In this document: one piece after another, positions 1 to 35,266 of the stretch
Layout: each line of letters starts with the position of its first letter
Numbering within the stretch: position 1 is the stretch's first letter
IMG/VR virus record: IMGVR_UViG_3300044991_001760
Coordinates: 1-35,266 of that record
Origin: a virus
Reading direction: 5' to 3' (one strand)
DNA: 35,266 nt
The notes under the pieces: generated by a model
The model's input: only the letters and a program-made list of their open reading frames with translations
Told to the model about the DNA's origin: nothing
The model's database searches: none
Program-made: the position numbers and the translations under genes

Positions 1-2
1 CT

Positions 3-335
3 CTAATGCCTTCTGAAAGGGCTCTAGTTCGCACAGGCTTGACTTTTAACGTGCCCCAAGGATATTCTGTCCGAATACACCCTAGATCAGGAATGGCTCT
101 TAAATACGGTCTTACGCTTGCAAACTGTGAAGGTGTAGTAGACGAAGATTACACCTATGAGACCAAACTTATCATGATCAATACTAGCACAGATCCTGTT
201 AGAATCTATGATAGAGATCGTATTGCACAGGGTGAACTAGTGAAGTACGAACAGCCAAGGCTCATGGAAATTTATACAGAACCGAGTCTGAAGTCAGACC
301 GTATCGGTGGGTTCGGTAGTACTGGAGTCAGTTGA
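3..335 (+). CDS. dut: dUTPase, C-terminal part (5' end outside window)
   Basis: dUTP diphosphatase hydrolyses dUTP to dUMP, keeping uracil out of phage DNA and feeding dTMP synthesis. The visible part holds four of the five motifs of trimeric dUTPases: PRSG (motif 2), NCEGVVDEDY (motif 3, with the catalytic-region Asp), DRIAQGEL (motif 4) and the flexible C-terminal GGFGSTG (motif 5, which closes over the substrate). Motif 1 (DAGxDL-like) is missing because the frame runs off the left edge; the ATG at 6 is probably internal. The 3' end overlaps the convergent lipoprotein gene by about 40 bases. Identity is secure; the true start is not visible. Confidence 0.93.
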   Translation, partial: LMPSERALVRTGLTFNVPQGYSVRIHPRSGMALKYGLTLANCEGVVDEDYTYETKLIMINTSTDPVRIYDRDRIAQGELVKYEQPRLMEIYTEPSLKSDRIGGFGSTGVS

Positions 336-563
336 TTTCTTTTTAGAAAATTTAATTGACTTAAATTCTTTCCAAACCAACCAGACTACGAATACGACAA
401 CTGGAAAATACCAGAATGCCCATTCAGATGCCTTGTCTGGAGTATTGAAAAAAGAATTTTCAGAGACTGTGTGAATATGTTCACCAGTCTTTGTCTTTAA
501 TGTGACGAATTCAGGACTAGTACATGAGGCGAGAAAGAGAATGATTGGAAGTAAGTATTTCAT
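294..563 (-). CDS. Small lipoprotein with one membrane segment (spanin-like?)
   Basis: An 89-residue protein with a bacterial lipoprotein signal: MKYLLPIILFLASC has a short basic start, a hydrophobic core and a lipobox L-A-S-C, so C14 would be lipidated. Residues 50-66 (FWYFPVVVFVVWLVW region) form a clear second membrane segment followed by a charged tail. It is the last gene of a leftward cassette with a holin-like and a GAF-like membrane protein and overlaps the HNH gene by 4 bases (ATGA). A lipobox plus a C-terminal membrane helix is the layout of unimolecular spanins, but the stretch between them (about 35 residues) is short for spanning the periplasm. Lysis function is inference only. 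Confidence 0.7.
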   Translation of the reverse strand: MKYLLPIILFLASCTSPEFVTLKTKTGEHIHTVSENSFFNTPDKASEWAFWYFPVVVFVVWLVWKEFKSIKFSKKKSTDSSTTEPTDTV

Positions 564-1174
564 AAAATTTTTGATCCTTTGCTACAATTTTCCGATTCCC
601 ACAGTGGTTGTAGATTAGTATAATAACACAATTTATATATTTTATCGATATCATTTTTAGCACTTGCTAAAGGAATTATGTGATCGATATGCCACCCTTT
701 ATACCCATAATTATCCCACGACATTCCCGGTTTAAATTTGGATTCAATATAAACTTTAATGTTTTCTATCGAACACCCTAAAATATCAATTGTATGTTTA
801 TTTTTTATTAATTTGTGTTTAATTACTGCGTTTCTAATACGATCTCGTAATTTCTTTTTTAATGCATAAATTGGATCATTTTGCATTCTTTGTTTGTGTT
901 GTAAATTTCTACGTTTTCTATTTTTAATTTTAGTTTGTTTACTAGTAGTTTTAATTTTTTCCATATTATTTAAATAATATTCAGCACGATATGCTTGATA
1001 ATATAGTTTATTTTGTTTTTGATTCTCAATTACTTTTTTATCAATTTTTTCTTTATTCTTTAAATAATATTTTTTAGCACATTCTTTTTTATGATTTTTA
1101 CATGCAACACATCTACAACCTTTTATATAGGCAGTTTGTGAAGACTGTGTTGGATAAGAACATACCGTATTCAT
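560..1174 (-). CDS. HNH homing-type endonuclease
   Basis: A 204-residue basic protein. The N-terminus carries a Cys cluster (CRCVAC...C, residues about 21-32) followed by repeated YYLKNKEKI-like helices, typical of phage HNH proteins. The C-terminus holds the nuclease core: GWHIDHIIPLASA (the HNH His pair), then YTNLQPLWESENCSKGSK. Family members make double-strand breaks at cognate sites and spread by homing. The gene is much more AT-rich than its flanks and sits inside a cassette of membrane proteins, separated from the upstream gene by 2 bases and overlapping the downstream one by 4, so it looks like a late arrival. Nuclease class is confident; target unknown. Confidence 0.88.
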   Translation of the reverse strand: MNTVCSYPTQSSQTAYIKGCRCVACKNHKKECAKKYYLKNKEKIDKKVIENQKQNKLYYQAYRAEYYLNNMEKIKTTSKQTKIKNRKRRNLQHKQRMQNDPIYALKKKLRDRIRNAVIKHKLIKNKHTIDILGCSIENIKVYIESKFKPGMSWDNYGYKGWHIDHIIPLASAKNDIDKIYKLCYYTNLQPLWESENCSKGSKIL

Positions 1175-1176
1175 TT

Positions 1177-1605
1177 TTATTTACTTGCTGCTGCTGAACC
1201 AAAGTAGAAAGAAACAATTGCTAATAATACTTGACGATTTTCTTCAGCCAAGAAATAGCCTGGAACTTCTACAAAATATCTTCTAGTAGTTTCTGGAATC
1301 ATACCAAAAATAGAATCTGGTTGTTTTTGTGAAAATTCTACAAAGGTAGGAATACCAAAGAACGGTAATACAAATGGAGCAGCAACAACAGCAAATAGGC
1401 ATGAAAGGACGATAAGACGGCGAACATTTTTGCCAATATCTATCGGAACTCTTAAAGCCGCTTTATCTTGATTTTCTGTAGTACGTGCATTTGCTTGTAA
1501 TAGTCTGTCAAATGTTTCTTTCTGATCTTGTGCTCTTTGAGCCCAATATTTAAAAAGAAACCCAGTTACCCCTCCACCCAACAATGCGATAAATTGTTCA
1601 GACAT
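1177..1605 (-). CDS. Holin-like membrane protein
   Basis: A 142-residue protein with three hydrophobic stretches: residues 5-20 (ALLGGGVTGFLFKYWA, glycine-rich), about 63-86 (LIVLSCLFAVVAAPFVLPFF) and 124-140 near the C-terminus. A charged, probably soluble linker (RAQDQKETFDRLLQ) follows the first. Size and topology resemble phage holins and holin-associated proteins, and the neighbours are a lipoprotein and a membrane-anchored GAF-like protein, consistent with a lysis or envelope cassette. No endolysin is visible in the window, so a lysis role is inference from topology and context. Confidence 0.6.
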   Translation of the reverse strand: MSEQFIALLGGGVTGFLFKYWAQRAQDQKETFDRLLQANARTTENQDKAALRVPIDIGKNVRRLIVLSCLFAVVAAPFVLPFFGIPTFVEFSQKQPDSIFGMIPETTRRYFVEVPGYFLAEENRQVLLAIVSFYFGSAAASK

Positions 1606-1613
1606 AATATACC

Positions 1614-2219
1614 TCAGTTCTTTTGATGTGAAAGTTGAATCTCGATTGACTCTTTGATAGCCTTAAAGTGTTTCATTAAAATTTGTTCTTCTTCTACCTG
1701 TGGCTCAAAATCTTCATGCCATTGAAGTAAAATAAATCCAATATTAACACCTTTATTTTTTAATGGCAGACAAGCATAATCTAAAACATTTTCATCTTCA
1801 AAGAACCCTTTAACGTAACTTTCAGGTAATGATCGAAGAGGATAAATTAAACTTTTGTTATCTACCACATGGACTAGTAAAGGAATAAACATTGAACATA
1901 AACTTCCTTTAAGAAGTGCTACTTGTGAGGTATAACCTTTGTGAGTTGATTCGTGAGTTACAGAAAATTTACGCATGGAAATTCCATCCATCGTATATTC
2001 CCCATTATGAAACTGTATAATACTGGCTCTCATGCACTTAGTGGTAACTCTAAGTTCTGTTAATAATTCATGAATTTCTGTATGAATTGCAATAAAATTG
2101 TCTGTTTTTATTCTAGACTTTACAAATTTCATAATTCCATATACACCACCAATAACACCTACCATAATAAGAGAAATGATGTCTATAAATTTGGTATAAT
2201 CGATGAGAGATAACAGCAT
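1614..2219 (-). CDS. Membrane-anchored GAF-like domain protein
   Basis: A 201-residue protein with one N-terminal membrane helix (about residues 12-32, DIISLIMVGVIGGVYGIMKF) followed by a soluble domain. The segment IHELLTELRVTTKCMRASIIQFHNGE and the later alternation of short strands and helices resemble GAF-like sensor domains seen in some phage proteins. It is the first gene of the leftward cassette, 8 bases before the holin-like gene. In this topology the soluble domain would sit on one face of the inner membrane and could sense a small molecule or time membrane disruption; that is inference. Domain assignment is moderate, no ligand residues can be named. Confidence 0.55.
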   Translation of the reverse strand: MLLSLIDYTKFIDIISLIMVGVIGGVYGIMKFVKSRIKTDNFIAIHTEIHELLTELRVTTKCMRASIIQFHNGEYTMDGISMRKFSVTHESTHKGYTSQVALLKGSLCSMFIPLLVHVVDNKSLIYPLRSLPESYVKGFFEDENVLDYACLPLKNKGVNIGFILLQWHEDFEPQVEEEQILMKHFKAIKESIEIQLSHQKN

Positions 2220-2257
2220 ATATTAGAACTCCATGTTGTGCATTAATATTTATATTC

Positions 2258-2285
2258 TTGACTATGGGGTAGATTCTGGTATAAT
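2258..2285 (+). promoter_or_regulatory. Strong sigma70-like promoter, start codon at +2
   Basis: TTGACT at 2258-2263, a 16-base spacer, then TATAAT at 2280-2285 with an extended -10 (TGG just before it). The predicted start site is about 2292, and the ATG of the downstream gene is at 2293. The mRNA would have essentially no leader and no Shine-Dalgarno site. Confidence 0.75.
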
Positions 2286-2292
2286 GTACACC

Positions 2293-2607
2293 ATGACTAG
2301 AGATGAACTATTTCAACTACATGAAGACATTTGCCGTCGAGCATTAGTAATAATGCGTCACAAGTCCGCAGATTATGCATCCGGAACAGATCCGTTTGCT
2401 AATTTTAAGAGAGGAGAGATTCTTGGCTTTGCAAGTGCGGAAGAAGGATTAATGTTGCGTGTGATTGATAAAATTTCACGTATTTCCACCTTTCTAAAGA
2501 AGGGTGAATTAAAAGTGGGAAATGAGAGTGTTCAAGACAGTATTCTTGATGTAATTAACTATATGATTCTACTACAGGGCTTGCTGGAAGACAAAGAAAC
2601 CAAATAA
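2293..2607 (+). CDS. Nmad1/DUF1599-like protein
   Basis: A 104-residue protein matching, from memory, the DUF1599 / nucleotide-modification-associated domain 1 pattern: KSADYASGTDPFANFK near the N-terminus, GLMLRVIDKISRIS, then VQDSILDVINYMILLQ. The conserved Glu/Asp-rich helices recall all-alpha NTP pyrophosphatases (MazG-like), so a role in nucleotide turnover fits its place between dUTPase and DNA polymerase. The open frame reaches back to 2233, and an ATG at 2284 lies inside the -10 box, so the ATG at 2293 is the plausible start. It is followed after 2 bases by the polymerase gene. Family call good, biochemical role inferred. Confidence 0.75.
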   Translation: MTRDELFQLHEDICRRALVIMRHKSADYASGTDPFANFKRGEILGFASAEEGLMLRVIDKISRISTFLKKGELKVGNESVQDSILDVINYMILLQGLLEDKETK

Positions 2608-2609
2608 TT

Positions 2610-5117
2610 ATGAAATTTTATACAGCCTGTGCACTTAAAGGGAACAAAGTTCTTGTTCGCGGCTATCGTAATGGTACCCGCTTTACAGATACTGTAGCAT
2701 TTAAACCATCGCTGTATGTCCGTACCGACAAACCAACCAAGTATACCACTTTGACCGGTGTCAAAGTTGGTCGCATTGAATTTGAAACATTATATGAATG
2801 TCGTAAATTCCTTGATCAATACCGAGAACTAGATGATTGCCCAATTTATGGAAACACTGATTTCATCACTCAATATATCATGGAGACTTATCCGTCTGAG
2901 GTGGAATACGATCTTTCCAAAATCAAAGTAGCATACCTTGACCTTGAATGTGAGACAGAAGGTGGATTCCCTAACCTTGATGCCCCTAATGAGCGCATAA
3001 ATTTAGTTACTATTCGTATTTCTGGTGTCAATTATGTGATCACCATGAAACCGGTCAAGCTTCCGGATTGTAAAGTTATTTTGGTTGCATCTGAAAAAGA
3101 ATTGATTAAAAAGATTTTTGATATTCTGAAACACTGTGACCCAGATATTTTGACTGGGTGGAATATTAAACTCTTTGACATGCCATATATTATTGGTCGT
3201 GCTAAACTTTTCTTTGATGAAAAAGAAATTCAAGGATGGATGCCATTTGGTCTGATGAAAATGCGTATCACCAATATTGGTGGTAAAGACTACACACTAT
3301 ATGAATTTCCTGGATATACCATTCTGGATTACATGGATTTGTACAAGAAGTTTTCTGGGACCAACCAGGAGAGTTACGCCCTAAATAATATAGCAAAGGT
3401 AGAACTAGATGAACAAAAACTGGACTATACCGAGTATGGGTCTTTGCGTGAGTTTTATACGCAAAACTTTCAAAAGTTTGCTGAATACAATATCCAAGAC
3501 GTGGTCTTGGTTGAGCGACTTGAGGATAAACTAAAGTTAATTGATCTCGCAGTTTCGATTGCATACGAAGCCAAGATCACTTTTGATACAGTCTTCTTTG
3601 CTACTCGTATTTGGGAAACTATTTGTTGTGACTATCTTGCCAAACAAAACATTGTTCCCCCATTGAAGACAAAGTACGCTAAGGACGAGCAGTTCATTGG
3701 TGCATATGTTAAGGATGTCATTCCCGGTCTCTATAAAAATGTTGTGAGTTTCGATGCAACATCTCTGTATCCATCTATTATCATTGGTTGGAACATTTCA
3801 CCTGAGACCTGTATTGTCAAGAATTCATCATTGAATGCAGATGACTTTTTGCGTAGTAATCGTAAAGAGATTCCGGATATGATTCAAGATGCTATTGATC
3901 AGAATGCATGTTTGGCTTGTAATGGGTCAGTCTTTTCAAATGGTGTAAAGGGATTCATTCCTACTTTGATTGAGATCACCTTTAATCAACGACAGGAAGC
4001 CAAGAAGAAGATGATCAAGTTGGAGAAGGAATATGAAATATCCAAAGATAAGAATCTCATTCCTCTGATTGCTGCTCTCAAGATTCGTCAGTCCGTGAAG
4101 AAGATTCTAGCAAACAGTCTGTATGGCTGTCTTGGTAATCCTGCATTCACATACTCTTCTCCTGAACTTGCAACTGCGGTTACTGTGACTGGTCAGGTTA
4201 TCATTCGATCTGCCGAAGAGCAGATGAATGCCTATATCAACAAGGTTATGAAGAACAAGATCACAAAGGATTATGTAATCGCTGTTGATACTGATTCAGT
4301 GTACTTAAATCTCGAAGATATTATTTCTAGAGTTTCTGAAGGTAGTCCAATCAAGGATGTTACTTCCTTTATTGATAATATTTGTGAAAATAATATTCAA
4401 AAAGAATTGACTGGAAGTATGAGCATACTTACAACCAAATTAAATTGCCTCGCTAATAAAATTGTATTTAAACGCGAAGCAATCGCATCAGTTGGATTGT
4501 TTGTTGCCAAAAAGAAATATGCATTGTTGTTAAATGACCTTGAGGGTGTTAGATTTGGTGAACCTAAGTTGAAGATCATGGGTCTTGAATCTGTTCGTAG
4601 TAGTACTCCGGGTATCGTTCGAGCAAAACTCAAAGAATGTATCATGATTATCATGACACAGAATGAAGAGAAGTTACGTAAGTATGTCAATACATTTTAC
4701 GATGAATTTATCAAGTTACCTATTGAGGATATTGCTTCACCAAGAGGTGTTAAAGGTATTTCAAAGTACAGCAGTAATGATGATATATATAAAGGTGGTA
4801 CACCAATAGCAACCAAAGCAGCATTGTTACACAATGCATATCTTAAAAAGTTACATATCGACAAAACAATTCCTTCTATCAAAGAAAATGATAAAATCAA
4901 ATTTGTTTTTGTTAAAGTTCCAAACCCATATGGAAAAAATGGTAAAGATGGTGTGATGGGCTTTATCAATAAATGTCCTCCTGAATTTGAATTAAAAAAA
5001 TATATTGATTTAGAGAAACAGTTTGAAAAAACATTTTATGAACCTCTCGACAATATTTTACAAGTTATTAAATGGTCGATCAGTAACAAAATTACACTTG
5101 AATCTTTTTTTGGATAA
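2610..5117 (+). CDS. 43: T4-type family B DNA polymerase (gp43-like)
   Basis: The replicative polymerase with 3'-5' proofreading. All catalytic motifs are present in 835 residues: Exo I DLE (D111, E113), Exo II TGWNIKLFD (N185, D190), Exo III YNIQD (Y293, D297), motif A FDATSLYPSI (D382), motif B KKILANSLYG (497-506) and motif C VDTDS (D560, D562). The C-terminus ends LESFFG, close to the LDFLFG end of T4 gp43, where the sliding clamp binds. Length is slightly below T4 gp43. It opens the T4-ordered replication block (43, uvsX, 40-position, 41, 61). No frameshift or intein is seen. Confidence 0.97.
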   Translation: MKFYTACALKGNKVLVRGYRNGTRFTDTVAFKPSLYVRTDKPTKYTTLTGVKVGRIEFETLYECRKFLDQYRELDDCPIYGNTDFITQYIMETYPSEVEYDLSKIKVAYLDLECETEGGFPNLDAPNERINLVTIRISGVNYVITMKPVKLPDCKVILVASEKELIKKIFDILKHCDPDILTGWNIKLFDMPYIIGRAKLFFDEKEIQGWMPFGLMKMRITNIGGKDYTLYEFPGYTILDYMDLYKKFSGTNQESYALNNIAKVELDEQKLDYTEYGSLREFYTQNFQKFAEYNIQDVVLVERLEDKLKLIDLAVSIAYEAKITFDTVFFATRIWETICCDYLAKQNIVPPLKTKYAKDEQFIGAYVKDVIPGLYKNVVSFDATSLYPSIIIGWNISPETCIVKNSSLNADDFLRSNRKEIPDMIQDAIDQNACLACNGSVFSNGVKGFIPTLIEITFNQRQEAKKKMIKLEKEYEISKDKNLIPLIAALKIRQSVKKILANSLYGCLGNPAFTYSSPELATAVTVTGQVIIRSAEEQMNAYINKVMKNKITKDYVIAVDTDSVYLNLEDIISRVSEGSPIKDVTSFIDNICENNIQKELTGSMSILTTKLNCLANKIVFKREAIASVGLFVAKKKYALLLNDLEGVRFGEPKLKIMGLESVRSSTPGIVRAKLKECIMIIMTQNEEKLRKYVNTFYDEFIKLPIEDIASPRGVKGISKYSSNDDIYKGGTPIATKAALLHNAYLKKLHIDKTIPSIKENDKIKFVFVKVPNPYGKNGKDGVMGFINKCPPEFELKKYIDLEKQFEKTFYEPLDNILQVIKWSISNKITLESFFG

Positions 5118-5141
5118 TACATAAGAACGGAATGTTAAGAA

Positions 5142-5432
5142 ATGGTAAAGACCTTTAAATCTAGATATGGTGATGAACGAATCCTTAGAAAACGTAAAGA
5201 CGGAAACTATACTCTCGAAGGTCACACCTTATTTTCTAGGAGTGGCGATGGTTTATTTGACTTTGAAGGTGGTCCATGCATTATGGTTGGTGATAGACTA
5301 CTTGACATTGTCAATGACGTAGATGACGTAATTATAGAATCAGTTACTATTGATGGCACTATAGTTGAAGAAAACTATATGCGTGTTATCATTACAACAA
5401 AACCTATTAAAAGAGGTAAGAATAAAAAGTGA
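5142..5432 (+). CDS. Unknown protein, DFEGGP family (paralog at 26.1-26.4 kb)
   Basis: A 96-residue protein I cannot assign to a named family. Its core ERILRKRKDGNYTLEG...LFSR....LFDFEGGPCIMVGD is clearly matched by the leftward gene at 26120-26410 (ERIIRKVNSYTYLIEG...LFTR...MVDFEGGPYIEVG), so the phage carries two paralogs of nearly equal length. The pattern of alternating hydrophobic residues suggests a small beta-rich fold. The C-terminus is basic (KRGKNKK). It overlaps the next gene by 4 bases (GTGA), pointing to translational coupling. Position between polymerase and uvsX suggests an early role. Confidence 0.8.
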   Translation: MVKTFKSRYGDERILRKRKDGNYTLEGHTLFSRSGDGLFDFEGGPCIMVGDRLLDIVNDVDDVIIESVTIDGTIVEENYMRVIITTKPIKRGKNKK

Positions 5433-5812
5433 CAAAAAAATCTAAAGTTACTATTACTAAAACTATTCCTTGGCAATATGAATATAATATTTTAAAAGTC
5501 CCATATCAGGAATTTTTAGAATCTATTGAAGAGATGCCATTCGCAATGTTATTATATGAACATAGGTCTCATTGTGAATATAGAGGTCACAAATTAAAAA
5601 ATCATCCAAACTTTGGTGATGAAAACAATCGCGATTTATATAATAGAATTCATGCTATTGAAAATGCACTCAAAGCACATTATTACAGACTTGGTGATGC
5701 TATAGAAGCATCACAGTATTGGGAAAACGAAAACTACAAACACACAAACAAGAAGAAAGAAGAGAATGTCAAAGTATCTAACAAATCTACTAAACAAACT
5801 AAACAATCCTGA
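5429..5812 (+). CDS. Unknown protein upstream of uvsX
   Basis: A 127-residue protein with no recognised domain. It starts with GTG overlapping the previous stop (GTGA). The middle is rich in His, Tyr and Asn (YEHRSHCEYRGHKLKNHPN), and the last 30 residues are a Lys/Thr/Ser-rich low-complexity tail that extends 47 bases into uvsX in another frame. The tail may simply be what the uvsX translation-start region encodes in this frame. The gene is kept because frame and spacing are continuous with its neighbours. Confidence 0.7.
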   Translation: MTKKSKVTITKTIPWQYEYNILKVPYQEFLESIEEMPFAMLLYEHRSHCEYRGHKLKNHPNFGDENNRDLYNRIHAIENALKAHYYRLGDAIEASQYWENENYKHTNKKKEENVKVSNKSTKQTKQS

Positions 5813-6788
5813 TGCAGCCATCGTAGCCGATGGTATTGATGGTGCAGATGTCACAGGATTCATTGATACTGGGTCATACGTATTGAACGCTTTGTTGTCG
5901 GGATCTATATATGGTGGACTACCCGCGAACAAGATCTCTTGTCTTGCAGGAGATCCTGCTACCGGAAAGACTTTCTATGCAATTGGTATCGCTACGCAAT
6001 TTCTCAAAGACCACAAAGACGGTGTTGTCATCTACTTTGACACGGAGCAAGCAATCACTTCAGACATGTTTGCACAACGGGGAATCGATTCCAAAAGAAT
6101 TGCAGTTGTTCCTGTTGCAACAATCGAAGAGTTCAAGAACCAGGCTCTCAAGATCGTCAATGATGTACTTGAAACACCTGAAGAAGACCGCAAGCCAATC
6201 TTTATGGTTCTTGATTCTTTGGGAATGTTATCGACAAACAAAGAAATGAGTGATTCGGCTGAAGGTAAGGATGTGCGTGATATGACCAAGGCACAACTTA
6301 CGAAGGCTACATTCCGTGTTCTTACGCTGAAACTTGGTAAGGCAAAGATACCACTTCTTCTCACCAACCATACTTATCAAGTAATTGGTTCATATGTTCC
6401 TACTAAGGATCTTGGTGGTGGTAATGGTATCAAGTATGCAGCAAGTAATATTATCATGTTATCCAAGAGTAAGGATAAGACTGATGACGGTATTGTGGGT
6501 AACTTTATTAAGTGCACCAATTACAAGAATCGTTTTGTTAAAGAAAACATGCATGTGCAAACACGACTTAACTATACTTCTGGGTTAAGTAGATATTATG
6601 GCTTGACAGACCTTGCAATTGGATATAATATATTCAAGAAGGTTTCAACAAGAGTAGAACTCCCAGATGGTAGTAAAGCATTTGAGAAAAATATTGATGA
6701 AGATCCGGAAAAGTATTTTACAAAAGAAATTTTAGACAAACTAGACATTGAAATTCAAAAAGGGTTTAAGTATGGACAAGGAACTTAA
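5766..6788 (+). CDS. uvsX: UvsX-type RecA recombinase
   Basis: A 340-residue strand-exchange ATPase of the UvsX/RecA family that forms filaments on single-stranded DNA for recombination-dependent replication and repair. Walker A is GDPATGKT (62-69), the region around E94 (FDTEQA) matches the catalytic Glu of RecA-like proteins, and Walker B is FMVLDSLG (D150). The DNA-binding loop region is DLGGGNGIKYAAS. The ATG has a purine-rich ribosome site (GAAAGAAGAGA) inside the preceding gene. The next gene's ATG lies within the last codons of uvsX. Length is a little below T4 UvsX, ending in a charged C-terminus. Confidence 0.95.
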   Translation: MSKYLTNLLNKLNNPDAAIVADGIDGADVTGFIDTGSYVLNALLSGSIYGGLPANKISCLAGDPATGKTFYAIGIATQFLKDHKDGVVIYFDTEQAITSDMFAQRGIDSKRIAVVPVATIEEFKNQALKIVNDVLETPEEDRKPIFMVLDSLGMLSTNKEMSDSAEGKDVRDMTKAQLTKATFRVLTLKLGKAKIPLLLTNHTYQVIGSYVPTKDLGGGNGIKYAASNIIMLSKSKDKTDDGIVGNFIKCTNYKNRFVKENMHVQTRLNYTSGLSRYYGLTDLAIGYNIFKKVSTRVELPDGSKAFEKNIDEDPEKYFTKEILDKLDIEIQKGFKYGQGT

Positions 6789-7137
6789 AGACACTTATAT
6801 TATATTAGACGATGCATCTGAATATTTGGCATTAGATACAGTACCAATTAAAATTACAGTTGATCCGTATCTTGATGTAGAATTTAGATTTCAAAAAATT
6901 AATATAAAAATGGAAGAAGAAAACTTAAATATTAATTTTAATGTTGAACTCTTAAAAAATCCAAATAATGTTGATGTTGAATTAAATAACCAAGAGTTCA
7001 TTGACTTCTTGGGTAGAATCCTGTATGATATGCTTGTTAACCGAGACGATATTATAACAAAGACTCAGGCGGAACCTGAGCAAATTGATCTCGAAGATGA
7101 TGTGCACAGTGACTCCTATGGAAAAAATTATTCTTAA
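6772..7137 (+). CDS. Unknown protein in the T4 gene 40 position
   Basis: A 121-residue acidic protein starting at the ATG at 6772, inside the end of uvsX, with GGG upstream. A longer TTG start at 6748 is possible but less likely. The sequence has alternating beta-like segments (VPIKITVDPYLDVEFRFQKI; INFNVELL) and an acidic C-terminus (EPEQIDLEDD). In T4 the gene between uvsX and 41 encodes gp40, a head-vertex assembly factor, but I see no convincing sequence match, so only position is shared. The 3' end overlaps the helicase start. Confidence 0.75.
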   Translation: MDKELKDTYIILDDASEYLALDTVPIKITVDPYLDVEFRFQKINIKMEEENLNINFNVELLKNPNNVDVELNNQEFIDFLGRILYDMLVNRDDIITKTQAEPEQIDLEDDVHSDSYGKNYS

Positions 7138-8521
7138 GAATCTTGCCAAGAACGAAGAATTTGCACGTAAAGTACTCCCCTTTATCAAGGAGGAGTATTT
7201 TGCTTCTAGAGCAGAAAGAGTCTTGTATCTCAACTTAGAAAGCTTTGTTACTAAGTACACTTCACTTCCAACTAAAGATGCTTTGATTCTTATGATTGAA
7301 AAGCATAAAGGAATAAGCGAAGAAGAATACAAAGGTTCACTGCGTTTAATCACAGAAATTTTTGATAGCAATGATCGTGAAGATCAAGAGTGGTTACTTG
7401 ACCATACAGAGAAATTCTGTAAGGAAAAGGCTATTCATCTTGCAATCATGAACTCTATTAATATTCTTGATGGTAAAGATAAAGAGTACACAGAATCTGC
7501 TATTCCAGAAATTCTCAGTAATGCATTGGCTATTAGTTTTGACACACGAGTGGGTCATGATTTCATCGAAGATTCTGATATTCGTTATCAATTTTATAAC
7601 AAGACTGAGAAGCGTATTCCGTTTGACCTTGAGTATTTCAATACAATCACAGGTGGTGGTACTCCAACCAAAACTCTGAACATTGTAATGGCAGGTACAG
7701 GCTGTGGTAAGAGTCTTTTTCTGTGTCATCATGCTGCATCCTGTTTGATGCAAAACTTGAACGTTCTGTATATTACACTTGAGATGGCAGAAGAACGTAT
7801 TGCTGAACGTATTGATGCAAATCTTCTTGATACTCCCGTACAAGATCTTGCAACTATGCCAATCGCATCGTACAAGAAGAAGATGGAACAACTCAAGAAG
7901 CAATCAACAGGTAGACTTATTATCAAAGAATATCCTACCGGTGGAGCAAACTCAAATCACTTTAGAATTCTACTGCAGGAACTACGTACAAAGAAGAAGT
8001 TTAAGCCAGATATCATTTTTATTGATTATCTGAATATCTGTTCGTCATCGAGAATGAAGCAAGGTGGTAACACGAACAGTTACCATTACATCAAGGCTAT
8101 TGCTGAAGAACTACGTGGACTTGCAGTTGAGTTTGATCTTCCGATCTTTAGTGCTACTCAAGTCAATCGATCTGGGTTTTCAAGCACGGACGTTGGTTTG
8201 GAAGATACATCAGAATCGTTTGGTCTTCCCGCAACTGCAGATTTCTTTGTTGCTTTGATTCGTACTGATGAATTGGATGACTCGAAACAACTAATGGTTA
8301 AGCAACTCAAGAATCGTTATAACACAACTGCTGTTAACAGAAAGTTTGTTATTGGTGTCGAATTCAACAAGATGAAACTACATGATGTTGACGAAGGTAC
8401 ACAGCCTGTAATGGTTAGTTCTAATCAAAGCAGTAACAAGGACAAGCGTAACAACGAAGATTCTTATTACAAGAGTATCTCCGAGTCATCAAAGCAACTT
8501 AGTTCCGGATGGCAGATGTAA
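7118..8521 (+). CDS. 41: Replicative DNA helicase (gp41-like, DnaB family)
   Basis: A hexameric 5'-3' helicase that unwinds the fork and works with the primase. The start at 7118 (MEKIILKNLAKNEEF) aligns with the T4 gp41 N-terminus; an upstream frame to 7085 is not needed. Walker A is AGTGCGKS (192-199), LEMAEERIAERIDANLLD (221-238) matches T4 LYISMEMAEE...RIDANMLD, and Walker B is FIDYLN (D303). EYPTGGANSNHFR and SFGLPATADF are other gp41 signatures. At 467 residues it is close to the 475 of T4. The stop overlaps the next gene's start region. The Asn/Ser-rich C-terminus is unlike T4. Confidence 0.95.
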   Translation: MEKIILKNLAKNEEFARKVLPFIKEEYFASRAERVLYLNLESFVTKYTSLPTKDALILMIEKHKGISEEEYKGSLRLITEIFDSNDREDQEWLLDHTEKFCKEKAIHLAIMNSINILDGKDKEYTESAIPEILSNALAISFDTRVGHDFIEDSDIRYQFYNKTEKRIPFDLEYFNTITGGGTPTKTLNIVMAGTGCGKSLFLCHHAASCLMQNLNVLYITLEMAEERIAERIDANLLDTPVQDLATMPIASYKKKMEQLKKQSTGRLIIKEYPTGGANSNHFRILLQELRTKKKFKPDIIFIDYLNICSSSRMKQGGNTNSYHYIKAIAEELRGLAVEFDLPIFSATQVNRSGFSSTDVGLEDTSESFGLPATADFFVALIRTDELDDSKQLMVKQLKNRYNTTAVNRKFVIGVEFNKMKLHDVDEGTQPVMVSSNQSSNKDKRNNEDSYYKSISESSKQLSSGWQM

Positions 8522-9507
8522 TGCAGACTGTTGTTGATAAAAAATATATTAATATGGTGTCTGCTTCTCTTGAAAAATTCAAGTGGAAGAAAGATAACAT
8601 GGCAGCGTGTCGGTGTTTTAAGTGTGGTGATTCACAGAAAAATAAAACAAAGACTCGTGGATATTTTTATGTAAACAAGGATCAGTATTACTATAAGTGT
8701 CATAACTGTGGATTCTGTTGTACTGTAAAGACAGTTCTAGAAAACTTGTCACCACAGTTGGCAAAAGAATATTCATTAGAAACTTACAAAATGAATATTG
8801 GTCGTAATATGTTTATGACAGCAGATGTAGTTGTAAAGGAACGTATTGTTCCAGACTATATCGGAAAATGTATTACAGATCTCCCTAAAGATCATTACGC
8901 CAGAGAATACGTAATGAAGAGACAAATACCAGAAGACAAATTACACCTCTTATATTTTACAGAAGATTTTTCTAAGATTGCAGAGAAGTTTTTTAAAACT
9001 TCATTTAGAGAACCAAGACTTGTAATTCCTTTTTTTGATGACAAGGATAGAGTTGTTGGTGTTCAGGGTCGTTCATTTGAAGTAAATGCAAAAATTCGAT
9101 ACATTACATACAAGAGTCCACACATTGAGCGTTTATGGTATGGGCTGAACAGCATTAATGCTTTAAAGCCAGTTTACGTAGTAGAAGGTCCGATTGATTC
9201 ATTGTTTGTATCGAATGCCATTGCCATGGTAGGATCTAGTTATCCAGACCCACTACCAACAAAAATTGAAAACAGTAAATTAATTTTTGTATTTGATAAC
9301 GAGCCTAGAAATATTGTCTTACACCACATGATGGAAAGGGCAATAAACGAGGGTCATAAAATTGTAATTTGGCCTTCTATACCTGAAAAAGATATTAATG
9401 AAATATGTCTTAAATATGGTACAGAGAAGATGAAACAAATGCTAGATAGTAATACCTATTCGACAAATGCAGCCAGACTAAAATTTGGTGCATGGAAAAG
9501 ATCTTAA
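8509..9507 (+). CDS. 61: DNA primase (gp61-like)
   Basis: Makes RNA primers at the fork with the gp41 helicase. The N-terminal zinc ribbon has C36/C39 and C64/C67 (CFKCGDS...KCHNCGF), like the CPVCGDS...CYNC ribbon of T4 gp61. The TOPRIM domain has YVVEGPIDSLF (catalytic Glu near 223, T4 YVLEGPIDSLF) and VFDNEPRNIV (Asp near 262, T4 VLDNEPRH). EPRLVIPFFDDKDRVVGVQGRSF between them also matches. Two starts are possible: ATG at 8509, or ATG at 8521, which overlaps the helicase stop as TAATG. Length fits T4 gp61 (342 residues). Confidence 0.93.
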   Translation: MADVMQTVVDKKYINMVSASLEKFKWKKDNMAACRCFKCGDSQKNKTKTRGYFYVNKDQYYYKCHNCGFCCTVKTVLENLSPQLAKEYSLETYKMNIGRNMFMTADVVVKERIVPDYIGKCITDLPKDHYAREYVMKRQIPEDKLHLLYFTEDFSKIAEKFFKTSFREPRLVIPFFDDKDRVVGVQGRSFEVNAKIRYITYKSPHIERLWYGLNSINALKPVYVVEGPIDSLFVSNAIAMVGSSYPDPLPTKIENSKLIFVFDNEPRNIVLHHMMERAINEGHKIVIWPSIPEKDINEICLKYGTEKMKQMLDSNTYSTNAARLKFGAWKRS

Positions 9508-9508
9508 T

Positions 9509-9712
9509 ATGATAAATGATAATTTAGACAATAATGATGGTATGGAAAAGAAAGTTTGTCAGGCTTTTTTACAGTTTAATAATTATTTTAGTTTATATGT
9601 AAAAGAAGTAGACATAGATTTATGGAATAGAGCAGTAGAGTTTGCAAAGGACAGCGTTGATGTCCCCGGTGTATCTTTAAAATTTATTGACAACGATAAT
9701 ATAGACGAGTAA
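9509..9712 (+). CDS. Small acidic unknown protein
   Basis: A 67-residue acidic protein with no family recognised. The ATG at 9509 follows the primase stop by 1 base and has GGAAAAG upstream; the open frame extends to 9485 only with a non-ATG start inside primase. The sequence reads as one Asp/Asn-rich N-terminus, a helix (VCQAFLQFNNYFSLYV) and an acidic tail. It sits tightly between primase and thyX, so it is probably co-transcribed with them. Confidence 0.7.
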   Translation: MINDNLDNNDGMEKKVCQAFLQFNNYFSLYVKEVDIDLWNRAVEFAKDSVDVPGVSLKFIDNDNIDE

Positions 9713-9721
9713 TAAAAAATT

Positions 9722-10441
9722 ATGAAACAAAGAATAACTGTCCTCGATAAAGGACACGTAGATCTTATTGATGTGATGGGTTCCGATTTAACGGTTGCCA
9801 ATGCAGCCCGAGTTTCTTTTAATAAAGAAAGCGAATGGGATACGGAACTTAATTGGCTTTCTAAAACAACAGATAATACCTTATCTGCAAAAGATAAAAA
9901 ATTAATTTCTTATCTAGCCAAACATAAACATTGGACACCCTTTGCACACCCACAGATCACAGTAAGAATTAAAGCTCCTATTTTTATTCGCACTCAACTT
10001 TTTAAACACAAAGTTGGATTTGTAGAAAATGAAGTAAGCCGTAGATATGTAACTGATACTCCGGAATTTTATATTCCAAGATGGAGATCAGCACCAACCA
10101 CTGGGGCAAAACAAGGAAGCACAGATTTTATTTTAGATTCTGTAGTTGAAGATAAACTGAATACAGAGTATAATATGGTTCTCGAAGGAGCTTTGAAAAC
10201 ATATGAAAATCTTTTGGAACAGGGTGTCGCCCCAGAACAGGCGCGATCCGTCTTACCACAAGGCGCGTATACGGAGTGGTGGTGGACTGGATCACTTGCG
10301 GGTTTTGCTCGGGTCTACACACAACGAAGTGAGGCACACGCTCAATGGGAAGTACGTGAGTATGCCAATGCGATTGCCGCATCGATTTCTCCGTTCTTCC
10401 CTGTATCTTGGGAACATCTGACTAGTAAGGATAACACATGA
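9722..10441 (+). CDS. thyX: Flavin-dependent thymidylate synthase ThyX
   Basis: Makes dTMP from dUMP using methylene-tetrahydrofolate, FAD and NADPH. The 239-residue protein has the ThyX signature region FKHKVGFVENEVSRRY (94-109); the usual RHR of the motif is KHK here (95-97), a substitution in residues that contact FAD/dUMP. Other family hallmarks are HWTPFAHPQ (70-78) and RSVLPQGAYTEWWWTGSLAGF near 180-200, the dUMP/FAD-binding helix. The last 4 bases overlap the reductase start (ATGA). The second half of the gene is visibly richer in G+C than the first. dUTPase supplies its dUMP. Confidence 0.94.
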   Translation: MKQRITVLDKGHVDLIDVMGSDLTVANAARVSFNKESEWDTELNWLSKTTDNTLSAKDKKLISYLAKHKHWTPFAHPQITVRIKAPIFIRTQLFKHKVGFVENEVSRRYVTDTPEFYIPRWRSAPTTGAKQGSTDFILDSVVEDKLNTEYNMVLEGALKTYENLLEQGVAPEQARSVLPQGAYTEWWWTGSLAGFARVYTQRSEAHAQWEVREYANAIAASISPFFPVSWEHLTSKDNT

Positions 10442-11787
10442 CAAATTTATCACCATTTCAAGAATTTATTTTTATCTCTCGTTATTCACGTTGGATCAAC
10501 TCACAAAATCGCAGAGAGACGTGGACAGAATGCGTAGATCGTTGGTGGGATTATTTCACCACTAAAGTTCCATCGTTACTCGAACGTCCCGATGTACGTG
10601 AAGCAATTCTATCACTCGAAGTGCTACCTTCTATGCGTAGTCTCATGACTGCAGGTAAAGCACTAGATCATGACAACACATGTCTATATAATTGCTCATA
10701 CCTTCCTATTGATTCTATTGATTCATTTGCAGAACTATTTGTTATTCTCATGAATGGTACAGGTACTGGGTATTCTGTTGAAAGACAATATACAGACAAA
10801 CTCCCAACTGTTGCTAACAAGATTGTAAAGAATTTTGATAAGATAATTGTTGTAGAAGATTCAAAGGAAGGTTGGGGAGATGCAATTAAAACATTGTTCA
10901 GTGATCTCTATGCTGGTAAGCATCCTAAATGGGACTTGTCAAAAATTAGAGCATCTGGTGCACGACTTAAAACTTTTGGTGGTCGTGCTTCTGGTCCTGC
11001 TCCACTAGACAATTTATTCAAATTTATAGTAAAGGTCTTCTACAATGCACAGGGACGTAAACTTTCGGCTCTTGAGTGCCACGACACCTGCTGTGCCATC
11101 GCTAATGCCGTAATCGTGGGTGGAGTCCGTAGATCCGCTATGATCTCTCTCAGTGACCTGGGAGACCGTGAAATTGCCATGTGCAAGAGTGGCGCATGGT
11201 GGGAGCAAGCCGGGTTCCGGTCTTACGCCAATAACTCAGCCGTGTATCGCGGAAGACCCCCCATGGGACAGTTTCTTGAGGAGTGGACCTCTCTGTACAA
11301 CTCCCACAGCGGAGAACGCGGTATGATCAATCGTAGGGCACTTCAAGAGCAAGCAGCGAAGTCTGGGCGAGACCCGGATTGTGAATATGGTACCAATCCA
11401 TGTGCAGAAATTATTTTGAAACCTTTTGAATTTTGCAATCTTTCAACGGTCGTAGTTCGTATCGATGACACTGCTGCAAGCCTAAAGAAGAAGATTGAAA
11501 TTGCCACTATTATTGGAACTGTTCAGTCTACATTTGTGAAATTTCCTTATCTTCGTCCTGATTGGAAGAAGAACTGTGAAGAGGAAAGATTGCTTGGTGT
11601 CTCCATGACAGGAATTTTTGATAATAAACTTACCAGCGGTCTTGACGGTAGCCAAAACTTGTTCGACTTCTTGAGAATCTTCGTGACCATGCAACGGCTA
11701 CAAATCTCAAATGGGCAGAGAAGTTGGGTATTAATCCTAGCAAGTCAATCACTTGCGTCAAGCCAGAAGGCACTACTTCTTGCTTAG
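10438..11787 (+). CDS. nrdJ: Class II ribonucleotide reductase, N-terminal piece (frame broken)
   Basis: Adenosylcobalamin-dependent ribonucleoside-triphosphate reductase, monomeric type, reducing NTPs to dNTPs. Family signatures in order: LPSMRSLMTAG, NTCLYNCSYLPID, LMNGTGTGYSVE, GGVRRSAMISLSDL, GERGMINRRAL, YGTNPCAEIILKPFEFCNLS (active-site Asn-Cys-Glu motif and cysteine) and LLGVSMTGIFDN. The start overlaps thyX as ATGA with AAGGA upstream. After about residue 412 the frame loses homology and ends in nonsense at 11787; the family sequence continues one base back in the frame ending at 12323. The shift is -1 and lies between 11652 and about 11690. It could be a real frameshift, a programmed event or an assembly error. 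Confidence 0.9.
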   Translation: MTNLSPFQEFIFISRYSRWINSQNRRETWTECVDRWWDYFTTKVPSLLERPDVREAILSLEVLPSMRSLMTAGKALDHDNTCLYNCSYLPIDSIDSFAELFVILMNGTGTGYSVERQYTDKLPTVANKIVKNFDKIIVVEDSKEGWGDAIKTLFSDLYAGKHPKWDLSKIRASGARLKTFGGRASGPAPLDNLFKFIVKVFYNAQGRKLSALECHDTCCAIANAVIVGGVRRSAMISLSDLGDREIAMCKSGAWWEQAGFRSYANNSAVYRGRPPMGQFLEEWTSLYNSHSGERGMINRRALQEQAAKSGRDPDCEYGTNPCAEIILKPFEFCNLSTVVVRIDDTAASLKKKIEIATIIGTVQSTFVKFPYLRPDWKKNCEEERLLGVSMTGIFDNKLTSGLDGSQNLFDFLRIFVTMQRLQISNGQRSWVLILASQSLASSQKALLLA

Positions 11788-12323
11788 TGGATTCAGCTTC
11801 GGGTTTACATCCACGCTATGCGGATTATTATTTCCGCAGAATCCGATTGGACAAGAAAGATCCTTTGTATAACTTGATGAAGGATCAAGGAGTCCCGTGC
11901 GAGGATGATGTGATAAACCCAACTTCTACTGCCGTATTTACTTTTGCAATGAAGGCTCCTCGTGGTACTGTTACTACAGAAGATCTTCGTGCACTTGACC
12001 ATCTTGATCTGTGGAAAACATATCAAGAACATTACTGTCATCACAAGCCTTCTGTTACCGTCAACTACAAGGACAGTGAATTCCTTGAAGTAGGCAATTG
12101 GTTGTGGGAGAACTTTGATATGGCAACAGGTATTGCATTCTTACCGGGTGGTGATAATCATACATATGCTCAGGCACCGTTTGAGCAAATTGATTCTGCA
12201 ACCTATGCAGCCCACCCAAAGGTCAAGGTTAACTTTAATGATCTCATGAAATATGAGATGGAAGACAACACAGAATCTGCTAAAGAATTTGCTTGCAGTG
12301 CAGGTGGTTGTCAGGTAGTATAA
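11724..12323 (+). CDS. nrdJ: Class II ribonucleotide reductase, C-terminal piece
   Basis: Continuation of the reductase in the -1 frame, open from 11652 (it reads ENLRDHATATNLKWAEKLGI before the first possible start, TTG at 11724). Family signatures: INPSKSITCVKPEGTTS and LVDSASGLHPRYADYYFRR, the substrate-binding end of the barrel. The C-terminus ends FACSAGGCQVV; the C-x4-C pair fits the mobile redox cysteines that recharge the active site in monomeric class II enzymes. Joined, the two pieces give about 628 residues, shorter than but compatible with the monomeric family. An independent start here would lack needed residues, so this is not a separate gene. Confidence 0.88.
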   Translation: MGINPSKSITCVKPEGTTSCLVDSASGLHPRYADYYFRRIRLDKKDPLYNLMKDQGVPCEDDVINPTSTAVFTFAMKAPRGTVTTEDLRALDHLDLWKTYQEHYCHHKPSVTVNYKDSEFLEVGNWLWENFDMATGIAFLPGGDNHTYAQAPFEQIDSATYAAHPKVKVNFNDLMKYEMEDNTESAKEFACSAGGCQVV

Positions 12324-12330
12324 ATCATGT

Positions 12331-12404
12331 TCCTCGGTAGCTCAGTTGGTAGAAGCGCGAAACTGTTAATTTCGATGTCGCTGGTTCGAATCCAGCCCGA
12401 GGAG
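12331..12404 (+). tRNA. tRNA-Asn (GUU)
   Basis: A full cloverleaf: acceptor TCCTCGG (12331-12337) pairs with CCGAGGA (12397-12403); D-arm with AGCTCAGTTGGTAGA; anticodon stem CGAAA/TTTCG around loop CTGTTAA, anticodon GTT; T-arm GCTGG-TTCGAAT-CCAGC. CCA is not encoded. AAC/AAT codons are frequent in this AT-rich phage. The last bases (GAGGAG) also act as a good Shine-Dalgarno site for the next gene. Confidence 0.95.
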
Positions 12405-12412
12405 TTTCAATT

Positions 12413-12745
12413 ATGGTTATGTTGATTTTCTTATCATTCCTTGGTATAAGTATAGCAAATTGGATCTATGCTGATATATGCTATTCTAAAACATATAATG
12501 ATAAGCCTTGGACAGTTTATGGCTTATGTATGTTGGCTGCATTCATTAGTACTAATGGTTGGTATTTTTTAATAAGAAATATTAAAACTCCCAAAGAACT
12601 TTTAATTACAAATATTATATGGGATGTGGGGGCTACAATATTATGTGTTGTATTCCCCATTATGTTATATAATGTCAAATTTGATATGAAAACAATAATA
12701 GGATGTATGATTGCAATCCTTGGATTACTTATTGCAAAAATATAA
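12413..12745 (+). CDS. Small four-helix membrane protein (SMR/EamA-like half)
   Basis: A 110-residue very hydrophobic protein with four predicted membrane helices at about residues 3-20, 33-53, 62-82 and 90-109. The last helix (IIGCMIAILGLLIAKI) resembles the closing helix of small DMT-superfamily proteins (SMR/EamA halves), so a small transporter or membrane-modifying role is possible. No conserved membrane Glu like that of EmrE is seen. The ATG at 12413 is 8 bases after GAGGAG in the tRNA-Asn acceptor end; ATG at 12419 is an alternative. Confidence 0.7.
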   Translation: MVMLIFLSFLGISIANWIYADICYSKTYNDKPWTVYGLCMLAAFISTNGWYFLIRNIKTPKELLITNIIWDVGATILCVVFPIMLYNVKFDMKTIIGCMIAILGLLIAKI

Positions 12746-12748
12746 ATC

Positions 12749-13183
12749 ATGGCAAAGAAACAAGTAAAAAAAGTATGTATCTCTTGTAAAAAAAATAAAG
12801 TACAGAAACACTTTAGAAAACAAAGAGGTGCGTGTAGAGCATGTGAAGCATATGCTACGAGACTTAGACGATACGATAACCCAATTCGTTCTCTACTAAC
12901 AGGCGCAAGAACTAGATCAAAGCGTAAAAATATAAAATTTGATATTGAGGAATCTGATATTGTTATTCCAGAGGTATGTCCTGTTTTGGGGATACCGCTT
13001 ATTCTTTTTGGTCCACCTAATTCACCACATCTACCGTCTATAGATAGAATTGATAACAATAAAGGTTACGAGAAAAACAATATTGCTATTATTTCTTTTA
13101 AAGCTAATACTTTAAAATCTAATGCTAGTTTAAACGAATTAAAACAATTAGTCAAATATTGCGAAGATCACACAAACAAATAA
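12749..13183 (+). CDS. HNH-like endonuclease with N-terminal zinc ribbon
   Basis: A 144-residue basic protein. N-terminal zinc-binding cysteines are CISCKKNK (C10, C13) and CRACEA (about 29-32). The C-terminal half matches an HNH subfamily known from phage and mobile elements: CPVLGIPLILFG, PSIDRIDNNKGYEKNNIAIIS and KANTLKSNASLNEL, where Asp-Arg-x-Asp and Asn take the place of the classic His. It lies between a membrane-protein gene and the resolvase gene, beside a tRNA, a common place for homing-type genes. Probably a freestanding nuclease; target unknown. Confidence 0.78.
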   Translation: MAKKQVKKVCISCKKNKVQKHFRKQRGACRACEAYATRLRRYDNPIRSLLTGARTRSKRKNIKFDIEESDIVIPEVCPVLGIPLILFGPPNSPHLPSIDRIDNNKGYEKNNIAIISFKANTLKSNASLNELKQLVKYCEDHTNK

Positions 13184-13186
13184 ATT

Positions 13187-13211
13187 AACATCCTATAAAT
13201 AATAGGATGTT
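13187..13211 (+). repeat. Perfect 10-bp inverted repeat over promoter and start codon
   Basis: AACATCCTAT and ATAGGATGTT flank a 5-base loop (AAATA). The palindrome contains the late promoter box TATAAATA (13194-13201) and the start codon ATG (13207-13209) of the resolvase gene. It has no T tract, so it is not a standard terminator; it could be an operator, or a hairpin in readthrough RNA that hides the start. Confidence 0.8.
13194..13201 (+). promoter_or_regulatory. T4-type late promoter TATAAATA
   Basis: Exact match to the T4 late consensus, 5 bases before the ATG at 13207. By T4 spacing the start site is at or next to the A of ATG, so the mRNA would be leaderless. A late promoter suits a resolvase acting before packaging. 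Confidence 0.65.
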
Positions 13212-13767
13212 TCATACAATTGTTGGTATCGATTATTCAATGAACTCTCCATGTATCTGTATGTTTGATACAAGGAGAACATTCTGTTTTGAAAATTGTC
13301 AGTTTTATTTTTTAACAGATGTTAAAAAGTATGCGAATACATTTTTAAATAATATTCATGGTGAACCTTTTTGTGACTATAATTGTGACACAGAAAGATT
13401 TGATACGATATCATCATGGGCTTTAAATCTCTGCATAGGTGCAGCCGAAGTTTCCTTAGAAGGTTATGCATATAACTCAACAGGAAGAATCTTTAATCTA
13501 GCCGAAAATGTTGGTATATTAAAACACAAACTATACAAGAATGCTATTCCTCTTAGCGTTATAGAACCAAGCCGGGTGAAGAAAATTGCAACCGGTAAAG
13601 GTAATGCAGACAAACAAATGATGTTTGATTGTTTTGAAGCAGAAACTAGAGTTGATCTGAAATCTGTATTGTCACAAAAAACACTATCTAATCCTGTTAC
13701 GGATATTATAGATAGTTTTTATATTGCCAAAATTTTGGCAGCAACCAAACTCAATCAAGAATCTTGA
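13207..13767 (+). CDS. RuvC-like Holliday junction resolvase
   Basis: A 186-residue RNase H-fold nuclease. Acidic catalytic residues are at the expected places: GIDYS (D9), VSLEGYAY (E85) and the C-terminal VTDIIDSFYIAK (D166, D169). VIEPSRVKKIATGKGNADKQ is the family's basic DNA-contact and helix region. RuvC-like proteins of this size in T4-like marine phages stand in for T4 endonuclease VII, resolving branched replication DNA before packaging. The start lies inside a palindrome with a late promoter. The 3' end overlaps the convergent gene by 17 bases. The fold is well supported; exact substrate is inferred. Confidence 0.85.
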   Translation: MFHTIVGIDYSMNSPCICMFDTRRTFCFENCQFYFLTDVKKYANTFLNNIHGEPFCDYNCDTERFDTISSWALNLCIGAAEVSLEGYAYNSTGRIFNLAENVGILKHKLYKNAIPLSVIEPSRVKKIATGKGNADKQMMFDCFEAETRVDLKSVLSQKTLSNPVTDIIDSFYIAKILAATKLNQES

Positions 13768-14134
13768 CTGTGAATGATTCGACTAAAGGTGCTGGTAGGG
13801 ATTTCTGAATCTCATAGTTTCCCCAATTCTCCTTCAATACTCCATCTTTTACCAGTTTGGCAAGTGTTGCATCTAGCGTTTTGTCTTTATTGCTAAATGA
13901 TATGTGTTTTTTGCCATTATCTAATGCTAGTTTGATTGCCATAGCAACGCTTTCCCCATAGGGATAATCGTCAAACTTTTTATTTTTAACATCTGGTAGG
14001 ATATAGTGAAGAAATCCAGCTATGTCTGCTTTTGGAACGATGGCAGAATGTCTCATAGCACACGACGGAGATCCCATGTTATAAACACTGTGATCTCCCA
14101 TAACATATTTTTCTATAATAAATCTGCTTCTCAT
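13751..14134 (-). CDS. Unknown late protein
   Basis: A 127-residue protein without recognised domain. The C-terminal half (KTLDATLAKLVKDGVLKENWGNYEIQ) looks like a small winged-helix or helix-turn-helix fold (helix, turn, strand), so DNA binding is possible but unproven. Upstream there is a late-type box CATAAATA at 14143-14150 on the same strand, 8 bases before the ATG. It runs convergently into the resolvase gene with a 17-base overlap. Confidence 0.65.
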   Translation of the reverse strand: MRSRFIIEKYVMGDHSVYNMGSPSCAMRHSAIVPKADIAGFLHYILPDVKNKKFDDYPYGESVAMAIKLALDNGKKHISFSNKDKTLDATLAKLVKDGVLKENWGNYEIQKSLPAPLVESFTVKILD

Positions 14135-14142
14135 TGCGTAAA

Positions 14143-14150
14143 TATTTATG
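14143..14150 (-). promoter_or_regulatory. Late-type promoter CATAAATA
   Basis: Seven of eight bases match the T4 late consensus; 8 bases separate it from the ATG at 14134, placing the start site 2-3 bases before the codon. No Shine-Dalgarno site is seen between. Confidence 0.5.
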
Positions 14151-14155
14151 TTTTA

Positions 14156-14443
14156 TTAATTACCCCTACGCTCAGTAGCCGCATCTAGATTGCGTCTAAA
14201 GCGTTTGGGCATTCCAGGCTTCATCTTAGCCATCAATTCGTTCCAAGCTCCCCCAGTGGCTTTATTGGCACTTATAGTTGAATCTACAGCCATAGCCACA
14301 CTCTCACCAACATAGTTTCTTACTATTTTTTTCTTCTTGCATTTAGGACATGGATTACTCAATGGAACTGTATTATCTTTCATAGATAATATTTCATCAA
14401 AGGTATGGTCACACGATTCACAGACAAAAGCATAGATTGGCAT
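14156..14443 (-). CDS. FmdB-type zinc-ribbon protein
   Basis: A 95-residue protein with the FmdB/CxxC_CxxC_SSSS pattern: MPIYAFVCESC (C8, C11) and NPCPKC (C32, C35) bind one zinc, and the Y4/F6 start strand is typical. Bacterial members are small proteins of unclear regulatory role; phage copies are common in T4-like marine phages. The second half is basic (MPKRFRRNLDAATERRG) and may bind nucleic acid. Its first base overlaps the stop of the upstream HNH gene, so they are co-transcribed. Confidence 0.85.
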   Translation of the reverse strand: MPIYAFVCESCDHTFDEILSMKDNTVPLSNPCPKCKKKKIVRNYVGESVAMAVDSTISANKATGGAWNELMAKMKPGMPKRFRRNLDAATERRGN

Positions 14444-14937
14444 TAGTTGGTTCTCATAAAAAATTTAATAGCATCTTCAAATATAAAATTACGTTTAGGT
14501 TCTTTAGGTGTAGTTTCCAAAATCATATTTGCTTCTTTTGGTAACTTACTACCTTTATAAAGATTACATTCGCGACAACATGCTACCATATTCACCCAAG
14601 TACTTCCTCCACCTTTGTGGCGTGGAATGATATGATCTACTGTAGCAGATTTATCTGTTAGTTCAATATGACAGTATTGACATACATATTTATCACGTTT
14701 GAGAATATTCTTTTTACTTGGAAAACATTTTTTATTTGGTGTTTTCACATAGTACTTTAAAATCAAAATTCTTGGGATTTTTATTGTTTCTCTTGAAGAA
14801 ACAAATTTTAAGATTGATGTATGATTTTCCTCGTAATAGACTTTGTTCTTTCTCATCAAAGATAAAGCTCTGCGCATCGAAATAATATTCAATGGGGATT
14901 GATCGTAATTCAGAAGAAGTACGGAAGTTTCAAGCAT
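14443..14937 (-). CDS. HNH endonuclease (McrA-like)
   Basis: From the ATG at 14937 the protein (164 residues) begins MLETSVLLLNYDQSPLNIIS, the standard N-terminus of a widespread bacterial HNH family; the open frame extends to 15015 but those residues do not fit. The nuclease core is YVCQYC (zinc Cys pair), ATVDHIIPRHKGG (HNH His-Asp-His), NMVACCREC (Asn and second Cys pair) and N-KG. Unlike the homing-type HNH genes here it belongs to a family often annotated as restriction- or repair-associated. A late promoter lies upstream at 15090-15097 on this strand. Function beyond DNA cleavage is unknown. Confidence 0.85.
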   Translation of the reverse strand: MLETSVLLLNYDQSPLNIISMRRALSLMRKNKVYYEENHTSILKFVSSRETIKIPRILILKYYVKTPNKKCFPSKKNILKRDKYVCQYCHIELTDKSATVDHIIPRHKGGGSTWVNMVACCRECNLYKGSKLPKEANMILETTPKEPKRNFIFEDAIKFFMRTN

Positions 14938-15089
14938 CTTGGTTGTCAATGGCAAAAAACATGACACTATGCTTTTCTTGTGTTTGACAACAATATTTTT
15001 TATGTTTATACCCATAACTACCTAAAATATGTTCACTGGCTGGGTTTGAGCTAATCCACGGTACTTTGGGGGAATTGATCATTCATTAT

Positions 15090-15097
15090 TATTTATA
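15090..15097 (-). promoter_or_regulatory. Late promoter TATAAATA (leftward)
   Basis: Exact late consensus on the minus strand, back-to-back with a rightward CCTAAATA box at 15102. It would drive the HNH, zinc-ribbon and following genes from a leader of about 150 bases. Confidence 0.55.
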
Positions 15098-15101
15098 GAA
15101 T

Positions 15102-15109
15102 CCTAAATA
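15102..15109 (+). promoter_or_regulatory. Late-type promoter CCTAAATA
   Basis: The CTAAATA variant recurs before several late genes in the window. Here it is 8 bases upstream of the ATG at 15118 and opens the first rightward late block. Confidence 0.55.
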
Positions 15110-15117
15110 ATTTAAGT

Positions 15118-15327
15118 ATGAATCCTGTCATTTTAGCCCATTTGAATAATCTATGTCTTAAAGCTACCCAAAATACAACAGGTATTAATACCTACTATAA
15201 ACCTGTTTCTCCCTTTTGTACCAACAAAGTACAGAAAATAAACGAAGAAACTACTCTAAACACCTCTGAATCATTCCCGGAATCAATATTTAAAATTTAT
15301 GAAAAATTTCAACCAACTCGTAAATGA
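15118..15327 (+). CDS. Small unknown late protein
   Basis: A 69-residue protein, no recognised family, starting 8 bases after a late-type box and overlapping the next gene by 29 bases. It has a hydrophobic N-terminal helix (ILAHLNNLCLKA) followed by a Thr/Asn/Ser-rich middle. No Shine-Dalgarno site is visible. It could be a real leaderless product or merely the leader of the next gene's mRNA. Confidence 0.5.
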   Translation: MNPVILAHLNNLCLKATQNTTGINTYYKPVSPFCTNKVQKINEETTLNTSESFPESIFKIYEKFQPTRK

Positions 15328-17755
15328 ATCCTCTGGCTTAAAGCTAACAAGAGATTATAGCAGGTTTTTGTTGGAACAACAAGCTTTTGTTGCTCAGAAA
15401 ACATGTGCTATACTTTTTGGTGAAGAAACCGATTATGATGGCTCCGATGATACATCGAATGATCCTCCATTTAATTCACATCTAAGTGGACAGTTCTATG
15501 CCCATATTAATGTGGATGGTGCTAGAAAAGTTCGTGTCTTTAATAGTGCACAAGAAGCTGCATTAGCAATTCAAAAATATCCTGGTTCTATGATTTATAA
15601 TTTTAAAGGAGATGAAGTCGATCCGAACCAAGTTAAAGTTACAGAATCTGTTCAAAGATTTAATATTTTTGAGGATGAAGCATCTGATTATACAAAAAGT
15701 GAATTAAAGAAAAGAGCACCAGAAGATGAAGGTGGAATTTGGAACTCTCTTGCTAGAGCCATAAGATCAAAAGAAAAAGGTGCAGCCGTTGCTATGGCAA
15801 ACAATAATAGTTTCATAGCCCGTAATTTACAGAATGTACAAAATGCATTAATAGGTATGGGAGCTTTTGGTGCTGATCGTACACCAGAACAAACCATGCA
15901 AGAAAGAGATGCTGAAGTTAAAAAATTACGTGATAAATTAGATGCATATGAAATGGAACAACGTGGTAAAGGCTTTAGAAAAGTAGAAGAGATTCCATTA
16001 TCAGATGAAGAGACAAAAGATGTTCAAACTTTTATAAAACAAAGAAAAGAACAACAAGACGGTGTAGGTCCAATGATGCCAGGTGTAGCAGAAAGAATTG
16101 TTGGATTACCGAGAGAACAGCTAAAAGCATATCAAGATTTTTATAAAACTGCAACGGCATATCAAGGAAAAGCTTTACAAGATTATTATGATCAGAATCC
16201 AGACAAATATTCTACACACGAACCATATATGGACACCAAAACTGCTGTAGCTTTGAAGCCTATATCAAGAAGCGAAGATGAGGGATCATCTATGCCCGGT
16301 CGATTAAAAGGTACATCATTTGATTCTGCTGCGAAACTAGTTGCGGGATTACCAGAAACTGCAGCTATGGTTGCAGCAGGCATTGTTGCCCCAGAACTAG
16401 TTGGTGCTTTAGTTGGTGGAGCAGGAAGAATTGTTCCAACCATAGCCAGAGTATCATCCGGTGCCGCAGCAAAAGCAGCAACAGCACAGGCTATTAATAC
16501 AGCAGTAGGTATTGCAGGAGTAGATAAATTAGCAAACGCAAAAGATGTAGTTCAAGGTGCAGAAGGTGCCGTGATGGCTGCAACTATTGCTGATCCAATT
16601 CTTAGATTAATACGAGAACCAATACCAGGTAGACCAACTAGTAGATATGAATATCAAGCAAAAGAAAGAAAAGAAGCAAAGTACAGAGAAAATGAAAAAA
16701 TTGAAAGAGAAATGAGAACGGGGAGAGTTAATCCCGAACAGACTTCTTCTACTCCAAGTTTTTCTGATGTAGTAGACGGACTAAAAGGAACAGTAAAAAA
16801 AGCTGGAACAGAGTTAGTAAATTGGATGAAACCAGGAACTTCTGTTCAACCTAGAGCATCAACACCAAAACGAACATATAGTCAAGTTTTGGCTGATACT
16901 AAGTATGCAACCCGACAAGCAGCAAAAGATATTTCTACTGGAGTGAAAGAAACAGGAGCAGCAAAAACTGCAGCACAATTAGCTGCTGTCACTGCACAAG
17001 CTGTACCAGCTGTTGTACCAGACATATCAACTCCACCTGCTATTAGAGCATCAGCACCGGATGTTTGGAAACCAACACGTAATATGGATCTAATGGTTTC
17101 GGAGCCAGCTAAAGCACCTAGATCAAACGCAAATCCCGAACCAGTTAGTGTTACACCCAAAGGAGAAGTAATTAAAGTTACTCCAACTCCAGAACCTGTT
17201 GATCGTAAGTCTATTGATGCTTTTGTAAAGTCTTTACTTCCTTCAGCAGCTAATAGAACGACATCAACACAACCCACTACTAACGTACCACCACCAACAG
17301 CATCGCCTTCAACACCAAGCGATACACCCACAACTCAGGTACCATCTGCTGTAACTGATACAACGACAGCACCAACAACAGTTCCAGCACCAGCAACCTC
17401 AACAACAACAGCACCATCTACATCAACAGTACCTGTAACTGCACCAACAGTTGCTCCAACAATTGCACCAACAGTAACTCCAGACATAGCTCCAGTAACT
17501 GATCCTATAGTAAATAAGATTGTCAACACTCTTATAGCAGCAGCAGCTATCGGAGGTGGTTCCAAATTACTTCCTGGCAAGAAGGGTGGCGGTGGAGGCG
17601 GCGGAGGTGGCGGTGCAGGTGGGCGTATCGGTGGTGACCCAGCAGAACGCGAAGAACTTAAACGCCAAAAGCAAGAAACGGATGCTCAAGCAAAAAATTG
17701 GGATCTTATGATGAAAAATATTTGGGGAAAGAATGTAGAAACCTTGACTAAATAA
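15299..17755 (+). CDS. Large virion-type protein with capsid-targeting-like N-terminus
   Basis: An 818-residue protein, no named family. MKNFNQLVNE|SS resembles a T4 capsid-targeting peptide with a prohead-protease site after VNE. Next come a charged coiled region (about 180-300), a hydrophobic Ala/Gly/Val segment (345-410, PETAAMVAAGIVAPELVGALV) that could interact with a membrane, a basic helical stretch (435-470), then a Pro/Thr/Ala-rich linker (about 630-740, many TAPT/APT units), a run of ten glycines (near 765) and a charged C-terminal helix. Layout suggests a flexible head-internal or injected protein. First large gene of the late block. Confidence 0.75.
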   Translation: MKNFNQLVNESSGLKLTRDYSRFLLEQQAFVAQKTCAILFGEETDYDGSDDTSNDPPFNSHLSGQFYAHINVDGARKVRVFNSAQEAALAIQKYPGSMIYNFKGDEVDPNQVKVTESVQRFNIFEDEASDYTKSELKKRAPEDEGGIWNSLARAIRSKEKGAAVAMANNNSFIARNLQNVQNALIGMGAFGADRTPEQTMQERDAEVKKLRDKLDAYEMEQRGKGFRKVEEIPLSDEETKDVQTFIKQRKEQQDGVGPMMPGVAERIVGLPREQLKAYQDFYKTATAYQGKALQDYYDQNPDKYSTHEPYMDTKTAVALKPISRSEDEGSSMPGRLKGTSFDSAAKLVAGLPETAAMVAAGIVAPELVGALVGGAGRIVPTIARVSSGAAAKAATAQAINTAVGIAGVDKLANAKDVVQGAEGAVMAATIADPILRLIREPIPGRPTSRYEYQAKERKEAKYRENEKIEREMRTGRVNPEQTSSTPSFSDVVDGLKGTVKKAGTELVNWMKPGTSVQPRASTPKRTYSQVLADTKYATRQAAKDISTGVKETGAAKTAAQLAAVTAQAVPAVVPDISTPPAIRASAPDVWKPTRNMDLMVSEPAKAPRSNANPEPVSVTPKGEVIKVTPTPEPVDRKSIDAFVKSLLPSAANRTTSTQPTTNVPPPTASPSTPSDTPTTQVPSAVTDTTTAPTTVPAPATSTTTAPSTSTVPVTAPTVAPTIAPTVTPDIAPVTDPIVNKIVNTLIAAAAIGGGSKLLPGKKGGGGGGGGGGAGGRIGGDPAEREELKRQKQETDAQAKNWDLMMKNIWGKNVETLTK

Positions 17756-17756
17756 G

Positions 17757-17785
17757 TTGTAATGTTACGTGTGTTTTGCTATAAT
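17757..17785 (+). promoter_or_regulatory. Sigma70-like promoter with extended -10
   Basis: TTGTAA (17757-17762), 17-base spacer, TATAAT (17780-17785) preceded by TGC. The predicted start near 17792 leaves about 4 bases before the GTG at 17796. It gives an early-type promoter inside a late block. Confidence 0.65.
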
Positions 17786-17795
17786 AGAGATACAA

Positions 17796-18470
17796 GTGTT
17801 ACCTGTTAAAAAATTTATACATAATCGTTTAGATATTAATGGTAGTCTTCAGGAAGAAACAACTCGAACTGGTCGCTCTTATAGCACACCAGAAGGGGTA
17901 TTTCCATCTGTGACTACTGTTGTTGGTTTTGAAAAACAAAAGTTTTTTGCTAAATGGCGAGCAAATAATGCAACTGAAAGTGTGCGTGTAACTACACGAG
18001 GAACAGATTTTCATGGTATTATTGAAGACTACATGAATAATAAAGAGATTGACTTTGATAAAATAATGCCTAATATGGTAGATATTTTTATTAAAATTCA
18101 ACCTTTGTTACACAGAATTGATAATATAAGATTACTTGAAGCTCCTCTCTGGTCATCTTTACTGGGTTTAGCCGGAAGAACAGATTGTATTGCTGATTTT
18201 GATGGTGAGTTATCTATTATCGATTTTAAAGCAAGCACCAAAACCAAAAGATCACAAGACATTGAAAATTACTTTCTACAAGCAACAGCCTATGCTATGA
18301 TGCTACAAGAAAGAACCTCAATTAAAGTAAATAAATTTTCTATTTTAATTGCGTGTGAAAATGGAAGTAGTCAAGTCTTTGAAGGCAAACCGATTACTTA
18401 TGTTAAAAAATTAAAAGAAATTATAGATCGATATAAGGAACATCAATATGTACAGAACCAGAATAGTTGA
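17796..18470 (+). CDS. PD-(D/E)XK nuclease (RecB/Cas4-like)
   Basis: A 224-residue nuclease of the PD-(D/E)XK superfamily. E78 (GTDFHGIIEDY), E115 and D130 (LLGLAGRTDCIADFDG), then the core IIDFKAST with D143 and K145, and the following Q-x3-Y motif (FLQATAYAMML) typical of RecB/Cas4-type exonucleases. Similar proteins occur in T4-like marine phages, probably for DNA processing. The open frame reaches back to 17769, but those residues fall on the promoter; GTG at 17796 is the preferred start. The 3' end overlaps the next gene by 23 bases. No Fe-S cysteine cluster is seen, unlike Cas4. Confidence 0.85.
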   Translation: MLPVKKFIHNRLDINGSLQEETTRTGRSYSTPEGVFPSVTTVVGFEKQKFFAKWRANNATESVRVTTRGTDFHGIIEDYMNNKEIDFDKIMPNMVDIFIKIQPLLHRIDNIRLLEAPLWSSLLGLAGRTDCIADFDGELSIIDFKASTKTKRSQDIENYFLQATAYAMMLQERTSIKVNKFSILIACENGSSQVFEGKPITYVKKLKEIIDRYKEHQYVQNQNS

Positions 18471-19080
18471 GATAGAAGAACGGGTCAATAAAAAGAACAC
18501 CAAACTTTGGTTCATGATGAATGAAAATTCTCGTGCACCTTTACATAGACAACAATTCGTTACTGAAAATGGTGGACTATTCTACCAAAATGACAGAGGC
18601 GATTGGATGTGGAAAAATGACTTTATCGTCAAGAATGGTTACTGGCTACGTAAACGTGAAACTGGTAAAGAAGTCTTTTTTGAAAATATGAGTGAATTTT
18701 GCCGGTTACATGACTTGTCTATAGTTAAGATATGTGAGGTCATGAATGGCAAGCGTAAGAGTTATAAGGACTGGGAAGCAGTAGAAGTTCGTCCTGTAAA
18801 AGACGGTCCAGGGGGCAAAAAGAACGTCGGAGAAAACCCAGAAAACCGCCCTAAATTTGAAACAGTTACACAAACTGCGATCTTTAAAAACTGGAAAACC
18901 AATGAAATTGTATTGGTAACTAACATTCCCCAGTTTGCTGCTAAAATCAACGGTCAAGAGAAAGAACTATACCAAGTAGCCCGAGGACAGAAAAAATTCT
19001 ATAAAGAATGGACATTGGCTACCTCGACTACGCCACCTACATGTATGCTTCCTAAAAAAGCTCCCAAGAAGGAATCCTAA
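18448..19080 (+). CDS. Protein with two NUMOD/IENR-like DNA-binding repeats
   Basis: A 210-residue basic protein. Two copies of a homing-endonuclease-type module are visible: TGKEVFFENMSEFCRLHDLS...VMNGKRKSYKDW (about 71-109) and TNEIVLVTNIPQFAAKINGQ...VARGQKKFYKEW (about 150-190). Each shows strand, helix, turn, recognition helix and a closing G-K-x-K-x-(Y)-x-x-W, as in NUMOD1/IENR1 modules that read DNA in intron endonucleases. No GIY-YIG or HNH nuclease core is present. AAGGA stands 8 bases before the ATG. It could target DNA for the overlapping PD-(D/E)XK gene or act as a regulator. Confidence 0.7.
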   Translation: MYRTRIVEIEERVNKKNTKLWFMMNENSRAPLHRQQFVTENGGLFYQNDRGDWMWKNDFIVKNGYWLRKRETGKEVFFENMSEFCRLHDLSIVKICEVMNGKRKSYKDWEAVEVRPVKDGPGGKKNVGENPENRPKFETVTQTAIFKNWKTNEIVLVTNIPQFAAKINGQEKELYQVARGQKKFYKEWTLATSTTPPTCMLPKKAPKKES

Positions 19081-19083
19081 ATA
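19076..19083 (+). promoter_or_regulatory. Late-type promoter CCTAAATA
   Basis: Nine bases separate the box from the ATG at 19093, with no Shine-Dalgarno site between. It overlaps the stop codon of the preceding gene, so some of the match could be chance. Confidence 0.45.
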
Positions 19084-19092
19084 TTATGACAA

Positions 19093-21462
19093 ATGGATTT
19101 CAAACATAAATTATTAAAATACATTGCTGAAGCCACTGGACCTGCTAATCCTAAAACAGGACAGAGCATTCGCAAAGAAACTAAAATGAGTAGTTCGGGC
19201 TCCAGCAAAGCCCGTGACGCCGCACGCAAAAGAGCTGAACGGCAGAATGCACCGAAAAAGGAACAACTTCCTTCTGCTGAATTAATTAAGCAGATTATTG
19301 CTGTCAAAACCACTGATGGTAAAACAGAACTAATTTATAAAGATTCGTTTAATAATGGTTACCACGAAGTTCTGAATCCAGAAAAAGATTTATCAATCGA
19401 AGATGCCAAGGGACTTACTAAAGATCCGGCATTCACCCAAACACAAGCTTCACAACAATTATTTGGTGACCTTACTAAAAAGGCAGAATCCAAAGAAAGA
19501 AAACGTGCAGCGTCTGAAACTAGTGGTAAAGCTGACGGTGAACAAGACGCTGAAGATTTAGGTCCAGAAGTAGAAAAGAAGAAATTCATTAAACCCAAGA
19601 AAATGGGTATGCAAGATTTATTGGCAAGCATGGGTACAATGGATGGTACTCAACTTGGGTCAATTCCATTTGATTTGCGTCAAGAATTTTTTATGCAGAA
19701 TCGTGATCCAATGGCAGCAAAGGATTTTGATGCATTAACATATGAGTCTGTTGCAACTAAATTTGGTATCAGTGAAGTAGATATCCCATATAATGAGCAA
19801 GTTAAAAATGCTCTTATTATGGTTGCTCGCTTAAAAGCTGGAGCATCAGATTCTGAATTAACCTTTGTAACTAATCTTAAAAATGGATCATTCACTCAAT
19901 TTGGTAGAGAGGCATTTGAACAAGCAAAGAAAATTCTTTCTAAGGTTGGTGATGAATGCATTCAAATGATGGTATCAGCATCAGAAGCTGGTCTTGCTGG
20001 TATTTCTGCTGAAGGTAAAACAGATTTTAAATGCGGTAATGTTAAATTTGCTGTGAATTCACAGGGTGAAATTTCTCTATCCAGTGGTGATATGACACAA
20101 CTAGGAAAAGGAATAAAGAAAACCATTCAGCGTAGTTTGATTCAAACCATGCAAGACGCTAGTCTTGCCGCTAAAGACCCAATCTATAATACAGCGATCA
20201 ACCAAGTTAATGATATTATGGCTAGTTCTGCTACTGCTTTGATGAGTGATGAATCATTTGCACAAGCAACTAAAGATCCTTCTGTTCTAGCATTCATGCA
20301 ATCAGAACCAGTGATGAGTCCAACTGGTGAAAATCTTGGACCAATGGCTTTTCCAACCGGAGAAATCAATCCTGCGATTTCCTTCAAGCAATTTGAAGAT
20401 AACATGACTCGCACTGTAGATAAATTTATTGCACAAGAAAAAAATAATAAAGCACCTTTTATGCAATCATTGATAAAAAATACTATTATGAATCACTTGC
20501 GTGGTGATGGTTCTGTTGATCCAGAATCAGCCCCATCACATTTGGTAACTAATAATGGTATATTCCCAATGAGTGATGATTACTTTGCAAAGATTGCTGC
20601 AAATAGTGATATTACCATAGAAAAAACTAATAAATCATATTTTAATAAATCAAGTGAAATCAATAAGTATAGTGTTGTAGTTGAACAGGCTGAAGTATTA
20701 GATCCATATCAACAAATTAGAGACATGATTGCTGGTATGTTAGTTCCTACTGGAAATTCGCCAATCGAAGTATTATCTAATACTTTAAACAAAAATTATA
20801 ACTTTGATATGAATGTTAGTTTGTTGCCTGGTATCAAACCAAATGAAATTCATGGCGTAGAATACAATCTTTTAAGTGTTCACGGTAAACGATACAAAAT
20901 TCCTGTACTAAGAGATCAGGAACTGGTTGCAGCTAGCTTCGAAGAAAGCTATGTTGCAGCTAATAGTATTTTGCTTGAGAGTTTAACAAATGATGATGTT
21001 ATTCGTGCTCTATATGAAACGAACCTAATCAGTTATGATGATGCAGAATGTATTGTATATTCTCGTTATAATGACATGACAGTAGCACAACCAGTATTAG
21101 TTCCCATTTTACAAAGACTTGCTGAAAGTATTCATAGAGATCCATCTCTCATTCAAATTTGTAAAACTAATTTGATTGAAGCAAAGGAACGTGATAGAGA
21201 TTATAAGCGCGAATATAAATTGTTTCACAGTAAACCCTCACAGATTAAAAATCGAACTGCCCGTACAACTGCTCGCAGAAGAGCGATTAAAAAAGGTAAA
21301 GTCCGTATCGGTGATAATAAAGATATAGATCACAAGAAGCCATTACGTAATGGTGGAAGCAATAAAGAGAGTAATCTACGTGTTAGAGATCGAAGCGCAA
21401 ATCGATCCGATAATGGTAAATATAAAGGACAGGCTCCAGATAAGCCACGCACAGACAAATGA
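19093..21462 (+). CDS. Large virion-type protein with C-terminal HNH domain and capsid-targeting-like start
   Basis: A 789-residue protein. It opens MDFKHKLLKYIAE|A, almost the same ending as T4 internal proteins (FIAEA), so prohead-protease cleavage after E13 and packaging in the head are predicted. The middle is long, Ala/Gln/Met-rich and unrecognised. The C-terminus (about 695-789) is a nuclease module: KEYDY-like RDYKREYKLFHSKPSQ, a basic Arg-rich helix, GDNKDIDHKKPLRNGG (HNH His) and SNLRVRDRSANRSD (HNH Asn). As a free small protein this module is common in phages; here it is fused to a large packaged-type body. A nuclease carried in the head and delivered to the cell is a fair inference. 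Confidence 0.78.
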   Translation: MDFKHKLLKYIAEATGPANPKTGQSIRKETKMSSSGSSKARDAARKRAERQNAPKKEQLPSAELIKQIIAVKTTDGKTELIYKDSFNNGYHEVLNPEKDLSIEDAKGLTKDPAFTQTQASQQLFGDLTKKAESKERKRAASETSGKADGEQDAEDLGPEVEKKKFIKPKKMGMQDLLASMGTMDGTQLGSIPFDLRQEFFMQNRDPMAAKDFDALTYESVATKFGISEVDIPYNEQVKNALIMVARLKAGASDSELTFVTNLKNGSFTQFGREAFEQAKKILSKVGDECIQMMVSASEAGLAGISAEGKTDFKCGNVKFAVNSQGEISLSSGDMTQLGKGIKKTIQRSLIQTMQDASLAAKDPIYNTAINQVNDIMASSATALMSDESFAQATKDPSVLAFMQSEPVMSPTGENLGPMAFPTGEINPAISFKQFEDNMTRTVDKFIAQEKNNKAPFMQSLIKNTIMNHLRGDGSVDPESAPSHLVTNNGIFPMSDDYFAKIAANSDITIEKTNKSYFNKSSEINKYSVVVEQAEVLDPYQQIRDMIAGMLVPTGNSPIEVLSNTLNKNYNFDMNVSLLPGIKPNEIHGVEYNLLSVHGKRYKIPVLRDQELVAASFEESYVAANSILLESLTNDDVIRALYETNLISYDDAECIVYSRYNDMTVAQPVLVPILQRLAESIHRDPSLIQICKTNLIEAKERDRDYKREYKLFHSKPSQIKNRTARTTARRRAIKKGKVRIGDNKDIDHKKPLRNGGSNKESNLRVRDRSANRSDNGKYKGQAPDKPRTDK

Positions 21463-22490
21463 ATTTTAAACGTGCTTTAAAAGAATTAATTTTAGAGAAA
21501 GTCTTTAGTTCTGTTGATACAAACAAACTCAAAGACCGTTATGACGTAAATGGTAAAAAACTTGGAAAATGCAGCGAAGGAAAACCAGGATCAGCATTTA
21601 ATGTTTGTATTGATAAAGAAAAAGCAGAATCACTTGGTAAAAAAGGTATTGCTAAATTTGTAAAAAGAAAACAATTAGCAACCAAGAAAACAAAGACTGA
21701 TAAGAAATCCAAAGTAGAAGAATCATTTACACCAGATATCTTTGTTGTAGAAAATTTTGGTGGAACTAAAATTGGTTATCCAACTGTAACTCCAGCAGAT
21801 GCAGAAGCATATGATATTTTTATTACCAAAAATGGACAGCTCTTTGAAGTAAATGACATCAATGATAATGATGGTATCATTACAATGGATATCAAATATC
21901 ATAATGGAATCAATGAAGGTTATGATGACTGCATTGAAATTAAAATGAATGAAGAATTTGGATTAGTTGGCGAAGGTAGATCTAATTTTATTAATGAGTA
22001 TGGTGAACTAGAAGAAGCTTCCCAGATGGCTGGTAAAAAAGTTAAGCTCAATAAAATTATGCGTGGTGATGTAAAGAAATACAAAGTTTACACCAAGAAT
22101 GATAAAGGTAATGTTGTTAAAGTAAACTTTGGTGATCCCAATATGGAGATTAAACGAGATGATCCTGCACGACGAAAGAATTTTCGTGCCAGACATAACT
22201 GTGAAGATCCAGGACCAAAATGGAAAGCCAACTATTGGGCTTGTAAAACTTGGAGTACAAAATCAGTATCATCTATGTTAAAAGAAGAAACAGACTCAAC
22301 CATTACCAAAGAGTATAAAAATAAAAAAGGTAAATGGAATAAAGTAGCTGAAAACTTTATGAATAGCATATCTACCAATAATTTATTAACTGAGTCGATA
22401 GCCATTAAACAGATAGAAAATACACTAGATGTTAATAAAATTGGGGTAAATCAGTCAATCGCTTATCTGAAGCAGTTTTTCTGCAAATAA
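21459..22490 (+). CDS. Virion-type protein with GDPNMxIKRDDPARRKxFRARH domain
   Basis: A 343-residue protein overlapping the previous stop by 4 bases (ATGA). The N-terminus MNFKRALKELILE|K fits the capsid-targeting pattern. A first small domain (about 20-65, KLKDRYDVNGKKLGKCSEGK...FNVCIDKEKAE) has two Cys. The region near 200-262 (KVYTKNDKGNVVKVNFGDP, RRKNFRARHNCEDPGPKW, YWACKTW) matches a motif I recall from many T4-like marine phages, often in virion-associated proteins, with paired Cys. No enzyme class is known to me. The last 30 residues are hydrophobic/helical. Confidence 0.78.
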   Translation: MNFKRALKELILEKVFSSVDTNKLKDRYDVNGKKLGKCSEGKPGSAFNVCIDKEKAESLGKKGIAKFVKRKQLATKKTKTDKKSKVEESFTPDIFVVENFGGTKIGYPTVTPADAEAYDIFITKNGQLFEVNDINDNDGIITMDIKYHNGINEGYDDCIEIKMNEEFGLVGEGRSNFINEYGELEEASQMAGKKVKLNKIMRGDVKKYKVYTKNDKGNVVKVNFGDPNMEIKRDDPARRKNFRARHNCEDPGPKWKANYWACKTWSTKSVSSMLKEETDSTITKEYKNKKGKWNKVAENFMNSISTNNLLTESIAIKQIENTLDVNKIGVNQSIAYLKQFFCK

Positions 22491-22493
22491 ATA
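22486..22493 (+). promoter_or_regulatory. Late-type promoter AATAAATA with Shine-Dalgarno leader
   Basis: The box is 13 bases upstream of the ATG at 22507, with AGGA between. Unlike the leaderless sites, this gene gets a short leader with a ribosome site. Confidence 0.55.
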
Positions 22494-22506
22494 GAATAGG
22501 AATCAA

Positions 22507-23031
22507 ATGAAATTTAAAGACCTTCGCAAAAAAATACAAAAACTCGTAGAATACTCAGGTGAAAGTTCAGAAGGCGGAAGCATACAGGGAGGCGACCCAC
22601 GCGGTGGACGTGTCTCTGCGTTGTCTGACTTCGGTACTCACCGTATTGAGCACGAAGCGATGCTTGACCGCATTAATGCATTCTTACACGCATATAGCGG
22701 TAAAGAGTTCCTAGACCCAGATGGTGCAATTAATATCATCAAAACCAAACTTAATATTATTGGCTTTGATTTTAAACCAATGAAACTCGCACCTGGAATG
22801 AACATTGTAAAGTTATACCAATACGGTGCTCCTGGTATGGGTGTCTTTGGTGTATCAAAAGACTTAAAGTGGGATGGAACAAAAGATAGTTTCAGTGCCA
22901 CATCCGGTATCGATCCAGATTTTGACTACAACCTAGTAATCAACGTCACCAAAACCCCAAGCTATCTTATCAAATTTGATATGAAAGTTGTACGTGGAGG
23001 CGAAGAAGTTGACTGCGGTTGCGAAAATTAA
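22507..23031 (+). CDS. Unknown virion-type protein with capsid-targeting-like start
   Basis: A 174-residue protein starting MKFKDLRKKIQKLVE|YSGE, again fitting [IL]-x-E cleavage. A Gly/Ser-rich linker (about 18-35) follows and then an ordered domain: IEHEAMLDRINAFLHAYSGKEFLDPDGAI (helices) and a beta-rich C-terminus ending CGCEN. The 5' third is clearly richer in G+C than the surrounding sequence. No family recognised. The end overlaps the next gene. Confidence 0.75.
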   Translation: MKFKDLRKKIQKLVEYSGESSEGGSIQGGDPRGGRVSALSDFGTHRIEHEAMLDRINAFLHAYSGKEFLDPDGAINIIKTKLNIIGFDFKPMKLAPGMNIVKLYQYGAPGMGVFGVSKDLKWDGTKDSFSATSGIDPDFDYNLVINVTKTPSYLIKFDMKVVRGGEEVDCGCEN

Positions 23032-23440
23032 AGTAAAAATCAAAGTGATCAATGACGAAGATGATGATGCTTTCTTAATTTTTGCCAAGAAACATTATTT
23101 TAATCCACATTGTACCTCAAACAGTGAATTCTTTGAAGATCTCAAAAGAATAAAATATGTGAAGCGATTGTTATTTCGCTTTCATAAAGCACGAAGTTTG
23201 AAGTCCATTAAGGAACGTCTTATCATTAATCACTTAATTGTTTTGAGAAATGTTTTTGGTGATCAACCAGCTGCCGAGATGTTATTTCTGAAGCATGAAA
23301 CTAAATTTCATAGTTACCTAAAAAGTTTTTTAGTATTCTTAAATTTTAAACTAACACCTATTGTAAATGTCGATTATCCACAGTTATCATGTGATCCAAG
23401 AATTGATAGAAAATTATCACTAATCACGGAAAAACAATGA
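23009..23440 (+). CDS. Unknown phage protein (DUF7207-like)
   Basis: About 143 residues from a TTG at 23009 that has GGAGG 8 bases upstream; the frame is open to 22988, and no ATG fits. The central part IKERLIINHLIVLRNVFGDQPAAEMLFLKHE...YLKSFLVFLNFKL resembles a small helical family I recall from T4-like phages as DUF7207; no function is known. It lies between two virion-type genes and overlaps the next by 4 bases (ATGA), so a structural or assembly role is likely. Confidence 0.75.
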   Translation: MTAVAKIKVKIKVINDEDDDAFLIFAKKHYFNPHCTSNSEFFEDLKRIKYVKRLLFRFHKARSLKSIKERLIINHLIVLRNVFGDQPAAEMLFLKHETKFHSYLKSFLVFLNFKLTPIVNVDYPQLSCDPRIDRKLSLITEKQ

Positions 23441-24240
23441 ATCCATTAAATCTTATAATCCAACCATCAACAGTATACCATTTTGCTGAATTATTGAATA
23501 AACCATTCAATCAATACTCTGCATACACTTCAGGTCTTATTGATAACAATGGTCAGATTACTAAGAAGAATGGTAGCATGGACGGTCTAGAGTACATTGC
23601 TATTCGAGTTAAATCTTTTCTCAAAGACCTTATGCCAGGTTCTACAAAATTCTTTTTACAGAGTTTATCGGGAACCTTGAAGTTGTTTAACGAAGAGTTA
23701 AACCAAATGGGTATTGATAGAGATTCTGCAAATATGGTTTTGGAATGCTACCTTTTAGGTATCACAGAAGGTAAAGTCAGTTACCTGGATTACTTATTAG
23801 AAGAAGCTCAAGTAAGATATATCACTGAAGAGATGAGTGCAGGTGCTGCAGGTGGTATGGGCTCTCCTGCACATACGGATCTGCAAGGTGGTATTGGTGG
23901 GATTGATCGCCCTATGGGATTAATGTTCAGACGGAAGAAAAAACGACGTAATAAATCTTCTGAGATTGTTGAAGCTAATATGGAAGCCCCACAACAAAAG
24001 GCCAACCCTTATCTTCCGATTCAGGTTGACCCTTTGTATTATGATGAACTAACTAGATCTCTTGCACCGGGTGGTGAACTTGATTTTGATCAAATTACTA
24101 CACCAGAATTACAAAAATACTTAAAACGTCTTGGTGAGAGATCAAAGAGCAAAACTGTATATGTGGTTGGTAATAATACACAACCACCTATGCAACTAAA
24201 TCTCAATCGCTCAAGAAAGTCTTCGAAGAAATCCTCGTAG
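23437..24240 (+). CDS. Unknown virion-type protein
   Basis: A 267-residue protein, unrecognised. MNPLNLIIQPSTVYHFAELLNKPF starts a helical domain (1-125); a Gly/Ala-rich linker (136-155) leads to a very basic patch (RRKKKRRNKSS, about 166-176), and the C-terminus is Ser/Arg/Lys-rich (RSRKSSKKSS). The basic patches suggest contact with DNA, as for head-internal proteins. It overlaps the DUF7207-like gene by 4 bases and the convergent gene at 24203 by 38. Confidence 0.72.
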   Translation: MNPLNLIIQPSTVYHFAELLNKPFNQYSAYTSGLIDNNGQITKKNGSMDGLEYIAIRVKSFLKDLMPGSTKFFLQSLSGTLKLFNEELNQMGIDRDSANMVLECYLLGITEGKVSYLDYLLEEAQVRYITEEMSAGAAGGMGSPAHTDLQGGIGGIDRPMGLMFRRKKKRRNKSSEIVEANMEAPQQKANPYLPIQVDPLYYDELTRSLAPGGELDFDQITTPELQKYLKRLGERSKSKTVYVVGNNTQPPMQLNLNRSRKSSKKSS

Positions 24241-24451
24241 ACTCTTGGTAAAGTGGATGACCAGATAGATACGATTGAGTACTTAAATTACTCTTCTCTT
24301 TCTCTATAATATCTTTGTGGCAATCATTATACCCTTGTTGGTATTCTTCCTGAAGACTTTTGAGTTCATTTGGGAGTGTTCGAATCCCACGACCAGTGAT
24401 ACGATCATCCCAACCCTCACGATATAACTTTCCTGGAATGTAATCTATCAT
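24203..24451 (-). CDS. Small unknown protein
   Basis: An 82-residue protein. The first 50 residues (GKLYREGWDDRITGRGIRTLP, YQQGYNDCHKDI) look like a compact helical unit with two G-W/Y-xD repeats of the kind found in small phage early proteins; function unknown. The ATG overlaps the preceding stop by 4 bases, so it ends a leftward operon that begins at 25672. Confidence 0.65.
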   Translation of the reverse strand: MIDYIPGKLYREGWDDRITGRGIRTLPNELKSLQEEYQQGYNDCHKDIIEKEKSNLSTQSYLSGHPLYQESTRISSKTFLSD

Positions 24452-24813
24452 TGTGTGTTTCTTTCTTTCATTGAAGCTAAAATCTTATCAATAGTAGATA
24501 CATACTCTGGATAGTTATTCATCTTAAAGAAACCACGCATCTCTAAAAGATGCTCATAATCCTTTTCAAATATCACTACCATTCCACCTGGAACTGCTCC
24601 AGAGTCTTGTAATTTATCTTGAAAATCTTCAACCATCTTATGCCAATCTTGCTTTGATATATTAGACTTGTGTCTCTTCATAAATTCATCAAACTGATCA
24701 TTTGTATTCATATCTACATCCTTTAAGTATTGTTTAATTCTATTAATGTGCTTATATTTTTTATTGTTGTTATGTTCATCCCATGGAGACATATCATGAT
24801 TGTGCTTTGACAT
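24448..24813 (-). CDS. Unknown acidic-basic helical protein
   Basis: A 121-residue protein, no family recognised. The N-terminus is His/Asn-rich (MSKHNHDMSPWDEHNNNK); the rest is predicted helical (KQDWHKMVEDFQDKLQD). Overlaps the upstream gene by 20 bases and the downstream by 4, so translation is coupled in the leftward operon. Confidence 0.68.
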   Translation of the reverse strand: MSKHNHDMSPWDEHNNNKKYKHINRIKQYLKDVDMNTNDQFDEFMKRHKSNISKQDWHKMVEDFQDKLQDSGAVPGGMVVIFEKDYEHLLEMRGFFKMNNYPEYVSTIDKILASMKERNTQ

Positions 24814-25123
24814 TTTTATCTTTCTGTGTAAGATCGAAGAAATTCTCGTATATTACAGTACCATCAGATGTGGTAGCAGAAAGATATCGAATATGTTGAT
24901 TGAGAGCTTCTTTAAGAGTTAATGGGTGATTAACACCAAAAGAAAAGTTCTTAATCCATGCAGGGCAACCACCCAATGTTATACGAACTTCGGTACCATC
25001 AAGTGAGTTACCATAAAAATCAAAACTAGAATTATCACCATCATAATAGGTAAAGAAACATTCAATGTTTTGATACTTGGCTTTTAATGAATCCAAATCA
25101 ATGGATTTAAACGATTTCTTCAT
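24794..25123 (-). CDS. Unknown protein
   Basis: A 109-residue protein, unrecognised. A beta-rich middle (NIECFFTYYDGDNSSFDFYGNS, EVRITLGGCPAWIK) precedes a helix (LTLKEALNQHIRYLSA). The ATG overlaps the previous stop (ATGA). Same leftward operon as its neighbours. Confidence 0.68.
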   Translation of the reverse strand: MKKSFKSIDLDSLKAKYQNIECFFTYYDGDNSSFDFYGNSLDGTEVRITLGGCPAWIKNFSFGVNHPLTLKEALNQHIRYLSATTSDGTVIYENFFDLTQKDKNVKAQS

Positions 25124-25284
25124 AGTCTGGCTTTCTGTACGACAACTGGAAGTTTGCCTTCACCAAGAAGAACCTTCAATGTTGACTTTTTAGCATCCAT
25201 CATACTTACTATACGATTGCGACGTAAACGTTCTTTACGATTTTTGTGCTTTTTACTAGTAAGCCTTTGTTTCGAATTAGGCAT
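25120..25284 (-). CDS. Very basic 54-residue protein
   Basis: A short gene starting MPNSKQRLTSKKHKNRKERL and ending VVVQKARL, overlapping the next gene's ATG by 4 bases (ATGA), with AAAGGA upstream of its own start. About a third of residues are Lys or Arg, concentrated in the first 25. Coupled position, good ribosome site and clean spacing support it. It could bind nucleic acid; no family recognised. Confidence 0.7.
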   Translation of the reverse strand: MPNSKQRLTSKKHKNRKERLRRNRIVSMMDAKKSTLKVLLGEGKLPVVVQKARL

Positions 25285-25330
25285 ATAAATCCTTTATATA
25301 AAACTTTTTAAAAACTAACAACTCTGTCTA

Positions 25331-25672
25331 TTATTTATCTTGTGTAGCAAGCTTACATTCCAAATCAACAAGACGATCTAATAGTTCAGATAATGTATCG
25401 CTATCAAAAGATTGTAATTTTTCTTCAAGTGATACAATTTTATTTTCAAGACTTTGAATTTTAGTAGTAAATTCTTTGCATTTATCGTGAAAATATTGTA
25501 CAGCATGTGTATTATACGGGTCTTTACTTATACTTTTTGTATAATAATTTTCATGCTTGTATTGGTCAGAAGTTTTGGGCATATATGAATTTGTCATTAT
25601 CTTCTTTACGATTTCTTTGGCATCTGTCTCTTCGATTACCAAATCATCTATTGTAAGGTTAGTCTCGTTCAT
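25331..25672 (-). CDS. Coiled-coil protein from a leaderless promoter
   Basis: A 113-residue acidic protein. The second half is a clear coiled coil (FTTKIQSLENKIVSLEEKLQ and LLDRLVDLECKL show heptads of Leu/Ile/Val). It is the first gene of the leftward operon; its ATG is 7 bases after the -10 box. No family recognised; early expression is inferred from the promoter type. Confidence 0.75.
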   Translation of the reverse strand: MNETNLTIDDLVIEETDAKEIVKKIMTNSYMPKTSDQYKHENYYTKSISKDPYNTHAVQYFHDKCKEFTTKIQSLENKIVSLEEKLQSFDSDTLSELLDRLVDLECKLATQDK

Positions 25673-25679
25673 ATGTTAT

Positions 25680-25707
25680 ATTATACACGATATAGTATAG
25701 GTGTCAA
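25680..25707 (-). promoter_or_regulatory. Consensus sigma70 promoter, start codon at +2
   Basis: TTGACA (25702-25707), 16-base spacer, TATAAT (25680-25685) on the minus strand, both perfect. The predicted start site is 25673 and the ATG begins at 25672. It lies directly after the tmRNA end hairpin. Confidence 0.8.
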
Positions 25708-25711
25708 TAAC

Positions 25712-25735
25712 AAAGCCCTGCTTTCACAGGGCTTT
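25712..25735 (-). terminator. Hairpin ending the tmRNA unit
   Basis: AAAGCCCTG and CAGGGCTTT form a perfect 9-bp stem with a 6-base loop. The following T tract is weak (GTTATT), so it may be a 3' processing boundary as much as a terminator. The TTGACA of the next promoter begins 5 bases further on. Confidence 0.6.
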
Positions 25736-26026
25736 GGGTCGATTCAGATGCGGGAGACCAGACCCCACTGCTTTAAGCAGCCATTGCTAATTGGTTAGCA
25801 ATCATGGTTTGCAACTGTTTATTTACGTTTCTTGTTACCCGAAACGGACATCTCCTTCTTCACTACTACTTGCCAATCGATACCTTAACGGGCCCTTAAG
25901 AAATGCCCCACTGCGGCGAGGACTTGGTTCGGCTTATCAGAAGTCGCAGAACATTCTGAATACACCTAATGGACCCGAGGGGAGTCGAACCCCTGTGTTG
26001 TGCAACTCTCGTTCCGATATCAACAA
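25736..26026 (-). ncRNA. ssrA: Circularly permuted two-piece tmRNA (ssrA)
   Basis: In transcription order: an acceptor piece ending in a T-arm (AGGGG-TTCGACT-CCCCT, 25978-25994) and acceptor strand CGGGTCC plus A (25970-25977); about 74 bases of intervening sequence; then a coding piece starting GGGCCCG (25889-25895), which pairs with CGGGTCC over 7 bp (one G-U). The D-analog GGTATCGATTGG (25873-25884) fits the tmRNA 5' consensus GGnTTCGAnnGG. TTGGCAA (25870-25876) can pair with TTGCACAA (25998-26005) as helix P2. A reading frame ends ATGGCTGCTTAA (tag ...ANQLAMAA) in a small hairpin CTGCT-TTA-AGCAG, as tmRNA stops often do. CCA is not encoded. A single tRNA cannot explain the T-arm because no anticodon arm stands before it. 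Outer ends are approximate. Confidence 0.8.
25773..25826 (-). other. tmRNA tag reading frame
   Basis: The frame reads GTA...ACC ATG ATT GCT AAC CAA TTA GCA ATG GCT GCT TAA, ending M-I-A-N-Q-L-A-M-A-A. The hydrophobic ...AA end is what ClpXP-type proteases recognise on tagged proteins. The resume codon is unclear: the classic-looking CAGTT-GCA-AAC (25807-25817) is in another frame and meets a stop after five codons (ANHDC). Either the resume codon lies elsewhere or one base differs from the working gene. Confidence 0.6.
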
Positions 26027-26032
26027 TGTCAA

Positions 26033-26115
26033 TGCAAGAGGAGGGATTCGAACCTTCGTAGAAATGAATCAGCAGATTTACAGTCTGCCCTCGTTGACCG
26101 CTTGAGTACTCTTGC
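26033..26115 (-). tRNA. tRNA-Tyr (GUA)
   Basis: Acceptor GCAAGAG pairs with CTCTTGC; anticodon arm GCAGA-CTGTAAA-TCTGC gives anticodon GTA; a long variable arm (class II) is present, and the T-arm is AGGTTCGAATCCCTCC-like. A on the discriminator, CCA not encoded. It is just upstream of the tmRNA acceptor piece in the same transcript. Confidence 0.94.
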
Positions 26116-26119
26116 TTAA

Positions 26120-26410
26120 TTATTTAACAGTAATTTTAACTATGGCGTAATTCTTTTTATCTGATTCAACAAACATCAAAGAATCAATAATTCTATTGTC
26201 GGGAATAGATGCTTCTCTTGCCGACATACCAACTTCAATGTATGGTCCACCTTCAAAGTCAACCATACTGTTATCAGTAGTTCCTCGTGTAAACAAAGTT
26301 TCACCTTCAATCAGATAAGTGTAACTATTCACCTTTCGGATTATTCTTTCGACGTGATAACGGCTTATGCTTCTTGCTATTACTGGATTTTCTTTTTGTG
26401 GCTTTATCAT
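26120..26410 (-). CDS. Unknown protein, DFEGGP family (second paralog)
   Basis: From the ATG at 26410 the protein has 96 residues, the same length as its paralog at 5142-5432, sharing ERIIRK...YLIEG.TLFTR and DFEGGPYIEVG. The frame is open to 26452. It overlaps the 59-residue gene at 26325-26504 in a different frame by about 86 bases. The C-terminus lacks the basic tail of the paralog. Function unknown; two copies suggest a family with divided roles. Confidence 0.7.
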   Translation of the reverse strand: MIKPQKENPVIARSISRYHVERIIRKVNSYTYLIEGETLFTRGTTDNSMVDFEGGPYIEVGMSAREASIPDNRIIDSLMFVESDKKNYAIVKITVK

Positions 26411-26504
26411 CTTTTTTAAAAATTTCATCCCAATTTTTACACCAGGATGCATAATTCACATGTCGATATGAATCGCCTTTACCTGCACCATGGGTTCCTT
26501 CCAT
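26325..26504 (-). CDS. Small GKGDxYR protein, basic tail
   Basis: A 59-residue protein: MEGTHGAGKGDSYRHVNYAS, then WCKNWDEIFKK and a Lys/Arg/Ser-rich tail. It recalls a short family I remember from many phages with GKGDxxRxVxxxxWxxxxxxIF; function unknown. The ATG is 7 bases after a TATAAT box, so the mRNA is predicted to be leaderless. Its 3' half overlaps the DFEGGP paralog in another frame. Confidence 0.75.
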   Translation of the reverse strand: MEGTHGAGKGDSYRHVNYASWCKNWDEIFKKDDKATKRKSSNSKKHKPLSRRKNNPKGE

Positions 26505-26511
26505 GGTGTAT

Positions 26512-26539
26512 ATTATACCATATCAATAGAGAAAATCAA
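26512..26539 (-). promoter_or_regulatory. Sigma70-like promoter with extended -10, start codon at +2
   Basis: TTGATT (26534-26539), 16-base spacer, TATAAT (26512-26517) preceded by TGG. The bases after it, ATACACCATG, are nearly identical to those at the 2258 promoter (GTACACCATG), so the two sites share a longer motif. Confidence 0.75.
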
Positions 26540-26769
26540 TTCATTTCCCATACACTTGGTGTATTAGTACCAGTCCAACTTTTGACGTATAATGGAATAA
26601 ATTCAGATGACCCCGTACCAACTGCATAAGTTACACCAACCGTTGAGCCATTGGGATCTATGCAGGATAATGATAATGTTGAAGCTGACCCTGTAGTTAC
26701 CAAAATTCCTTTATTCATAGGACTAATGGCACCTGATGCTAAAACTTTTGCTCTTTTGTAATGAATCAT
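26536..26769 (-). CDS. Small beta-rich late protein (virion decoration-like?)
   Basis: A 77-residue Ser/Thr/Gly-rich protein with alternating hydrophobic residues (ILVTTGSASTLSLSCIDPNG, STVGVTYAVGTGSSEFIPLY), the look of a small beta-sandwich. Small proteins of this type often decorate virions. GGAG stands before the ATG and a GCTAAATA late box is 17 bases upstream. No named family. Confidence 0.7.
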   Translation of the reverse strand: MIHYKRAKVLASGAISPMNKGILVTTGSASTLSLSCIDPNGSTVGVTYAVGTGSSEFIPLYVKSWTGTNTPSVWEMN

Positions 26770-26785
26770 ATTTTTTCTCCACTAA

Positions 26786-26793
26786 TATTTAGC
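26786..26793 (-). promoter_or_regulatory. Late-type promoter GCTAAATA (leftward)
   Basis: Drives the small beta-rich gene with GGAG between it and the ATG at 26769. It is 3 bases from the opposing TATAAATA at 26797. Confidence 0.55.
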
Positions 26794-26796
26794 TAT

Positions 26797-26804
26797 TATA
26801 AATA
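26797..26804 (+). promoter_or_regulatory. T4-type late promoter TATAAATA
   Basis: Exact late consensus; 5 bases (ACTTC) lie before the ATG at 26810, so the predicted start site is the A of ATG. Back-to-back with a leftward late box. Confidence 0.7.
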
Positions 26805-26809
26805 ACTTC

Positions 26810-27142
26810 ATGGATCCATTCATTAAACAATACCAAGATCAAATTAACGAACTCAACGAACAAAATTTAGAGCTTGCAGAAGCTCTTGAAATTTACGATC
26901 AAATTTTGGAATACATGGACCCCGTGTCTGATGCGATGTTAATCAACGAGGCGAATGACGAGAAACATAAATTTAAAGCCAAATCTAAGAAAAATGCTAA
27001 GATGGAAGAGGCTTTAAAGGATAAGAAAAAGAATCCTGTTGATTCAGACAAACTCGAAAAGGCATCTAATAAGAGTGGCAAAGTTGGTCGCAGAGCCAAA
27101 CTCGCCCAGATGCTGAAGAACTTCTCTAAGAACAAAAAGTAA
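26810..27142 (+). CDS. Helical late protein with LINE-A cleavage-type site
   Basis: A 110-residue protein. Residues 1-40 are an amphipathic coiled coil (QDQINELNEQNLELAEALEI) similar to the N-termini of the genes at 27768 and 30250; MLINE|AND (near 43-49) fits prohead-protease cleavage. The rest is very basic (Lys about one residue in three), like a DNA-associated internal or core protein. A T4 prohead core protein (such as gp68 or gp67) would be comparable in size and charge, but I see no sequence match. Confidence 0.75.
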   Translation: MDPFIKQYQDQINELNEQNLELAEALEIYDQILEYMDPVSDAMLINEANDEKHKFKAKSKKNAKMEEALKDKKKNPVDSDKLEKASNKSGKVGRRAKLAQMLKNFSKNKK

Positions 27143-27150
27143 TATAACAA

Positions 27151-27172
27151 CAAGGCCCCGTAAGGGGCCTTG
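27151..27172. terminator. Bidirectional terminator-like hairpin
   Basis: CAAGGCCCC and GGGGCCTTG form a perfect 9-bp GC-rich stem with loop GTAA, between the convergent genes ending at 27142 and 27178. T tracts are short. Confidence 0.75.
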
Positions 27173-27177
27173 AGTGT

Positions 27178-27384
27178 TTAAGAGACGTTGGCGATTGCTC
27201 GGTTTATAGCCGAAGCAACTTTAGACAACTCTTCTTTAGATCCAGTAATAAAAACAACGTTCTTTCCTTCACCTTCAATAACCAAGTCAAACATGGTTTT
27301 ATTGTCGTATGAAGGTTTTACTGAAACAATAAAAAGTTCTTCTGTGGTGTGAATTGCGCTGCAAGTAGTAATAGTATTAGCCAT
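27178..27384 (-). CDS. Small unknown protein
   Basis: From the ATG at 27384 (MANTITTCSAIHTTEELFIV) a 68-residue protein with AGGA 8 bases upstream; the frame is open to 27417. It is beta-rich with a closing helix (KEELSKVASAINRAI). Function unknown. It is followed by the hairpin at 27151-27172. Confidence 0.72.
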   Translation of the reverse strand: MANTITTCSAIHTTEELFIVSVKPSYDNKTMFDLVIEGEGKNVVFITGSKEELSKVASAINRAIANVS

Positions 27385-27452
27385 TGGGAATTTTCCTAGA
27401 GTCAAGAAACATAACAAAGTAAAACCGAACGATAAACGAAAGTTTATTAAAT

Positions 27453-27701
27453 TTATTTTTTATTGTTTTTATCATTATGCGTAAGCCATGCTTGTGACTC
27501 CCAAAATTTTTCAAGAGGGAGTTGTTTGTCATTTGGGCTATTATGCCATATACATCGCATTACACCACCTACTTCATGTAACACTGAAGCACACCAATCA
27601 TCACAGTACCCATATTTCTTGATCTGAACATGTAAATTGTGTTTAGAAACTTCAGTTTTAAAAGTTTCATATATTGGCGGAATTGTCTTTTTTCTTGCCA
27701 T
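27453..27701 (-). CDS. Small unknown protein from a leaderless promoter
   Basis: An 82-residue protein, unrecognised, with Cys at residues about 33, 37 and 50 and Trp/His nearby (YGYCDDWCASVLHE, MRCIWHNS), possibly a metal site. The ATG is 7 bases after TATAAT with no Shine-Dalgarno site. Early expression is inferred. Confidence 0.72.
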   Translation of the reverse strand: MARKKTIPPIYETFKTEVSKHNLHVQIKKYGYCDDWCASVLHEVGGVMRCIWHNSPNDKQLPLEKFWESQAWLTHNDKNNKK

Positions 27702-27708
27702 AATGCAT

Positions 27709-27736
27709 ATTATAACAGAATTCTTCTATGTGTCAA
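27709..27736 (-). promoter_or_regulatory. Consensus sigma70 promoter, start codon at +2
   Basis: TTGACA (27731-27736), 16-base spacer, TATAAT (27709-27714) on the minus strand; predicted start 27702, ATG at 27701. It lies beside a rightward late box at 27740. Confidence 0.8.
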
Positions 27737-27739
27737 TAC

Positions 27740-27747
27740 ACTAAATA
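27740..27747 (+). promoter_or_regulatory. Late-type promoter ACTAAATA
   Basis: Twenty bases upstream of the ATG at 27768, with GAGGA between, so this transcript has a normal short leader. Confidence 0.55.
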
Positions 27748-27767
27748 ATCATAAAGAGGACCACTTC

Positions 27768-29687
27768 ATGGACAATGTTGCAAAATATTATAAAGAGCTA
27801 TCTGAGAACCTTTTAAACGAAAGAGATCATTTGCTTAGAGTGTTAAATGAGGTAGCTCCAGCTCCTAAAAAATCACAGTCTCGCTTAGTTGATGGTGTTT
27901 GGGTTGACGATAATGGTAACCCAGTTCAGGGTGCACCAGGTGCTCCGATTCCTCTTTCGCCACCAGATTTGTTGACTCCAAATGGTCCTGCACCGATTCA
28001 ACCACAACAACCGCCTCTGACCCCACCTCCTGGAATCGCTTTACCTGGTTCAAATGAAGTTCCTGGTTTAATTGGTCTAAGTGAACCTGGTTCACCTGGT
28101 GTAGCTCCAATACCACAAGATCCAAGAGACCCAAACTTTGTTCCACAGAATCCTGGGTTACCACAACAACCATATACTCCACCACCACCACCACCAGAAG
28201 AAGACCGTAGTGCAGACTCTAGAGAAAATAATAGAGGCAAAGCACCCATGGCTCCAAATACGGAAAAAGGTGATTATGAATCTGCAAGACGAGCTTATTA
28301 CGCAAAAAGAAATCAACAAACAAGAGATGAAGCAGAAGAAAATCTTGCACGAATGGGTGCACTTAACCCAAGCTCAAGCGCATCAACAAATGCAGCTAGA
28401 GCTGTAAGTCAATTACGTTCTCAGAGAGCAATGAAGAAAGGTAATGATAAATTTTCACAATCTGACATTGACAGAATGGTAAAAAGCGATTCGAAAGAAC
28501 GCTTTATGAGCCAAGCCGATAAAGATGCACGAAAAGCCAGAGATGCATCAGCTGTTGCTGGATTAGAAAAAGCTGGTTACGAAAAGATGGGTTATACTCA
28601 AAATGCAAGAGGTCAATATGTTGATGCACAAGGAAGGCCTGCTTCACTTGCTACAACAATTGACCGATTAGGACCAGATACAATAATTCAAGGAACGAGT
28701 ATGACTCGTGGTGAGTTTGAAAGACAAACTGGTCGTAAGTATGATGCAACAAATAGAGAAGACAGTGCTTTAGTAAGTAGACTAGCAGGGGCTGGAAGAT
28801 ATGGTTCAGAAGCAGCAAGACAGGGAGCTCTTAGCTCTGATGCGATGAACCAAGGATACCAAAAACAAAACGATGAAATGGCTAAAGAGACCGGAAGGCT
28901 TGATCGTCAAGTTGATGCATCACAAAGAGAATTAGATCGTTTTAGAAATGATCCAAAATATCGTGAAAGTCAAAGAAATTTGGATTCAAATGGAAGACAA
29001 ATTGTAACTCCTGGATTTATAAACAATATTGCACAACAAACTGCAGCTGATCTAAGAGATCGTACAGATGTTCCAGTTGATGTAAATAATGACCGTGGTT
29101 CCATAGAAGATAGAGGTCCCAAGACAAGAGGTGGTCAAGTTACAAATGCTGCGGCAAATATGACAACACAACCAGCAAAACCAACTCCAGCTGGAGCAAA
29201 TAGTGCTGTTGGTCAACCACAGTTACAAACAAGACAACAAGCACCACCACCAGCATCAGTTCCAACATCTGTTGGACCACCATCAAGCACTACAGGTGCT
29301 CGAAATACAACTCCAGCGATGCAACCTACCACAAGCCCTGTAAGTGGTAATCCTAACCCCGTGAAACCTATTGTTGCTCCTGCACGTAATGCAACAATTC
29401 CACAACAGAATGCTACACCAGCCAGACCTCTTGCTCCGGCTGCACCACCAGTCGCGGTTGGGTCATCTGTAACAGCAAAAGCAGCAACAATGACTATTAA
29501 ACCACAATTGGCTAGTGCTGGTGCCCCAATTGATCCACAACAAACAGGTGGACCGACTGCACAAAACAGAGGAATTCCAATTCCATCAGCCAATCCAATG
29601 GCTGATGCACAGGCTGGACCTTTGGGTGCACCATTGAAGAAGAAACTAGTAGCCACTGCTGGCAGAACTCCTAACATAAGAGCATAA
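27768..29687 (+). CDS. Large Pro/Gln-rich virion-type protein with capsid-targeting-like start
   Basis: A 639-residue protein; the upstream part of the open frame (from 27639) crosses the promoter and is excluded. The N-terminal helix ends VLNE|VAPAP. Residues about 55-150 are Pro-rich with PPLTPPPG and a run of six Pro; 160-400 are charged and helical (RSQRAMKKGNDKFSQSDIDR); 430-639 are again Pro/Thr/Ala/Gln-rich. Mostly disordered by composition, no membrane segment. Such a body fits a flexible head-internal or injected protein. Stop and next start overlap (TAATG). Confidence 0.75.
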   Translation: MDNVAKYYKELSENLLNERDHLLRVLNEVAPAPKKSQSRLVDGVWVDDNGNPVQGAPGAPIPLSPPDLLTPNGPAPIQPQQPPLTPPPGIALPGSNEVPGLIGLSEPGSPGVAPIPQDPRDPNFVPQNPGLPQQPYTPPPPPPEEDRSADSRENNRGKAPMAPNTEKGDYESARRAYYAKRNQQTRDEAEENLARMGALNPSSSASTNAARAVSQLRSQRAMKKGNDKFSQSDIDRMVKSDSKERFMSQADKDARKARDASAVAGLEKAGYEKMGYTQNARGQYVDAQGRPASLATTIDRLGPDTIIQGTSMTRGEFERQTGRKYDATNREDSALVSRLAGAGRYGSEAARQGALSSDAMNQGYQKQNDEMAKETGRLDRQVDASQRELDRFRNDPKYRESQRNLDSNGRQIVTPGFINNIAQQTAADLRDRTDVPVDVNNDRGSIEDRGPKTRGGQVTNAAANMTTQPAKPTPAGANSAVGQPQLQTRQQAPPPASVPTSVGPPSSTTGARNTTPAMQPTTSPVSGNPNPVKPIVAPARNATIPQQNATPARPLAPAAPPVAVGSSVTAKAATMTIKPQLASAGAPIDPQQTGGPTAQNRGIPIPSANPMADAQAGPLGAPLKKKLVATAGRTPNIRA

Positions 29688-30211
29688 TGAGTAAATATTT
29701 AAAATATTTTATAGAAGCAGCTGCTCCAATTATAGGAAAGCCAGTAGGAGAAACAACGGATAAAGCTTTCGTACCTGGTCTTGGTGGATCATCAGTTTTT
29801 ACAGACATCGTTGTTCGAAATCCAGCAGGAAAGGGTACTTCACCAACAACAACAGTAGTAAAAAAACCTACCTTCGGTTTGGGTTTTGATCTTACACCAT
29901 CTCTTGCTGCACAAGTTATGAATGTTATGCGTGTTCACGGTGGCAAAGAAGCTAAAACCAGACTAGGGTTAAATGGTGACAATAATGATACAGAAAACAA
30001 CTATGATGAATTTGCTACATGGCAAGATGTCAATCAGGCTGTAGGGAACTATGTAAGATCACGAGTAAATACTGACTTAAAACCCTATAAATTAGGGGCA
30101 GTTCCACTAAATCCAGTATCTCAATATGATGGTTTAAACACAACAAAAATGGGACTTATTGCTACAAAACGAACCAAAGCAAAAGTAAAAATTAATCCTG
30201 CTAAATACTAA
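29687..30211 (+). CDS. Virion-type protein, WQDxN family, capsid-targeting-like start
   Basis: A 174-residue protein. MSKYLKYFIE|AAAP resembles the T4 capsid-targeting peptide. A Gly/Pro/Thr-rich linker precedes a folded part with TWQDVNQAVGNYVRSRV (about 110-126), which matches SWQDTNKSVSNYIGKQV in the gene at 33471. The C-terminus is basic. No named family. Confidence 0.75.
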   Translation: MSKYLKYFIEAAAPIIGKPVGETTDKAFVPGLGGSSVFTDIVVRNPAGKGTSPTTTVVKKPTFGLGFDLTPSLAAQVMNVMRVHGGKEAKTRLGLNGDNNDTENNYDEFATWQDVNQAVGNYVRSRVNTDLKPYKLGAVPLNPVSQYDGLNTTKMGLIATKRTKAKVKINPAKY

Positions 30212-30249
30212 TACTAAAGTACTATAGACTTTACACAAAGGAAAAAATA

Positions 30250-30816
30250 ATGAATTATATGACACAATATTACAAAAATCGTTGCAACCAACTGCAAGAA
30301 CAAATTTCGCAAATCAATTACAGCCTTCACCATATAGCTGAAGCCTCAAGCGCAATGGCTGCTAATCGCCCATCAGAGTCTGGTGGATTTGGTGGTAGTT
30401 TTGACAATACGGCCACAACTTCCCAGAATACTGGTGGATTTGATGGAGGATATTTTGGTCAGCTTTTAGGTAGTAATCCTGCAGCAGCTTATGCCTATGC
30501 AGCAAGCTTCCAAAATGGTGGAGCTCAAGCTTCAGGTGGTAATGGCGTAGGTGCAGCTGCTCAAAGAATTATGGCTGGTCAAGGTCCGACTGTTAATAAT
30601 ACCATTGCACGTGGTGCTTTCGGCGTTAGTGACTCGGGTCCATTGGGTGGTGCAGGTGGTGGCGCTTCCACATACAGTGGTGCAATGCTTGGACAAATTC
30701 TTGGTAGTCAAGGTGCAGCCGCAGCTCAACAATATCTAAACCAATTTACCGGAGGCCAAAATGGTCCTCAAGTTAGTGGACCAGCAATGCTTCAAGGTAG
30801 AAAAAAGCGATATTGA
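30250..30816 (+). CDS. Gly/Ala-rich virion-type protein with internal repeat
   Basis: A 188-residue protein with AAGGA before its ATG. The N-terminal coiled coil ends HHIAE|ASSA, matching the T4 FIAEA site. The body is Gly/Ala/Gln/Ser-rich with two related units: FGQLLGSNPAAAYAYAASFQ (about 71-90) and LGQILGSQGAAAAQQYLNQF (about 146-165). It ends in RKKRY. It resembles nothing I know; low complexity suggests a flexible structural or internal protein. Confidence 0.75.
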   Translation: MNYMTQYYKNRCNQLQEQISQINYSLHHIAEASSAMAANRPSESGGFGGSFDNTATTSQNTGGFDGGYFGQLLGSNPAAAYAYAASFQNGGAQASGGNGVGAAAQRIMAGQGPTVNNTIARGAFGVSDSGPLGGAGGGASTYSGAMLGQILGSQGAAAAQQYLNQFTGGQNGPQVSGPAMLQGRKKRY

Positions 30817-31002
30817 TCACAAAACCAATTTAGTTTTACTTTTGAAGAGCTCATCAAAAATCTTGGTGAGCTCTTCTCTTTTTTTGCAACATTGGTTATA
30901 CTCTTTTAAAGTTTCTTTTCCATCAGTCTCAAGTCTACCAAGTTTATACATGACAGATCCAAATTCGTAAATTTGTTCTTCAAGTTCTTTGTTTGACATC
31001 AT
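30817..31002 (-). CDS. Small helical protein from a leaderless promoter
   Basis: A 61-residue protein from the ATG at 31002 (MMSNKELEEQIYEFGSVMYK); the open frame to 31104 crosses the promoter. It is helical and Glu/Lys-rich. Its 3' end contains the terminator hairpin of the opposite-strand gene (30844-30876), read as EELTKIFDELF. No family recognised. Confidence 0.7.
   Translation of the reverse strand: MMSNKELEEQIYEFGSVMYKLGRLETDGKETLKEYNQCCKKREELTKIFDELFKSKTKLVL
30844..30885 (+). terminator. Rho-independent terminator inside an opposing gene
   Basis: GAAGAGCTCA and TGAGCTCTTC form a 10-bp stem with a 13-base loop, then TCTTTTTTT. It ends the rightward transcript of the Gly/Ala-rich gene and lies wholly within the coding sequence of the leftward gene. 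Confidence 0.85.
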
Positions 31003-31008
31003 ATGTGT

Positions 31009-31037
31009 ATTATACTCTAGAATTACCTTTAATCCAA
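31009..31037 (-). promoter_or_regulatory. Sigma70-like promoter, start codon at +1
   Basis: TTGGAT (31032-31037), 17-base spacer, TATAAT (31009-31014) on the minus strand; 6 bases then ATG at 31002. The start site falls on the A of ATG. Confidence 0.7.
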
Positions 31038-31040
31038 CGG

Positions 31041-31048
31041 AATAAATA
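31041..31048 (+). promoter_or_regulatory. Late-type promoter AATAAATA
   Basis: Five bases (GATAT) separate it from the ATG at 31054; predicted leaderless start. It stands back-to-back with the leftward early promoter. Confidence 0.65.
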
Positions 31049-31053
31049 GATAT

Positions 31054-33438
31054 ATGAGAGAACATGTTAATAAGAATTTTATCTCCAGTATAACTGGTAA
31101 ACACCTATTAAAAGAAACAGATAAAAGATCAGTTCTTAAAAAAGAAAAAGAAGCTGCTGAAATTTTACGTCTACAACAAGTAAAACTTCAAGAGGAGTCC
31201 AATAAACAACGATTCATAGCAGCTCACTATGAAAAATTAAGAACTCCTTATGTTCCTGTATTAAATAAAGAATTTGCAAAATCTTTGAATGAATCTTTGA
31301 CTAGACATTTTTCTAGATTACCTAAGCATTTACATGAACAGGTAGCTACCCCATCTGATTGGGTTCCCCACAATACTCCAGTTGGACTATTTTATGTAAA
31401 TCAAATTACTGGTGAGTGGATGAATTCTTTTGGTCATGTAGCACTTAGTTTAGAAGATTTATTACATGCTACTGGTGAAGACATGCACTCTGATGTAAGC
31501 CAAAGATTATTAACTGTTCAAACAATTGAAGATCCAATACTTCCTGCAGCAACAAGCATTCTTGACTATGAAGTTTGGATAACAACATTTTATGATGTTC
31601 CAACTTGGAATACTGAAAATTACACCACTTTTTCTGTAGTTCCGGGTATCATCATAGATACAAATCAATATAACGGCTACAGGGCTATAGGAAATACATC
31701 AGCATCTGACTGGACTACTGGTAAGAGAAATGAATTTGTAAGTCTTGCTTCTTCTATTCCAGAAAGCAGAAGAGTATGTATGGTATATGCATACTTTGAT
31801 GAAATGGTTCCCTTTTCATGGAATAAAACTGCATATTATAGAAATACGTTGGACGGGGTAACTTACGAAAATACAAGATTTTTGACTCCGTGGATGGATA
31901 CAATGTATTCAGAGAATAAAGATCACTTTAAAACTGTGCTTCAATATTTGGATTCAAATAATATAACAATTCCTTATTTCCAAGATGACAAGGAATCTGT
32001 ATCTCCAATATTTGGATTAGATGGATTATCTCTTTATTATGGAAAATCAAGTTTTGATGTCTCCGGTAACCCAACAGCAATTTGGAATACTGATCCATAT
32101 TTTATATCTTGGGGAGGAACATATTATTTTGACGCAAGAACAACAGCATCATACATGCATGATTCAAGATTTACTGGGCTTACAAATCCCCAATCAAATC
32201 AAACTTTGGCTTCTTCTATAGTAGATATATTCAATTCTATACCAGGAAATACTCCGTTTACGGGAAGTGCACCTGAATTGCTATCAAGAGCATATGGAGT
32301 AACACATCCGGGCGACTTTGTTGCATACGGCTTCTCTAATGAAAGACAGTGGAGCTATTTTGGACCCGGACCAGCAACTACAGAATCTCAAAGAACAAGA
32401 GATATATTGATAAAAGCTTCTCACCTGTCTGCAATGAATGAATTGATCCAAGGAAATTATGCATCAAGAGTTTTTTATGATACATTTGATGAAATACCAA
32501 GATTTAATTCTTCAATTTATTCAGATTATGAAGAAGCTCCAATATCACCAGAAGAATCAATATATTATCAAGATTCAAATGATGCACCGATAATAATACG
32601 AGAATATCCGAATTTTAGTGGTGGTCATGCTTGGTATGCAAATGCAGGAAATATAATAAGACAGGGCTACTTATCATTTCCAGGAAGTCCAACATATATT
32701 TCTGGATATGTTCGAAATCCACAAACTGATGATGAGAGATACAATTTTCAAGGTCATGAAAATCCATCTTATGTACCTAGCCCGGGGGCAACACTTGTTA
32801 GATATGCAAACCAGACATCATCTACTACAGAATTTCAAAGACAAATAACACATAAACAATTTGTTTACGATTTAAAAACTATGAGGCTCCACTATAGATC
32901 AAAGCCTGATTTTTGGACAGTTAATACTCCTTGGCTTTGGAATGACAGGTATAATGGATATTATCTCACATCATTTGATAGCGGAAGGTATGGCGTAGAA
33001 TTTGTTTACCATCTTCTTTTACATGGAGTTTTGTATTTAAATGACTTTGGAAATGGAGGCGACTCAGGTTCACGAACTATATACAATAATATATTGAATA
33101 AATGGAGAGATATAAGCTATAACTCAAACTCAAGACCATGCTCAAATGCAACTGGGGATGTCGATGAACTTGTAGACAGACTTGTTCTTGCAGATGCTTT
33201 TGATAATGTTGCTATGAGTGGAGGGCGACTCAACAGAACTGGAAAATATTTGTGGAGAATAACAGCACCACCATCTGCAATAAGAGCAAATGGAACAATA
33301 GTATTCCAAAGAGTTGGGAATGACTCTGATATTCCAGCTACTGTAACTTGTTCACCCACAGATCCATATGATGGTCGTGGTATATGGATAAAACGTTTAG
33401 TATCAACACCACCACAATACGTCATTGTACCAGAATAA
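31054..33438 (+). CDS. Large enzyme-like virion protein with capsid-targeting-like start
   Basis: A 794-residue protein. The N-terminus MREHVNKNFISSITGKHLLKE|T fits the capsid-targeting pattern; a charged helical stretch (25-80) follows. From about 100 on it is a dense, aromatic-rich globular sequence with repeated strand-like segments ending in acids (VVPGIIIDTNQY, RVCMVYAYFDE, ITIPYFQDDKE, AIWNTDPYFISWGG). This pattern recalls TIM-barrel glycosidases, but no catalytic pair can be assigned and the call is impression only. It could be a packaged enzyme or an outer virion protein. Confidence 0.75.
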   Translation: MREHVNKNFISSITGKHLLKETDKRSVLKKEKEAAEILRLQQVKLQEESNKQRFIAAHYEKLRTPYVPVLNKEFAKSLNESLTRHFSRLPKHLHEQVATPSDWVPHNTPVGLFYVNQITGEWMNSFGHVALSLEDLLHATGEDMHSDVSQRLLTVQTIEDPILPAATSILDYEVWITTFYDVPTWNTENYTTFSVVPGIIIDTNQYNGYRAIGNTSASDWTTGKRNEFVSLASSIPESRRVCMVYAYFDEMVPFSWNKTAYYRNTLDGVTYENTRFLTPWMDTMYSENKDHFKTVLQYLDSNNITIPYFQDDKESVSPIFGLDGLSLYYGKSSFDVSGNPTAIWNTDPYFISWGGTYYFDARTTASYMHDSRFTGLTNPQSNQTLASSIVDIFNSIPGNTPFTGSAPELLSRAYGVTHPGDFVAYGFSNERQWSYFGPGPATTESQRTRDILIKASHLSAMNELIQGNYASRVFYDTFDEIPRFNSSIYSDYEEAPISPEESIYYQDSNDAPIIIREYPNFSGGHAWYANAGNIIRQGYLSFPGSPTYISGYVRNPQTDDERYNFQGHENPSYVPSPGATLVRYANQTSSTTEFQRQITHKQFVYDLKTMRLHYRSKPDFWTVNTPWLWNDRYNGYYLTSFDSGRYGVEFVYHLLLHGVLYLNDFGNGGDSGSRTIYNNILNKWRDISYNSNSRPCSNATGDVDELVDRLVLADAFDNVAMSGGRLNRTGKYLWRITAPPSAIRANGTIVFQRVGNDSDIPATVTCSPTDPYDGRGIWIKRLVSTPPQYVIVPE

Positions 33439-33446
33439 AGTATAAC

Positions 33447-33454
33447 GATAAATA
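33447..33454 (+). promoter_or_regulatory. Late-type promoter GATAAATA
   Basis: Sixteen bases before the ATG at 33471 with AAGGA between; a conventional leader. Confidence 0.55.
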
Positions 33455-33470
33455 AGAAGGAATCAAAATT

Positions 33471-33728
33471 ATGCTAAAATTTTCTCAGTTTATCAATGAG
33501 TATGCGCAACCACCAAAGAAGAGAGATACTGCTTCTCAACTTGGTCTAGCCATCGAACCAGAAGAAGAAGCAGAATATTCAAATATTGTAAATTCTCATA
33601 TTGATGATCCCAATACAGCAGAAGTAGAAGCACAATCTGGTGACTTAAGTTGGCAAGATACCAATAAATCTGTTAGTAATTATATCGGTAAACAAGTTGC
33701 TGATATGAAACGAAAGGCTGGACTGTGA
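33471..33728 (+). CDS. Small virion-type protein, WQDxN family
   Basis: An 85-residue protein. MLKFSQFINE|YAQ closely fits the T4 capsid-targeting peptide (F-I-x-E). After a short acidic linker, SWQDTNKSVSNYIGKQV (about 60-76) matches the gene at 29687. Removing the N-terminal 10 residues would leave 75. Overlaps the next gene by 4 bases (GTGA). Confidence 0.78.
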   Translation: MLKFSQFINEYAQPPKKRDTASQLGLAIEPEEEAEYSNIVNSHIDDPNTAEVEAQSGDLSWQDTNKSVSNYIGKQVADMKRKAGL

Positions 33729-34246
33729 ACAACAATCTTTTCAGTGAATTAGGTTTAGATGCACAATCTTTGTATGAAGGTTTAAAAAGAACCTTGCGTC
33801 GTTTAAAATCAAAAAAAGATGAAGGTGCTCTTGATGCTGCTGAAAGAGAAGTAATGCGTCAAGGTAATAGATCTGGAAGAATAAAATATAATAAAGATAC
33901 TCGTAAAGAATATGAATTTGACAAAGGAATTAAAACATCCTTACCAAGACATGAACTTAAACGAGAAGAAGAAAGTCTAAGGGCTCTTAAATTTAATAGA
34001 CAAGGAATTGCTCTCGCAGCATATCCAAATATTCCAGGTGACAGATATGATCATTTTAATAAGGCAGCAAAATTAGATAGGAACGAATTATCTAAAATGG
34101 GGAAAGCTGCTGAAAGTAAAACTACAGCAGCAGCAAGAGCAGAAGATATCTACAATGAACAACCTGTAGTCAAAGCCAAAGATGACAGAGCAAAAGATAA
34201 TTTTCTTAAAACTCTCTTGAGAATGCAAGATTTAGGTCTTGCCTAA
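33725..34246 (+). CDS. Basic virion-type protein
   Basis: A 173-residue very basic helical protein with a GTG start overlapping the previous stop. SLYE|GLK (15-21) fits [IL]-x-E cleavage. KRTLRRLKSKKDEG and many Lys/Arg/Glu blocks suggest a DNA-associated head protein. No family recognised. Convergent with the small membrane gene at 34249 (2-base gap). Confidence 0.72.
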   Translation: MNNNLFSELGLDAQSLYEGLKRTLRRLKSKKDEGALDAAEREVMRQGNRSGRIKYNKDTRKEYEFDKGIKTSLPRHELKREEESLRALKFNRQGIALAAYPNIPGDRYDHFNKAAKLDRNELSKMGKAAESKTTAAARAEDIYNEQPVVKAKDDRAKDNFLKTLLRMQDLGLA

Positions 34247-34248
34247 AC

Positions 34249-34416
34249 TTATTCTTCTGTTGCTTTGAGTTCAGATACAACATATCCAATGACAGCACCA
34301 ATGGCAGAACCTATAAGTGCACCCATTGGATTTAATGTATACAGATAACCAAGTACATTAAATAAACATAAGAAAATAAAAACTAACAAAAGTTTTATAG
34401 ATACAATACGTTTCAT
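34249..34416 (-). CDS. Small two-helix membrane protein
   Basis: A 55-residue protein with two membrane helices: residues 6-26 (SIKLLLVFIFLCLFNVLGYLY) and about 30-48 (PMGALIGSAIGAVIGYVVS, a glycine-zipper-like pattern), then an acidic tail. Such pairs are common in small phage membrane proteins, including holin-type and superinfection proteins. AAAGAG precedes the ATG. Last gene of a leftward operon. Confidence 0.7.
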   Translation of the reverse strand: MKRIVSIKLLLVFIFLCLFNVLGYLYTLNPMGALIGSAIGAVIGYVVSELKATEE

Positions 34417-34434
34417 TATTTTGTCTCTTTCATT

Positions 34435-34788
34435 TTAATAAATTTTTTGTTTTCCTGATATCTGGCATACATCATATGATTTCTCTTCGTATTCATCGAT
34501 AATACTATTAGCCTTACCCCATAGATCAGAATCTTCTGTGAGAAAACTACAATAGAATCGAAGACCACCAAACTTTTCTTTGATTTGGTCAACAGTAATA
34601 CCAATCATAGACGCATCTTCGTTGAGTGGATAATTCGCATATGACTCAACAAGCAGAGGAGTCAGTTTAGAACATAGTTCATCAACAAGATTCACCCAAC
34701 CATCGGGTAGATCAAAGTATGATGTTTCTGACATATTGGCAAACACAAGTGGATGCTTCTCTGCAAGTTTTTTAATATTATCACTCAT
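34435..34788 (-). CDS. Unknown phage protein (KEKFGxLRFY family)
   Basis: A 117-residue protein from the ATG at 34788 with AAAGG upstream; the frame is open to 34890. It matches a family I recall from many phages: an N-terminal KHPLVFANM, DLPDGWVNLVDELC, then QIKEKFGGLRFYC and a C-terminal Cys-containing end (SYDVCQISGK), usually a zinc-type CxxC where here only one Cys is left. Function unknown. Overlaps the upstream gene by 8 bases. Confidence 0.78.
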   Translation of the reverse strand: MSDNIKKLAEKHPLVFANMSETSYFDLPDGWVNLVDELCSKLTPLLVESYANYPLNEDASMIGITVDQIKEKFGGLRFYCSFLTEDSDLWGKANSIIDEYEEKSYDVCQISGKQKIY

Positions 34789-34966
34789 CACTGCCTTTAC
34801 CCCACCCTGTTCCATGTTTATAATGATTAATAATGTCTTCTGTATATTTGCCAGTGGCTTTGAGTACTCGAATTTCTTCAGCGGCATCACGACAGATATC
34901 GTAAACTTCTTGGTTTACTGTGCGCCATTTGTCAGCCATATTTCGCAATCTTGTTTCTATATCCAT
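34781..34966 (-). CDS. Small helical unknown protein
   Basis: A 61-residue protein with a long charged helix (ETRLRNMADKWRTVNQEVYDICRDAAEEIRVLK), unrecognised. One base separates its ATG from the stop of the upstream small membrane gene, and its end overlaps the next gene by 8 bases, indicating an operon. Confidence 0.68.
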   Translation of the reverse strand: MDIETRLRNMADKWRTVNQEVYDICRDAAEEIRVLKATGKYTEDIINHYKHGTGWGKGSDE

Positions 34967-34967
34967 T

Positions 34968-35075
34968 TTAATTATCCGTTGGTAGTATCATAAGACATAG
35001 TATGTATACAGTAAATCCAACAGCAACCAATACATCTACACCTAAAATAATTATTCCGATTGTTGCATTACTCAT
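34968..35075 (-). CDS. Single-helix membrane microprotein
   Basis: A 35-residue protein, MSNATIGIIILGVDVLVAVG..., nearly all one membrane helix (about residues 6-30). It begins 4 bases after tRNA-Glu and ends 1 base before the next gene. The clean spacing supports it; no Shine-Dalgarno site except the tRNA end. Function unknown. Confidence 0.6.
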   Translation of the reverse strand: MSNATIGIIILGVDVLVAVGFTVYILCLMILPTDN

Positions 35076-35079
35076 TCAG

Positions 35080-35154
35080 TGATCCTTACGGGATTTGAAC
35101 CCGTGTTATAGCCTTGAAAGGGCTGTGTCCTTGACCGAGCTAGACGAAAGGACC
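35080..35154 (-). tRNA. tRNA-Glu (UUC)
   Basis: Acceptor GGTCCTT pairs with AAGGATC (one G-U); anticodon arm CAGCC-CTTTCAA-GGCTA gives anticodon TTC; T-arm ACGGG-TTCAAAT-CCCGT. CCA is not encoded. It lies at the head of the leftward operon of small genes. Confidence 0.95.
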
Positions 35155-35163
35155 GTAAATTAT

Positions 35164-35266
35164 TTATGCTCCGTGTGGACCACCTGTCTTATGCTCGGTA
35201 TCCCACGGGGGACAGTTGCTCATTCTCTCTGCATCCTTGGCATAAAATGTCATCTTCATCTCATAG
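35164..35266 (-). CDS. Unknown protein, C-terminal end only
   Basis: The frame enters from the right edge and reads YEMKMTFYAKDAERMSNCPP, WDTEHKTGGPHGA, stop. The start is outside the window. The family cannot be named from 34 residues. The stop is 9 bases before tRNA-Glu, so it may be in the same leftward transcript. Confidence 0.6.
   Translation of the reverse strand, partial: YEMKMTFYAKDAERMSNCPPWDTEHKTGGPHGA

Follow-up and report, generated by a model that had tools for sequence, protein, structure and literature searches.

tmRNA is an RNA that frees stalled ribosomes. In phages a two-piece ssrA was described in 2022 for Melnitz, and a tally of 133 phage tmRNA structures held 53 two-piece forms, 50 of these being marine or aquatic (PMC9004378); the unique phage tmRNAs counted number 79 (PMC11915505). 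Permuted phage tmRNA as such is thus already known, and the hedged idea of an earlier sequence-only reading of the present locus, that none had been described, has to be given up.

The window considered here (the whole 35,266 nt stretch of IMG/VR record IMGVR_UViG_3300044991_001760) belongs to a T4-like phage, the record being known from metagenome assemblies alone. It carries the phage core genes for a family B DNA polymerase (about 40-43% identical to polymerases of T4-like cyanophages), UvsX, a DnaB-like helicase and a primase, and further genes for ThyX, ribonucleotide reductase and a RuvC-like resolvase. Closer relatives are many in IMG/VR, and a cyanophage identity was rejected, a psbA-type gene being absent from 38 related phage records. 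Among annotated-phage DNA similar to the window the top matches were to tRNA-Tyr, and none covered the tmRNA. The ribonucleotide reductase occupies two frames at 10438-12323 (+), namely 10438-11787 and 11724-12323, and is a single intact 628-aa frame in a close relative (L332), so that the split reflects either a recent frameshift or an indel from sequencing or assembly. The large proteins encoded at 19093-21462, 27639-29687 and 31054-33438 (all +), 682-794 aa long, have no Pfam match and are probably structural; PHROGs, on those tested, gave one unknown family covering part of the 19093-21462 product.

On its minus strand the window contains a real phage-borne permuted (two-piece) tmRNA gene, with the T-arm and 3' acceptor strand preceding the 5' acceptor strand and tag. 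The merged model RF04321 (tmRNA_permuted; cmscan, gathering score 47 bits) matches over its full length at 25773-26030 with 71.1 bits and E = 6.2e-12, and ARAGORN places a permuted tmRNA* at 25682-26062. The covariance-model check proposed earlier therefore succeeds with the merged model alone, since no lineage-specific tmRNA model exceeds its own cut-off on the window; RF01850 beta_tmRNA matches in part (25708-26065) at 43.9 bits, below its cut-off of 84. All the parts named in the sequence-only reading were found in the order it gave, including the D-arm analogue and the stop-codon hairpin that closes the tag, and its interval of 25736-26026 picks out the right element but falls slightly short at both ends. 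The T-arm does not come from an ordinary tRNA, as the separate tRNA-Tyr has a T-arm of its own. Coordinates are collected in the Table.

Table. Features of the permuted tmRNA locus (window coordinates, except where the locus of a relative is named)
Feature	Position	Strand	Basis or remark
Permuted tmRNA gene, tRNA-Tyr end to terminal hairpin	about 25711..26032	-	RF04321, RF01850 partial match, ARAGORN; outer ends inferred
Acceptor piece (inter-piece helix strand, T-arm, 3' acceptor strand, discriminator)	25970..26032	-	sequence; T-stem covariation
T-arm AGGGG-TTCGACT-CCCCT	25978-25994	-	sequence
3' acceptor strand CGGGTCC (RNA CGGGUCC)	25971-25977	-	sequence
Discriminator A	25970	-	CCA not encoded, TTA comes next
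Intervening segment, 74 nt, structured RNA	25896..25969	-	alignment A2, 31 distinct relatives; pair counts
5' acceptor strand GGGCCCG, opens coding piece	25889..25895	-	7/7 pairs with CGGGUCC
D-arm analogue GGTATCGATTGG	25873..25884	-	sequence and RF04321 alignment
Pseudoknot 1: S1 UCC/GGG, S2 CGUUUC/GAAACG	25826..25848	-	compensatory changes in relatives, e.g. CGACAC/GUGUCG
Tag reading frame GCU AAC CAA UUA GCA AUG GCU GCU = ANQLAMAA	25776..25799	-	stop UAA at 25773-25775
Hairpin over resume codon, AUUGCUAA-CCAA-UUAGCAAU	25783..25802	-	fold -6.2 kcal/mol, z -4.08
Stop-codon hairpin CUGCU-UAA-AGCAG, UAA as loop	25768..25780	-	100% paired among 57 sequences listed
Terminal hairpin CAAAGCCCUG/CAGGGCUUUG	25711..25736	-	aligns with last helix of beta tmRNA model
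tRNA-Tyr (GUA), directly upstream of tmRNA gene	26033..26115	-	ARAGORN and RF00005
T4-type late-promoter-like TTAAATA	26121..26127	-	start 12 nt downstream = 26115, tRNA-Tyr first base
Second intervening RNA, in relatives	L151:10051-10217; L176:2199-2364; L286:1766-1938; L244; L269:6704-6825		strong conserved core GGUUAGCGGC...CCUUCCUAACC

The acceptor strands form all seven pairs, the third being G.U. A G.U at the third acceptor pair (G3.U70) is the alanine identity pair. The missing CCA does not count as a fault of the tmRNA itself, because tRNA-Asn, tRNA-Tyr and tRNA-Glu of the window are also without it. The hairpin over the resume codon has one covarying position, and its register is not common to all relatives; a similar inverted repeat (AUAAUUG/CAAUUAU) surrounds the resume codon of Melnitz. 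The terminal hairpin is possibly a terminator, missed by a terminator scan that did not report it because the T run after it is weak. Directly 3' of this hairpin, a perfect sigma-70 consensus promoter sequence (TTGACA-16-TATAAT, 25707-25680, minus strand) points into a 113-aa ORF at 25672-25331.

That the same element should occur in related phages is borne out by RF04321 scoring above its cut-off in 17 of 50 related virus records, and by two pattern scans of IMG/VR that gave at least 100 tag regions, at least 94 of them with a recognisable acceptor stem, some contigs being counted more than once. Two records close by polymerase, G001 (78 kb) and G003 (136 kb), have no tmRNA, and may be incomplete. 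Across the 94 or more loci, each accepted only with a full 7-bp match (6 of the 100 tag regions listed gave no resolved stem), the acceptor stem comes in 10 sequence types with all 7 bp paired, positions 4-7 being swapped with compensation and G3.U70 being invariant among the loci listed. In a structure alignment of 57 distinct sequences among the matches listed, the T-stem is 100% paired with 4 of its 5 pairs covarying, the inter-piece helix is paired in 97.4% of cells with double-sided changes at 4/4 pairs, and in pseudoknot 1 S1 is 97.1% and S2 98.2% paired, S2 covarying; with the stop-codon hairpin, these elements span 97-100% pairing. Over the whole structure 91.7% of cells are paired against 40-48% when partners are slid, and 16 pairs show double-sided changes, a number reached in 0 of 500 shuffles. 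The acceptor pairing of 76.9% in this alignment is an underestimate caused by a one-column slip of MAFFT, and the direct 94-locus search is preferred. Because homologues in at least 94 loci hold their pairing through compensatory changes, the tmRNA of the window is not a chance resemblance. Three IMG/VR loci (L082, L089 and L090) carry phage tmRNAs of the standard one-piece form, whose tags are unusually long at 30 residues (e.g. ANDQSFAMTVAEADALLNSFEFEAAEALAA).

How the gene may be expressed is suggested by its upstream sequence. Late promoters of T4-like phages read TATAAATA in T4, NATAAATA in S-PM2 and CTAAATA from -12 in Aeh1 (PMC2984593, PMC1524935), with transcription starting 12 nt downstream of the motif (PMC1524935). 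Among the 56 distinct loci listed, [CT]TAAATA puts +1 where the conserved acceptor-piece block starts, or next to it, in 14, and in 20 it lies at -96 to -118, the expected start of a directly preceding tRNA, against a background of 0.0098 per equally sized window. In the present phage the motif predicts a start on the first base of tRNA-Tyr, so that tRNA-Tyr and tmRNA are probably co-transcribed and the tmRNA would, judged by these T4-type motifs, be made late in infection, which lends indirect support to the late role suggested in the sequence-only reading. This late co-transcription stands against the early expression proposed for Melnitz (PMC9004378).

Taking together the gene order, the pairing, the frame, its conservation and the lack of SmpB in the phage records searched, it is very probable that this T4-like phage produces a two-piece tmRNA, late and together with tRNA-Tyr, which is processed by the host, charged, and used for tagging through host SmpB. 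A single precursor would run from the late promoter through tRNA-Tyr and tmRNA; the intervening segment would be excised by the host's tRNA-processing enzymes, the RNA would receive its CCA, and the acceptor stem and inter-piece helix would keep the two pieces together. Charging would be by alanyl-tRNA synthetase via G3.U70, and host SmpB would bring the charged tmRNA to stalled ribosomes, where the tag A-ANQLAMAA would be added as a C-terminal, AA-ended peptide such as commonly directs proteins to proteases. The phage would probably profit chiefly from the freeing of ribosomes from cut or decaying mRNA while it makes its structural proteins. SmpB was found in 0 of 23 related or comparison phage records (the window, a fragment, was not among them) and in 10 of 14 control genomes, and so the phage would rely on the SmpB of its host, which in turn should be a bacterium with trans-translation. 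An exact tmRNA 3' pattern had 9 matches in 84,980 genomes, none of them within a tmRNA. Against a functional reading stand the G at -4 of the resume codon, the CCA that is not encoded, and the two polymerase-related records without tmRNA.

The purpose of the RNA could also be to compete with the tmRNA of the host, as a decoy that alters the tag seen by host proteases and spares or redirects truncated proteins, and not to add rescue capacity. A tag-less tmRNA of phage DS6A does inhibit endogenous tmRNA in E. coli (PMC11915505), and the phage tags, short and ending in M/L/I/V-AA, are unlike those of the bacterial permuted tmRNA examined. However, a complete tag frame with an AA end like that of proteolysis tags argues for ordinary tagging and leaves the decoy role an unlikely one.

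Where the tag begins is decided by the relatives. ARAGORN reports for the window VNKQLQTMIANQLAMAA, which is longer than the ANQLAMAA of the sequence-only reading. Among the matches listed, 28 distinct tag regions have a fixed length of 8 codons from GCC/GCU to the stop, and the stretch between the conserved CAGUUGCAAA and the tag frame varies by 1 nt; such a change would be neutral only if translation resumes at GCY. Judged by this conserved frame the ARAGORN tag is over-extended and ANQLAMAA is the right one, which shows that automatic calls can misidentify the tag in genes of this type. The tags of relatives (ANQLAMAA, ANELAMAA, AAPMRMAA, AAPMAMAA, ANYMAMAA and similar) all end in AA, as does that of the window, which also has its resume codon and stop.

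A start at the conserved GCA within CAGUUGCAAA would instead give a truncated ANHDC followed by a stop, and hence ribosome rescue without a degradation tag. Its context CAGUU-GCA, which has A at -4, resembles the UAGUC-GCA of E. coli, and CAGUUGCAAA does not vary among the aligned loci, partly by selection since it formed part of the search pattern. But half of the distinct tag regions listed have 1 extra nt after GCAAA, and seven of these have no stop in the GCA frame near the normal place, whereas the GCY-to-stop frame is kept in both classes; in addition the alpha-type tmRNA of Melnitz resumes at UAAUU-GCA AAC, which the motif UAAUU-GCY AAC here matches. With the 28 distinct tag regions listed placing the conserved frame start at GCY, the GCA start was rejected as highly improbable.

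At -4 of the resume codon the window has G (UGAUU-GCU) where tmRNAs have a nearly invariant A; among the loci listed about a quarter have G and the remainder A. In E. coli the A86G change works weakly, with low activity, and A86 is nearly but not wholly invariant in tmRNAs (PMC2481249), for which reason the G is a deviation and not an exclusion from the permuted tmRNA family. Given the low activity of A86G, tagging by the phage RNA may be inefficient, or may take place in a host whose SmpB is tolerant. That the gene is a captured host ssrA, decaying or inert and of no use to the phage, as this G and the related records without a match might suggest, is scarcely credible when the 57 distinct sequences listed hold their stems by compensatory change with an intact 8-codon frame, and a promoter-like motif is held in place across relatives.

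In contrast to what would be expected of a supposedly discarded part of a precursor, the intervening segment contains a conserved RNA. The span between the acceptor strands ranges from 5 to 173 nt among the loci listed, and alignment A2 shows one homologous intervening RNA in 31 distinct sequences among the matches listed. This has a 3-bp helix GCC/GGC (GGU/GCC or GGC/GCC in two sequences), a first hairpin with a variable stem and the loop CUGCRA, a second hairpin CCUCG/CGGGG whose loop UNGCAG is complementary to that of the first, and often a third hairpin with the loop UCCUAGG. The window has the short version without the third hairpin, made up of a GGU/GCC helix, a hairpin UCAGAA/UUCUGA with CUGCG within its loop, and a hairpin CCUCG/UGGGG whose loop CCGCAG can pair with CUGCG. 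In the 31 distinct sequences listed, 90.7% of cells are paired against 32-48% in slid controls, and 16 of 29 pairs change on both sides, with 0 of 500 shuffles as high; relatedness can inflate such covariation scores, and the slid controls retain it. A kissing loop is probable rather than proven from the alignment, because changes in the loop-loop pairing are few (CUGUAA/UUACAG in L200, CUGCG/CGCAG in the window), and 22 of the 31 sequences listed fail to form one of the six pairs. The fold stability of the window copy is not unusual (z -0.94), with z -3.0 in L125 and -3.5 in L200.

Resemblance to known ribozymes and riboswitches (twister, twister-sister and HDV-like, by eye) was rejected on Rfam, since apart from tmRNA models spanning the segment Rfam 15 gave no family inside the window segment at E up to 1 and no match in those of L158, L155, L194 and L176 at E up to 5. 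Neither does the RNA seem a mobile element, the intervening-RNA model matching once each in 17 of 50 phage records, every one of the 17 having a permuted tmRNA. A bacterial-host origin was likewise set aside: model R1 of the intervening RNA, slightly weakened by three bogus pairs, matched 0 of 146 Cyanobacteriota genomes (in a search without positive control) and, weakly, 4 of 399 in Pseudomonadota, which are probably chance matches, the best lying inside an apparent protease coding gene with no tmRNA called nearby.

In five relatives the same slot holds a second, unrelated structured RNA of 122-173 nt (Table), without an Rfam match in L176, and in others just 5-6 nt, so that the intervening RNA is not required for tmRNA function in every phage. 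Such 5-6 nt segments were discarded as a novelty, a cyanobacterial permuted tmRNA also having 6 nt. The excised segment, a conserved folded RNA in most relatives, probably serves precursor folding or processing, or is active after release. Going further, we would propose only tentatively that it is a functional undescribed structured RNA, of two kissing hairpins and an optional third, released at processing, and that the slot is a site of RNA-module exchange between phages. Should the RNA influence processing, or work as a small RNA once free, the gene would yield two products. No description of a conserved structured intervening RNA or of module replacement was found in the openly searchable literature, with subscription journals mostly outside it, and as far as checked the structured RNA and its swapping appear new, the case being stronger in the relatives than in the window. 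To the same extent, the T4-type late-promoter motifs at the start of the gene or of its preceding tRNA, and the G at -4 in the window, also appear new. Dozens of sequences of clear anatomy, with minimal tags of 8 residues and probably a late promoter, make the purpose and timing of phage permuted tmRNAs testable.

Compared with described systems, the locus is like that of the Methylophilales phage Melnitz (MZ577097; PMC9004378) in belonging to a T4-like phage, in the permuted layout, in a 5' acceptor strand rich in G, in a tag frame that follows pseudoknot 1 and in matching RF04321 (113.4 bits in Melnitz). Unlike the window, Melnitz is alpha-type (RF01849 106.7 bits), encodes CCA, has the tag ANDNYVPVDYALAA, and has a glutamine riboswitch after the gene and a late-transcription coactivator adjoining. 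The betaproteobacterial model RF01850 is the best of the three older lineage models, and its resume codon and terminal hairpin align with those of the window, but it lacks the structured intervening segment and the window, besides its sub-threshold score, encodes no CCA. A cyanobacterial permuted tmRNA (L326) likewise does not encode CCA, and its 6-nt intervening segment is like the shortest forms among the relatives, whereas the window has 74 structured nucleotides; its tag, ANNIVRFSRQTAPVAA, is also different. Unusual intervening sequences have been noted in two permuted tmRNAs, one with a tRNA-Ala gene and one with a repetitive element (PMC11915505); in contrast, the intervening RNA here is neither tRNA nor repeat, and is conserved and covarying in the 31 distinct sequences listed.
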